From a virus: a stretch of 41,249 nucleotides of DNA. Shown here piece after piece: positions 1 through 41,249 of the stretch (position 1 is the first letter of the stretch; each line of letters opens with the position of its first letter). The DNA lies in IMG/VR virus record IMGVR_UViG_3300042691_022519, positions 1-41,249 of that record. One strand, given 5' to 3'. The notes under the pieces were generated by a model. The model did no database searches. It was not told the DNA's origin and saw nothing but the letters and a program-made list of their open reading frames with translations. The translations under genes and the position numbers were made by a program.

Positions 1-70
1 GGTAACAGTTGCACCTAAATGACGAGCATAAGAGTTACCGTCAGTGAATCGTGACTGTAAGTTATTTGAA
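1..70. repeat. Terminal direct repeat, copy 1 (contig closure)
   Basis: These 70 bases are identical to 41180-41249. A minus-strand gene reads in frame from position 1 into 41179, so the molecule closes at 41,179 bp. This is either an assembler overlap on a circular or permuted genome or a real short terminal repeat. T7-like relatives usually have longer terminal repeats that collapse into one copy in assemblies. Confidence 0.95.
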
Positions 71-534
71 ACTCCACTAATACTTACACCCATTTCACCA
101 CCAGAATCTACTGCCGTATTTAATGCTTGTATAGCCATCATACCTTGATTAATAGAGTTGACAGCGTTGAATGGTATCTGTGTATTAATCCAAGATGCAG
201 TGTTACCTACTAGCCCACCTGTACGAGTATACACATATGAACCTAGAGCAGTAACTATCACTCCTGGATAACCAACGGGGTAGTACAATGGTACAAATGC
301 TCCATTGATATTCTCAGTACACATTATACTGAGCAGATGTATGTACTGACGAAGGTTATTAACCCTGACATAATCGTCGAATACAACTAAAGCATCGACT
401 ACTTTCTTGATAACATTACCATTCAACGTACTAACATTAACCAAGTAGGTGAGTATATCTGGGGGGTAGGTTGGTACAAATGATCCCAATCGCCTCTGAA
501 GGCTGATAATATCTGTTGCTTGTTGTAGTGTCAT
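1..534 (-). CDS. Tail-fibre-like protein A, N-terminal part (continues at 41179)
   Basis: The start ATG at 534-532 overlaps the stop of the upstream gene as ATGA, a sign of translational coupling. The frame reaches position 1 on a codon boundary and continues at 41179 down to the stop at 40886, giving about 275 residues in all. It is a paralogue of the next protein upstream (531-1346): both share the LRQ(F/Y)I segment, a CTE motif and a PLY-P-G segment around residues 55-90. The composition is rich in Gly, Ser, Thr and Asn, as in phage fibre and receptor-binding proteins. The place at the end of the virion arm fits a fibre or appendage, but no family is recognised with certainty. Confidence 0.7.
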   Translation of the reverse strand, partial: MTLQQATDIISLQRRLGSFVPTYPPDILTYLVNVSTLNGNVIKKVVDALVVFDDYVRVNNLRQYIHLLSIMCTENINGAFVPLYYPVGYPGVIVTALGSYVYTRTGGLVGNTASWINTQIPFNAVNSINQGMMAIQALNTAVDSGGEMGVSISGVSNNLQSRFTDGNSYARHLGATVT

Positions 535-1346
535 GGTAGTCTAATTATTTGTTGCATAGTTATCCACTGTCTACAGAACGGGCCAACAAGTGAAGTTGGC
601 ATACCAGTATTGGTTCCTATGATAAAACCTGAGAATGAGAGTCCTATTGAAAAAAGATCAGCAAGTCCAGTTACTGAGTTTTTCCTGGCACTGAGGGCGA
701 TAGTAGTAGGCGGTACTATTCCCCCTACAGCTACAACGGTGGTATTTATTAGCTCACCGTCTTTGTAGATTGCTCTCTCTGTACCGTCAATTCTATTGTA
801 CATACTCATTCCTACAGCAGTAGGTACGCTGATAGGAGGTGAACCTGTACCGTAGTGGTCTACGTAGAGGTTACCATCAACAGCAAATCGTGGGTATAGT
901 GCATAGTTAGAGGCAACGTTATCGAATGCTCCCATAGCCGCACCATCGACTGAGACACCTGACAGTACTGAGCAAGCAAGCATCCCCCCAGTGGAACTTG
1001 ACACAGTGGCGACTGATGCACCAGAGTCAATCCATGCTACGCCATTTCCAAGTAAGCCAGTTACTCTACTGTAATCACCCCCCACAAAGCCATTATTGAC
1101 TGTACCTACAAAACCTGGGGGGCGGTACAGTGGAGTCTCGAAACCCGTGAATGTCTCAGTGCAGAGGGGATAAGCCAGGTAGATGAACTGTCTGAGGTTG
1201 TGCTTAGCAACCCAGTAATCAAAGTCGAGTAATGCTCGTAACGTCCTTGTTGAGATTGTTCCCCCCACATTACGTAGCTGTTCCAGGTAGTCTACTACTC
1301 CACCAGTCTGAAATGGGTTAATTAATCGTTGTATAGCTATACTCAT
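531..1346 (-). CDS. Tail-fibre-like protein B (paralogue of protein A)
   Basis: A 271-residue protein rich in small residues, with an ATGA overlap with the gene before it and the gene after it. It is paralogous to the protein that starts at 534: the shared backbone runs through LRQFIYLAYPLCTE near residue 52 and a YKDGELIN segment near residue 195, which looks like a LamG/lectin-type beta-sandwich core. The likely role is adsorption apparatus, either fibre or fibre-associated subunit. Two related copies could form hetero-oligomers or give alternative receptor specificities. The role is inferred from position and composition; no catalytic motif is visible. Confidence 0.65.
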   Translation of the reverse strand: MSIAIQRLINPFQTGGVVDYLEQLRNVGGTISTRTLRALLDFDYWVAKHNLRQFIYLAYPLCTETFTGFETPLYRPPGFVGTVNNGFVGGDYSRVTGLLGNGVAWIDSGASVATVSSSTGGMLACSVLSGVSVDGAAMGAFDNVASNYALYPRFAVDGNLYVDHYGTGSPPISVPTAVGMSMYNRIDGTERAIYKDGELINTTVVAVGGIVPPTTIALSARKNSVTGLADLFSIGLSFSGFIIGTNTGMPTSLVGPFCRQWITMQQIIRLP

Positions 1347-4300
1347 TTATTCATCCTCTTAAGCTCAAATGCGTTATCAAGTGACTCCTGAATGTACTCA
1401 GCACCAGGTAGTGGTAAGCCATCCATTACAAGCTGTCTCTTTTGGAACTCTTGCAGCATCTTAGAACTGGGTACCTTATTCTGAATAGCCCAGAGCTGTA
1501 ACCTACCAAGGTCATAATTGAGTTGGATAGCGGCATCAGTCATTCGATTGATGGCGTCAAGTCGTCGTGCGTACTCACCCCCACCTTTCTCAACTGCACC
1601 ATTCCTGACGTCAGTGGCTAACCTCATCTGCTCCTTCCGTTGCCTTGAAGTCAGATCTTGGATGGAACGTAGTACGTCAGCCTCAGTGTACTGCATGTTC
1701 TTCAGCCCGTCAATGTAGCGTACCTTCCCCCCCAATGTTTGAATAGTAGCCTCTACTCCCTGTAGCTGATTGGGGAGTAGCTTACCCTTGTTACGTAGCC
1801 ACCCCTGTGTTGCGGGTACGAGTACAGCGTTAGTCCTAGGGTCAAGAACATCCTTCGTACCAGATAGCACTGGCAATCTATCGAGAGACGATAGTACCGG
1901 CGAAATGGAAAGGACTGCTGCCATCCATGGGGGCATAGCAATTCCTGCAAATTGGTTGTTAGCATTGAACTCACTATCGTCCCGACGGCGGCCAGTATAA
2001 GTGTCGATTCCAGAAGCTGCTTCATAGATGCCATTGAAGTATGATTTTGCTATTGCCTTGTTTACCCAATCTTGAATCGTACCCCCACTCTTCTTCCCTG
2101 TGCCCGCTGCTGCCCCCATCGACTCGGTGAACCAAGTGAACGCCCCCCAACGAGGATCAAAGTTATCAGTGTGCAGTACGTAGGTCTTCTTGTCGTGTGC
2201 ATCCCTGCGCAGTACCATACCGTACCGTGTCATGTCCTCCTGCTGCATCTCATGAACCGGTATCTCCTCCCCCTCTAGTTGGGCATCATTCCATAGCGCA
2301 TGTATCCTAGCGTAGTTGTACCACTTAGATGGTTGACGCATCATATCCCTCATTTGTAGGGGGAGATTTTGCATCGACCATGCAGTGAACGGTGCCACTG
2401 ATGAGATGTAGCTTTGGAACTTACCTACGTCGTCGAACACAGGGAATGAGCGCTTAACCTCTAGGATTAAGTCATCCCACCTATCAATCTTACCGATAGA
2501 CTGACCTAGTCCAAACTGTGCCAACCCGTCTACAATCCTTTCCCCCAAGTTTCCGGCTAGGGGGGAACGTCCTCTGACGATAGATAGGTGTCCAGCCATA
2601 TCCAGTATAGATGCCATCCTAATTGTGGGGAGGAATATGGCGTCACTCTTCCTCTCTAGAACTTTGGTTACCTCCTCTGCGTACTCAGGTACACTCTTAG
2701 CAGCAGCTCTAAGGTCAGCAAACTGCTTCATAATGTAGCGTGGGTCAAGCTCTTTCCACTGAAGGAGTGCATCAGCCCCTGATACGCCAGGCAGCACATC
2801 ACGGGAAAACATGCGAGCTGTCCTGGCTACCACTTCTCTATGCGTAACGGGCAGACCATCGATGATGCGGAAGGGTTTCACATTGTCAAATCCATCCAAC
2901 CCTTTGGCAGCTAGTTTCACCATGTCTATTACTGAGGCTACATATTCGTGGATACCTACGCCGTGTCCGTGTGCTGTGAATGCATTACCTAAGAATTGGT
3001 TAGTGAGGTATACCTGTGCACCTATTGGGTTACCAATTGCCTGCTTAGAGAACCAACGGGTAAACATCTTGTAACCAGCAGCTAACTTACTCATCTCTGC
3101 TGGTGACTTGGATATGTCCTTGATGGCCTCAAACTGTTGATGTACTAGGGGGTGCATGTACACATCATCCACCTTGACAAATTGTTTGTACAGTTCTCTG
3201 TTGGCGTCGAATTGTTGGGGGGTAATAGACCACCCCTTATCCAACCCCACAGTCTTAATGAGTTTCATCATCGACGACTCTTCCAGCATCTTACTCATAG
3301 ACTGAGCCATCTTTTGCGTAGCTGTCAACGGGTCGGCTATGAATACATCAGCCGGTACAATTGGTAACTTGTACGTGCGAGTCATGTATTCTGCCACCTC
3401 AGAGGTAAGCAGCGGCACCTTAGACATGATGCCACTGTCAACTAGCAGATCAACTTGTGTGGGGGAAAGACGTTGTGACAAGTACTCAGCAAACTGCTGT
3501 GGGTTAGCAATGAGACCATGTAGGTCATCAGGCTCTATCCCCATCATCCTTGCTGCTAAGTTGTGATCTTCTGGTAGGTAGCGCCAAGTGGTACGTGACT
3601 TAGCTATCAATTCGTGTGAGGGAGCAGTAGACTTAGTGGCTAGCTTGAGTGTGGCAAACCCCTCATCAGTGAGAGAGCGTGGCATATAACCAATGTTGTA
3701 CATGGTACCAACATCGTAGCCAGTAGCTTTTTGAATAGCTAACAGTTCATCCCACTGAGCTGATACCTCATTAGCTTTGTTGAGCAATTCAGGAATATCG
3801 TCAGGCAGAAACCCCCTATCTAGAAAGCTGTTGTAGAACTTGTTGTAGTTGTCCATCAGTACAGCATGTTGGGTGGGACTATTACCGTACACTGCCAACC
3901 TCTGAGGGATCATCCCCTCCTCTAAGATACGCCTCATGTCGTCAGGCTGGACTTGTACCCCCCTCCTTTTAGCCAAGTCCTTAAGGATTGAGGCTAGTTG
4001 CTTCTGCTTGTTCATCATACTGTAGACACTAGCTTCCCTGATAAGCCCATCAGTTAGACGCTTAGCATTCAGCAACGGCTCTCTCACCAGTCCTGCTACC
4101 CTAACCTTTTGACCGAGCCAGGTAGCTATCCATGACGAAACATTAGCTGTCTTCTGGGGGGCAAGTACGGCTAGATGTCCAGTCTCGAATACAATCTGTT
4201 CCCAGTACTGCTGTGCTCTAAGAGTTACCTGTCGCCTAGCCTGTGCTATGGGTTCGAGCGGTTCAAAGAAAGCATTGAGTGCCTGCTGTGCCTTGGCTCT

Positions 4301-4417
4301 ACGTGCTGCAATCTTAGCCAGTCGTGTCGTATTTTTAGATGACCACTCAAAACGTTCAACACTACCCTCGTCGAGCTGCTGAAATGGGTTAAGTTTAGGG
4401 TCGCAATTAAGGGGCAT
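1343..4417 (-). CDS. Large internal virion protein (T7 gp16-position)
   Basis: A 1024-residue soluble protein, largely helical, with no signal peptide. It is the third very large protein after the tail tube genes, the position of T7 gp16, the core protein ejected into the host cell. I see no transglycosylase motif in it; that activity is on the 987-residue protein encoded at 6943-9906. The N-terminus (about residues 30-70) is rich in Arg, Lys and Ala and looks coiled-coil. The start ATG at 4417 follows an intergenic array of 10-bp repeats (4421-4480), and the stop overlaps the next gene as ATGA. The ejectosome role is inferred from size and order. Confidence 0.65.
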   Translation of the reverse strand: MPLNCDPKLNPFQQLDEGSVERFEWSSKNTTRLAKIAARRAKAQQALNAFFEPLEPIAQARRQVTLRAQQYWEQIVFETGHLAVLAPQKTANVSSWIATWLGQKVRVAGLVREPLLNAKRLTDGLIREASVYSMMNKQKQLASILKDLAKRRGVQVQPDDMRRILEEGMIPQRLAVYGNSPTQHAVLMDNYNKFYNSFLDRGFLPDDIPELLNKANEVSAQWDELLAIQKATGYDVGTMYNIGYMPRSLTDEGFATLKLATKSTAPSHELIAKSRTTWRYLPEDHNLAARMMGIEPDDLHGLIANPQQFAEYLSQRLSPTQVDLLVDSGIMSKVPLLTSEVAEYMTRTYKLPIVPADVFIADPLTATQKMAQSMSKMLEESSMMKLIKTVGLDKGWSITPQQFDANRELYKQFVKVDDVYMHPLVHQQFEAIKDISKSPAEMSKLAAGYKMFTRWFSKQAIGNPIGAQVYLTNQFLGNAFTAHGHGVGIHEYVASVIDMVKLAAKGLDGFDNVKPFRIIDGLPVTHREVVARTARMFSRDVLPGVSGADALLQWKELDPRYIMKQFADLRAAAKSVPEYAEEVTKVLERKSDAIFLPTIRMASILDMAGHLSIVRGRSPLAGNLGERIVDGLAQFGLGQSIGKIDRWDDLILEVKRSFPVFDDVGKFQSYISSVAPFTAWSMQNLPLQMRDMMRQPSKWYNYARIHALWNDAQLEGEEIPVHEMQQEDMTRYGMVLRRDAHDKKTYVLHTDNFDPRWGAFTWFTESMGAAAGTGKKSGGTIQDWVNKAIAKSYFNGIYEAASGIDTYTGRRRDDSEFNANNQFAGIAMPPWMAAVLSISPVLSSLDRLPVLSGTKDVLDPRTNAVLVPATQGWLRNKGKLLPNQLQGVEATIQTLGGKVRYIDGLKNMQYTEADVLRSIQDLTSRQRKEQMRLATDVRNGAVEKGGGEYARRLDAINRMTDAAIQLNYDLGRLQLWAIQNKVPSSKMLQEFQKRQLVMDGLPLPGAEYIQESLDNAFELKRMNK

Positions 4418-4420
4418 AAT

Positions 4421-4480
4421 GGGTACTCATGGGTACTAGTGGGGACTGGTGGGGACAGGTGGGGACAGTGGGGGACGGAG
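4421..4480 (+). repeat. Tandem array of six 10-bp repeats, GGGKACNNNN
   Basis: Six units of exactly 10 bp begin at 4421, 4431, 4441, 4451, 4461 and 4471. Each begins GGGTAC or GGGGAC followed by four variable bases. The array fills the gap between the stop of the 822-residue virion gene (4482) and the start of the 1024-residue gene (4417). Related arrays lie at 5880-5919 and 9921-9980. The 10-bp spacing places every unit on one face of the helix. Confidence 0.9.
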
Positions 4481-4481
4481 G

Positions 4482-6950
4482 TTAGAAGCCACAAGGGCCG
4501 TTATAGAGTCGTTCAACCAGCTCGTCACTGGGGAAATCGTCTACGGAGGTATCAACCCAATCTGCTTCTACCTCATCCATAACTTCCTGCTCGACCCTCG
4601 CCTTAAGTTGGTCAACATCGTCACCATACTGTACCATATGTCTAATGTCACTTTCTACTGCATTGACTACAGCAGTTTCACTGTCAGCTTGTCTAACAGT
4701 ATCAAGATCTACTCTGGCTCTAGATGCCATCATCTTTGTGACATCATCCACCGGTTCACCAGCTACACCCCCCACACTACCAAAACTCTTAGGATTGTAA
4801 ACAGCTACTGTGTTGTTAGCTTTCACCCCGTCGTAGCCTTGGTTCCTTAGTTCATCAGCGAACGAACGCTGGAAGGATAGCTGTGTAACTTCGTCGTACT
4901 CCAATTTAGCCACATCATCAAGTATGTGTGTTACAGACTTAGGGTAGCCAGGAATATAGTCAATGTTTAATTCAGTTGCTACCTTCTCAGCAAGTTCACT
5001 GAGCTTAGCATCTGGTGTAAACCCTGAGATAAGACGTAGGTTGCTAGTATCTACAGTGTACATCACTGGATCGCCGAAGATTCTATCTGGTATGGTTGGT
5101 AGATTATCATTAGACATAGCACGTGAGGCGTTCTTTGCCACCTCTGGATCAGTAGTTAAGTAGATACCAGGCCCTAACTCACTACGAGCAGCACCGGTTA
5201 GTGGGTCAATATTAGGCAAATCGAGATTGACAACGCGACTCCCATGATACATAACTGGAGGTACATCAACAGCAGCCATCTTAACAGTGGGGGGATTGAC
5301 CAATCTAGTAATCGGTGGTAAGTCACCGTCTAATACCTCCCTCCCTATTGGTGGTAGTCCATCTAGTATACGTAACCCATCCCCCACGTTGGTATCTACA
5401 TTGGCAGCAATCTCATGTAGAATTTTTGCACGACTCGTAGCAGTGCCACCCCCACCTATTTCATCAGTCAGCTTAACTAACTCTTCTACTGAAAGGTTCT
5501 CTAGTACCTCGCGAGTTAATGGCACGTCAGTAGGTAGAGGCTTAGCTGCCGGTACCTCTACCTGTCGTAAGGGTGTATAAGCTTCTGGTAGTACATCGAA
5601 GTCTAATTTAAGCTGACCAGGTGTGGTACGTGGTACATCAGGCAGGTTGAGTGGTAGCTCTAACTGCTTAGGCGTGATAACCAACTTACCGAGTGGCAGC
5701 TCTAATTGACCGGCTGGCTGGAATGGTATCTCCAGTTGAGTACCTTTTGGCTTACCTCTGAACCCAGGTTTCTTACTCTTTGCTAGTGGTGTACCCAACA
5801 CATTCAGCTTTGGCAGTACAGCCTTCTTAGGTTTCTGCGGTTTCAGCATGAATGGGAGGGTCAGTTGCAGGGGCGGTTCGGGGACTGGTGGGGACACCTG
5901 GGTACGGGTGGGGACAGTCGGTACCGGTCTCCTTGCCTTGAGAATCCTGCCTAAGGTTGCATCAACGACATCACCAGTGAGAATATCAAGACCTACACCT
6001 GCAAGTAAGCTCGGGTTGAAGTCGAACCCAAACCTACCACTGTTCTTAGCCCCCCCAATTCTAAAACCCTCATCTCTCTTGATACCAAAGCCTTCCCCCA
6101 CCGGATCAGAGAAGCCGTACTGCGCCCCTCTCAATGCCTCAACAGTGTTACTCTTCCCATCAAAGTAGCGGTTCTTATCTGGTATAAGTTTGACTACATC
6201 ACGTAGCAGAGGTGCAAATGGAATGAGTGGAATAGTAGCATCAGCAGCACTGGTAATCTGATTACGCAACCAAGGTGGCACACTCCTCTCATACAGTCCC
6301 CCCATCGTTCTCTTAGCCGTAGAAGCAAAGTTAGTTAGGTCAATAGCTGCTCCCATAGCTGTGTTCTGAGGTAACCCCAAAGCGTAGACGATAGCTGCTA
6401 CTGGTGCTCCTCTCCATTCACCCTTCTCTCTATCGAAGAGTACAGGTGTACTGTATGTTCTCCCCCCCTCTTGTTGTATACCTAGTATCTGACCAACCCA
6501 AGCCATTGCGTTATCAGTAAAAGACTTAGGTGGTGGTATCTGCTCCAACGACTCTAGCATACGCTGTGCTACGTCCCTATCCCTGGTGTTGGGTAGCGTC
6601 AGGTCAAGTAGTCGCTGCCTATCCTCGAATGTCTTAGCAAACCCAGTGAATACCTCATTCAAGTTGGGGGGTTGGTAGATGTTGGGCATCTCTTGTGCCC
6701 CGTCGATACCGAAGTTGGCCTCTTGCTGTACCTGAAACTGCCTAGCCTGTATATTAGGGGCTAGCTGTCGAGTTACATCCTCGATAGGTGGGGGTGCTAA
6801 GTCGAACGTGGGGACAGCAGGCGCTTCTGTGACAGTAGGCAGTGGTGGTAAAGCAGCAGGCTCCGGTTCTGGTGGGGGGAAAGATGTAGGTATAGGTAGG
6901 GTTACTGGTGGTAGTTCGTCACCCTTTAAGTTAGAGATTGGGTCAGCCAT
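4482..6950 (-). CDS. Virion protein with ADP-ribosyltransferase-like domain and clamp-motif-like repeats
   Basis: About 822 residues from the ATG at 6950, chosen because GAGG lies six bases upstream; an in-frame ATG at 6962 has no such site. The N-terminus is Pro-rich. Around residues 360-450 the chain carries five short repeats of one pattern: QLTLPF, QLEIPF, QLELPL twice, and QLKLDF. These resemble the bacterial beta-sliding-clamp-binding hexapeptide (QLxLPL type). Around residues 565-720 there is an ADP-ribosyltransferase-like domain: YHGS (His), GPGIYLT (Tyr), then NQGYDGV and a VAVYNP strand, as in ART domains of phage polyvalent proteins. The third catalytic Glu is not obvious (Asn-Asn-Thr precedes VAVYNP). 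Lying between ejected-type proteins, it may enter the cell with the DNA. The stop of the upstream gene overlaps by 8 bp. Confidence 0.65.
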   Translation of the reverse strand: MADPISNLKGDELPPVTLPIPTSFPPPEPEPAALPPLPTVTEAPAVPTFDLAPPPIEDVTRQLAPNIQARQFQVQQEANFGIDGAQEMPNIYQPPNLNEVFTGFAKTFEDRQRLLDLTLPNTRDRDVAQRMLESLEQIPPPKSFTDNAMAWVGQILGIQQEGGRTYSTPVLFDREKGEWRGAPVAAIVYALGLPQNTAMGAAIDLTNFASTAKRTMGGLYERSVPPWLRNQITSAADATIPLIPFAPLLRDVVKLIPDKNRYFDGKSNTVEALRGAQYGFSDPVGEGFGIKRDEGFRIGGAKNSGRFGFDFNPSLLAGVGLDILTGDVVDATLGRILKARRPVPTVPTRTQVSPPVPEPPLQLTLPFMLKPQKPKKAVLPKLNVLGTPLAKSKKPGFRGKPKGTQLEIPFQPAGQLELPLGKLVITPKQLELPLNLPDVPRTTPGQLKLDFDVLPEAYTPLRQVEVPAAKPLPTDVPLTREVLENLSVEELVKLTDEIGGGGTATSRAKILHEIAANVDTNVGDGLRILDGLPPIGREVLDGDLPPITRLVNPPTVKMAAVDVPPVMYHGSRVVNLDLPNIDPLTGAARSELGPGIYLTTDPEVAKNASRAMSNDNLPTIPDRIFGDPVMYTVDTSNLRLISGFTPDAKLSELAEKVATELNIDYIPGYPKSVTHILDDVAKLEYDEVTQLSFQRSFADELRNQGYDGVKANNTVAVYNPKSFGSVGGVAGEPVDDVTKMMASRARVDLDTVRQADSETAVVNAVESDIRHMVQYGDDVDQLKARVEQEVMDEVEADWVDTSVDDFPSDELVERLYNGPCGF
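5880..5919 (+). repeat. Four 10-bp repeats inside the coding region
   Basis: Four units (5880, 5890, 5900 and 5910) match the GGGKACNNNN pattern of the intergenic array at 4421-4480, in the same orientation. They encode a Pro/Val/Thr-rich linker just before the QLxLPF repeats of the host gene. A 10-bp period inside a triplet-coded gene argues that the DNA or RNA repeat was the thing gained, not a protein repeat. Confidence 0.8.
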
Positions 6951-9906
6951 ACAGAGCCTCATGTGGTGTAAAGACTGCCTGAGATAGCAGTTGGTTGCAG
7001 GTTATACAGCCCTGTCTGCTGCTTGTGTGGATGGGGGCAAACTTATCCTTCCTCCCCCCAAGGTGATTGTACTTCCTACCTACGTACTTCCCAAGTGAGT
7101 TGAGGTAGTCTTTGAGGGTACCACCAGAGTCACCCTCGTTATATGATACAGCCTTTTGCCCATTCTCCCAGACATCACGCAGTCCCGTATGTCCCAAGAA
7201 CACGGCTGCTGAGAGCATGTCGATGCTGTTAATTGATTTGACACCTGCGTACCTCATCTGTAACTTAATGTACTTCTCTACTTGTGACATTTGTTGAGCA
7301 GCAGTCATACTCCTTAGCTGTTCTACGGTGATACCTAAGTCCTTCCTAGCCTCTTCCCCTATCTGAATAAGACCGTAATAGCCCAAACCGTTGCCTATTG
7401 AAGGGCTGAATGTACCTGCCGACTCATGTGCAATCACATCAGCTAGCCACTGTGGGGGTATATTAAGGTTCCTTGCCACCCCTGTAACTGCCGCTCGGAG
7501 GTCTCTATCCTGTGCTAATGCACCGTAGCCGTAGTTACCCTCTATATCATCTGGTGCTGAGGTGCGGCTAGCCCTACTATTACGCACTGGGTTGGCCCTA
7601 TTGTAACTACTCTGGCTTACCCCCGTCGCCTTAATGACCCTACCATCCTTAAGATAGTTCCCACCCCCCAAGGGGATAGCATCATTAGGCACAGTAGTGC
7701 GAGCATGAGGTGAAGCGGATGTCCTCCTACCTTTGGGGGGGACTCCAAATTGCCTTGAAGCAAGATGACCTAGTGGATCTATGGTGTTGAACTTGTTACC
7801 TTGCCCTACTTCAAGGTGTAGGTGTGGGCCGCTACCGACTCCTGTGTTACCTGAGAGGGCTATCTTCTGTCCTGCTTGTACTCGCTGTCCAACTTGCACC
7901 TCAGACTTAGAGAGGTGGGCAAAGTAGTAGATGAACCCATCGTCACCCTTAACCTCAACCCCCAAGCCGTAGTCACCAGCATTTCTTGCTTCCGTAACTT
8001 CTCCAGATACGAGAGATACAACGGGGGTTCCGACACCGACTGCAAAATCCAGTCCTCCGTGTGTACGTCCTGGGCGGCGAGCACCGTACTGCTGTCCCTC
8101 GTACAGCTCCGGGACAGTGATACCTTGTGGGAAGGGCAAGGTAATTGATTGACCTCCGTATTTCTGACGACTAAGGGGGTTCCAGTTTGCTGGCTTATCT
8201 GGATTGCCCTTGCTAAAATTTGGGGGGGCACCGGGGATGGGGGTGTCGAAGCTTTGGATTTGTTGTAACTGTTCGTTGTATCGTTTTCGTTGTTCAGCGA
8301 ATTGTCCATGTGCCTCCTTCGTTGTGTTTACATCGTAGAACAGACCAACTGCATTAAACCGCTGTTGGTTGACAGCAAATTCCTGTTGCAGCGCAGCCCC
8401 CTCCTCTGTCTTAGCCTTTAGTACGTCAGATGTAGCCTGTTGTACCAAGTTAAGCTGCTCTTGTGTGAGTCTGCCAGTCTGTAACAACTCAGGAGTTACC
8501 CCCCCAGTTCTTAGAGTTTCCAACGTTTTGTTAACCTGGGGGGTATCTGACAATCCAGAGTTAACTGCGCGGGTATACCACACCTGAAACTCCCTTTTAA
8601 TCTCCATCATGTCAGTATTGAGGTTGGACATGCGCCTATTGTAGGCTGGAACCTCGTCATAGCGCCACTTGTTAAAATCCTTAACGATGGCTAATGCAGC
8701 TTTAGCATTCTTATCCAACCTCTTAGGATCACTAGCCTCAACAGCAGCCAAGGCCACGGGGTTGAGAGCAAATTCAGTAGCTAACGAACCTATGACTACA
8801 CTGTCAGCAGCTACCATTTCAATCTGTGAGATCTCCCTACGTTGTTTCAACTCACGTAAGTTCTCTTGTGTCTGCTGTACCTCTTGTATAAACTTGGTGG
8901 GGGCAAGTGGGTCAGGTACCTTGAAGCCCTTAACATTGTTAGCTAATGCTTCCATCTCAACAGCGTGGTTGTAGTCAGTGATGCTGATCTGACCATCCAA
9001 CACCTGCTGTTGTAGCTCATTGGCAAACTGTGTAGTAGCCCGTAGCCCAACTAACTGCTGCTGAATTAGCGAGGTGTCAGCATTCCTCTCACTCATCACC
9101 TTGTTGACAGCTTCGTAAGCATCAGCGACAGCACTCAACCTATCGAGGATAGGTAGCTCAGCATTGGACATATACTCAGTGGTAGCCTCCTCTATCTTAC
9201 CGTAGTGGTACTCAACCACCTTGTCTGGCAACCCCACTGACGAAGCTAACCCCCCCAATGTATCACTCAGCTTACCGAGTAGACCTGCTGCTGTAATCCT
9301 CCTTTGCTGTGTAGCTACCTTTTCAGCAGTGTCAATCCTATTGGCCTCAGTCTGCTTAGCATAATCCAGGGCGGGCTTATAGTACTCCTGCGTCAACGAA
9401 GTGATGTCATCTGGGGTTAACTGGAACCCCCCAATAATGGAAGTAATTTCATCACGGTACCCCCCTGTACCTTCCTTATCAATACGTCCCTGTTGTATCC
9501 AATCGATGCGAGCGTTCTCCAGCCGCTGGATGGCTGCAACTTTCTGTTGCTCAAACATCGTCCGTAGCTCGGCCTGACGCTTCTTCTCTGTCTGCTCTGC
9601 AAGCCCTCTCACAGTGTCAACCAAGCTGCCTAGACCTGAAAAGTCAAACCCAGACGAGGACTGTGTCTTAGCTGAGTTGATGGCAACTTCAGCCTGTGCC
9701 TTAGCCGAAGCGATACCAGACAGCGCCTGTGCCCTTGCACGTTGACTCTGTGAGTTAGCATCTAATGTCTGTTGAAATTGTTGTGTGGACTGAGCCAAGA
9801 TAGCTAGCCCTTGCCCTCCTGTTGGGGGGTTAACTGGTGGGGGTGTAACTGCTACCTGAGGCCCAGGTGAGAAGTCAAACCCAATTGGTGTGAGCGGTGA
9901 TGGCAT
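6943..9906 (-). CDS. Internal virion protein with M23 peptidase and lytic transglycosylase domains
   Basis: A 987-residue protein. Residues 1 to about 590 are Gln/Ala/Glu-rich and coiled-coil. Residues about 605-705 form an M23 (LytM-type) zinc metallopeptidase: HGGLDF gives the first His and Asp ligands and GPHLHLEVG the last His pair, with the FAHL strand between them. Residues about 795-955 look like an SLT lytic transglycosylase: the Glu in VIAHESAG is the likely catalytic acid, followed by YYGLIQIG. The protein could cleave both the peptide and the glycan bonds of peptidoglycan at entry, as the virion-borne lysozyme of T7 gp16 does for glycan. The start at 9906 lies just after a 10-bp repeat array. 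Confidence 0.85.
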   Translation of the reverse strand: MPSPLTPIGFDFSPGPQVAVTPPPVNPPTGGQGLAILAQSTQQFQQTLDANSQSQRARAQALSGIASAKAQAEVAINSAKTQSSSGFDFSGLGSLVDTVRGLAEQTEKKRQAELRTMFEQQKVAAIQRLENARIDWIQQGRIDKEGTGGYRDEITSIIGGFQLTPDDITSLTQEYYKPALDYAKQTEANRIDTAEKVATQQRRITAAGLLGKLSDTLGGLASSVGLPDKVVEYHYGKIEEATTEYMSNAELPILDRLSAVADAYEAVNKVMSERNADTSLIQQQLVGLRATTQFANELQQQVLDGQISITDYNHAVEMEALANNVKGFKVPDPLAPTKFIQEVQQTQENLRELKQRREISQIEMVAADSVVIGSLATEFALNPVALAAVEASDPKRLDKNAKAALAIVKDFNKWRYDEVPAYNRRMSNLNTDMMEIKREFQVWYTRAVNSGLSDTPQVNKTLETLRTGGVTPELLQTGRLTQEQLNLVQQATSDVLKAKTEEGAALQQEFAVNQQRFNAVGLFYDVNTTKEAHGQFAEQRKRYNEQLQQIQSFDTPIPGAPPNFSKGNPDKPANWNPLSRQKYGGQSITLPFPQGITVPELYEGQQYGARRPGRTHGGLDFAVGVGTPVVSLVSGEVTEARNAGDYGLGVEVKGDDGFIYYFAHLSKSEVQVGQRVQAGQKIALSGNTGVGSGPHLHLEVGQGNKFNTIDPLGHLASRQFGVPPKGRRTSASPHARTTVPNDAIPLGGGNYLKDGRVIKATGVSQSSYNRANPVRNSRASRTSAPDDIEGNYGYGALAQDRDLRAAVTGVARNLNIPPQWLADVIAHESAGTFSPSIGNGLGYYGLIQIGEEARKDLGITVEQLRSMTAAQQMSQVEKYIKLQMRYAGVKSINSIDMLSAAVFLGHTGLRDVWENGQKAVSYNEGDSGGTLKDYLNSLGKYVGRKYNHLGGRKDKFAPIHTSSRQGCITCNQLLSQAVFTPHEALYG

Positions 9907-10071
9907 AATTAGACCCTATCCTGTGTACCCGACTGTCCCCGGCTGTCCCCACCTGTACCCGTGTGTACCCATACGTCACCGAGGTAATGAGAGAAAAAAG
10001 GGGGAACCAAGGCGATAACTACCTTTGGTATCCCCCATGTTTAACGAGATAGACTTGATGCAATACGTACA
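9907..10071. other. Intergenic spacer between virion genes
   Basis: A 165-base gap, the largest within the left arm's virion block. It holds the 10-bp repeat array (9921-9980), a purine run around 9990-10005 and a short A/T-rich tail next to the upstream gene. No open frame with a ribosome binding site is seen in it on either strand. Confidence 0.7.
9921..9980 (-). repeat. Tandem array of 10-bp repeats, inverted relative to the 4421 array
   Basis: Read on the minus strand, units of 10 bp begin GGGTAC or GGGGAC, the same pattern as at 4421-4480 and 5880-5919. There are five good copies (9921-9970) plus one degenerate copy (9971-9980). The array sits directly upstream of the start codon of the 987-residue virion protein. 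Confidence 0.85.
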
Positions 10072-11154
10072 TTATCCTACGTTACTGAATGCTGTTGGAA
10101 ATCCACTGAAGAGTGTGGAAGGTTGCGGAGCTTGAATGGATGGAGTCTGCCTCAGTAAAGGTGAGACTGCACCAAACGTATTCAACCCGAAGTTAAGATA
10201 GTCAAAGAGACCTGCCCCCCTCACATTCCTCTGTTGCTGATTAAAGCTCGACTGCAATGCAGTGTTGCCTAGTCTTGCAAATTCCTGCTGTGTTCTCAAC
10301 CCGAAGTCGGTAATGTTGAATTCATCTTTAGCAGCAGTACCCTGTAATTCCCTAGAGAAGTCTAACGTTTCCTTCCCACTCTTAAGTGCTAACCTCGTAG
10401 CCTCTAAGTTACCCTGATTCTTAGTCGTCGCATCTTCAGCACTCAGACCTACCAGTTTAAGGTTGGTAGCTAAATCGTTGAACGACTGCTCCGTATTGGT
10501 TAGACCGAACTGCTCCATAATGAGAGCAACCTCCTCCTCTCCCAGTGACTGCAATTCTGCCAGTGCAGCCGTCCTGTCAATACCTAGCCCTGCTTCTAGT
10601 GCCTGACTGAGACCTCGTAGCATTCCCCCCTCTTCTTGAATGTCAGAGGAAGTTGAGCGTAGCCTACCAGCAGCTTGAACAGACGCATTCCTCCTTTGAG
10701 CAGGAGTAAGTTTAACTGCCTCTGTCAACTGTTCTAGTATCTGTGCCTCTTTGGTAGCAGCAGCACCTATCCTTGTATCAGCCTCTACACCAATACGAGT
10801 CACTTCTCTGTCAAGCTGCCCGCGTGCCTGTTCTGCACCAATTACTTGCTGTAACGCAGCAGCGTCTATCTGTTGTTGCTGTGCCTGAGCAGCCAACTGT
10901 GACTGTATGTCCTGAGCTGCCAACCCTACTACCCCCTGTTGATAAGCAGCAAGGCGTGATAGGATACCTGTCTGGTACTCCTGTCGATTAAGTTGCAGTT
11001 GAACCTCTAATTGTGCCTGTTGATTAGCCGCAGCTACAGCTTGTTGATACTGCTGTGACTGGATGGCTTCTCTCTGCGCTTGAGCCTGTTTATTCTTAGC
11101 TGAGATACCAGCAATACCACTGATTATTGATACCCCAGCAGCTACAGCTCCCAT
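10072..11154 (-). CDS. Internal virion protein (T7 gp14-position), coiled coil
   Basis: 360 residues. The N-terminal 20 residues are Gly/Ala/Ile-rich and hydrophobic (GAVAAGVSIISGIAGISA), followed by a long Gln/Ala-rich coiled coil (about 25-125). This layout matches small ejected core proteins such as T7 gp14, which insert into the outer membrane. It lies after the tail tube genes and before the large core proteins, in the T7-like order. Identity is inferred from order and architecture. Confidence 0.7.
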   Translation of the reverse strand: MGAVAAGVSIISGIAGISAKNKQAQAQREAIQSQQYQQAVAAANQQAQLEVQLQLNRQEYQTGILSRLAAYQQGVVGLAAQDIQSQLAAQAQQQQIDAAALQQVIGAEQARGQLDREVTRIGVEADTRIGAAATKEAQILEQLTEAVKLTPAQRRNASVQAAGRLRSTSSDIQEEGGMLRGLSQALEAGLGIDRTAALAELQSLGEEEVALIMEQFGLTNTEQSFNDLATNLKLVGLSAEDATTKNQGNLEATRLALKSGKETLDFSRELQGTAAKDEFNITDFGLRTQQEFARLGNTALQSSFNQQQRNVRGAGLFDYLNFGLNTFGAVSPLLRQTPSIQAPQPSTLFSGFPTAFSNVG

Positions 11155-11157
11155 ACA

Positions 11158-11541
11158 CTAATCCTCCATACTGACTTTGTTGATTAAATCACGACAGATG
11201 CAGACAAGCATATCGTAAGATCTACGTTGCATCATTTGACCTTCATTAAGTAATGACTCAGCTTTCGTCACTTCGTCCTCTATAAATCTGTAATCAAGTC
11301 TAGGTCTGTAGAATTTATCGCTAACCATTGCTTGTTCTTCACAGCACTTTGTCTCATTACAGTAGTTGTTGGTTGCTTCAGCACGGTCATACTGGTATGT
11401 GTCAGTGTAGTTCTTATGGATGTACTTCCAAACTTCATCTTCACTTAAGTCCAGCATGTTACAAATCTGATTCACAGTATACATACCAGGGCCAATGTAT
11501 TCGTATACCTTTCTAAGTTCTTCACGTTGATCTGCATCCAT
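11158..11541 (-). CDS. HTH-module protein related to the phage's HNH endonucleases
   Basis: 127 residues. Residues about 10-65 carry the same module as the N-termini of the two HNH endonucleases of this genome: here VYEYIGPGMYTVNQI, there LYELIGxxxxTLxxI, then a helix-turn-helix ending (K/R)Y(V/I)xxxY. The nuclease half is absent and is replaced by an acidic helical C-terminus. It sits between tail tubular protein B and the gp14-like gene, where a structural gene would be expected, so it is probably a domesticated or decayed relic of a homing gene, or a regulator. Confidence 0.65.
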   Translation of the reverse strand: MDADQREELRKVYEYIGPGMYTVNQICNMLDLSEDEVWKYIHKNYTDTYQYDRAEATNNYCNETKCCEEQAMVSDKFYRPRLDYRFIEDEVTKAESLLNEGQMMQRRSYDMLVCICRDLINKVSMED

Positions 11542-11543
11542 AA

Positions 11544-14500
11544 TTAAACATCCCTTACGTAACGTTTTACATTGGCAGCTTGAACATCAAACTCGTAACC
11601 AATTAAGTTGAATCCGTCAACTCCGGCTGATACGACAAACACTTGGTAGTCACATCCGTAACCTGCTAACACAAGAGATAGCTGAAGTCTACCTCTAACA
11701 TCTTTATGTGTAGCTAGATTATTACCAGCAGTACCGTCAGCATCAGTTAGCAATCTCGTTTCTACAGTAGCAGCCTGCTCTCTGTAGTTGAGTACGTACT
11801 GCACTATTGCGGAGTTATTCATTCTCGTCTTACGAACTGTACCGTATGGCTGCTTATTAGCCAGCTCTGAGTTAAACAGTAGATGCACTTTCTTCAGCCT
11901 CTTCAACCTACCTAGACTCTCCAGATTGATTACAGGGGTAGAATACATGCTAGTATAACTTAACCCCACAAGTTTACTAGTTACTAGATTTGTAGCATTC
12001 ACCCCGTTAAACCCAGTCGGTAGAGGGATGGTACAGTTCGCAGTGGCAGTATTAGTGTAAGTTGATGGGCGTGCGTAGAATGGAAAGGCATCCTCATTTG
12101 TAATTACGACTACTACACCTAAAGTAGCTGGGGGGGTTGTACCTAAGAACGGTAACAAGTCCGGTGAGTCCAGCATTATGTTCCTAGGTGTCAAAGCACT
12201 TACGTCAGCTAGCGAGGTTGAGACGTAAGTCAGTAACTGTTTGTTAGTATTGGTAGCGTTAAACTCCTTAAAAACTGGAGTAGTAGGAATGGGTAACTTA
12301 ATTACCCCCCTTGTAGTTTGGTTACGAACTATCTCTTGGTAGGGTAAAGAGACAGTGAACGGAAACGAACTGACTGTAGTAACCTGATAATCTAAGAATA
12401 TAGGTGAATCCGTCTGGAGTAACAGTGCCCTGGTTAGGTAACTAGCTGACATCACAATGGAATCAAGTAGCTGTGTTGCACTGAAAGATTTGAATGGTAC
12501 TGCTGATGATATAGTTGACCAGGCATTCCATGTCAAATTTAAGGTAAGCAGACGAGAACAGCTAGTAGTGTCAGTATCAACAGGCAAACCGATGGTGACA
12601 GTATTAGTAGAGTCATTTAGTACTGCAAATGGTAAGTAATCTAGTCGGTCTGGAACATCTGCAATGAACAACTCTCTTACCGATTGAGAACGTTCAAACG
12701 CACCATAGTCACTGCTATTACTCTTGTTTAAGATATCAAAGACACCAAACCTATTAATGCACAGAATTGTCAGATTAGTTGCGACAACGCAATTATTGTT
12801 GTACGCACCAAAGCTTGAAACAAGACCCGTACTGAAATTGTTAGGGCCAAATACTTCTCCCGGAGAGATAGCGTAGGTTGAGACATTAGTAAAAACAAAG
12901 AATGATTGTTGCCAACCAAGTAATCCAGTGATAGTCTCACGTGAATTAGAGGTAATGTTAATTGTGAACGGGTCATCTACACTTCCAGTTAACGCATCTG
13001 TTATTTGGAAGTAAGTATAGAACTCTCCGATAATAACTACATCAGCAGTAGCAGAAACAACAAGCTGGTCAGCAGCAGTAGGATGATTCTTTAAAATTAA
13101 CCTGTCACGGAAGAGAGCACCAAAGACTGGAAAGTAACCCTTCTGGTAGTCAGCAAATGAACCTAAACCAAACGCCGCTACATAGGTACCATCTAAGTTC
13201 CCCCCACCTGAAGGAAGTCCTTTGTACCATACTTTCCTTGCGTTAGAACCTAGCCAATTAGTCTGCGTGTTAGTAATCACCACTGACGCATCAGACGCTA
13301 GTGTGTTACCAGCAGCTAAGAAAATGATGCCAGTAGCCTTATCAGGAGCAACTGCACCCACCACAAAATTCCTTTGTGTAGTGTAAGTATCACGCATCAC
13401 AACATGGTCAAGAAACGTAGCACCAGCTACACACCCTGATTGATAACTTACACTCTTAGTATTATCAACGTAGACATCCAAATCAGCAACCAGAATACCA
13501 GTGCCTCCATTGAACCGCAGCTCCCTCTGCCGAATGATGTAGATCTGCGAAATTGTACCTGCTGTCTCGGTGGTACCACAAGTCACGAAGAATGGGCCGT
13601 GGTTAAGGGGGGTAGCAGCATTGAAGATGTATCTCCCCCCAGTAGAGAAGCCATACTCATCTACTAAATTAGGGGTGTTCGTAGGGCCTGCGTATACTAA
13701 ACCTGGGGGGTTACAGTGGTTACTAGTCTTAGAACAAATTAACCCTATGTAGGGACTAGTTAGATACCTTGGCTCAAGGTCAGTGATGAGATCCAGAGGT
13801 ACCTCAATATTTTGGTCAAGTACTGTCACGTTAACCCTGGACAGTGCCTGAACGAAATCCTTACCCTCCCAAGTAATAGATTCAGCCCACCATTGCCAGG
13901 TACACTGAATGAGAACTAAGTCAATTACCTGGCTAGTAGTGAAGAGTCCTCCAGAGGTAATAACATCGAAACCAGGCGACTTGGTATTAACAGTGTAGAC
14001 TACATTCTGTGTAGTGTCCAGCAGTCCATAGTTAGATGCTACATTGTCTAACCATGTTTTAGAGTCGTTATTAGTGAATGTTGCTGTAAGAGCACCAGTG
14101 CTACCGTTAGTACACGTGTAAGTTAATAATCGCTCAATCAATGATATCTGAATGATTGGGTGGTTACCCGTAAAGATAAGAAGTTTATCGTATGGGGCAG
14201 ATACTTGAACAAAGTAAACCTCTGTCAGTGGTCGGCTAAATACATTCGTCTTGGTGAACGTCGTTGCAAAGGTAGCTACCCCCCCAATTGAAAGGAATAG
14301 TTGTACCTTAATGCCAGCACCATCGACAGAGATGAGGTACTCACTACCCCTACGAGTCTTAACTGTTGTCACCCAACGTCTGCCTGTAACAGCATCGTCA
14401 GTTAGAACCCGTGTTCCACCACGCCGCTTGACAGACCCATCAATATCTATCTCACAGTTATGGAAAACTGGGGAAGAGCTTGCCGATGCTCCCCCACCTT

Positions 14501-14567
14501 TATTATTTAGAGTTAGACCAGTAAACTCCGAAGTAAACGGGCCTTGAACAGCAGGTTCTTGTGGCAT
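11544..14567 (-). CDS. Tail tubular protein B (T7 gp12-like)
   Basis: 1007 residues, beta-rich, without transmembrane segments. The N-terminus has the pattern of podoviral nozzle proteins (a short lead, GLTLNNKGG, then a KRRGGTRVL segment by residue 55). It follows tail tubular protein A with an overlap of start and stop codons (14567), as T7 gp11 and gp12 do side by side. The product forms the distal nozzle of the short tail. At 1007 residues it is longer than T7 gp12 (about 800). Confidence 0.82.
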   Translation of the reverse strand: MPQEPAVQGPFTSEFTGLTLNNKGGGASASSSPVFHNCEIDIDGSVKRRGGTRVLTDDAVTGRRWVTTVKTRRGSEYLISVDGAGIKVQLFLSIGGVATFATTFTKTNVFSRPLTEVYFVQVSAPYDKLLIFTGNHPIIQISLIERLLTYTCTNGSTGALTATFTNNDSKTWLDNVASNYGLLDTTQNVVYTVNTKSPGFDVITSGGLFTTSQVIDLVLIQCTWQWWAESITWEGKDFVQALSRVNVTVLDQNIEVPLDLITDLEPRYLTSPYIGLICSKTSNHCNPPGLVYAGPTNTPNLVDEYGFSTGGRYIFNAATPLNHGPFFVTCGTTETAGTISQIYIIRQRELRFNGGTGILVADLDVYVDNTKSVSYQSGCVAGATFLDHVVMRDTYTTQRNFVVGAVAPDKATGIIFLAAGNTLASDASVVITNTQTNWLGSNARKVWYKGLPSGGGNLDGTYVAAFGLGSFADYQKGYFPVFGALFRDRLILKNHPTAADQLVVSATADVVIIGEFYTYFQITDALTGSVDDPFTINITSNSRETITGLLGWQQSFFVFTNVSTYAISPGEVFGPNNFSTGLVSSFGAYNNNCVVATNLTILCINRFGVFDILNKSNSSDYGAFERSQSVRELFIADVPDRLDYLPFAVLNDSTNTVTIGLPVDTDTTSCSRLLTLNLTWNAWSTISSAVPFKSFSATQLLDSIVMSASYLTRALLLQTDSPIFLDYQVTTVSSFPFTVSLPYQEIVRNQTTRGVIKLPIPTTPVFKEFNATNTNKQLLTYVSTSLADVSALTPRNIMLDSPDLLPFLGTTPPATLGVVVVITNEDAFPFYARPSTYTNTATANCTIPLPTGFNGVNATNLVTSKLVGLSYTSMYSTPVINLESLGRLKRLKKVHLLFNSELANKQPYGTVRKTRMNNSAIVQYVLNYREQAATVETRLLTDADGTAGNNLATHKDVRGRLQLSLVLAGYGCDYQVFVVSAGVDGFNLIGYEFDVQAANVKRYVRDV

Positions 14568-15196
14568 TAGCTTCCGCTCATATTGAATGTGTTCTGTAAC
14601 ACGTCTTGCGATCTTAGGTGCTGTACTCTCATCTCGAACTCTCGACTCAACGCTTCCGCTGTAGATATATCGCCTGTATGTGCGACATGCATTCTAATCT
14701 GTGCGTATAGTGCAGCAAGTTGATATAGGGGGGGAGAGAGTGCTATCACATCAGCATCGACTGTTGGCATTGTAGGTTCTACGAGGATACGAAACCTAAT
14801 CTCAGGTTTAATCAAAGCAGTAGGCTCAGGATATAGCATTACTTGATTGTCCCCCACTATCGAGTAGTAGATGGGTATGCCAACAGCAGCAGCCTCAGAA
14901 GTTAAATCCCGAATTGTAACAGGATGTATCGACCTAAGTACGTATTTAGTCAGTGTATCTACCACTTCATAAACACGCTGATACGGAGTTACAGTAGCTA
15001 CACCGGCTACCCAAGATAGTGCTGCCACTTCTTGACGGAAATATGGCCAGTGTGCTATACGTGCAATAAAATCAATTGAGTTGATAATTGCAATCTTAGC
15101 TTTCTTTGCAACAGTTGTGGCAGGGGAGAGAGTAGTGACCTCAAGCTCCCCCACCATTATAAGACACTCATTAACGGCTTCTAGATATGTGGTCAT
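14567..15196 (-). CDS. Tail tubular protein A (T7 gp11-like adaptor)
   Basis: 209 residues. The start MTTYLEAVNECLIMVGE is the hallmark N-terminus of podoviral gp11-type gatekeeper proteins, which bind the portal underside and carry the nozzle. A good ribosome binding site (GAGGAGAG) precedes the ATG at 15196. It lies between the capsid gene and tail tubular protein B in the standard T7 order. Confidence 0.87.
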   Translation of the reverse strand: MTTYLEAVNECLIMVGELEVTTLSPATTVAKKAKIAIINSIDFIARIAHWPYFRQEVAALSWVAGVATVTPYQRVYEVVDTLTKYVLRSIHPVTIRDLTSEAAAVGIPIYYSIVGDNQVMLYPEPTALIKPEIRFRILVEPTMPTVDADVIALSPPLYQLAALYAQIRMHVAHTGDISTAEALSREFEMRVQHLRSQDVLQNTFNMSGS

Positions 15197-15237
15197 GATA
15201 CTCTCCTCTGGGGGGAATTACACCCCCTTTAAGATTC

Positions 15238-16272
15238 CTAGACGATAGCGTTGGATGTATGTATGTTGACAGCATGTCCGGGTCTATACAGTTTGGCACC
15301 GTACACCTGACGTCCAACAATAGCCTCCATCTGTTCTCTGTTCTCAAAGCTCTGAGTAAACCGGGGGTTGCGGTTAGCGATACCGGCTGCCCAGTCTTTG
15401 TGGCAGAGAATTGCAGTGTGCACAGGTGCAGCATTACCTGTAAACGTCAGTGGTAACGTAGTGAAAGCATCCTGCTTGGGTAGGTAGCGAGAGCCAACCA
15501 CACCAGGTGTAGGTTCAAGGACGCCGTTAGCACCATTTCTCCAGCCAGTGAGGCTATTGTTACCAATGAAGTTGGTTCTCAGAACTGGTGTACCCATCAA
15601 TGAACCAACAAAACCTTTATCAATAGGAGGATTCGAGATGAAATCCTTACTGATAAATTGGTTGATGTTCATGATAGCTGCTTCTTGACGGGGGGAGATG
15701 AGGAGAACAAGGTTATTGTCCAGATCATCACCATCCATTACGTCGTTTTCTAACAATGTGGTACGAGCAGCAAGGTATGCAGCGTAGCTGAAAGGTAGAC
15801 CGTTCCCTGTGATTAAACCATTGCTGCTAGCAAATACATTGTATGCAGCAGTATTGTAAATAGCAGCACGAAGAGCAAGGATGGCACCAGTAAAGTCCTT
15901 AGCTAGAGCATAGCCTAACACTTTCATGTAAGGCTTACGTAGCTCGTAGTTGCTGAGGACTTCCAGCATTACGTCGATACCAACAGCAGTGACTTTGTCA
16001 GAGTCAACTAGGATGGTATAGTCGGTATCATTGTTAGCTTGTAAAGCAACTTGAACATCAGTCGCTTTATCTTCAACAGCTAACTCACTGATGCGGGGAA
16101 TATGATATGTATCCCCTTTTACAACGTCTGCGTAGAATGTGTGAAGTAGATTGACACTCAACGTCCGGCTTTGCCGGAACATTTGTATCTCATTTGTCCA
16201 CAATTCAGGTATGAACTGCTGACCACGCTGAGTATTCAGTACGGGGCCAGCATAGTTAGGGCCGATAGGCAT
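15238..16272 (-). CDS. Major capsid protein
   Basis: 344 residues, preceded by AGGAG at good spacing from the ATG at 16272. It lies directly after the scaffold gene and before tail tubular protein A, which is the position of T7 gene 10. The N-terminus (WTNEIQMFRQ, then LLHTFYADVVKGDTYHIPR) has the look of HK97-fold podoviral capsid proteins. I see no slippery site or frame-shifted extension like that of T7 10B. Confidence 0.87.
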   Translation of the reverse strand: MPIGPNYAGPVLNTQRGQQFIPELWTNEIQMFRQSRTLSVNLLHTFYADVVKGDTYHIPRISELAVEDKATDVQVALQANNDTDYTILVDSDKVTAVGIDVMLEVLSNYELRKPYMKVLGYALAKDFTGAILALRAAIYNTAAYNVFASSNGLITGNGLPFSYAAYLAARTTLLENDVMDGDDLDNNLVLLISPRQEAAIMNINQFISKDFISNPPIDKGFVGSLMGTPVLRTNFIGNNSLTGWRNGANGVLEPTPGVVGSRYLPKQDAFTTLPLTFTGNAAPVHTAILCHKDWAAGIANRNPRFTQSFENREQMEAIVGRQVYGAKLYRPGHAVNIHTSNAIV

Positions 16273-16312
16273 AGAAGACTCCTGTAAATTTCACCCGCAT
16301 AAGCGGTGTAAC

Positions 16313-17035
16313 TTACATGTCCATATCGACACGTCCTTGTTCGAACGCGGCTTGAAGCTCCATCTGCATTTGATTATACTGTGTGGGGTTTCTCATCATC
16401 ATGTCTCTAATCCCTTTTTGCGTGTAACGTTTAGGAGACGCCTGACCACCAGTAACACCATTACTTTTTGTAGTTACCTTACCACCTTTACTATTTTCAA
16501 TTCGAGTCCACAGACTCTTAATGCCATCGATACTGTCATACTCTGCCCTCTTAGCAGCAGGCATCTTATCAACTAACTTGAGGATAGTATCAAGACGCTT
16601 GTCAAGCTCTAATCCTGTTACCCCCCACTCATTACTTAACTGTGAGAGAGTCTGTTGTGCAGCCTGCTGTTCTATAGCTTGTTGCTGCTGTGTAATAATT
16701 TGCTGGGCCTGAACAAACTGGTCGTAAGCACTCTTGAGATCAATACCAAGAATGTCCTTGAACCCTTTATCTAGTTCAGCATACTTAGGATTCGTGAAGT
16801 CGATAATAAACTCTTCACCTTCCTCAGCACTGCCCTCCTTCTCACCCACATTCATAGAGCTGATGACAGCATCTAAATCAAAGTCATCACCCGCATCCTC
16901 AGGGGGCTTCTCTACAACTGGGGTGGTGCCCGCTACGGGCGAATTCGTAGCAACGGCACTCTCAATAACTGGGATAACCTTATTCGCCTCAGGGATTAAG
17001 ACTGTATCCGAAACTGAACCTTGTACGTCGGCCAT
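16313..17035 (-). CDS. Capsid scaffolding protein
   Basis: 240 residues. The first 90 residues are acidic and probably disordered (runs such as EKEGSAEEGEEF), followed by a Gln-rich coiled coil (about 105-150) and a C-terminal segment with Arg and Met residues likely to contact the capsid. It sits between portal and capsid genes, as T7 gp9 does, and guides procapsid assembly. Assigned from order and composition. Confidence 0.82.
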   Translation of the reverse strand: MADVQGSVSDTVLIPEANKVIPVIESAVATNSPVAGTTPVVEKPPEDAGDDFDLDAVISSMNVGEKEGSAEEGEEFIIDFTNPKYAELDKGFKDILGIDLKSAYDQFVQAQQIITQQQQAIEQQAAQQTLSQLSNEWGVTGLELDKRLDTILKLVDKMPAAKRAEYDSIDGIKSLWTRIENSKGGKVTTKSNGVTGGQASPKRYTQKGIRDMMMRNPTQYNQMQMELQAAFEQGRVDMDM

Positions 17036-17036
17036 A

Positions 17037-18905
17037 TTACTCCAATAGTGGTTGTGTCAGTGTTTGTAAAACGTCAGTAGGGACAGCCGAAGCATCGATA
17101 CCAACACCCCCCAATAGACCAGCCCCACCATCCTCTTGAATCTGCTGCTCGATTCCAAGCTGCATTTGTTCACCACCAAGAGACTCTTCTAAGTCAACCG
17201 CCTCTTCCTCAGGTATACCAGGAGTAGCAGCTTCTGGCATCAAGTAAGACTGAGGATTCCTAAACCTCATCTGCTTCAGCAACTCAGCAAGAATCTTCTT
17301 GTAGTTAATCATCTCTGCCATCGGTGGAACCCTGCCTGAGATATCAAGTAGTTGCATCAAATCAGCTAACTGACGTTGCTTCTCAATTACATAGTTCGCA
17401 CCGTTAGGTACAAGCTGGAATGGATAACTTAGATACACTGGGTCTAGATTGAAATAAGCATTCATATCAATTTCAGGCATGAATACCTTAACAATCTCAG
17501 GGTTGATTACGTATTGCTGCAATGTAAGGAACACCTTACTCAGCAATGGCTTAGTGGCAGATTCCTCGATGTGAGTATGGGCTGAGAACAGCCTGTTCCC
17601 CCCACTCTCTTTCACTGAAATGATCTCTTCAGCAGTGACTCGCTCGCCACTCCTAGGCTGCCCCCCACCAATGAGCGGGCCCGTAGATGTCACCTCGTTG
17701 ATAGCCAGTTCTTGATACTGACCCTCTTGGTAAGTAACTACAGCATTGTTGGAACCCATATCCAACGGTTTCAACGTATCGTGGCTAGCTACTTTGAACA
17801 CCTTACCAGGTTCAGTGTAGACATCATCTTCATTGAGGATACCATCAGGTATCATTGTCCACATCCGGTCGATAAACACCGCCAGGTTGTCCAAACGGGA
17901 GTTAGCAAGTACGTTTAAGATGTGAAGAGACCCGTGTGCTGGATCTAGTATGCTCATCCCGTAAACACTGTCACGATTCTTGTACATCGCACTCGTAACA
18001 TACGGTGAACCACACCAATACTCTGAGTCAGCAAGTCGAATGAGGGTGGAACCTAGAAAGATTGCATGAGTCCATGCATACTGAACCCCCTTATAGAGAA
18101 CCTTACCGTAATATTCGATAACATCCCTATTCTGGTCATTCTGCGTGGTAGATGCGTCCTTAACCTCTGTCGGATCACCGTGGTGACTGTCATCGTAGCC
18201 CTCCAACAGCTTAATATCGACAGTAATGTAACCAATGCTCTCCCAGTAATACAAATCCTGCTTGGAGGGTCTTAATCTACGCCATATCCCCCCCTCATTT
18301 AGAGGTGAGCCGCTGTCAACCCATACATCGATGGGGGAAACAGCCTCAAACTCCAACTTCGATACGTCTTCAGTTCTCGCTACGTCACTTGGTAACCCCA
18401 ACTCATCAAAGGTGCGCTTATAAACCAGCTCAGTAGTGGTTGTCCAACATACTTTGAATGTAGCTATGCCATAAATGATGTACCAGCGTAGCCATTCCTC
18501 GTAGATATCAACGATACGCCCCTCATTCATCTTAGCTTTGGCAAAAGCTTTGATTACAGCAGCTACTTCCCCCAAATCAGGGGCCATAGCAGTGGCATCA
18601 AACCAGTCATCACTGGGGAATGTCGCCCCCTTAAAGTATGCAATGAGAGTTTCGACAACACTGAAGGTTTTACCAGTGTTAATGCGGTGGTGACTATTCC
18701 GTTTGTTACCATGCTGGAAGCTGTCGGCATAAGTCTTCTGCATATCTGTCTTACTCGCCCTGTAAAGACGATAGATAGCATCCCAATCAGCTTCAACAGG
18801 TAAACGAATATTTCTTGCCTTACCAAACTGCCAATAGATGTACTTACCAAGCTCATCAGTGGAACAGTTAGGCCGCTTTATCAGAGCTGTAGGTAACTTC
18901 AACAT
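17037..18905 (-). CDS. Portal (head-tail connector) protein
   Basis: 622 residues from the ATG at 18905, which overlaps the terminase stop as TGATG; a TTG three bases upstream is also in frame. The N-terminal region (about 35-60, PVEADWDAIYRLYRASK) and central segments match the T7 gp8-like portal style, and the C-terminus is acidic and Gln-rich. It lies between terminase and scaffold. The dodecamer would form the DNA channel and the docking site for the terminase. Confidence 0.87.
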   Translation of the reverse strand: MLKLPTALIKRPNCSTDELGKYIYWQFGKARNIRLPVEADWDAIYRLYRASKTDMQKTYADSFQHGNKRNSHHRINTGKTFSVVETLIAYFKGATFPSDDWFDATAMAPDLGEVAAVIKAFAKAKMNEGRIVDIYEEWLRWYIIYGIATFKVCWTTTTELVYKRTFDELGLPSDVARTEDVSKLEFEAVSPIDVWVDSGSPLNEGGIWRRLRPSKQDLYYWESIGYITVDIKLLEGYDDSHHGDPTEVKDASTTQNDQNRDVIEYYGKVLYKGVQYAWTHAIFLGSTLIRLADSEYWCGSPYVTSAMYKNRDSVYGMSILDPAHGSLHILNVLANSRLDNLAVFIDRMWTMIPDGILNEDDVYTEPGKVFKVASHDTLKPLDMGSNNAVVTYQEGQYQELAINEVTSTGPLIGGGQPRSGERVTAEEIISVKESGGNRLFSAHTHIEESATKPLLSKVFLTLQQYVINPEIVKVFMPEIDMNAYFNLDPVYLSYPFQLVPNGANYVIEKQRQLADLMQLLDISGRVPPMAEMINYKKILAELLKQMRFRNPQSYLMPEAATPGIPEEEAVDLEESLGGEQMQLGIEQQIQEDGGAGLLGGVGIDASAVPTDVLQTLTQPLLE

Positions 18906-20623
18906 CAATAAATCCCCCCAAAGTGTCTATTAAAATTACCTGACGTTAGTCTGCGTCTGCGTGTATCACGTGCATTACTGTGTCCGGTAAGTTTGATGAC
19001 CGCTTTCTCTGCCACAATTGCTGCTGCATCTGGGGGGTCGTCTTTCCCCCCTCTTCCGAAGAAGTTGAAGGTGTTCATTACCAGTCTATCAGTCTGTATC
19101 TTCCGGTTCATGATAACCTTACCATTTTGGAAGTAAGGGGAAAGCTGTAACTCAATCCTTTTCTGCTTGTTGCCCCATTTTTGGGGGGAGTAATCAAGTA
19201 CAGCGCAGTAGATACCGTTCTCAATAAAGTGTTTTAAGATGTGTGCCTTCAAAATCGCTTGGAAAGCTAACGACTCACAGTAGAGCTGTCTCACTTTCCA
19301 CAGTGTAGCGAGCCTAGCCGCCTCAGATTTCGTAGTCTCTTCTGTAAATCTTCCAACTGCAAAGTCTAGTAGAACCAAGTTACCTTGTGATGACTTCCCC
19401 CCCACACATATAGCAGTGTAGTCAGCCGTAGACTTGAGTGAAGCCGCTGGATCGATGGCTATAAGGGGAATAATGTTCTCATGCTCGCCTGTTGCTGGGT
19501 TCCTGTAAACTACTCCATCGTCTGTGACACCGTTGAGCATAGTTTCGTGACCAATCCACTGGACTAACATTGTAGATAAAACTTGAAGCTCAGGGTTATT
19601 TACCAGGTTAAGGTACTGAGCTTCAAATACACCAGGAGATTCTGACAATTCAGCCCGTAACTCCGCCTCCATGTCGGCTGTAAACTTCTTCCAGAGGTAG
19701 CCGTCAGTGTTATCAACACCATTTACATAGATGTTCTTAGACAGAATGCGATAACCTAACTTATCAACATTCATCTCAATAAAGGAGTAGTAGTCATTGG
19801 GGTTATAGTGTGTTCCAATGACTACGTACTCGCCCTTCAGAGACTCGTAGAAGCGTGTACCGTCAGGTAACACCCCCAAAAACTCATTCCTAAAAATCTT
19901 GGTAACCACGGAGGCAATGTCACTAGCCCATCGTTGTACCCTCCTCTGCTTAATTGGTGTCTCAGAATTCTCATAATCAACGATGTCATCAAACACAACA
20001 CAGTCGAAGTGCTTACCAGTAGATCGAGTATTGACAGACGTAGAGAGAATGGTGGGTTCCTTCCTCTTTACGTCCCTCAACAACTGTAATTGGTAGCTAG
20101 ACCATACAATCTTCTTATCCATCGAGTCGTTGTCATCATATCGTGCTCGTCTAACTGCTGGGGTAAGAGCGGGTATGAGTGGCCCCTTAATGTGGGGGCG
20201 TAAATTCCATACAGTTTCCTGTAGGTGCTCATCCTCATAGTAAGAACGTAGCTCACGAATGAATGCTTCTGACAGATCTTTAATGTTAGTCGAATACAAT
20301 AGACAGAAGTTGGGATTCCTATAGGTTCTCCAGAGTACCCAAGCAACTACAAGACTAGACTTCAAGTGACCTCGAGGGAATCGGAGGTGACTGCGAGGTG
20401 TGGGATAAACATCTCCCCCCACCTCTACTAGATCTTGCCACCGCTTCAGTAACTCACCAGTTAGCATCCCCTGATTGTACAGTTGGAATGCTTGTAGAAC
20501 GAGTACAAAATCAAAGTGGCAGTCGTCAAATTCAGATGTACCCCCCTTATATTGGATGAGATCAATAAATGCCCAGCAGTCGTAGAGCGAGGCAATCTTC
20601 ATTTCAATTGAGGGGGCTTTCAT
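18905..20623 (-). CDS. Terminase large subunit
   Basis: 572 residues. The ATPase half has a Walker-A-like RGHLKSS around residues 84-90 and a Walker B CVVFDD around residue 210. The nuclease half begins LIAIDPAASLKSTADYTAI around residue 390, where the Asp is a metal ligand, with a further acidic cluster near KDDPPDAAA close to residue 530. It packages DNA into procapsids with the portal. The gene follows a small HTH protein that may be the small subunit. Confidence 0.93.
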   Translation of the reverse strand: MKAPSIEMKIASLYDCWAFIDLIQYKGGTSEFDDCHFDFVLVLQAFQLYNQGMLTGELLKRWQDLVEVGGDVYPTPRSHLRFPRGHLKSSLVVAWVLWRTYRNPNFCLLYSTNIKDLSEAFIRELRSYYEDEHLQETVWNLRPHIKGPLIPALTPAVRRARYDDNDSMDKKIVWSSYQLQLLRDVKRKEPTILSTSVNTRSTGKHFDCVVFDDIVDYENSETPIKQRRVQRWASDIASVVTKIFRNEFLGVLPDGTRFYESLKGEYVVIGTHYNPNDYYSFIEMNVDKLGYRILSKNIYVNGVDNTDGYLWKKFTADMEAELRAELSESPGVFEAQYLNLVNNPELQVLSTMLVQWIGHETMLNGVTDDGVVYRNPATGEHENIIPLIAIDPAASLKSTADYTAICVGGKSSQGNLVLLDFAVGRFTEETTKSEAARLATLWKVRQLYCESLAFQAILKAHILKHFIENGIYCAVLDYSPQKWGNKQKRIELQLSPYFQNGKVIMNRKIQTDRLVMNTFNFFGRGGKDDPPDAAAIVAEKAVIKLTGHSNARDTRRRRLTSGNFNRHFGGIY

Positions 20624-20625
20624 CT

Positions 20626-20811
20626 CTACTCACCTCGAAGGGAATTGCGCTTAGCTTTATCGTCGTCTGACATACTCCTAAGAATCTGACGCATCACAGC
20701 GATTGACAAACCATACTTCTTAGCAACTTTGAAAACATTGACGTTTTTTGTCAGCTCTTCGATAACAAGTTGTACTGTATCGTTGTCCAGTACTTTAGCA
20801 ATTTCTACCAT
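20626..20811 (-). CDS. Small HTH protein, possible terminase small subunit
   Basis: 61 residues from the ATG at 20811, chosen for the AAGGAAA six bases upstream; the frame is open to 20889 without support for an earlier start. A helix-turn-helix lies at about residues 25-50 (VFKVAKKYGLSIAVMRQIL), with a basic C-terminus. It is immediately upstream of the large terminase, the classic place of a small subunit, but 61 residues is very short for one. Another possibility is a small repressor. Confidence 0.55.
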   Translation of the reverse strand: MVEIAKVLDNDTVQLVIEELTKNVNVFKVAKKYGLSIAVMRQILRSMSDDDKAKRNSLRGE

Positions 20812-20925
20812 GGGTTTCCTTTTTAGGTACACAACATTGAACAGTGGGCTGCGGTGGCTGTACGGGACGACGTAATGCAGCAGCAGCATCTAGAATGACA
20901 CGGTATACAGACATGGGGGGACTCC

Positions 20926-21420
20926 TTAAACGTCAGTTACTTCTTCGATTTCTACACGGATAGACCAGTTGCCATTAGTATCACCAGCAACACCTGTGCA
21001 AGTAAATACTAGGTTCTGACCTGAGAGAGTAATCACCAATGTGGGAAGAGCAGCATTAGGGAACTTAGTAGAAATGGCGTTAGCAAGAGCTGTAAGAACT
21101 GTTGCGTTGTTGTAAAACCCAGCAGTAATTTCGAAAGCTGTGTTGCTGCCTGCTACAGAGCAATTGTAAGTACCAAAAACTTTGAGTAGTACAGTTGAGT
21201 TAGCAGCAAGTGCTAGACGGAAGTTGGTGATACCATCGATGAATGCTTCTGTGGCAGTGGCACCAGCAGTAGGAGCAACAGTACGTAGGTAGCATGTACG
21301 ACGCTTATTGTGTGACTGCTGATAAGCCTGCATAGCATACTGAGCACTGAGGGCAGCACCAGAAGTCGTCGTATTGGTGGACGAGATATCAGTTGTAACG
21401 TAAGTGGGGTAGGTAGGCAT
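20926..21420 (-). CDS. Beta-rich virion-associated protein, unknown
   Basis: 164 residues, rich in Thr, Ala and Asn, with alternating hydrophobic strands in the C-terminal half (TLVITLSGQNLVFTCTG and NWSIRVEIEEV). The composition resembles capsid decoration or appendage proteins. It lies upstream of the terminase in the late arm. No ribosome binding site is obvious before the ATG at 21420. No family recognised. Confidence 0.6.
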   Translation of the reverse strand: MPTYPTYVTTDISSTNTTTSGAALSAQYAMQAYQQSHNKRRTCYLRTVAPTAGATATEAFIDGITNFRLALAANSTVLLKVFGTYNCSVAGSNTAFEITAGFYNNATVLTALANAISTKFPNAALPTLVITLSGQNLVFTCTGVAGDTNGNWSIRVEIEEVTDV

Positions 21421-21424
21421 TGGT

Positions 21425-21835
21425 TTAGAAGTTAGATTGGCGGGCTAAACGTCGTTGTGAAAGTCTCTTAAACATTGAAGTAAGTTGTCCGCTTTGAGCA
21501 ACTCTCTGGTCATTTAGTTGGGCAGCTTGTGCGTCGCGTTGTTGTGTCAGTAAAGCGAGCTGACCTTGTGATGCTGATGATGCAGCCGCTAGCTGTTCTC
21601 GTGACTTCTGTGAGGATAGCTGCTGCTGGGCTAGCGAATCTCGGAGCGTTTGTAAGACTCCAGCATTGTTAATTGAGGATTGCTCAAACTGCTTATTAAG
21701 TGCAGCAATTTGGGCGTTATACGACTCTTGGATCTTAGCGAGCTGGCCCTCGAATATCTGGGGGTTCAGGTCTGGGGAAGGCGGCGGGGGGGCCTGGGGG
21801 ACCACCACCACCTGGGGTTTGCGTTTCTTTCCCAT
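21425..21835 (-). CDS. Coiled-coil protein with Pro-rich head
   Basis: 136 residues: a basic start (MGKKRKP), a Pro-rich stretch at 10-25, then a long Gln/Ala/Ser-rich coiled coil to the C-terminus. The first 101 bases overlap the end of the gene at 21735-22019 in another frame. It may be a minor virion protein. See the finding on a possible frame shift at the C7 run. Confidence 0.6.
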   Translation of the reverse strand: MGKKRKPQVVVVPQAPPPPSPDLNPQIFEGQLAKIQESYNAQIAALNKQFEQSSINNAGVLQTLRDSLAQQQLSSQKSREQLAAASSASQGQLALLTQQRDAQAAQLNDQRVAQSGQLTSMFKRLSQRRLARQSNF

Positions 21836-22019
21836 AGAAGATTACCGGTACTACTGCTTGAATGACTTCAACTTTGTCCCCCACCTTAAACGTATTAGGA
21901 GGTAACAAGTCGAGATTGATAAAGTAAGATCGGGCGAGAACTACTGGCATCGGTGTAGCACTAACATCAAGTTCAACCAGTGCTATCCTTGCCGTGATGG
22001 AGGTAATCGTGTAAGTCAT
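21735..22019 (-). CDS. Small beta-barrel-like protein with GD motif
   Basis: 94 residues. Residues 1-70 look beta-rich and carry LLPPNTFKVGDKVEVI, matching the PP-xxx-GD-x-V-x-V motif of the early small proteins at 26284-29055. The last 30 residues are Gly/Pro-rich and overlap the start of the downstream gene in another frame. If the motif match is real, this is the only late-arm member of that family. Confidence 0.5.
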   Translation of the reverse strand: MTYTITSITARIALVELDVSATPMPVVLARSYFINLDLLPPNTFKVGDKVEVIQAVVPVIFYGKETQTPGGGGPPGPPAAFPRPEPPDIRGPAR

Positions 22020-22075
22020 CTAGCTTCACTCGCAGCTTACGTAGAGGGTTTAGGTGACGGTTAAAGCCTGGGATG

Positions 22076-22498
22076 CTACCTAGGCGGTGACGTGGTACTG
22101 CGGCCAGATACTGGGGCTTCTGGGTGGTAGTCAAGGTAGATCTCCTTCTTCAGATGTTTTGGAAGTTTGTACCAAATCTCGTACTGTAACTTCTCGTTAG
22201 AAGTGAGTGTGAGAGAACGTTCTAGGTGGGTTAACTCTTGCCACTTAAGGCAGCGTGCCACGTCTAGATCTACATCCTTCACTACTTTAGCCACCTTAGT
22301 ATCGGGGCCAAGGATACCATCTACCACATCTCTAGGGATTCGGATAGTACGAATGTGTGGTCTCAGTCCAAAAGCTGTAACCATCTGAGGCTTACCTGTA
22401 CTTACCTCTTCCATGTCACGTCTCAACTGCTCCTGCTCCATCTTCCCCTCCAAGCGTTGCATATCCTCTGTTTGCTCGTTGGTGTGCTCCCTTCCCAT
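22076..22498 (-). CDS. Late-arm protein, unknown, helical and charged
   Basis: 140 residues from the ATG at 22498. The longer open frame up to 22612 overlaps the preceding gene and lacks a start signal. The first 40 residues are Glu/Gln/Arg-rich and helical, followed by a compact region (TIRIPRDVVDGIL). Being second in the late operon, it could be an assembly factor or regulator. No family recognised. Confidence 0.55.
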   Translation of the reverse strand: MGREHTNEQTEDMQRLEGKMEQEQLRRDMEEVSTGKPQMVTAFGLRPHIRTIRIPRDVVDGILGPDTKVAKVVKDVDLDVARCLKWQELTHLERSLTLTSNEKLQYEIWYKLPKHLKKEIYLDYHPEAPVSGRSTTSPPR

Positions 22499-22748
22499 AC
22501 TTATGCATCTCCCATTGCTTAGGTGTAAACTTCTGAGCGTTGTAGTTTGGATCTTGGATGGCGGTGGAGAGGAGTTTGACGAAGTCGAGTACCAACTGCG
22601 AGGTGTTACCATCTACCGCCTCTACTGAGGTAACCTCTTCCTCTTCTACTGGGGGTGTAGACTTAGCGTACCGTGCATGGATGTCTGCCAGTCGTCGTTT
22701 GTAAACATCATAATCGGCGGATGGGTCTCTGTGGGATGGTGGTTGCAT
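22416..22748 (-). CDS. First gene of the late arm, unknown
   Basis: 110 residues from the first ATG (22748); a TTG at 22802 would give 128 residues. Neither has a good ribosome binding site. The sequence has a charged helical centre (YDVYKRRLADIHARYAKS), an acidic stretch and a basic C-terminus. It overlaps the next gene by 83 bases. It is the first frame after the structured late leader. Confidence 0.5.
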   Translation of the reverse strand: MQPPSHRDPSADYDVYKRRLADIHARYAKSTPPVEEEEVTSVEAVDGNTSQLVLDFVKLLSTAIQDPNYNAQKFTPKQWEMHKYGKGAHQRANRGYATLGGEDGAGAVET

Positions 22749-23034
22749 GTAGATGAGGGGGCGGGTGTGGGTGCTTACATGCGCGTAAACGCGCGAGGCC
22801 AAAGCCTGGGGAGGAGAACCTTAGGAGAGGAGGGCTTCCCTCAGCTTCGGTGTTCCTAGTTCACCACGTGAGCCCAGCAGCAGGAGAGGAGGCGGCATTG
22901 CTACTGGGCTTTTGTGGCTCCCACCCCCTGGGGGTGGTGATAGCCCCCACTGCCTCTACCAGTCAGTCGGGGTGTGAACTGAGGTTGTCCCTCGCTTCGG
23001 TTGCAGTGGGAACCTGTTGCCCCACATGTATCCT
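22749..23034 (-). ncRNA. Structured 5' leader of the late (leftward) transcript
   Basis: About 280 bases lie between the leftward promoter and the first late gene and hold no convincing gene. Clear stems: 22946-22953 with 23003-23010 (8 bp); 22921-22927 with 22931-22937 (7 bp, three-base loop); 22871-22877 with 22904-22910 (7 bp, extended after one mismatch by 22879-22882 with 22899-22902). On the plus strand the last hairpin is followed by TTTT, so it could also stop rightward transcription. Two similar short segments (TCCCTC-AGCTTCGGT near 22840 and TCCCTC-GCTTCGGT near 22990) repeat. Function not known. Confidence 0.5.
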
Positions 23035-23063
23035 ACTATACCACCTTCCCCCCAGTTTGTCAA
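23035..23063 (-). promoter_or_regulatory. Leftward sigma70-type promoter for the virion arm
   Basis: Read on the minus strand: TTGACA at 23063-23058, a 17-base spacer, and TATAGT at 23040-23035. This is near consensus and is placed to transcribe the whole left arm from about 23028. Since no phage RNA polymerase gene is present, host RNA polymerase is the likely reader. Confidence 0.8.
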
Positions 23064-23266
23064 CCCCCTAGGAGGACGCTGTAGCAGTTGTTGAATTTGG
23101 TAAAAAATATTGCAAAAATACTTCTGCTGCTATACATATAGAGAAGGGACAGCTTCCCCCCTCTACCCGCCCCTCGCCCACACACGCGCCTCCACACACC
23201 TGCGCACGTAGTGCGTCTGCCTGCGCCTATGAGCTAGAGTGCAACTGTCACTGTGCCACTTTCTCC
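23064..23266. other. Divergent intergenic region
   Basis: Two hundred bases between the leftward and rightward promoters. It contains an A/T-rich stretch (about 23090-23150, with AAAAAATATTGCAAAAATA) next to a C-rich, CACACG-repeating stretch (23155-23225). No gene is visible. An A/T-rich segment flanked by strong divergent promoters would suit an origin or regulator site, but no iterons are seen. Confidence 0.45.
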
Positions 23267-23295
23267 TTGACAGTGCCCATCCCCCTTGCTATATT
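23267..23295 (+). promoter_or_regulatory. Rightward sigma70-type promoter, early region
   Basis: TTGACA at 23267-23272, a spacer of 17 bases, and TATATT at 23290-23295. The predicted start near 23302 is about 25 bases before the first early ATG (23327). It is the first of a set of near-consensus promoters in the rightward arm. Confidence 0.82.
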
Positions 23296-23326
23296 GGGGG
23301 CATCACCAACCACAGAGGTTCACCCC

Positions 23327-23449
23327 ATGTTCACATACAACCACCCACAGTTCCCCGCCAATCCTGCACTCCCGCAGCTACTACGCCGCCCCACCCGCTA
23401 CACAGGCGTCATCCGCCGCTTCCACCTCGCAGCCATCCGCAACCACTAG
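23327..23449 (+). CDS. Early small basic protein
   Basis: 40 residues, basic (RRPTRYTGVIRRFH), with AGAGG at 23314-23318 before the ATG. It is the first frame after the 23267 promoter. Its C-rich composition differs from later early genes. Unknown function. Confidence 0.45.
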   Translation: MFTYNHPQFPANPALPQLLRRPTRYTGVIRRFHLAAIRNH

Positions 23450-23481
23450 CACCCACGGGGCCCTCGCCCCCACCCACACCT

Positions 23482-23682
23482 ATGAACACACTCACAGCTA
23501 CACACATAATCTCAGGTATGTCCAAGCTCATCGTTGCAACTGCCTACCAAGGCGAGTACGCTTACGTAGGCGATGCCGAGGGCTCAATGCGATTCATCAG
23601 TATGACGACATGTAACTACCTAACGCTTGAGCCTAGCGACTACGCTGAATGGCTAGAGCGTGGGTGGATTAAGCCAACGTAA
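23482..23682 (+). CDS. Early small protein, unknown
   Basis: 66 residues from the ATG at 23482; an alternative ATG at 23518 gives 54 residues starting MSKLIVAT. Upstream sequence is C-rich with no Shine-Dalgarno site. The second half has a compact beta-like pattern (KLIVATAYQGEYAYVGD) and an acidic-aromatic tail (EPSDYAEWLERGWIK), which suggests a folded small domain. Function unknown. Confidence 0.5.
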   Translation: MNTLTATHIISGMSKLIVATAYQGEYAYVGDAEGSMRFISMTTCNYLTLEPSDYAEWLERGWIKPT

Positions 23683-23694
23683 CCGCACCCCCTT

Positions 23695-23772
23695 ATGAAA
23701 CGCCAACCACGTAAACCACCGCCACCGCCACCACTGCCACCCTACAGAGGTGAGTGGGAAGATGCCTCTTGA
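23695..23772 (+). CDS. Possible Pro-rich micropeptide
   Basis: 25 residues with a run of Pro, a basic N-terminus and an acidic C-terminus; the stop overlaps the -35 box of the next promoter. No ribosome binding site is visible, so it may not be translated. Confidence 0.2.
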   Translation: MKRQPRKPPPPPPLPPYRGEWEDAS

Positions 23773-23797
23773 CAGCAGAGGGTAACCATGCTATAGT
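23769..23797 (+). promoter_or_regulatory. Rightward sigma70-type promoter
   Basis: TTGACA at 23769-23774, a 17-base spacer, and TATAGT at 23792-23797. The -10 box matches that of the leftward late promoter. It is followed by a roughly 180-base leader without a clear gene before the micro-ORF at 23983. The leader contains an 11-codon frame (23937-23972) whose stop abuts the next Shine-Dalgarno site. Confidence 0.8.
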
Positions 23798-23982
23798 GTT
23801 CTCATCGAACGACCAAGCGAGTCAACCACCATAACCTCAGGGTCACAGCCTCCTAGCCACAGCCGCACTGGCACCGTGGGTGGGAGGTGAACCTAGGAAG
23901 GGGGGGAACGAGTGCAGGGAAGTGAGACGGGAGAAGATGCAGTTACGTAGTCTTAACAACGCGCGCGTATAGGAGGTTTCTA

Positions 23983-24057
23983 ATGTTGAATTCCACTGAC
24001 CGTGATACCATCTCAGAGCTACGAACCTCCTTGACAATGATCAACCCACCGTGTTAG
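23983..24057 (+). CDS. Early micropeptide with strong ribosome binding site
   Basis: 24 residues. AGGAGG lies six bases before the ATG, one of the best ribosome binding sites in the arm, which is the main support for translation. The end of the frame overlaps a possible promoter (24031-24059). Function unknown; it could be a leader peptide. Confidence 0.45.
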   Translation: MLNSTDRDTISELRTSLTMINPPC

Positions 24058-24059
24058 CT
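24031..24059 (+). promoter_or_regulatory. Possible rightward promoter
   Basis: A perfect TTGACA at 24031-24036 with a 17-base spacer, but the -10 hexamer is TTAGCT (24054-24059), three mismatches from consensus. It is placed about 40 bases before the gene at 24099. Confidence 0.35.
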
Positions 24060-24098
24060 TAGAAGAGTAAGAAACCACACCCTAGAGGAGGTACACAA

Positions 24099-24227
24099 AT
24101 GAGATTCAGGAAGAGACTAATAGCTAGCCTGCTCACCTCCTGTGTTAGGAACACCATGATAAGTAGTGAGCCTACACAATTCATCACCACGTTACTCACA
24201 CCATCACAAATAGTGAGGTCAGTATGA
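24099..24227 (+). CDS. Early small protein
   Basis: 42 residues with a strong ribosome binding site (AGAGGAGG) upstream. The N-terminus is basic and then hydrophobic (MRFRKRLIASLLTS). The stop overlaps the next start as ATGA, so translation is coupled. Unknown function. Confidence 0.55.
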   Translation: MRFRKRLIASLLTSCVRNTMISSEPTQFITTLLTPSQIVRSV

Positions 24228-24460
24228 GATTATCACACATTAGACTTGCTTACTCTGCTATGGTGGTAGCTATAATGAACATAGCAATCCAGTGTCAGCC
24301 CGTACCTCTAGGTACAGTTAAGCCCATCGTCATAACACCTACTAGAATAGAGTACCCAACGCAACCAACGCAACCGCAGCCAACACCAAGGCAATCACTG
24401 CCTACGTTAGAGTTATCACCCTTCAACACCTATGTTACCACTACCCCACCTACCAAATGA
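24224..24460 (+). CDS. Early exported-type Pro/Thr-rich protein
   Basis: 78 residues. Residues 1-24 look like a signal sequence: Arg and His at the start, then a hydrophobic core (YSAMVVAIMNIAI) ending near Cys24. The rest is a Pro/Thr/Gln-rich chain (TQPTQPQPTPRQ), likely an extended stalk. It may act at the membrane or periplasm. The lipobox is poor, so lipid attachment is doubtful. It overlaps the next gene by 29 bases. Confidence 0.5.
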   Translation: MRLSHIRLAYSAMVVAIMNIAIQCQPVPLGTVKPIVITPTRIEYPTQPTQPQPTPRQSLPTLELSPFNTYVTTTPPTK

Positions 24461-24698
24461 ACAACGTGGAGGGTTTGCCCTCGCTCTAGAGTTAGCCCTC
24501 CTCGATTACGACGTACCCAACCGCGCTAACATTAAGGCACTGCAACAGCAGTTGAACACAAAGATAGCGTTATCCCCCCACTTTACATTTGATGAGATAG
24601 TAGGTTATAACCTGGGAGTGGGCTACGTCAATGCTATCGCTAAGACGACGGTGTTAAAGCCAGCTACCACAATGACATCACTACTAAGAGGACACTGA
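24432..24698 (+). CDS. Helical small-protein family, copy 1
   Basis: 88 residues. Pattern: RGGFALALELALLD near residue 11, a variable middle, then IVGYNLGVGYVNAI near residue 56. The same two-part pattern recurs at 24915-25184, 25181-25474 and 25620-25958, so these are paralogues. Probably an all-helical fold with two similar helices. Function unknown; placement in the early arm suggests host takeover or anti-defence. Confidence 0.6.
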   Translation: MLPLPHLPNEQRGGFALALELALLDYDVPNRANIKALQQQLNTKIALSPHFTFDEIVGYNLGVGYVNAIAKTTVLKPATTMTSLLRGH

Positions 24699-24702
24699 TA
24701 CG

Positions 24703-24921
24703 ATGATTATGAAGATTCATCACGATAAATTCGCTATCACTCTAACATGGAATGAGATGGTAGACCTCTACCGTACATTAGAAGGACACAACGACAAGTT
24801 GCGACGACAGATATCAACTGCAATGTATGCAAGCCTTGACCCAGTTCAGATACTGCATGAGTATGGTTGTGACAGAACGACGTACTTGAACCGTGTACTA
24901 GGAGGAGGTATCCAATGTTAA
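24703..24921 (+). CDS. Early small protein, unknown
   Basis: 72 residues, with GAGGA upstream. It is helical and charged, with a segment (DPVQILHEYGCDRTTYLNRVL) that could be a helix-turn-helix near residues 46-66. The last bases carry the AGGAGG of the next gene. Unknown function. Confidence 0.55.
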   Translation: MIMKIHHDKFAITLTWNEMVDLYRTLEGHNDKLRRQISTAMYASLDPVQILHEYGCDRTTYLNRVLGGGIQC

Positions 24922-25184
24922 TGCTACCCCCAATGGTAGGACAGGAGAGTAGAGGATTCGCTCTCGCTGTAGAGTTAGCACTGATGAACAGCACACTAGC
25001 TTACGACGATAGATTGTTAGTACTCGCAGTGCGTAAGCAACTGAATGTACAACCAACCCAGACACCAGAGATTACTGACCCTGAGAGGATAGGGTTTAAC
25101 CTGGGGGTACGCTACATCAATGCACTGCTAGGCACTACGGTGCTAACACTTCTACAATCAGTGGAGGAAGGAGATCCGCTATGA
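24915..25184 (+). CDS. Helical small-protein family, copy 2
   Basis: 89 residues, with AGGAGG seven bases before the ATG and an ATGA overlap with the following gene. It shares SRGFALAVELALM and IGFNLGVRYINAL with copy 1 (24432), the closest pair of the family. The spacing between the two motifs is also kept. Function unknown. Confidence 0.62.
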   Translation: MLMLPPMVGQESRGFALAVELALMNSTLAYDDRLLVLAVRKQLNVQPTQTPEITDPERIGFNLGVRYINALLGTTVLTLLQSVEEGDPL

Positions 25185-25474
25185 ATGTGGTAACTAAGTT
25201 CCTAATGAATGCTGAACAGTTGGAAGGTTACAAGTTTCGTCTTGATAAGTTGGTTGCAAGTAGAACATACCCCTTGACACCAGAACCTATCAGAGTTAAA
25301 GTAGAGAAACTTAGAAAGATGGTTAAAGGGATGACGATTGATGATATCCCCCCACATCATGAGCTAAGTGAAGATCAGATGCGAGGTTACATCTACGCTG
25401 ACCATATGATCAATATGATTAGCAGTCAGTGGAAGGCAGCAACCAAGTACAATGTAGTAAGAGGTGGTGACTAA
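25181..25474 (+). CDS. Helical small-protein family, copy 3 (diverged)
   Basis: 97 residues. LEGYKFRLDKLV replaces the first motif and MRGYIYADHMINMI the second; the order and spacing match the other copies while identity is low. It contains DDIPPHHELS in the middle, which also occurs in part in the beta family nearby. The stop overlaps the next ATG as TAATG. Confidence 0.55.
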   Translation: MNVVTKFLMNAEQLEGYKFRLDKLVASRTYPLTPEPIRVKVEKLRKMVKGMTIDDIPPHHELSEDQMRGYIYADHMINMISSQWKAATKYNVVRGGD

Positions 25475-25623
25475 TGGAAAATGATGACGACGGTGCTGAT
25501 ATTAAACTCGACGACTTAGATGATGATGACTTAGCACTAGTGGGGGCACTCTATGATATAGATGCTGGCTCGCTGGCAGCTAACACAACAGGCGTAACAC
25601 TAGGGGATTTAGATAACCTATGA
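25474..25623 (+). CDS. Very acidic micro-protein
   Basis: 49 residues, about a third Asp and Glu (run DDLDDDDL). Its start overlaps the previous stop and its stop overlaps the next start (ATGA), so it sits within a coupled series. Acidic small phage proteins can be DNA mimics, but nothing beyond charge supports that here. Confidence 0.55.
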   Translation: MENDDDGADIKLDDLDDDDLALVGALYDIDAGSLAANTTGVTLGDLDNL

Positions 25624-25958
25624 GATACGACGAATACTGCGAGCAAGTGATAAAATGTATGAACGTTGAAGAGTGTGAGGGATTCTCCCTTGCTATACAC
25701 CTTGCATCACAGGTTAAACAGTTGACACATAAGACACTGTTGCGTAACATACCACGTAAGCTAGGCAGTGTAACAGCTACGCATAAGCTGACACCAGACA
25801 ACATCAAAGGGTTTAAGCAAGGTGTTGAGTGCATACAAGAACTGATTAAAGCAATAAGCATTGGTAGTATGCCTGATCCTGATGATGATGATGAACGATA
25901 CCCATTAGAGTTTCATCAACGTAACTATGAAGCGTACATGGAGAGGCTGGACAAATGA
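25620..25958 (+). CDS. Helical small-protein family, copy 4
   Basis: 112 residues. CEGFSLAIHLASQ and IKGFKQGVECIQELI correspond to the two motifs of copies 1 and 2. An extra acidic C-terminal tail (PDDDDERYP) is present. Coupled at both ends by ATGA overlaps. Function unknown. Confidence 0.58.
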   Translation: MRYDEYCEQVIKCMNVEECEGFSLAIHLASQVKQLTHKTLLRNIPRKLGSVTATHKLTPDNIKGFKQGVECIQELIKAISIGSMPDPDDDDERYPLEFHQRNYEAYMERLDK

Positions 25959-26107
25959 CTGATACATCTAGACAGTTTACTATAGACCTAGCAGCAGCAG
26001 ACATTGAAGCTGTAGCTGACTGGCTAAAAGGTGGGTTCGATAGCATCACAGTGGATGACAAAACGATTACGGTTACGATTGAACCACTCACCCCCACTAA
26101 GGAGTAA
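25955..26107 (+). CDS. Early small protein (MTDT start), copy 1
   Basis: 50 residues, helix then beta (EAVADWLKGGFDSITV). Its 3' end and the start of the next gene form a 38-base segment repeated 175 bases downstream. Overlaps the previous stop as ATGA. Function unknown. Confidence 0.55.
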   Translation: MTDTSRQFTIDLAAADIEAVADWLKGGFDSITVDDKTITVTIEPLTPTKE

Positions 26108-26108
26108 C

Positions 26109-26291
26109 ATGACTGACACACCTAAAGATAATGTACCGCTAGCAGCATGGCTAGTAGATGCACCTGCACAAGTTGAAGTTGACTTGGATAAGTTAGAAGC
26201 TGCTGCATTGGCGGCATGGTCAGCAACAGGATTCAAAGAAGTTACTAAGGTTCTAACACCACTCACCCCCACTCAGGAGCAGCATGATTGA
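26109..26291 (+). CDS. Early small protein (MTDT start), copy 2
   Basis: 60 residues beginning MTDTPKDN and ending PLTPTQEQHD, parallel to the ends of the gene before it (MTDT and PLTPTKE). The middle is Ala-rich and helical. GGAG upstream. It overlaps the next gene by 8 bases. Function unknown. Confidence 0.55.
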   Translation: MTDTPKDNVPLAAWLVDAPAQVEVDLDKLEAAALAAWSATGFKEVTKVLTPLTPTQEQHD

Positions 26292-26517
26292 CACACTACT
26301 AGAGATTCAAACTGTTGTGAGCAGTCACGCCACTGCAAAGGGTGTGTTAACACAGGATATCCCCCCATTTTTAAGAGGCGACACTGTTATTATCTCACTC
26401 AACTTAAATGGTGTCCTGTTTATTGAGAGTGAGAAGGGGATAGTCTCATACCCCATCTTAGTTTATAAAGCAGCAGAGAAAGCAGCAACGTTAGTGTTAG
26501 CAGAACCGGAGGAATAG
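26284..26517 (+). CDS. Small beta GD-motif family, copy 1
   Basis: 77 residues. The motif is DIPPFLRGDTVIISL (about 30-44), followed by a strand FIESEKGIVSYPIL. The PPF-xx-GD signature and strand pattern recur in several neighbours, which suggests one small barrel-like fold (OB or SH3 type). Function unknown. Confidence 0.58.
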   Translation: MIDTLLEIQTVVSSHATAKGVLTQDIPPFLRGDTVIISLNLNGVLFIESEKGIVSYPILVYKAAEKAATLVLAEPEE

Positions 26518-26518
26518 C

Positions 26519-26728
26519 ATGGATGCATTCGCCTTTCTAAACATAACACGGGAGGAACCGGCTATCGAACTGACTGAAGGGACACTAACTCAGAGCATAG
26601 GTGAACTGGCAGCAGGTACTACAGTTAGGGTGTGGCACGATGATAGGACTAACCAGACTTACATTGAGTCAACGAGTAAGTCCTACTCAGTGGATGACGC
26701 CGACCTTAAGCTAGTCATCGGTGACTAA
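26519..26728 (+). CDS. Small beta GD-motif family, diverged copy 2
   Basis: 69 residues, with GGAGG before the ATG. The segment IGELAAGTTVRVWHDDRTNQ followed by YIESTSKSYSV aligns with the GD-motif strands of its neighbours, but the Pro-Pro pair and Asp are lost. Function unknown. Confidence 0.5.
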   Translation: MDAFAFLNITREEPAIELTEGTLTQSIGELAAGTTVRVWHDDRTNQTYIESTSKSYSVDDADLKLVIGD

Positions 26729-26729
26729 G

Positions 26730-26792
26730 ATGTGCTCCTCTTCTGGGCATGGTATGAACTGTGCCCTTTCTCCCCCACAATTAGGAGATTGA
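26730..26792 (+). CDS. Possible micropeptide
   Basis: 20 codons between two early genes, with Cys, Ser and Pro content; its stop overlaps the next ATG as TGATATG. No ribosome binding site. It could simply be spacer, since it also contains the Shine-Dalgarno site of the next gene. Confidence 0.15.
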   Translation: MCSSSGHGMNCALSPPQLGD

Positions 26793-26793
26793 T

Positions 26794-26973
26794 ATGTCCA
26801 ACTCACACAGTCTATCAGGATTCTTATACTCATACGGCAGGCTAAAACATGATCTCCCCCCATTTAAGAAAGGGGATTTAGTTAAGGTTACCATCGTAGC
26901 TAATGGTGGTGATATAGTGATTCGTAGTCAGGACGAGAGCAACACTGAATTAACCTTCTTACTCGAGGTGTAA
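26794..26973 (+). CDS. Small beta GD-motif family, copy 3
   Basis: 59 residues, with TTAGGAG before the ATG. It has the clearest motif: DLPPFKKGDLVKVTI (about 20-34), then DIVIRS and a C-terminal strand. It is close to the copy at 28470 (DLPPFTKGDQVDVLF). Function unknown. Confidence 0.6.
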   Translation: MSNSHSLSGFLYSYGRLKHDLPPFKKGDLVKVTIVANGGDIVIRSQDESNTELTFLLEV

Positions 26974-26974
26974 T

Positions 26975-27415
26975 ATGTCAGACCTAATTAAAGATTGCAC
27001 ACCATATGAGTTACTTCAGTTGAATGACAAGTATGGTGTAGATATAGAGTCGTTGGTTCGTGACCATCCCTACTTCACACTGACAGAGTTGAGTGTAGCA
27101 CATACACTGGGATGGCTGTACCTAACCCATGATCAGAGGTTTGGGCGTCTAGGTTTCATCATTCCAAGGGAAGGTACACTAGATGGGTTGGTGTCTATCC
27201 AGTATGAGCAGACCATGATGGTGCTGAGATTACTTCACGACATGGAACAGTTTGATAGGGGTGAATTCTTAGTGGTGTGCATTGAACCTCCAACCTACAT
27301 AGAGAGTGTGAAGGGGCTACTTGATTACCTCGTAGGGTTCTACTACACTGCAAGGTATCGACCTTACCAACGTAGGTACCAAGGTAGAACATGCCACGTA
27401 CAGGGTGCAGTCTAA
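26975..27415 (+). CDS. Early protein, unknown
   Basis: 146 residues, no membrane segment. A C-terminal helix pair (VKGLLDYLVGFYYTARY) faintly recalls the second motif of the helical family (GFNLGVRYINAL), but the match is too weak to claim. It is the last gene before a 455-base non-coding region, so it ends the first early block. Confidence 0.55.
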   Translation: MSDLIKDCTPYELLQLNDKYGVDIESLVRDHPYFTLTELSVAHTLGWLYLTHDQRFGRLGFIIPREGTLDGLVSIQYEQTMMVLRLLHDMEQFDRGEFLVVCIEPPTYIESVKGLLDYLVGFYYTARYRPYQRRYQGRTCHVQGAV

Positions 27416-27473
27416 TGAGACTCAGAGTGAGACAGTGGGAGTGGTGTAGTGTATGTAGTATGTACTACGGGGG

Positions 27474-27502
27474 TTGACAAACCCTAGAAACCGTGGTATA
27501 AT
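27474..27502 (+). promoter_or_regulatory. Perfect-consensus rightward sigma70 promoter
   Basis: TTGACA (27474-27479), exactly 17 bases, then TATAAT (27497-27502): both hexamers are perfect. Predicted start near 27509. What follows for over 300 bases is structured and non-coding, so this promoter may make an RNA product or a long regulated leader. Confidence 0.88.
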
Positions 27503-27508
27503 CCCTAT

Positions 27509-27645
27509 CAGGATGATACCACTCCGGGGGTGGTTGGGGATCAACCCAATCCACCTCTCGGCGGGGTGCTGGGCCACAGCCCTGTCTGACACACACGATC
27601 GGAGACATACAGCCTGAATGTATCCGATCGTACCCCTCACCTCAG
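27509..27645 (+). ncRNA. Candidate structured RNA after the consensus promoter
   Basis: Three hairpins in series: 27529-27538 with 27545-27555 (10 bp, one bulged T); 27571-27574 with 27579-27582 (4 bp, GC only); and 27596-27602 with 27624-27630 (7 bp), enclosing 27607-27611 with 27619-27623 (5 bp). No open frame with a ribosome binding site lies inside. I recognise no known family. It may be a small RNA or the 5' leader of the 27871 gene. Confidence 0.5.
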
Positions 27646-27691
27646 TAGTTCCACTTAGATATGTACATAGGTGTACTTAGATGGAGGAGGT

Positions 27692-27787
27692 GGTTACCTT
27701 CCTAATTGGGGGAGGTAGTTAGCGTCTCAGTGATAGCATACTTCACACGGTTACCCTCTTCATTTTGGGGGAGTAACTAGGTCTCTA
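27692..27787 (+). repeat. Two related hairpin repeats in tandem
   Basis: Copy 1 begins GGTTACCTTCC at 27692 and copy 2 begins GGTTACCCTC at 27749. Each forms a stem of about 8-9 bp with its own GGGGGAG segment downstream, and each is followed by a TAG or CTAG and a GTCTC. The stem positions differ in sequence but keep pairing, mainly by G-T pairs. Confidence 0.5.
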
Positions 27788-27834
27788 CCACGATGTTAAG
27801 TTTTGTTACGAAACCACACAACCGATCACCCCCA

Positions 27835-27843
27835 TGTTATAAT
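27835..27843 (+). promoter_or_regulatory. Extended -10 promoter
   Basis: TGT followed by a perfect TATAAT (27838-27843). The -35 region at 17 bases is poor. It is placed about 20 bases before the expected start of a short leader for the gene at 27871. Confidence 0.55.
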
Positions 27844-27870
27844 GGAAGAACGAACAGAGAGAGGTAAGCT

Positions 27871-28050
27871 ATGAAACACAGTGAATTAGAACGGGATAAG
27901 ATGATTAAGAGAGCTATAGAATACGGTGAGGATAATTACGCAATAGCTGTTTCATTCAACACCACTATCGAGACAGTACAGCAGGTTAGATTACAAGTAC
28001 CTAAACTAGGGGGAGAACTCTCTGCTACCACCGATGAAGGAGATGACTAA
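27871..28050 (+). CDS. Small HTH-like protein
   Basis: 59 residues, with GAGAGG upstream. Residues about 14-42 have a helix-turn-helix-like layout (AIEYGEDNYAIAVSFNTTIETVQQVRL). It is first in the second early block, where a regulator would be sensible. Function not confirmed. Confidence 0.5.
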   Translation: MKHSELERDKMIKRAIEYGEDNYAIAVSFNTTIETVQQVRLQVPKLGGELSATTDEGDD

Positions 28051-28051
28051 T

Positions 28052-28300
28052 ATGTTTGATGAACTGTTGACCGACATTATCTACATTGAAGGTAACTGCG
28101 TATATGGTATACTGTTGGTGGATGTAGCTGGCTTGAAGAAAGGTGACCCCGTCTATGCTACTGTTAACATCGATACACGCACCATGGACATTCAGCGTAT
28201 AAATAAAACTGATGTCTGGACAGTACAGGTTATCTTCCCCCCACTACAATTAATGACTGACACCACCGATGAAGAAGATGAACCTCTGTTTGTGAGGTAA
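28052..28300 (+). CDS. Small beta GD-motif family, copy 4
   Basis: 82 residues from the ATG at 28052, preceded by GGAG within the previous gene. VAGLKKGDPVYATVNIDTR matches the KKGD core of copy 3, with the Pro-Pro pair replaced. The C-terminus is acidic. Function unknown. Confidence 0.55.
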   Translation: MFDELLTDIIYIEGNCVYGILLVDVAGLKKGDPVYATVNIDTRTMDIQRINKTDVWTVQVIFPPLQLMTDTTDEEDEPLFVR

Positions 28301-28303
28301 TGA

Positions 28304-28438
28304 ATGAGACTGCTACCTTACTTATTCATGTTATCGTTCACGTTTGCTATCTATCCAATGGTCAGCCTTGACCAACCTTGGAAGACCATGTTATTCATTG
28401 CAATCAACCTACTCGTAGCAGTATATACTGAGGCGTAG
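28304..28438 (+). CDS. Small two-helix membrane protein (holin-like size)
   Basis: 44 residues, almost all hydrophobic: segment 1 at about 3-20 (LLPYLFMLSFTFAIYPMV), segment 2 at about 28-42 (KTMLFIAINLLVAVY), with a short polar turn (SLDQPW). GAGG lies nearby upstream. The size and two-span layout suit a holin or a small inner-membrane modulator. Its place among early genes rather than lysis genes is against holin, but no other holin candidate is seen in this window. Confidence 0.45.
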   Translation: MRLLPYLFMLSFTFAIYPMVSLDQPWKTMLFIAINLLVAVYTEA

Positions 28439-28469
28439 TAGATTACCACTCACCAACCAAGGGATTACT

Positions 28470-28847
28470 ATGAAGTTTAAAAGTTTGTTTGTTGAAAGTT
28501 CTAGTGATTGTTACATATATCAGTCTACAATGCAGTTTCCTGATGCTGTGTTAGCCATCGACTTACCACCGTTCACTAAGGGTGATCAAGTTGATGTGCT
28601 ATTTTACGATTTCACTAAGTCAACTATCAACATATGCCACGATGGCAGTGACTATACCTTTGATGCAAACATTGGCATTGACCCCACTCCAATCCTTACT
28701 GAGGAGTACGAGGGGGAAGAAGATGAAGCGGATTGCTGGGAGGATAGTACCGTTGAGTTTGATGAGGAGCTTTTCGATAGCCCAGCTTACCGACAAATTG
28801 AATTGAGAATACCTGAGTGTGAATTTTGGGGGGAAGATGTTCAGTAA
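28470..28847 (+). CDS. Small beta GD-motif family, copy 5, with acidic tail
   Basis: 125 residues. The N-terminal 65 residues carry DLPPFTKGDQVDVLF (about 30-44), the same motif as copy 3. The C-terminal half is strongly acidic (EEYEGEEDEADCWEDS). AAGGGA upstream. It overlaps the next gene. Confidence 0.58.
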   Translation: MKFKSLFVESSSDCYIYQSTMQFPDAVLAIDLPPFTKGDQVDVLFYDFTKSTINICHDGSDYTFDANIGIDPTPILTEEYEGEEDEADCWEDSTVEFDEELFDSPAYRQIELRIPECEFWGEDVQ

Positions 28848-29055
28848 ACTGTTTCGTTGGGTAGCTTATAAGAGTCCCAGTAATGGCTTTGGTATTCTAC
28901 GCTGTGACTTAGGCAAGTTTAAAAGAGATCAGGCGGTAGACTTCCAGTTTTGCCCTAAAGCTGGCACCTTCTTACTGTCAGACGATGACAGTTCTCAGTG
29001 GTTCTCATTCTACATTGACCCATCCAACGTGACAGCAGCAGCAGAGGAGTTCTAA
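28837..29055 (+). CDS. Small beta GD-motif family, diverged copy 6
   Basis: 72 residues from the ATG at 28837; an ATG at 28819 gives 78. The segment LGKFKRDQAVDFQF aligns with the PPFKKGDxVxV core, with the Gly lost. GGGGGGAAG precedes the chosen start. It ends the second early block; a promoter follows. Confidence 0.5.
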   Translation: MFSKLFRWVAYKSPSNGFGILRCDLGKFKRDQAVDFQFCPKAGTFLLSDDDSSQWFSFYIDPSNVTAAAEEF

Positions 29056-29106
29056 CTGATAAGCCAAGCTTATCTAACTACCCCCCACTTATAAGATATT
29101 AAGGGG

Positions 29107-29136
29107 TTGACAGATTGACAGATAGCGTAGTATAGT
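29107..29136 (+). promoter_or_regulatory. Rightward sigma70-type promoter before the replication genes
   Basis: TTGACA (29107-29112), an 18-base spacer, then TATAGT (29131-29136). A second TTGACA at 29115-29120 is too close for this -10. The leader (about 29143-29242) can form a long-range stem between GAGAGTAG near 29153 and CTACTCTC near 29206. Confidence 0.72.
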
Positions 29137-29186
29137 AAGGGTACGTCGGTAGAGAGTAGCATATTAGATTTGGAAACAGAGACACC

Positions 29187-29234
29187 ATGCAGTCTAGCTA
29201 CTCACTACTCTCCCCCTCTTTCACTAATCACTAG
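29187..29234 (+). CDS. Possible leader peptide upstream of the ParB-like gene
   Basis: A 15-codon frame whose TAG stop lies at the edge of the AGGAG site of the next gene (29243), so its translation could affect initiation there. It also spans one arm of the leader stem. Its own ribosome binding site is weak (GGAAACAGAGAC). Confidence 0.25.
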   Translation: MQSSYSLLSPSFTNH

Positions 29235-29242
29235 GAGATTCT

Positions 29243-30130
29243 ATGACACTTCAACTGCAGAACAAAATCGAATATGACGGGATGCGTACCTATACAACTG
29301 AACAGTTACTAGAAGCCGCTCGAAATGCAAGCAATCATCAGTTTGAATTGAACACGAAGCGGGTTGATTCGCTTACTAAATCTATCATTAAAGATGCTCA
29401 GTTGTGGGAACCTCCTACAGTAACAGATGTACTTGGCACTCTTGTCTTAACATCAGGCAGACATCGCCTCTACTCTATGATTAAAATCATTAGAGACTAT
29501 GGTATGAATGCAGCAGGTAAGCTAGTCTTAAAGACTCCTGATACTGCATATGCGGTTGAGAGCTTTGAAGATGAGATTTTGTGCTTCTATTCTAGAGCGG
29601 ATCTAGCCTCTGCTAACAAGCTGATGATTTCCAGAAACGGTAGTCGCTCTATGCCTGATATTGAGCAGAAGCAAGTGCTAGCTTCAGTCGGTGTCAGTAC
29701 CCCAGCAGGTAAATTCAAGCTAGACTTCAGCGAACGTATTGTCAATGAGATTGACTTACCAGTAGGTAGGGTGATTACTCGCGTTACAGCGGCATCTATT
29801 GTCGGTAAGCTTAGCAGAGCATGTAAGCCACTGATGTATGCTACCGGTGAACAGCTTGATGCTATCTTGTTAGCGTTCCAACAATTTCTTTATGACAATA
29901 GTAGTGATCTGCCAGAAAATTTCGCCTTAGGTTATGGCGATGTGATCGATGTATTCCTTGACAGTGAAATGGAAGATGAAGATGGGGCTACAGTACGTCA
30001 GTACCTTAACACTTACGTTCATGCGCCTACCAAGACGCTGAAAGGTAAGTCTAGTGCTGCTGCTACCATCGCTGAATTGAATGCTAAGATTGCTGAACTG
30101 CTAGCCAAGCATGAAGAGTTAGGTCTTTAG
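29243..30130 (+). CDS. ParB/Srx-like DNA-binding or nuclease-type protein
   Basis: 295 residues. The segment from residue 37 (NTKRVDSLTKSI) through SGRHRLYSMI (71-80) has the layout of ParB-family N-terminal domains, in which the G-x-H-R box binds nucleotide. The middle is a helical domain, and the C-terminus (about 265-295) is an Ala/Leu/Glu coiled coil. It probably binds DNA or modifies a regulator. AGGAG lies eight bases upstream; it is the first gene after the 29107 promoter. Confidence 0.65.
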   Translation: MTLQLQNKIEYDGMRTYTTEQLLEAARNASNHQFELNTKRVDSLTKSIIKDAQLWEPPTVTDVLGTLVLTSGRHRLYSMIKIIRDYGMNAAGKLVLKTPDTAYAVESFEDEILCFYSRADLASANKLMISRNGSRSMPDIEQKQVLASVGVSTPAGKFKLDFSERIVNEIDLPVGRVITRVTAASIVGKLSRACKPLMYATGEQLDAILLAFQQFLYDNSSDLPENFALGYGDVIDVFLDSEMEDEDGATVRQYLNTYVHAPTKTLKGKSSAAATIAELNAKIAELLAKHEELGL

Positions 30131-30137
30131 TCAAAGT

Positions 30138-30161
30138 GGGGGGAACATCACCCCCCCCCCC
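30138..30161 (+). terminator. G6/C11 hairpin between genes
   Basis: Six G (30138-30143), a seven-base loop, and a run of 11 C (30151-30161) can pair into a strong stem, followed by TATTA rather than a T run. It could slow transcription or be only a length-variable homopolymer. The exact C count is prone to sequencing error. Confidence 0.35.
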
Positions 30162-30178
30162 TATTATCAAGGAGATAC

Positions 30179-30652
30179 ATGAACAAAAGACTATTGATGG
30201 AAGCTGTATTACTGGCAGAGAAACACCACACTAAGTATAACCCAGCGTTTGATTGTAGCCTTGCATTTATCCACAGTTATGGTGTAACAGTTAAGCGTGT
30301 TATGCCTTACCTCTTTACAATGGAAGCACTACAAGGTGATTTCAGAAGTGACTTATCAGGCTTTATACTGATAGCTGCAATGCTTACATCACCACGGTGG
30401 AGATATGTTAAACATAGATGCACTGTTACTGACGCTATTGCAGTGGTTCTAGACCTAACCACAGATGAGTCACGTTGTCTTAAACAATTACTACACATTG
30501 TCGATGATGGTACTGAGTCGATAGCATGGACTCAAGAGAGGGTAGATGCATGGTTAGCAGACAACACACCACGTAGAGTAGCTGAAAGATTCCTACAATG
30601 TGTTGAAGCCCTTGAACTAGCACGTATTGAGAACACAACGCAACAGGATTGA
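30179..30652 (+). CDS. Protein of unknown function
   Basis: 157 residues, with AAGGAG upstream. Mostly helical, soluble, no motif recognised; the C-terminus is charged (RRVAERFLQCVEALELARIE). It sits between the ParB-like gene and RNase H, so a part in DNA metabolism is possible by context only. Confidence 0.55.
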   Translation: MNKRLLMEAVLLAEKHHTKYNPAFDCSLAFIHSYGVTVKRVMPYLFTMEALQGDFRSDLSGFILIAAMLTSPRWRYVKHRCTVTDAIAVVLDLTTDESRCLKQLLHIVDDGTESIAWTQERVDAWLADNTPRRVAERFLQCVEALELARIENTTQQD

Positions 30653-30655
30653 ATT

Positions 30656-31174
30656 GTGGAATCAGCAAGACCGCTAAGTGTTACTAACGCTGGTGAATGG
30701 GAGATGTATGTGGATGGTGCTACGTTTGCAACTAACCCGTCATCTCTCGGTTCACTAGGGTTCACAGTATGGTACAATGGTAAACTCTTCTTTGCCTTTC
30801 ACTCTACCTTAATCGGTGAGGTGACAGGTAACTTAGCAGAGTTTGCTGGGTTGTACCGTGCTCTACTCTGGGCATCTCAGCATTGCATAGGTAACCTAAC
30901 CATATACAGTGACAGCGATGGACTGGTCACGTGGTTTAATGGGGGGAGTAACCTACGTAACGCTAAGGTAAAGAAGCTGGCTGACTCCATCAATAGGATA
31001 CGGCACTCTGTCGATGCTACATTACTGTGGGTATCAAGGGATAATGAACGTCAGCAATTTACGGACTTCATATCTAAACTTGGTATCTACAATGAAGCAG
31101 GTTACAGTACATATGATGCTCATACAGCATTGCTAGCATATTACAACAACCATAACGGCCATGATTTACATTAA
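30656..31174 (+). CDS. RNase H type I
   Basis: 172 residues from a GTG. The four acidic active-site positions of RNase HI are visible: Asp20 (YVDGA), Glu62 (LAEFAGLYRAL), Asp86 (IYSDSD) and Asp137 in VSRDNERQQFTDFI, which matches the usual WV-x-x-x-N-x-x-AD-x-LA end. It would remove RNA primers during phage replication, next to the primase-helicase and polymerase. The last bases overlap the next gene. Confidence 0.8.
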   Translation: MESARPLSVTNAGEWEMYVDGATFATNPSSLGSLGFTVWYNGKLFFAFHSTLIGEVTGNLAEFAGLYRALLWASQHCIGNLTIYSDSDGLVTWFNGGSNLRNAKVKKLADSINRIRHSVDATLLWVSRDNERQQFTDFISKLGIYNEAGYSTYDAHTALLAYYNNHNGHDLH

Positions 31175-31562
31175 GTTCTCTACTCCTGGTTCATTGTTTG
31201 GATGTATTCTATCGTGGTATCAACGGCTAACTGGCTGTAAGTTCTGGAAGTTCTCCCATGTTGCATTGGTTAACCACGAAGGTGGGGTGTACTCCTACTG
31301 TGAGAACGGTGTAACATTGGGGCTGCCACAGTCAGAGCCTGAAGTATACAACATGATAGGATTGATGCAGGATCTCCCCCCAGATTATCATGAGAGGGCA
31401 GTTGCTTTCTTCCGTTGGTATGGTCACTTCTCGCTTCTTCAACTACGTAAAGCTAACTGTGTCTCATTCGTAAGACACGTTTCAGGTCTAAGTTTTGTGT
31501 CTGTACTGCCAGGTGATTTATATGGAGAGCTTAGCCAGCGAGCAATTGATACAGTCGGGTGA
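31161..31562 (+). CDS. Permuted NlpC/P60-like (YiiX-type) cysteine amidase
   Basis: 133 residues. The order His33 (KFSHVALV), Glu48 (YCENGV) and Cys100 (NCVSFVRHV) is that of permuted papain-like NlpC/P60 enzymes such as YiiX. These act on amide or ester bonds in cell-wall peptides or lipids. It has no signal peptide. Being in the replication operon, it may act inside the cell or help lysis. Family call from the residue pattern only. Confidence 0.55.
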   Translation: MIYIKFSTPGSLFGCILSWYQRLTGCKFWKFSHVALVNHEGGVYSYCENGVTLGLPQSEPEVYNMIGLMQDLPPDYHERAVAFFRWYGHFSLLQLRKANCVSFVRHVSGLSFVSVLPGDLYGELSQRAIDTVG

Positions 31563-32949
31563 GTTAGAACATCCGTTGTTAAAGATGCCATTGATGAATG
31601 GTATCCCCAGCAGAGGACTCAGCCCTCAGACTTGTGATAAGCTCGGTACATTCGCAGGTAACGCGCCCCTCTCAGTAGTCTACTCTTACCGAATGAGGGG
31701 GGACAAGCAACCAAGAGGGTATAAGGTGAGGAAGGGTGGCTGGACTGTTGGGGAGAAAGAGACTAGATGGTTAGTAGGTAGTGAGCGTTGTCTATACGGT
31801 CATCACCTATGGGATGGGGAACCAACTGATGTGTACCTCTGCGAGGGGGAGAGTGACGTGATGGCACTAGTCGAGCACGGTAGAGGGCTAGCCCTAGGAT
31901 TGGGGGGAAACCCTAGTCATGAACTGTGGGGGGAGTGGGTAAATCAGATAGTGCAGATAGTTGGTAACGAACACCGCGTGTACTCCTGCTTTGATAATGA
32001 CAAAGTTGGTGCCAAGTATCACAACAAACTTTTGACTTATCTACCTAGGGAGCTTGACGTTAAGACACTATGGTTCCCCCCCAATAGTAACTACAAGGAT
32101 GTAGCTGACCTCCTAATGGGAGGGGAAGAGTTGAAGTTCATCGACTACATCTCCCCCCCTGAATTGCTTGAAGGTGCTGCACTGTTAGAGGAAGTGACTG
32201 AGCACATTGGTGAAACGATCTCAACAGGTTACAGGCAACTCGACATACTGATAGGTGGGGGGTGGTATCCAGGTAAGTTTGTCTGCTTGGGGGGACTGCC
32301 TAAGAATGGGAAGAGTACTTTTGCTGCACAGCTAGCCCTCAACTTTGCACACTACGCTAAGGTTCTACTGATACCGCTGGAGCTTACGTCGTCTGAAACG
32401 ATGGCAGTATTGGGGGGGATACACAAAGGTAAACACCCAACCACTATGAGCAACAGTGAGATCTATGATGCTAAGAAAGAGTTGGTAGATTACGGTAGAC
32501 TAGCCTTGATTAGGCATCATGGGTTCGTCACCATCGGAGAGATGACGAGGTGGTTACACCTAGCGAGGGAGATACGGGCGGACATGGTAGTGCTTGACCA
32601 CGTAACCTCAGCTACCACATCCTATGATGAGGGGTTGACTACTCAATTGCTTGACGGTATGCTCTCCCTCATCAAGGCAAAGCTCAACGAGTTGAAACTC
32701 TGCGGTCTAGTTGTCACTCACGTCAACGCTAGTGCAGAGGAGGGGAAGCCTATAACGCTGAGGAGTATGAGAGGTTCTCTCTCGTTGGCGCAGTTACCAG
32801 ATGTGGTGCTAGGTATACGTAGGTGTGAGAACGGAACGACGGAACTACATACAGTGACGGTGGACAGGAGGGCGGGCATCAACGGTAGGATTGTATTCGA
32901 CTTCAATGGTAAATATAGCGAGTGCTATATGAAAGCTAACACAATGTAA
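31522..32949 (+). CDS. Primase-helicase (T7 gp4-like)
   Basis: 475 residues from the ATG at 31522, with AGGTG upstream; the frame is open from 31495. A TOPRIM primase fold shows CEGESDVMAL and VYSCFDNDK near residues 105-160. The RecA-like helicase has Walker A GLPKNGKST near residue 257, Walker B MVVLDHV near 360, and GLVVTHVNA. The zinc-binding domain of T7 gp4A is absent; the chain starts almost directly with the SPQTCDKLG segment. It unwinds DNA and may prime the polymerase. Confidence 0.88.
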   Translation: MESLASEQLIQSGELEHPLLKMPLMNGIPSRGLSPQTCDKLGTFAGNAPLSVVYSYRMRGDKQPRGYKVRKGGWTVGEKETRWLVGSERCLYGHHLWDGEPTDVYLCEGESDVMALVEHGRGLALGLGGNPSHELWGEWVNQIVQIVGNEHRVYSCFDNDKVGAKYHNKLLTYLPRELDVKTLWFPPNSNYKDVADLLMGGEELKFIDYISPPELLEGAALLEEVTEHIGETISTGYRQLDILIGGGWYPGKFVCLGGLPKNGKSTFAAQLALNFAHYAKVLLIPLELTSSETMAVLGGIHKGKHPTTMSNSEIYDAKKELVDYGRLALIRHHGFVTIGEMTRWLHLAREIRADMVVLDHVTSATTSYDEGLTTQLLDGMLSLIKAKLNELKLCGLVVTHVNASAEEGKPITLRSMRGSLSLAQLPDVVLGIRRCENGTTELHTVTVDRRAGINGRIVFDFNGKYSECYMKANTM

Positions 32950-32957
32950 GGAGAGTT

Positions 32958-33107
32958 ATGGTAAGGACGTTAAAGATTTACTTTGCTCGACTGATGTTAT
33001 TCTGGATAGACGTAAGAATTTGCATAAGGAAACTGTCGAGTTGCTTAAGGAAAAGCAAACAACGTAGCAGAATGCAAAGGCTAGTTAAACGGGAGGGGAG
33101 AAGATGA
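32958..33107 (+). CDS. Very basic micro-protein
   Basis: 49 residues, about a third Arg and Lys, with a hydrophobic aromatic patch at 7-19 (IYFARLMLFWIDV). AAGGAGAG precedes the ATG and the stop overlaps the next start (ATGA). It may bind nucleic acid or membranes. No family. Confidence 0.55.
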   Translation: MVRTLKIYFARLMLFWIDVRICIRKLSSCLRKSKQRSRMQRLVKREGRR

Positions 33108-33514
33108 GACATTTAGTATGTGTTGATGATGAATGCTACTACCCAACTTTACATGGTTGTGACTTTTCAACATTGTACAGTGCTCTAAGAGGAGGTCAAT
33201 GCACACTCACTGGTGAATTATACAGTCAGGCAGTAGATGCATTGATACTACTCGATGAGGATGTGATTACACCGATGGCAGTGTTAGCTGTGAATAAGAT
33301 GTTGCTTTGTGCACCGTGGGTAACCCGCCCCCATGTACTCTACTGGAAAAGTCGGTTTATGCCACAACGTTGTGACTCAGTCCTATTACGTAGGTTGATT
33401 TCGATCACCGGGGAACAGGAAGAATACATTATCAACGATGGTGGTTATGACTGTAACGCAGAAAAGTTCACTATTAACATGAGTGGGTACAGGTATGGAC
33501 AGCTCTACTTGTAA
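33104..33514 (+). CDS. Protein of unknown function, Cys-rich
   Basis: 136 residues with seven Cys, several near the N-terminus (CVDDECYYPTLHGC), but no clear zinc-ribbon spacing. GGGAGGGGAG lies before the ATG. The end overlaps the HNH gene that follows, so that gene probably inserted next to it. Function unknown. Confidence 0.55.
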   Translation: MRHLVCVDDECYYPTLHGCDFSTLYSALRGGQCTLTGELYSQAVDALILLDEDVITPMAVLAVNKMLLCAPWVTRPHVLYWKSRFMPQRCDSVLLRRLISITGEQEEYIINDGGYDCNAEKFTINMSGYRYGQLYL

Positions 33515-33977
33515 GAGAATTAAAGAGTTATACGAGTTGATTGGGCCGAACTTAATGACTCTTAATCAGATAGCAACAGTTACTGGCACAAGTAAAAGCA
33601 CTGTTGGAAGGTACGTCATAGAGAATTACCCTGAAGAGTTTAGAAAAAAGAGGAACGAACTTTGTTATCATTACGCTAACCAGAAGGAACTTCATCCTAA
33701 CTACAAGGGAGGTAGAACAATGGAAGGAGGTTACATAACTGTTGAGAAACCAGCATGGTATACCGGACGTAAGAATAGTAAGTATGTACGAGAGCACAAC
33801 GTTCTAGTCTGTAAGGCTATAGGAATCACAGAGATACCAAAGGGATTCTGTGTTCATCATATCAATGGGAACAAGGTTGATAATTCCCTTGGTAATCTGC
33901 AGTTTATGTCACTGTCAGCACATAAGAAATTACACCTAGAACTTAAAAGAAGAGGTAGAACGTATGGATGTAAGTAG
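33495..33977 (+). CDS. Free-standing HNH homing endonuclease
   Basis: 160 residues from the ATG at 33495; a GTG at 33483 adds four. N-terminal HTH module (LYELIGPNLMTLNQI to GRYVIENY), then a linker, then an HNH domain: CVHHINGNKVDNSLGNLQFM and a final AHKKLH. It is a close paralogue of the intron-borne enzyme at 36649. Homing enzymes of this kind cut a specific site in an allele that lacks them. No intron core is seen around it. Confidence 0.82.
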   Translation: MDSSTCKRIKELYELIGPNLMTLNQIATVTGTSKSTVGRYVIENYPEEFRKKRNELCYHYANQKELHPNYKGGRTMEGGYITVEKPAWYTGRKNSKYVREHNVLVCKAIGITEIPKGFCVHHINGNKVDNSLGNLQFMSLSAHKKLHLELKRRGRTYGCK

Positions 33978-34248
33978 CTACGAAAGTGATTTTGATTTCG
34001 ATAGTGACATTATCTTTGATAACTGGGGGAGCTATTACCCTATCCCCCCAAAAAGAGAGGACGTTAAGCGATTGTTAGTAGCAGTGAAGAGAGCACCACA
34101 ATCGGTACGAGGTTCACAATACGCAGCTATGTACTCTCTGTTGACAGATAAACCCTGGCCGTGGAGACGGTATGTATCTGAGTATGTAATTGTTTCATCG
34201 CATGGTTTGGTTGGATATCCATATGCTACTGAGGTATTTGAGGGGTGA
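33964..34248 (+). CDS. Protein of unknown function, acidic N-terminus
   Basis: 94 residues. It begins with an Asp/Ser-rich stretch (SDFDFDSDIIFDN), then a basic helical part with a Trp-rich PWPWRRY. AAGAGG upstream. It lies between the HNH gene and the HTH trio. Confidence 0.5.
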   Translation: MDVSSYESDFDFDSDIIFDNWGSYYPIPPKREDVKRLLVAVKRAPQSVRGSQYAAMYSLLTDKPWPWRRYVSEYVIVSSHGLVGYPYATEVFEG

Positions 34249-34249
34249 T

Positions 34250-34741
34250 ATGATAGACAAAGAAACAGCTATGAAGAGAGCTAGACGTCGTAGCTTCAAT
34301 GCCATAATACAGGGGGATTTTAAGAGGGATGATATGGTAGACAAAGAAACAGCTAAGAAGATCTGTGACATGTTCGAGTTACGTAATGAAGACTTTCTAA
34401 CTATCACAGAGATACGTGATAAGTTGGGGCTATCAAGACGGGTGGTTGACAGGGTTATCAGAGAGAACTACAATGTTCACGAACGTGAGGAACATAGAGG
34501 GTTGTCTCAAAGTAAGGTTAAGTTTGGAAAGGCAGTTAACATCGACGCACTTCACGCTGAGATTGAGAGACTGTTCGATATCGAAGGTAGCGACATCGTG
34601 CCTATGAGATCTATAGCTCGTAAGGTGGGGGTATCATTGAGGTACGTGATGGATTACATCTATATAGCTTATGACGAGGATGTGATAGCAAGGCATAATG
34701 CAAAGGTAATGAGAACAATTCATTGGGGATCAGGAAGATGA
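34250..34741 (+). CDS. Double-HTH protein 1 with embedded polymerase-gene fragment
   Basis: 163 residues from the ATG at 34250; another start at 34334 with AGAGG gives 135. The first 28 codons are an in-frame duplication: the opening MIDKETA recurs as MVDKETA, and the stretch between reads ARRRSFNAIIQG, which is a polymerase motif (see the repeat at 34273). After that come two HTH modules (residues about 32-85 and 100-155) of the LF-L-x-(G)-x-x-LT-x-x-EI type. It is the first of three tandem relatives. Probably a DNA-binding regulator or homing accessory. Confidence 0.6.
   Translation: MIDKETAMKRARRRSFNAIIQGDFKRDDMVDKETAKKICDMFELRNEDFLTITEIRDKLGLSRRVVDRVIRENYNVHEREEHRGLSQSKVKFGKAVNIDALHAEIERLFDIEGSDIVPMRSIARKVGVSLRYVMDYIYIAYDEDVIARHNAKVMRTIHWGSGR
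34273..34316 (+). repeat. 44-bp copy of a DNA polymerase coding segment
   Basis: Matches 37782-37825 in polymerase exon 2 at 41 of 44 positions, with 25 consecutive identical bases (34279-34303 and 37788-37812). Same strand and same reading frame. It lies between 30-base direct repeats (34247-34276 and 34331-34360, two mismatches). Confidence 0.9.
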
Positions 34742-35142
34742 CGTATAATTTAGATCTGCTTATCTGCCAGCTATTCAGCCTAGAGGGTGAAGAGTTGCTA
34801 ACACAAGCTGAGATCGCTAAGGAGTTAGGTGTGAATCGCAGGGTTGTAAGTGAAGCAGTTAGACGACTGTATTCAGCCGAGGATAGAGAACTGCACAATA
34901 CAGCCGCTCGTTCTAAGGGACAGTTCCATAGACCGGTAGATACTGAGGTACTGTACGCTGAGATACGAATGTTGTTTGAGAGAGAAGATGTAATATCAAT
35001 TGTTGACATTGCTAAACAGTTGGGGGTGTCCCCCACATTTGCTCGTAAGCATATCGAGTCATTCTACTCAAGGGCAGCTATAGCTAACCACTGCGGTATG
35101 GTGAGAAGTAAACTATTGAAGGAGAGAGGACAGTGCAGATAA
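34738..35142 (+). CDS. Double-HTH protein 2
   Basis: 134 residues from the ATG at 34738, which overlaps the previous stop (ATGA). Module 1: LFSLEGEELLTQAEIAKELGV (about 10-30); module 2: MLFEREDVISIVDIAKQLGV (about 80-100). Each is a helix-turn-helix with a following basic helix. Paralogous to its neighbours. No nuclease motif. Confidence 0.62.
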   Translation: MTYNLDLLICQLFSLEGEELLTQAEIAKELGVNRRVVSEAVRRLYSAEDRELHNTAARSKGQFHRPVDTEVLYAEIRMLFEREDVISIVDIAKQLGVSPTFARKHIESFYSRAAIANHCGMVRSKLLKERGQCR

Positions 35143-35549
35143 CTGACGAGCATGAGGTGTGTAAACTGTTTAGACTACGTGGTGAGCAGGTACTGACGCA
35201 GGCTGAGATTGCAAGTAGGTTAGGACTGTCACTCAAAGATGTTCGTAACATACTAATTCGGTGGTTCGATGTACATGAGCGTGAGGAACATAGATGCCTT
35301 GCAAGAAGTAAAGGTCAGAACAAGAAAGCTATCAACCATGATGCGCTTCACAGTCGGATTGAATCACTGTTTGATAGGACTGGTGAAGATATCTTACCTG
35401 TGTATACTATTGCTAAAATGGTAGGTATGTCAACGTTCTATGTAACTACACATCTTAGACTAGTTTACGATGAAGATGAATTAAGAGAGCATGAAGCCAA
35501 TGTTAGATTCACAATCAAAGCAAGACAAGTTAGTGGTGCTAGACTTTGA
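35133..35549 (+). CDS. Double-HTH protein 3
   Basis: 138 residues from a GTG, with GAGAGAGGA upstream. Modules LFRLRGEQVLTQAEIASRLGL and LFDRTGEDILPVYTIAKMVGM. Shares VHEREEHR-(G/C)-L with protein 1. It overlaps the start of DNA polymerase by 59 bases, so expression is probably coupled. Confidence 0.6.
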   Translation: MQITDEHEVCKLFRLRGEQVLTQAEIASRLGLSLKDVRNILIRWFDVHEREEHRCLARSKGQNKKAINHDALHSRIESLFDRTGEDILPVYTIAKMVGMSTFYVTTHLRLVYDEDELREHEANVRFTIKARQVSGARL

Positions 35550-36549
35550 GACATCCAACCTAGCAGTAGTGAGGGGGAAGGGTGTAGTCCACTGTTTCAG
35601 TCTAGTCAACGATGATATAGCTGAGGTGTACGAATGGTGTGACGAGAGTAAACAAATGCTACTCAACCTTGCAGCTAACGGCTACACTTTCATAGCTCAC
35701 AACGCTAAGTTTGATAAGGCTGTGATGCAGCAATTTGCAGGTATCTCCCCCCCATTTATTTGTACCCAAGTTCTTGCTCATACTATCAACCCCACATTGA
35801 TGAGTTACAGTTTAGATAGTCTGACAGGGGCTAAGTTAGACTACGCTTACATGATGGAGACTTCAGGTAGATGGGATGGGGTAAGTAAGAAGGAGTTGTA
35901 CGAACTGCCGTTCAATGAGATCATGGCAGAGTACTGTCTAAATGATGCTCAAGCTACCTGGGTACTATACAAAGATTTGATGACTCACCTTGATGCAGAC
36001 AAGCGTTTACATGATAGCTTCTTCAAGGTGCTCAACCCCTTCATTGACGTGATGATCTCATTAAATGGGGGGATGAAGATCGACAGTAGAGCACTGATGG
36101 CTTTGCTTGGTGAGCTATCAGCCGACGTAGACAAGGAGTATGCTAAGTTCTTAGTAGACTATCCTAAGGTAGTCAAGCTTAAGTGGAACAAAGAGGGTAA
36201 GAAGTGGGAAGCTACTGACAAGATGGGTGTCCCCAACCTCTCCTCCCCCAACGATGTAACGAGTCTACTCTTCAGCAAGGGATGGGTACCTGACGATTTC
36301 AAGTGGGACACTGGGCGACCTGTCACCACGCAGAATACACTCCGTCGATTGGCGGTGACTGAGACTGCTTCCCCCCAACTAAGAGAACTAGCTAACAGAC
36401 TGCAACAACTACGCTCGTTGATTGGTATCCGTACTCAGTGTATCTCCCTGGCTGAGATTGTAGCTGAAACGGGGAGTGAGATAATCTACGCTGACTGGAG
36501 GCAAGGTGAGACAGTTACCAACCGTATGAGTTGTAAAGCCCCCAACCTT
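35491..36549 (+). CDS. DNA polymerase, family A, exon 1 (exonuclease and palm start)
   Basis: 353 residues. The 3'-5' exonuclease motifs are present: VVLDFETSN (Exo I, residues 13-21), FIAHNAKFDKAV (Exo II, about 68) and YCLNDAQATWVLY (Exo III, about 148). Exon 1 ends CKAPNL at 36549; the next codon in the genome is a stop (TAA), but that belongs to a group I intron. Joining 36549 to 37243 restores the family A sequence PNL-QNLSTRHPVWGQRVR, giving about 621 residues in all. The start overlaps an HTH gene; an ATG nine bases on is also possible. Confidence 0.92.
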
Positions 36550-37242
36550 TAACTAACTGGAGGTTGTAAAATTCCGTGAATTGCGGGGACACCCAGACCG
36601 GGCAATCCGCAGCCAAGCTTTACCCATATATACCTTAGGAGGTACAAGATGGACAAATGTATTAGTCAGCTTTACGAATTGATTGGTGAGAATCCTCTAA
36701 CTCTAGGAGAGATTGCTTTAGTACTAGACCTGTCATATTCCACAGTGTTTAGATATGTGAAGCGTACTTACTCTAAAGAGATACGTGACATGAGGAAGAA
36801 GCTGTGTTATAGTTACTCTAAACTTGGGGGTAAGAATCCAATGACTGGTAAGTATAGCGAGTTACACCATAACTACAAAGGTATAATCAGCGATGGTAAG
36901 GGCTATTTGATGGCACTCAAACCAGACTGGTATACAGGTAGAAAGGGATGTAAGCATGTATTCGTTCACCATCTAGTTATATGTAAAGCACTTGGTCTTA
37001 CTGAGATACCTGCTGGATTCTGTGTACATCACATAGATAAGGATCCAACTAATAATGATCTCAGTAATCTGCAACTAATGACACTAGCTGCACATACCAG
37101 ACTACATACGGTAAAGAAGGTTCAACGACTAGGCGAAAGCCGTAGGGATTTAGTCAATCCCGAAGCGCGGAACAAAGATCTAGATAATGAATCTGGTCTT
37201 TGATGAGATAGTCTACTCCTCCAAGGAATTGGAGGTATAAGG
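36550..37242 (+). other. Group I intron in the DNA polymerase gene
   Basis: 693 bases. P1: exon bases 36543-36549 (CAACCTT) pair with 36560-36566, with the U-G wobble at the splice site (36549 with 36560). P10: 36557-36559 (CTG) pairs with the 3' exon start CAG at 37243. The last intron base is G (37242). Core elements: P-like AATTGCGGGGA (36579), Q-like AATCCGCAGCC (36604), R-like GTTCAACGACTAGGCG (37120-37135) and S-like AGATAGTC (37206-37213). P7 is GACTA (37127-37131) with TAGTC (37209-37213). P9 hairpin: CCTCC-GGAGG at 37219-37235. An HNH gene is inside. Confidence 0.93.
36649..37203 (+). CDS. Intron-encoded HNH homing endonuclease
   Basis: 184 residues, with AGGAGG six bases before the ATG. 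N-terminal HTH module (LYELIGENPLTLGEIALVL to FRYVKRTY), a central region with PDWYTGRKGCKHVFVHH, then the HNH core FCVHHIDKDPTNNDLSNLQLM and AAHTRLH. The 3' part of the frame (from about 37120) is also intron core sequence (P7 5' strand and P8), so enzyme and ribozyme share bases. It would cut intronless polymerase genes and spread the intron. Confidence 0.88.
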   Translation: MDKCISQLYELIGENPLTLGEIALVLDLSYSTVFRYVKRTYSKEIRDMRKKLCYSYSKLGGKNPMTGKYSELHHNYKGIISDGKGYLMALKPDWYTGRKGCKHVFVHHLVICKALGLTEIPAGFCVHHIDKDPTNNDLSNLQLMTLAAHTRLHTVKKVQRLGESRRDLVNPEARNKDLDNESGL

Positions 37243-38049
37243 CAGAACCTATCTACTAGACATCCAGTGTGGGGGCAAAGGGTACGTTCGCTGTTCGTCG
37301 CCCCCAAAGGTTACAAGATGTTAGTGGGTGACTTAAGTCAGATTGAACTGTGCATCTTGGCTTACTATCTTCAAGAGTTCTGTGATGATAGAACAATGGC
37401 TGATGGCATCAGAGAAGGTAAGGATGTCCACACTGCTAACACTGAGAATTGGTATGGCATAGATGAAGGTGATGATGGGTTTAATGACAAGAGAAAGATT
37501 GCTAAAAATGGGATCTTCAGCGTAAATTATGATGCCTCCCCCATGCGTGTTTCACTCACACTCAACATCAGCGTCAAAGAGGCTGAGGAAATTATCAGTG
37601 CAGTGTACGAGAACACTGAGATTAAGCAGTTGAAGGAACTATTCTATCAGGTAGTTGAAACTCTTAGGGATATTAAACCCTTGCAATACCGCAGTAGCTT
37701 ATATTACAATGGATTCTTCTACGATTGTTTGGGGGTGAGGTACTTCTACCCAGAGATTAGCAGTAGAGATGTTAAGCTACAGAAGAAAGCTAGACGTCGT
37801 AGCTTCAATGCCCTACTACAGGGGGGATGCTTTAGTTTGTTCGCAACGCTACTACTTAAACTATTACCTGAGATGAAAAAACGTGGGGCGTGGTTGTCAG
37901 CAGCCGTTCATGACGAAGCTGTGATTCTAGTACCAGATGCATACGCTGAGGAGTTACTTGCTATCTGTCAACGTGACTTCACCTACATGTTGGGTGATGT
38001 GCCTATACGAGCTAGCTTCAAGTTGGTAAATAATTGGAGTGAAAAGTAA
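37243..38049 (+). CDS. DNA polymerase, family A, exon 2 (polymerase core)
   Basis: 268 residues after splicing. Motif A: MLVGDLSQIEL (catalytic Asp). Motif B region: KRKIAKNGIFSVNYDAS, in which the usual Tyr-Gly is Tyr-Asp. Motif C: AAVHDEAVIL (catalytic Asp-Glu). The segment ARRRSFNALLQGG after motif B matches the usual AFN-x-x-x-QG stretch of family A enzymes. It copies the phage genome; the primase-helicase lies about 4 kb upstream. Confidence 0.92.
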   Translation, partial: QNLSTRHPVWGQRVRSLFVAPKGYKMLVGDLSQIELCILAYYLQEFCDDRTMADGIREGKDVHTANTENWYGIDEGDDGFNDKRKIAKNGIFSVNYDASPMRVSLTLNISVKEAEEIISAVYENTEIKQLKELFYQVVETLRDIKPLQYRSSLYYNGFFYDCLGVRYFYPEISSRDVKLQKKARRRSFNALLQGGCFSLFATLLLKLLPEMKKRGAWLSAAVHDEAVILVPDAYAEELLAICQRDFTYMLGDVPIRASFKLVNNWSEK

Positions 38050-38252
38050 TGCTCAACGATTACGAACCTGTTGATTGGACAGTAGAGATGGGAGTAATAG
38101 AGATGTATACGGACAGCGGTGACAATTTGTGTGCATGGTGGCTGCTGAATGTAGGAACACGTAATAAGTGGAGAGCTAGGTATGAATTATCCAGACTTGA
38201 ATCTCACGATGGAACAACAGTTCGAGATACAGAAGTACACGACGGTACTTGA
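38049..38252 (+). CDS. Small protein after polymerase, unknown
   Basis: 67 residues, TAATG overlap with the polymerase stop. The first 45 residues (with CAWWLLNV) look folded; the remainder overlaps nblA in another frame and is low complexity. Function unknown. Confidence 0.45.
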   Translation: MLNDYEPVDWTVEMGVIEMYTDSGDNLCAWWLLNVGTRNKWRARYELSRLESHDGTTVRDTEVHDGT

Positions 38253-38355
38253 GAACGAATTCCCTGACCATCCACTTGGTGAACTAGTTCTGAATTTAAT
38301 GGCACAAAACTTTGCATTAAGGAATAGTGTTAAGCAGCTACTGAAAAACGAATAG
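38182..38355 (+). CDS. nblA: NblA-like phycobilisome degradation protein
   Basis: 57 residues. The NblA pattern is present: an LTMEQQFEIQKY segment (compare the family's L-x-LEQ-x-FEL), then a second helix ELVLNLMAQNFALRNSVKQLLK, matching the family's LL-x-x-LYRQ-x-x-x-K-x-N-L-x-K-x-LL. Length fits (host NblA about 55-65). NblA binds phycobiliproteins and brings them to Clp protease. Phage copies known from Microcystis and Planktothrix phages are thought to dismantle the antenna during infection. It overlaps the preceding gene and has AGG upstream. Its presence points to a phycobilisome-bearing cyanobacterial host. Confidence 0.85.
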   Translation: MNYPDLNLTMEQQFEIQKYTTVLENEFPDHPLGELVLNLMAQNFALRNSVKQLLKNE

Positions 38356-38411
38356 TTGACAGCTCCAATGGGGGGAGAGCAGTCCCATGCACACTAACAC
38401 ATCGAGGTTGT

Positions 38412-39029
38412 ATGGTTTTTAAGATTAGTCTACTGGACAACGAGCACTATGCAGAGCAGGTTACCGACAGACTTTCAATGCCCAAAGGTGGGGAAGAAAT
38501 TGTGTTTGTACCTATTACGTTAGTGTCTGGGTACAGCTACTGGACTGCTGATAAGGTATGCCACAAGTCTACTAAACCTTTTAGAGCTACACCAGGTATC
38601 AAAGAAGGTGAGCGTCCTAAGTACTTTCTGTTCATGCAGGTATGGGACATCTTGGGAAAAGATGTAAAATTCCTGGAGATTACACAAGTCAAAACTATCA
38701 GACCTGTTAAGGAAGCTTTTGCTGACAAGCGGTACTACAATTTCGCTGAAGGTCTTAATGGTCTAAGGATTAAAGCATCGGGTTCTGGTATGCAGATTGA
38801 GTATGCTGTGAGTGTTATATCTTTACAGAATACAGACTATCAGCAGGAAGTTGAGCAGTGTGACAACTACCTGCGTGATACTTTCAAGGTGTGCTTTGAG
38901 TTAGAAGGTGACGAAGTACCGGCTTCATCTCCTAATCCTGTTGCTGATACTTACTATGAAGTTACACCTAGTAGACACAGTGCCTCTATTGTGCCTGCTA
39001 CCAGGGAGCTACCGACTGACAGAATGTAG
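38412..39029 (+). CDS. Protein sharing a KISLLD-EHY start, possible ssDNA-binding role
   Basis: 205 residues. The N-terminus MVFKISLLDNEHY matches the gene at 39743 (MKISLLDSEHY), and both then run into beta-rich segments (here RPKYFLFMQVWDILGKDVKFLEI, there GEIFMTVAIWDN). A Ser/Pro tail follows. The beta-rich fold and place in the replication arm make a single-strand binding role conceivable; this is only inference. Confidence 0.55.
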   Translation: MVFKISLLDNEHYAEQVTDRLSMPKGGEEIVFVPITLVSGYSYWTADKVCHKSTKPFRATPGIKEGERPKYFLFMQVWDILGKDVKFLEITQVKTIRPVKEAFADKRYYNFAEGLNGLRIKASGSGMQIEYAVSVISLQNTDYQQEVEQCDNYLRDTFKVCFELEGDEVPASSPNPVADTYYEVTPSRHSASIVPATRELPTDRM

Positions 39030-39275
39030 TGTACTGCACTAGGGTGATAAAGGGATCGCTCCTATGCCCTCGACTAGAGAGCGATCCTACTTACCCCTAG
39101 GATGACCTAGAGGGCACCTTCTAGGGTTGGACATCCAACCATAAGCAGAGGTTTCTATCTCCAGCCTACGGGCATCCTAGGGGCAATACAGCCTATTCCT
39201 GATCGATGATTGTAGTAGAGGAATACAGTGATCGACCATTCAATGTACTTAGTAACAATAAGCACTCAGTACACT
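39027..39275 (+). ncRNA. Candidate structured RNA with nested and pseudoknotted stems
   Basis: About 250 bases without a gene, lying between two replication genes. Stems with perfect pairing: 39027-39031 with 39037-39041 (5 bp); 39053-39061 with 39079-39087 (9 bp); 39094-39104 with 39173-39183 (11 bp, long range); 39106-39111 with 39120-39125 (6 bp); 39125-39130 with 39135-39140 (6 bp, sharing G39125 with the previous stem); 39194-39200 with 39219-39225 (7 bp); 39244-39249 with 39268-39273 (6 bp). Loop contacts: 39065-39071 with 39110-39116 (7 bp) and 39203-39207 with 39231-39235 (5 bp). I match it to no known RNA family. Confidence 0.6.
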
Positions 39276-39291
39276 AACCACAGGAGAGACT

Positions 39292-39753
39292 ATGAAAGAG
39301 CGTGACTTGATTAAACAGTTGATAGTTCAGACTTCGATGAACCTAGATGAGATATCTCGCTGGCTTGGTACCGAATACGAGGTAGTCTATACGATTGCCA
39401 ACGGTATGACTAATGTTACCGAGTACAAAGATCTTACACCCAACTATGTGATGGTACCGGTTCCCCCCCAATTGGTACCATACTACGGTATGAATGGGAT
39501 GAAGCTAAGTGACTTGACATTCTTACAACAGAATGACATCATCACACTCGGTAACAACGAAGTAGTTGCTATAGACGGTGACTATACCAATATCGACGAG
39601 GATAACCTAGAGTTAATGTCCCCCCTTGAAGCTCTACGATTTAAGGCAGAGCAACGTGATGCTACCATTGCATGGGAGATAGACAACGCAGGGCTAGCCA
39701 TTGCAGTTCAAGAGTTACAGAAAGCTAGGAGTTACAACGACGATGAAGATTAG
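39292..39753 (+). CDS. Degenerate HNH-fold protein with N-terminal HTH
   Basis: 153 residues, with CAGGAGAG upstream. The N-terminus (IKQLIVQTSMNLDEISRWLG) resembles the HTH modules of this genome. The C-terminal half EVVAIDGDYTNIDEDNLELMSPLEALRF lines up with the HNH core of homing enzymes (VHHI-x-GN-x-x-N-x-x-x-NL-x-x-M), but both His are replaced by Val-Ala and the final His pair is gone. So it keeps the fold and not the active site; probably a domesticated DNA-binding protein. Confidence 0.55.
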   Translation: MKERDLIKQLIVQTSMNLDEISRWLGTEYEVVYTIANGMTNVTEYKDLTPNYVMVPVPPQLVPYYGMNGMKLSDLTFLQQNDIITLGNNEVVAIDGDYTNIDEDNLELMSPLEALRFKAEQRDATIAWEIDNAGLAIAVQELQKARSYNDDED

Positions 39754-40069
39754 TTTACTCGACAGTGAACACTACCGACCGTCCAGTGTTATCGACATGA
39801 GATTACGCCAACCTAAGAAGGGAAAGGGGGGGAGAGCTAGCCAACCTATCCTTACTGGCTATGTCATCATCAGTCCTGAGGTTGTTCAAATGATGGCACA
39901 TGAGGGGGGTGAGATCTTCATGACTGTTGCTATTTGGGATAACCCCAAAGCGCCGGAGGAGGAGAAGTATCCCTACACTGGGAAGCTAGAGATACGTGAA
40001 CCAAAGGATACTGACGAGGTTGTCACCCGTGACATCACCCCCTACACTGGAGATTCCAAATGGCTTTAA
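39743..40069 (+). CDS. Protein with KISLLD-EHY start, copy 2
   Basis: 108 residues from the ATG at 39743, with AGGAG eleven bases upstream. It begins MKISLLDSEHY like the 38412 gene, then a basic Lys/Gly loop, two beta strands and a charged C-terminus. It overlaps the exonuclease start by 10 bases, so the two are probably made together. A single-strand binding partner of the exonuclease is a guess. Confidence 0.52.
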   Translation: MKISLLDSEHYRPSSVIDMRLRQPKKGKGGRASQPILTGYVIISPEVVQMMAHEGGEIFMTVAIWDNPKAPEEEKYPYTGKLEIREPKDTDEVVTRDITPYTGDSKWL

Positions 40070-40899
40070 TTATACAGGACTTAGAAAAACTATTTGGTAG
40101 CTTCGAGGATGTACTTGACACTGGATTCACCATTGAGAGGATACTAGCCAAAGCACTAGCCAGACAGCGACAGGGACACCAATCTTCACCGGACAAATTC
40201 AGAGCAAGCGCTGTTGGTAAGCCCTGGATTATTCAAATGCTAGACAAGTGGAGTGTTGATAGGGGGGGAAGGAAGATGTTCTCAATCTCTTCTATGATGA
40301 AGATGGTTGATGGCATTGTAACCCAACTGTGGGTTGAACAGATGATAGAGTTATTTCCAATGACATTCGATGCTGAGGTTGAACTAATCTATCAGGATGT
40401 TATAGGTCATGCTGATATCGTTATCAAACGTGACAATGAGGTGGTGTTGCTCGAATGCAAGTCTATGGCTAGCTACCTAATCAGTACCTTCAAGAAAGCC
40501 CCCAACGATAACTACGGTTACCTCTCACAGCTTTCCTTCTACACCTCTTGCCTCAAAATAAAATACCCCCACCACAGAGTGACAGGGGCATTCGTATTGT
40601 ATGACAGGAGTAGTGCAAAATTTACACTGGTACAGATAGCTGACTTTGCAATTAGTAAGAAGTTTGAAAGGATTGCGACTGTGGTACCTGAGTTACTGAA
40701 GATTGGGCGACTCGACTTTGACACTCTGCTTGAGAAGGTAACTATTCCACCCCCAATGAATGGAGTTATCCCCCCACCTATGCAAGGTAGTAGATGGTGT
40801 ACCTCCTTGTACGCTAACAATGGCAAACATGCACACCTACGTACTAATGAGGAAATAGTACAATCACTGAGAGTGAGATCAGAATTCACGGAGTTCTAA
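40060..40899 (+). CDS. PD-(D/E)XK exonuclease (RecB/Cas4-like fold)
   Basis: 279 residues. The nuclease motifs are Asp119 (GHADIVI) and Glu132-x-Lys134 (LLECKS), followed by YLSQLSFYTSCL, the Gln/Tyr motif of RecB-type nucleases. An N-terminal RASAVGKPW segment resembles their first helix. It likely digests host DNA or trims recombination and packaging intermediates, as T7 gp6 does. It is the last gene of the rightward arm; its stop overlaps that of the convergent tail-fibre gene. Confidence 0.78.
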   Translation: MALIIQDLEKLFGSFEDVLDTGFTIERILAKALARQRQGHQSSPDKFRASAVGKPWIIQMLDKWSVDRGGRKMFSISSMMKMVDGIVTQLWVEQMIELFPMTFDAEVELIYQDVIGHADIVIKRDNEVVLLECKSMASYLISTFKKAPNDNYGYLSQLSFYTSCLKIKYPHHRVTGAFVLYDRSSAKFTLVQIADFAISKKFERIATVVPELLKIGRLDFDTLLEKVTIPPPMNGVIPPPMQGSRWCTSLYANNGKHAHLRTNEEIVQSLRVRSEFTEF

Positions 40900-41248
40900 T
40901 TACCGTATTCAATGTTGCCCATGCCGTAGAGAAACCAGCAATGGATCCCTGCGGCATTGGTGTGCTTGAGCCTATTACATATCCACCTATAGCACGGGTC
41001 GCTGAGATAGAACCAGCTCCAGCGAGTGCGTGAACTGATATATTAGTTGTACCTAAACCAGTACCAGTAGCTAATGTTGTACTAGTTGAGCCACTTTGTG
41101 TACCATCTTTGTACAAACGTAAATCAGTTGATGTAGAACGTAATGCCACGTAGAATCCTGTAGCAGATGCGTTAGCGACGGTAACAGTTGCACCTAAATG
41201 ACGAGCATAAGAGTTACCGTCAGTGAATCGTGACTGTAAGTTATTTGA
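40886..41248 (-). CDS. Tail-fibre-like protein A, C-terminal part
   Basis: This is the 3' part of the gene that starts at 534 and crosses the contig junction. Its segment LRLYKDGTQ resembles the AIYKDGELI segment of the paralogue, typical of lectin-like (LamG/concanavalin-type) beta-sandwich folds in fibres. The stop TGA (40888-40886) overlaps the 3' end of the convergent plus-strand exonuclease gene (stop 40897-40899) by 14 bp, so the two transcription arms meet tail to tail here with no room for a bidirectional terminator. Confidence 0.7.
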   Translation of the reverse strand, partial: SNNLQSRFTDGNSYARHLGATVTVANASATGFYVALRSTSTDLRLYKDGTQSGSTSTTLATGTGLGTTNISVHALAGAGSISATRAIGGYVIGSSTPMPQGSIAGFSTAWATLNTVIRTP

Positions 41249-41249
41249 A
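41180..41249. repeat. Terminal direct repeat, copy 2
   Basis: Second copy of the 70-base repeat at 1-70, with no mismatch. It lies inside the tail-fibre-like gene that spans the contig junction. Confidence 0.95.

Follow-up and report, generated by a model that had tools for sequence, protein, structure and literature searches.

An HNH-encoding group IA2 intron in the DNA polymerase gene of a probable cyanophage

In the virus studied here, analysed over a window of 41,249 nucleotides (the whole of IMG/VR record IMGVR_UViG_3300042691_022519), the gene for the family A DNA polymerase is split by an element that is almost certainly a mobile group IA2 intron encoding its own HNH homing endonuclease. 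The exon join, a covarying RNA core, a conserved HNH motif and intronless relatives all bear on this reading. The virus is probably a Saffermanviridae-like cyanophage, as its terminase is 51–52% identical to those of LPP-1, Dor1 and Pf-WMP4, and we infer its host from that placement. The intron joins a known, published intron–HNH family that occupies the same spot in dozens of phages, and its presence is not unusual. What is mildly new is its position at site 676, 6 nt downstream of the site 674 occupied in its closest (cyanophage) relatives, together with a covarying hairpin that buries the ribosome-binding site (RBS) of its nuclease gene.

The split polymerase gene

The gene and the element that divides it consist of the following parts.

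35491–36549, + strand: 5' exon of the family A DNA polymerase, with the 3'-5' exonuclease domain and the start of the polymerase domain, ending ...KAPNL (Pfam DNA_pol_A_exo1, 2.4e-12; DNA_pol_A profile positions 21–128)
36550–37242, + strand: group I (IA2-type) intron, 693 nt, with an omega-G end (exon join; partial RF00028 matches; relatives-only covariance model; covariation across 16 introns)
37243–38049, + strand: 3' exon of the DNA polymerase, beginning QNLSTRHPVWG (Pfam DNA_pol_A, 2.9e-33; profile positions 129–381)

Joining 36549 to 37243 removes 693 nt between PNL and QN and yields a single stop-free ORF, in which ...NRMSCKAPNL is followed directly by QNLSTRHPVWGQRV. The DNA_pol_A profile is contiguous over this junction, running from 21 to 128 on exon 1 and from 129 to 381 on exon 2; both the join and the Pfam coverage agree with an earlier note on this DNA, which had proposed that the splice restores PNL-QNLSTRHPVWG without a stop. 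In the DNA as it stands, an in-frame TAA at 36550 directly follows the PNL of exon 1. A splice slipped by 1 nt (intron 36549–37241) would give an identical protein with CTG instead of CTT as the Leu codon; we favour 36550–37242 because of the U.G pair rule and the comparison with relatives.

Fold and covariation of the RNA

The intron RNA can be folded into these elements.

36543–36566, + strand: P1, CAACCUU (36543–36549) with GAGGUUG (36560–36566), 7 bp, U.G at the splice site (hand-built fold)
36557–36559, + strand: P10 guide strand CUG, pairing with CAG of the 3' exon (37243–37245), 3 bp, adjoining the P1 guide (hand-built fold)
36572–36578, + strand: 5' strand of P3, UUCCGUG, partner 37166–37172 (99.1% of cells paired; double-sided changes in 5 of 7 pairs)
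36582–36611, + strand: P4 (36582–36586 with 36607–36611) and P5 (36592–36594 with 36600–36602) (100% of cells paired)
36612–36624, + strand: 5' strands of P6 (36612–36614, partner 37119–37121) and P6a (36618–36624, partner 37110–37116) (hand-built fold; covariation alignment)
37127–37213, + strand: P7 (37127–37131 with 37209–37213), P7.1 (37132–37134 with 37139–37141), P7.2 (37145–37150 with 37156–37161), the 3' strand of P3 (37166–37172) and P8 (37174–37185 with 37191–37201) (fold; covariation; relatives-only model)
37218–37235, + strand: P9 hairpin, 7 bp, GGAA tetraloop (100% of cells paired; double-sided changes in 6 of 7 pairs)

The group I core is complete, with P3, P4, P5, P6, P7 and P8 all present and P7 (GACUA/UAGUC) and P3 forming the pseudoknot. 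P1 with its U.G pair, P10, the terminal G, the P7 pairing and the P9 hairpin had all been called visible in the earlier note, and each is found in the hand-built fold. The U.G pair recurs in 14 of 16 introns in a simple search, and the last intron base is G (omega-G); P10, at only 3 bp, counts against the intron reading. Subgroup IA2 is recognized by P7.1 and P7.2 lying between the 5' strand of P7 and the 3' strand of P3 and being joined by GUA (PMC3428280), and the window has exactly this arrangement, P7.1 (GGC-GAAA-GCC) leading through GUA into P7.2 (GGGAUU/AAUCCC).

The window intron was aligned, over the ORF-less parts, with 15 introns that come from other phages and from IMG/VR contigs and whose limits were set by their own exon joins. 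In this 16-intron alignment 92.6% of helix cells are paired, against 26–43% when the partners are slid; double-sided changes occupy 140 cells, whereas shuffling gives 40.2 on average and none of 500 shuffles reaches 140, and they are spread over 36 of the 57 pairs. P7 is invariant in all 16 introns, such that covariation neither supports nor contradicts it, while all other core helices covary. The changes peculiar to P4 of the window are compensated.

A covariance model built from the 15 relatives, with the window excluded, gives a single match with E < 1 in the window, which covers the 3' core at 37113–37236 and scores 71.4 bits (E 5e-13). The outcome with Rfam, which the earlier note had named as a check, was mixed. 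A scan at gathering threshold gave no match in the window; at a relaxed threshold RF00028 matched in two pieces, 36582–36647 (19 bits, E 0.03) and 36942–37235 (33.4 bits, E 1.5e-6), both below its gathering score of 50, which is a curation score and no biological feature. The match is split and sub-threshold because an endonuclease ORF of about 0.5 kb interrupts the core in P6a, and the negative gathering scan is a problem of model geometry, not an absence of the intron.

The HNH gene and its overlap with the core

Within the P6a loop lies the endonuclease gene, preceded by a hairpin.

36649–37203, + strand: HNH homing endonuclease ORF, 184 aa (Pfam HNH_3, 9.4e-10; PHROG 7545, 8.6e-39)
36631–36644, + strand: hairpin UACCU-UAGG-AGGUA, burying the Shine–Dalgarno AGGAGG (36637–36642) of the HNH gene (foldable in 16 of 16 introns; covariation)

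The ORF runs from ATG 36649 to a stop at 37201–37203. Its conserved HNH motif spans approximately residues 127–153 (37027–37107), with H127, H128, N140, H149 and H153 invariant among 16 HNH sequences. No solved structure close to the protein by sequence was found, and a search for a promoter within the intron returned two weak consensus matches only, at chance level.

On its way to the stop the ORF overlaps the 3' strands of P6a, P6 and P3, the 5' strand of P7, P7.1, P7.2 and all of P8. The earlier note's statement that the HNH frame passes through the 5' strand of P7 is thus right but incomplete, and its further claim, of one set of bases constrained by both protein and ribozyme, finds no support. 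Residues 5–155 are conserved, but homology to the relatives extends no further than about residue 155 and does not reach the core, which is read in frame 1 in the window against frame 2 in 15 of 15 relatives. Where the relatives' core peptide reads ...ATTISKEST... or a shorter version, the window's reads VQRLGESRRDL...; its frame differs after a length change in P6a, and the last ~26 residues are unrelated to those of the relatives. On these two grounds, the shared bases appear to be constrained by the ribozyme and not visibly by the protein, and a dual constraint on the core, when tested, was not supported. The C-terminal difference of ~26 residues could slightly alter the endonuclease, whose catalytic part is intact.

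The hairpin directly upstream of the HNH start codon can form in all 16 introns. Its stem is paired in 96.6% of cells and has 10 double-sided cells against 2.6 in shuffles, the variants being UACC/GGUA, CGCC/GGCG, UGCC/GGCA, CACC/GGUG and ACCC/GGGU. In T4, hairpins that hide the RBS of intron endonucleases shield splicing from translating ribosomes (PMC2988022), and the paper on Pf-WMP3 notes that the RBS there may reduce expression (PMC3428280). By analogy, the hairpin plausibly explains how an ORF that overlaps the core is tolerated.

Relatives and the two insertion sites

Homologues of the HNH protein were found in 45 phage records and 43 IMG/VR loci, and in all annotated loci that we opened the gene is flanked by two polymerase pieces. 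Carriers of the intron–HNH family include Pf-WMP3, Dor1, phiL7, PhAPEC7, PS3 and dozens more phage records; a polymerase search of IMG/VR with exon 2 alone gave weak matches only. A close parallel is found in Phormidium phage Pf-WMP3, for which splicing of the intron was demonstrated both in vivo and in vitro and whose HNH protein, I-PfoP3I, nicks the intronless gene (PMC3428280). That intron (672 nt) is likewise a group IA2 intron in the family A polymerase of a Saffermanviridae cyanophage, with the HNH gene in P6a, an ORF that overlaps the core, a short 3' end after P9 and an RBS hairpin. It differs in its site, 674 (between P and N), whereas the window intron lies 6 nt downstream at 676 (between L and Q), and in its HNH protein, which is ~43% identical and encoded by an ORF of 161 aa rather than 184 aa. 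Leptolyngbya phage Dor1 (PQ195596), whose polymerase (44%) and terminase (52%) rank with the closest annotated ones, also has an HNH-bearing polymerase intron, but at site 674 and with an HNH protein ~51% identical to that of the window; its announcement mentions just an HNH gene within the polymerase gene (PMC11812291). LPP-1, 94% similar to Dor1, is without the intron, and the two form a natural intron-plus/intron-minus pair.

Xanthomonas phage phiL7 and PS3, pphageBV72, BF25/12 and L13.2 share with the window site 676, a near-identical P1 (AACCUU/GAGGUU) and the HNH family. These are, however, phages of Proteobacteria with longer 3' ends, and the core and HNH of the window are nearer to the cyanophage-type introns at 674. 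By description, HNH-bearing group IA2 introns also interrupt the family A polymerase genes of the T7-like phages phiI and W31 and of the phages SPO1, SP82 and Bastille, with the ORF in P6a and site 881 in phiI and W31, and site 674 in SPO1, SP82 and Bastille (PMC3428280).

In a search limited to the PNLQN motif, all 28 placed introns insert after P (674, numbered as in PMC3428280) or after L (676) and nowhere else, Pf-WMP3 and Dor1 at the first and the window, phiL7, PS3 and others at the second. The nearest rows to the window are 674 introns in both trees, L011 and the phage contig L010 for HNH and L010 and Dor1 for the core. The site label switches about four times on the trees, with at least two switches forced by well-supported branches. 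These topologies make an independent slide of the window intron likely, branch support near the window being moderate. The fuller account, in which the family slides between two sites exactly 6 nt apart and the window represents an independent slide within the cyanophage lineage, we offer tentatively, as a call falling just short of even. The exon ends, ...CCT and ...AACCTT, are two codons apart and often form a near repeat, AACCCT-AACCTT, so one guide could pair at either, and small changes in P1/P10 and in nuclease specificity might re-target the element between 674 and 676.

Several related arrangements were seen in passing. The window contains a free-standing HNH gene (33483–33977) that matches the intron HNH at 53% identity across 141 residues; the two are sisters in a 17-row tree (98/94, long branch), and the relatives-only model found no group I core next to the free-standing gene. 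This suggests duplication between intron-borne and free-standing forms within one phage. Three tandem ORFs just upstream of the polymerase (34190–34741, 34723–35142 and 35133–35549) have helix-turn-helix motifs and mutual identities of 37–47%, the first also resembling the helix-turn-helix region of the free-standing HNH protein. In L010, four such HNH genes (34–408, 1392–1868, 2953–3465 and 4371–4829) cluster around the intron-bearing polymerase. The polymerase of L029 apparently holds two group I introns of this family (2405–3098 and ~3370–3680; model matches of 88.9 and 99.2 bits), of which the HNH-bearing one is at site 674 and the other, compact and ORF-less, is apparently in the KAHTF...YGG motif (motif B). 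In L036, L044 and L064 the polymerase frame stops within ~20 codons past the intron and is followed by a new ATG, which suggests that the polymerase is divided into two proteins immediately after the intron. By inspection, runs of at least five G or C seem frequent in the window (for example 35000–38700), often in coding sequence.

Discussion

The exon join, the RNA core and the HNH match agree with the original proposal, in which the phage polymerase is interrupted at a conserved site by an HNH-bearing group I intron. Once transcribed, the intron would fold with P1 holding the 5' splice site through its U.G pair and P3–P8, with P7, forming the core. Two transesterifications started by guanosine would then remove it and join ...PNL to QN..., giving one full polymerase. 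During co-infection, the HNH protein, made from a start site that the P6a hairpin partly conceals, would nick or cleave the gene close to the insertion site in copies that lack the intron; repair templated by the copy with the intron would then propagate the element. For the window intron, splicing, nicking, homing and translational control are expected from the Pf-WMP3 relative and the T4 precedents.

Could the polymerase instead now be two separate proteins, as in naturally split polymerases, with a free-standing HNH gene inserted between them and the RNA structure a non-functional relic? The in-frame TAA right after PNL would fit, as would Vibrio phage MJW (L019), in which an HNH gene (2392–2999) splits the polymerase at the same PNLQN region and a search found no group I core. 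Yet all core helices of the window are intact, P3 and P7 included, and its own changes in P4 are compensated. Moreover, exon 2 has no convincing start near the junction, the first listed being GTG 37267, inside conserved sequence, and the relatives' exon joins are exact even though their intron lengths vary and are often not multiples of three. We consider this explanation very improbable. An in-frame insertion or an intein was rejected on those intron lengths, the stop at the exon 1 junction and the covarying core.

A milder alternative, which we regard as unlikely, keeps splicing and removes homing: the endonuclease would be inactive and the intron inherited vertically. The C-terminal tail is indeed frame-shifted relative to 15 of 15 relatives, and no intronless close relative of the window phage was found. 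Against this, the catalytic HNH residues and residues 5–155 are conserved, and the relatives' ORFs stop at very different points past the core, which makes an essential role for the tail improbable.

The mobile, HNH-bearing group IA2 intron is, for the most part, ordinary phage intron biology, with two exceptions. Once it is recognized, what look like two gene fragments become a single essential polymerase gene and a mobile element. It also adds a 676 member to a cyanophage lineage otherwise sampled at 674, which would make repeated re-targeting by 6 nt open to study in one well-aligned family.
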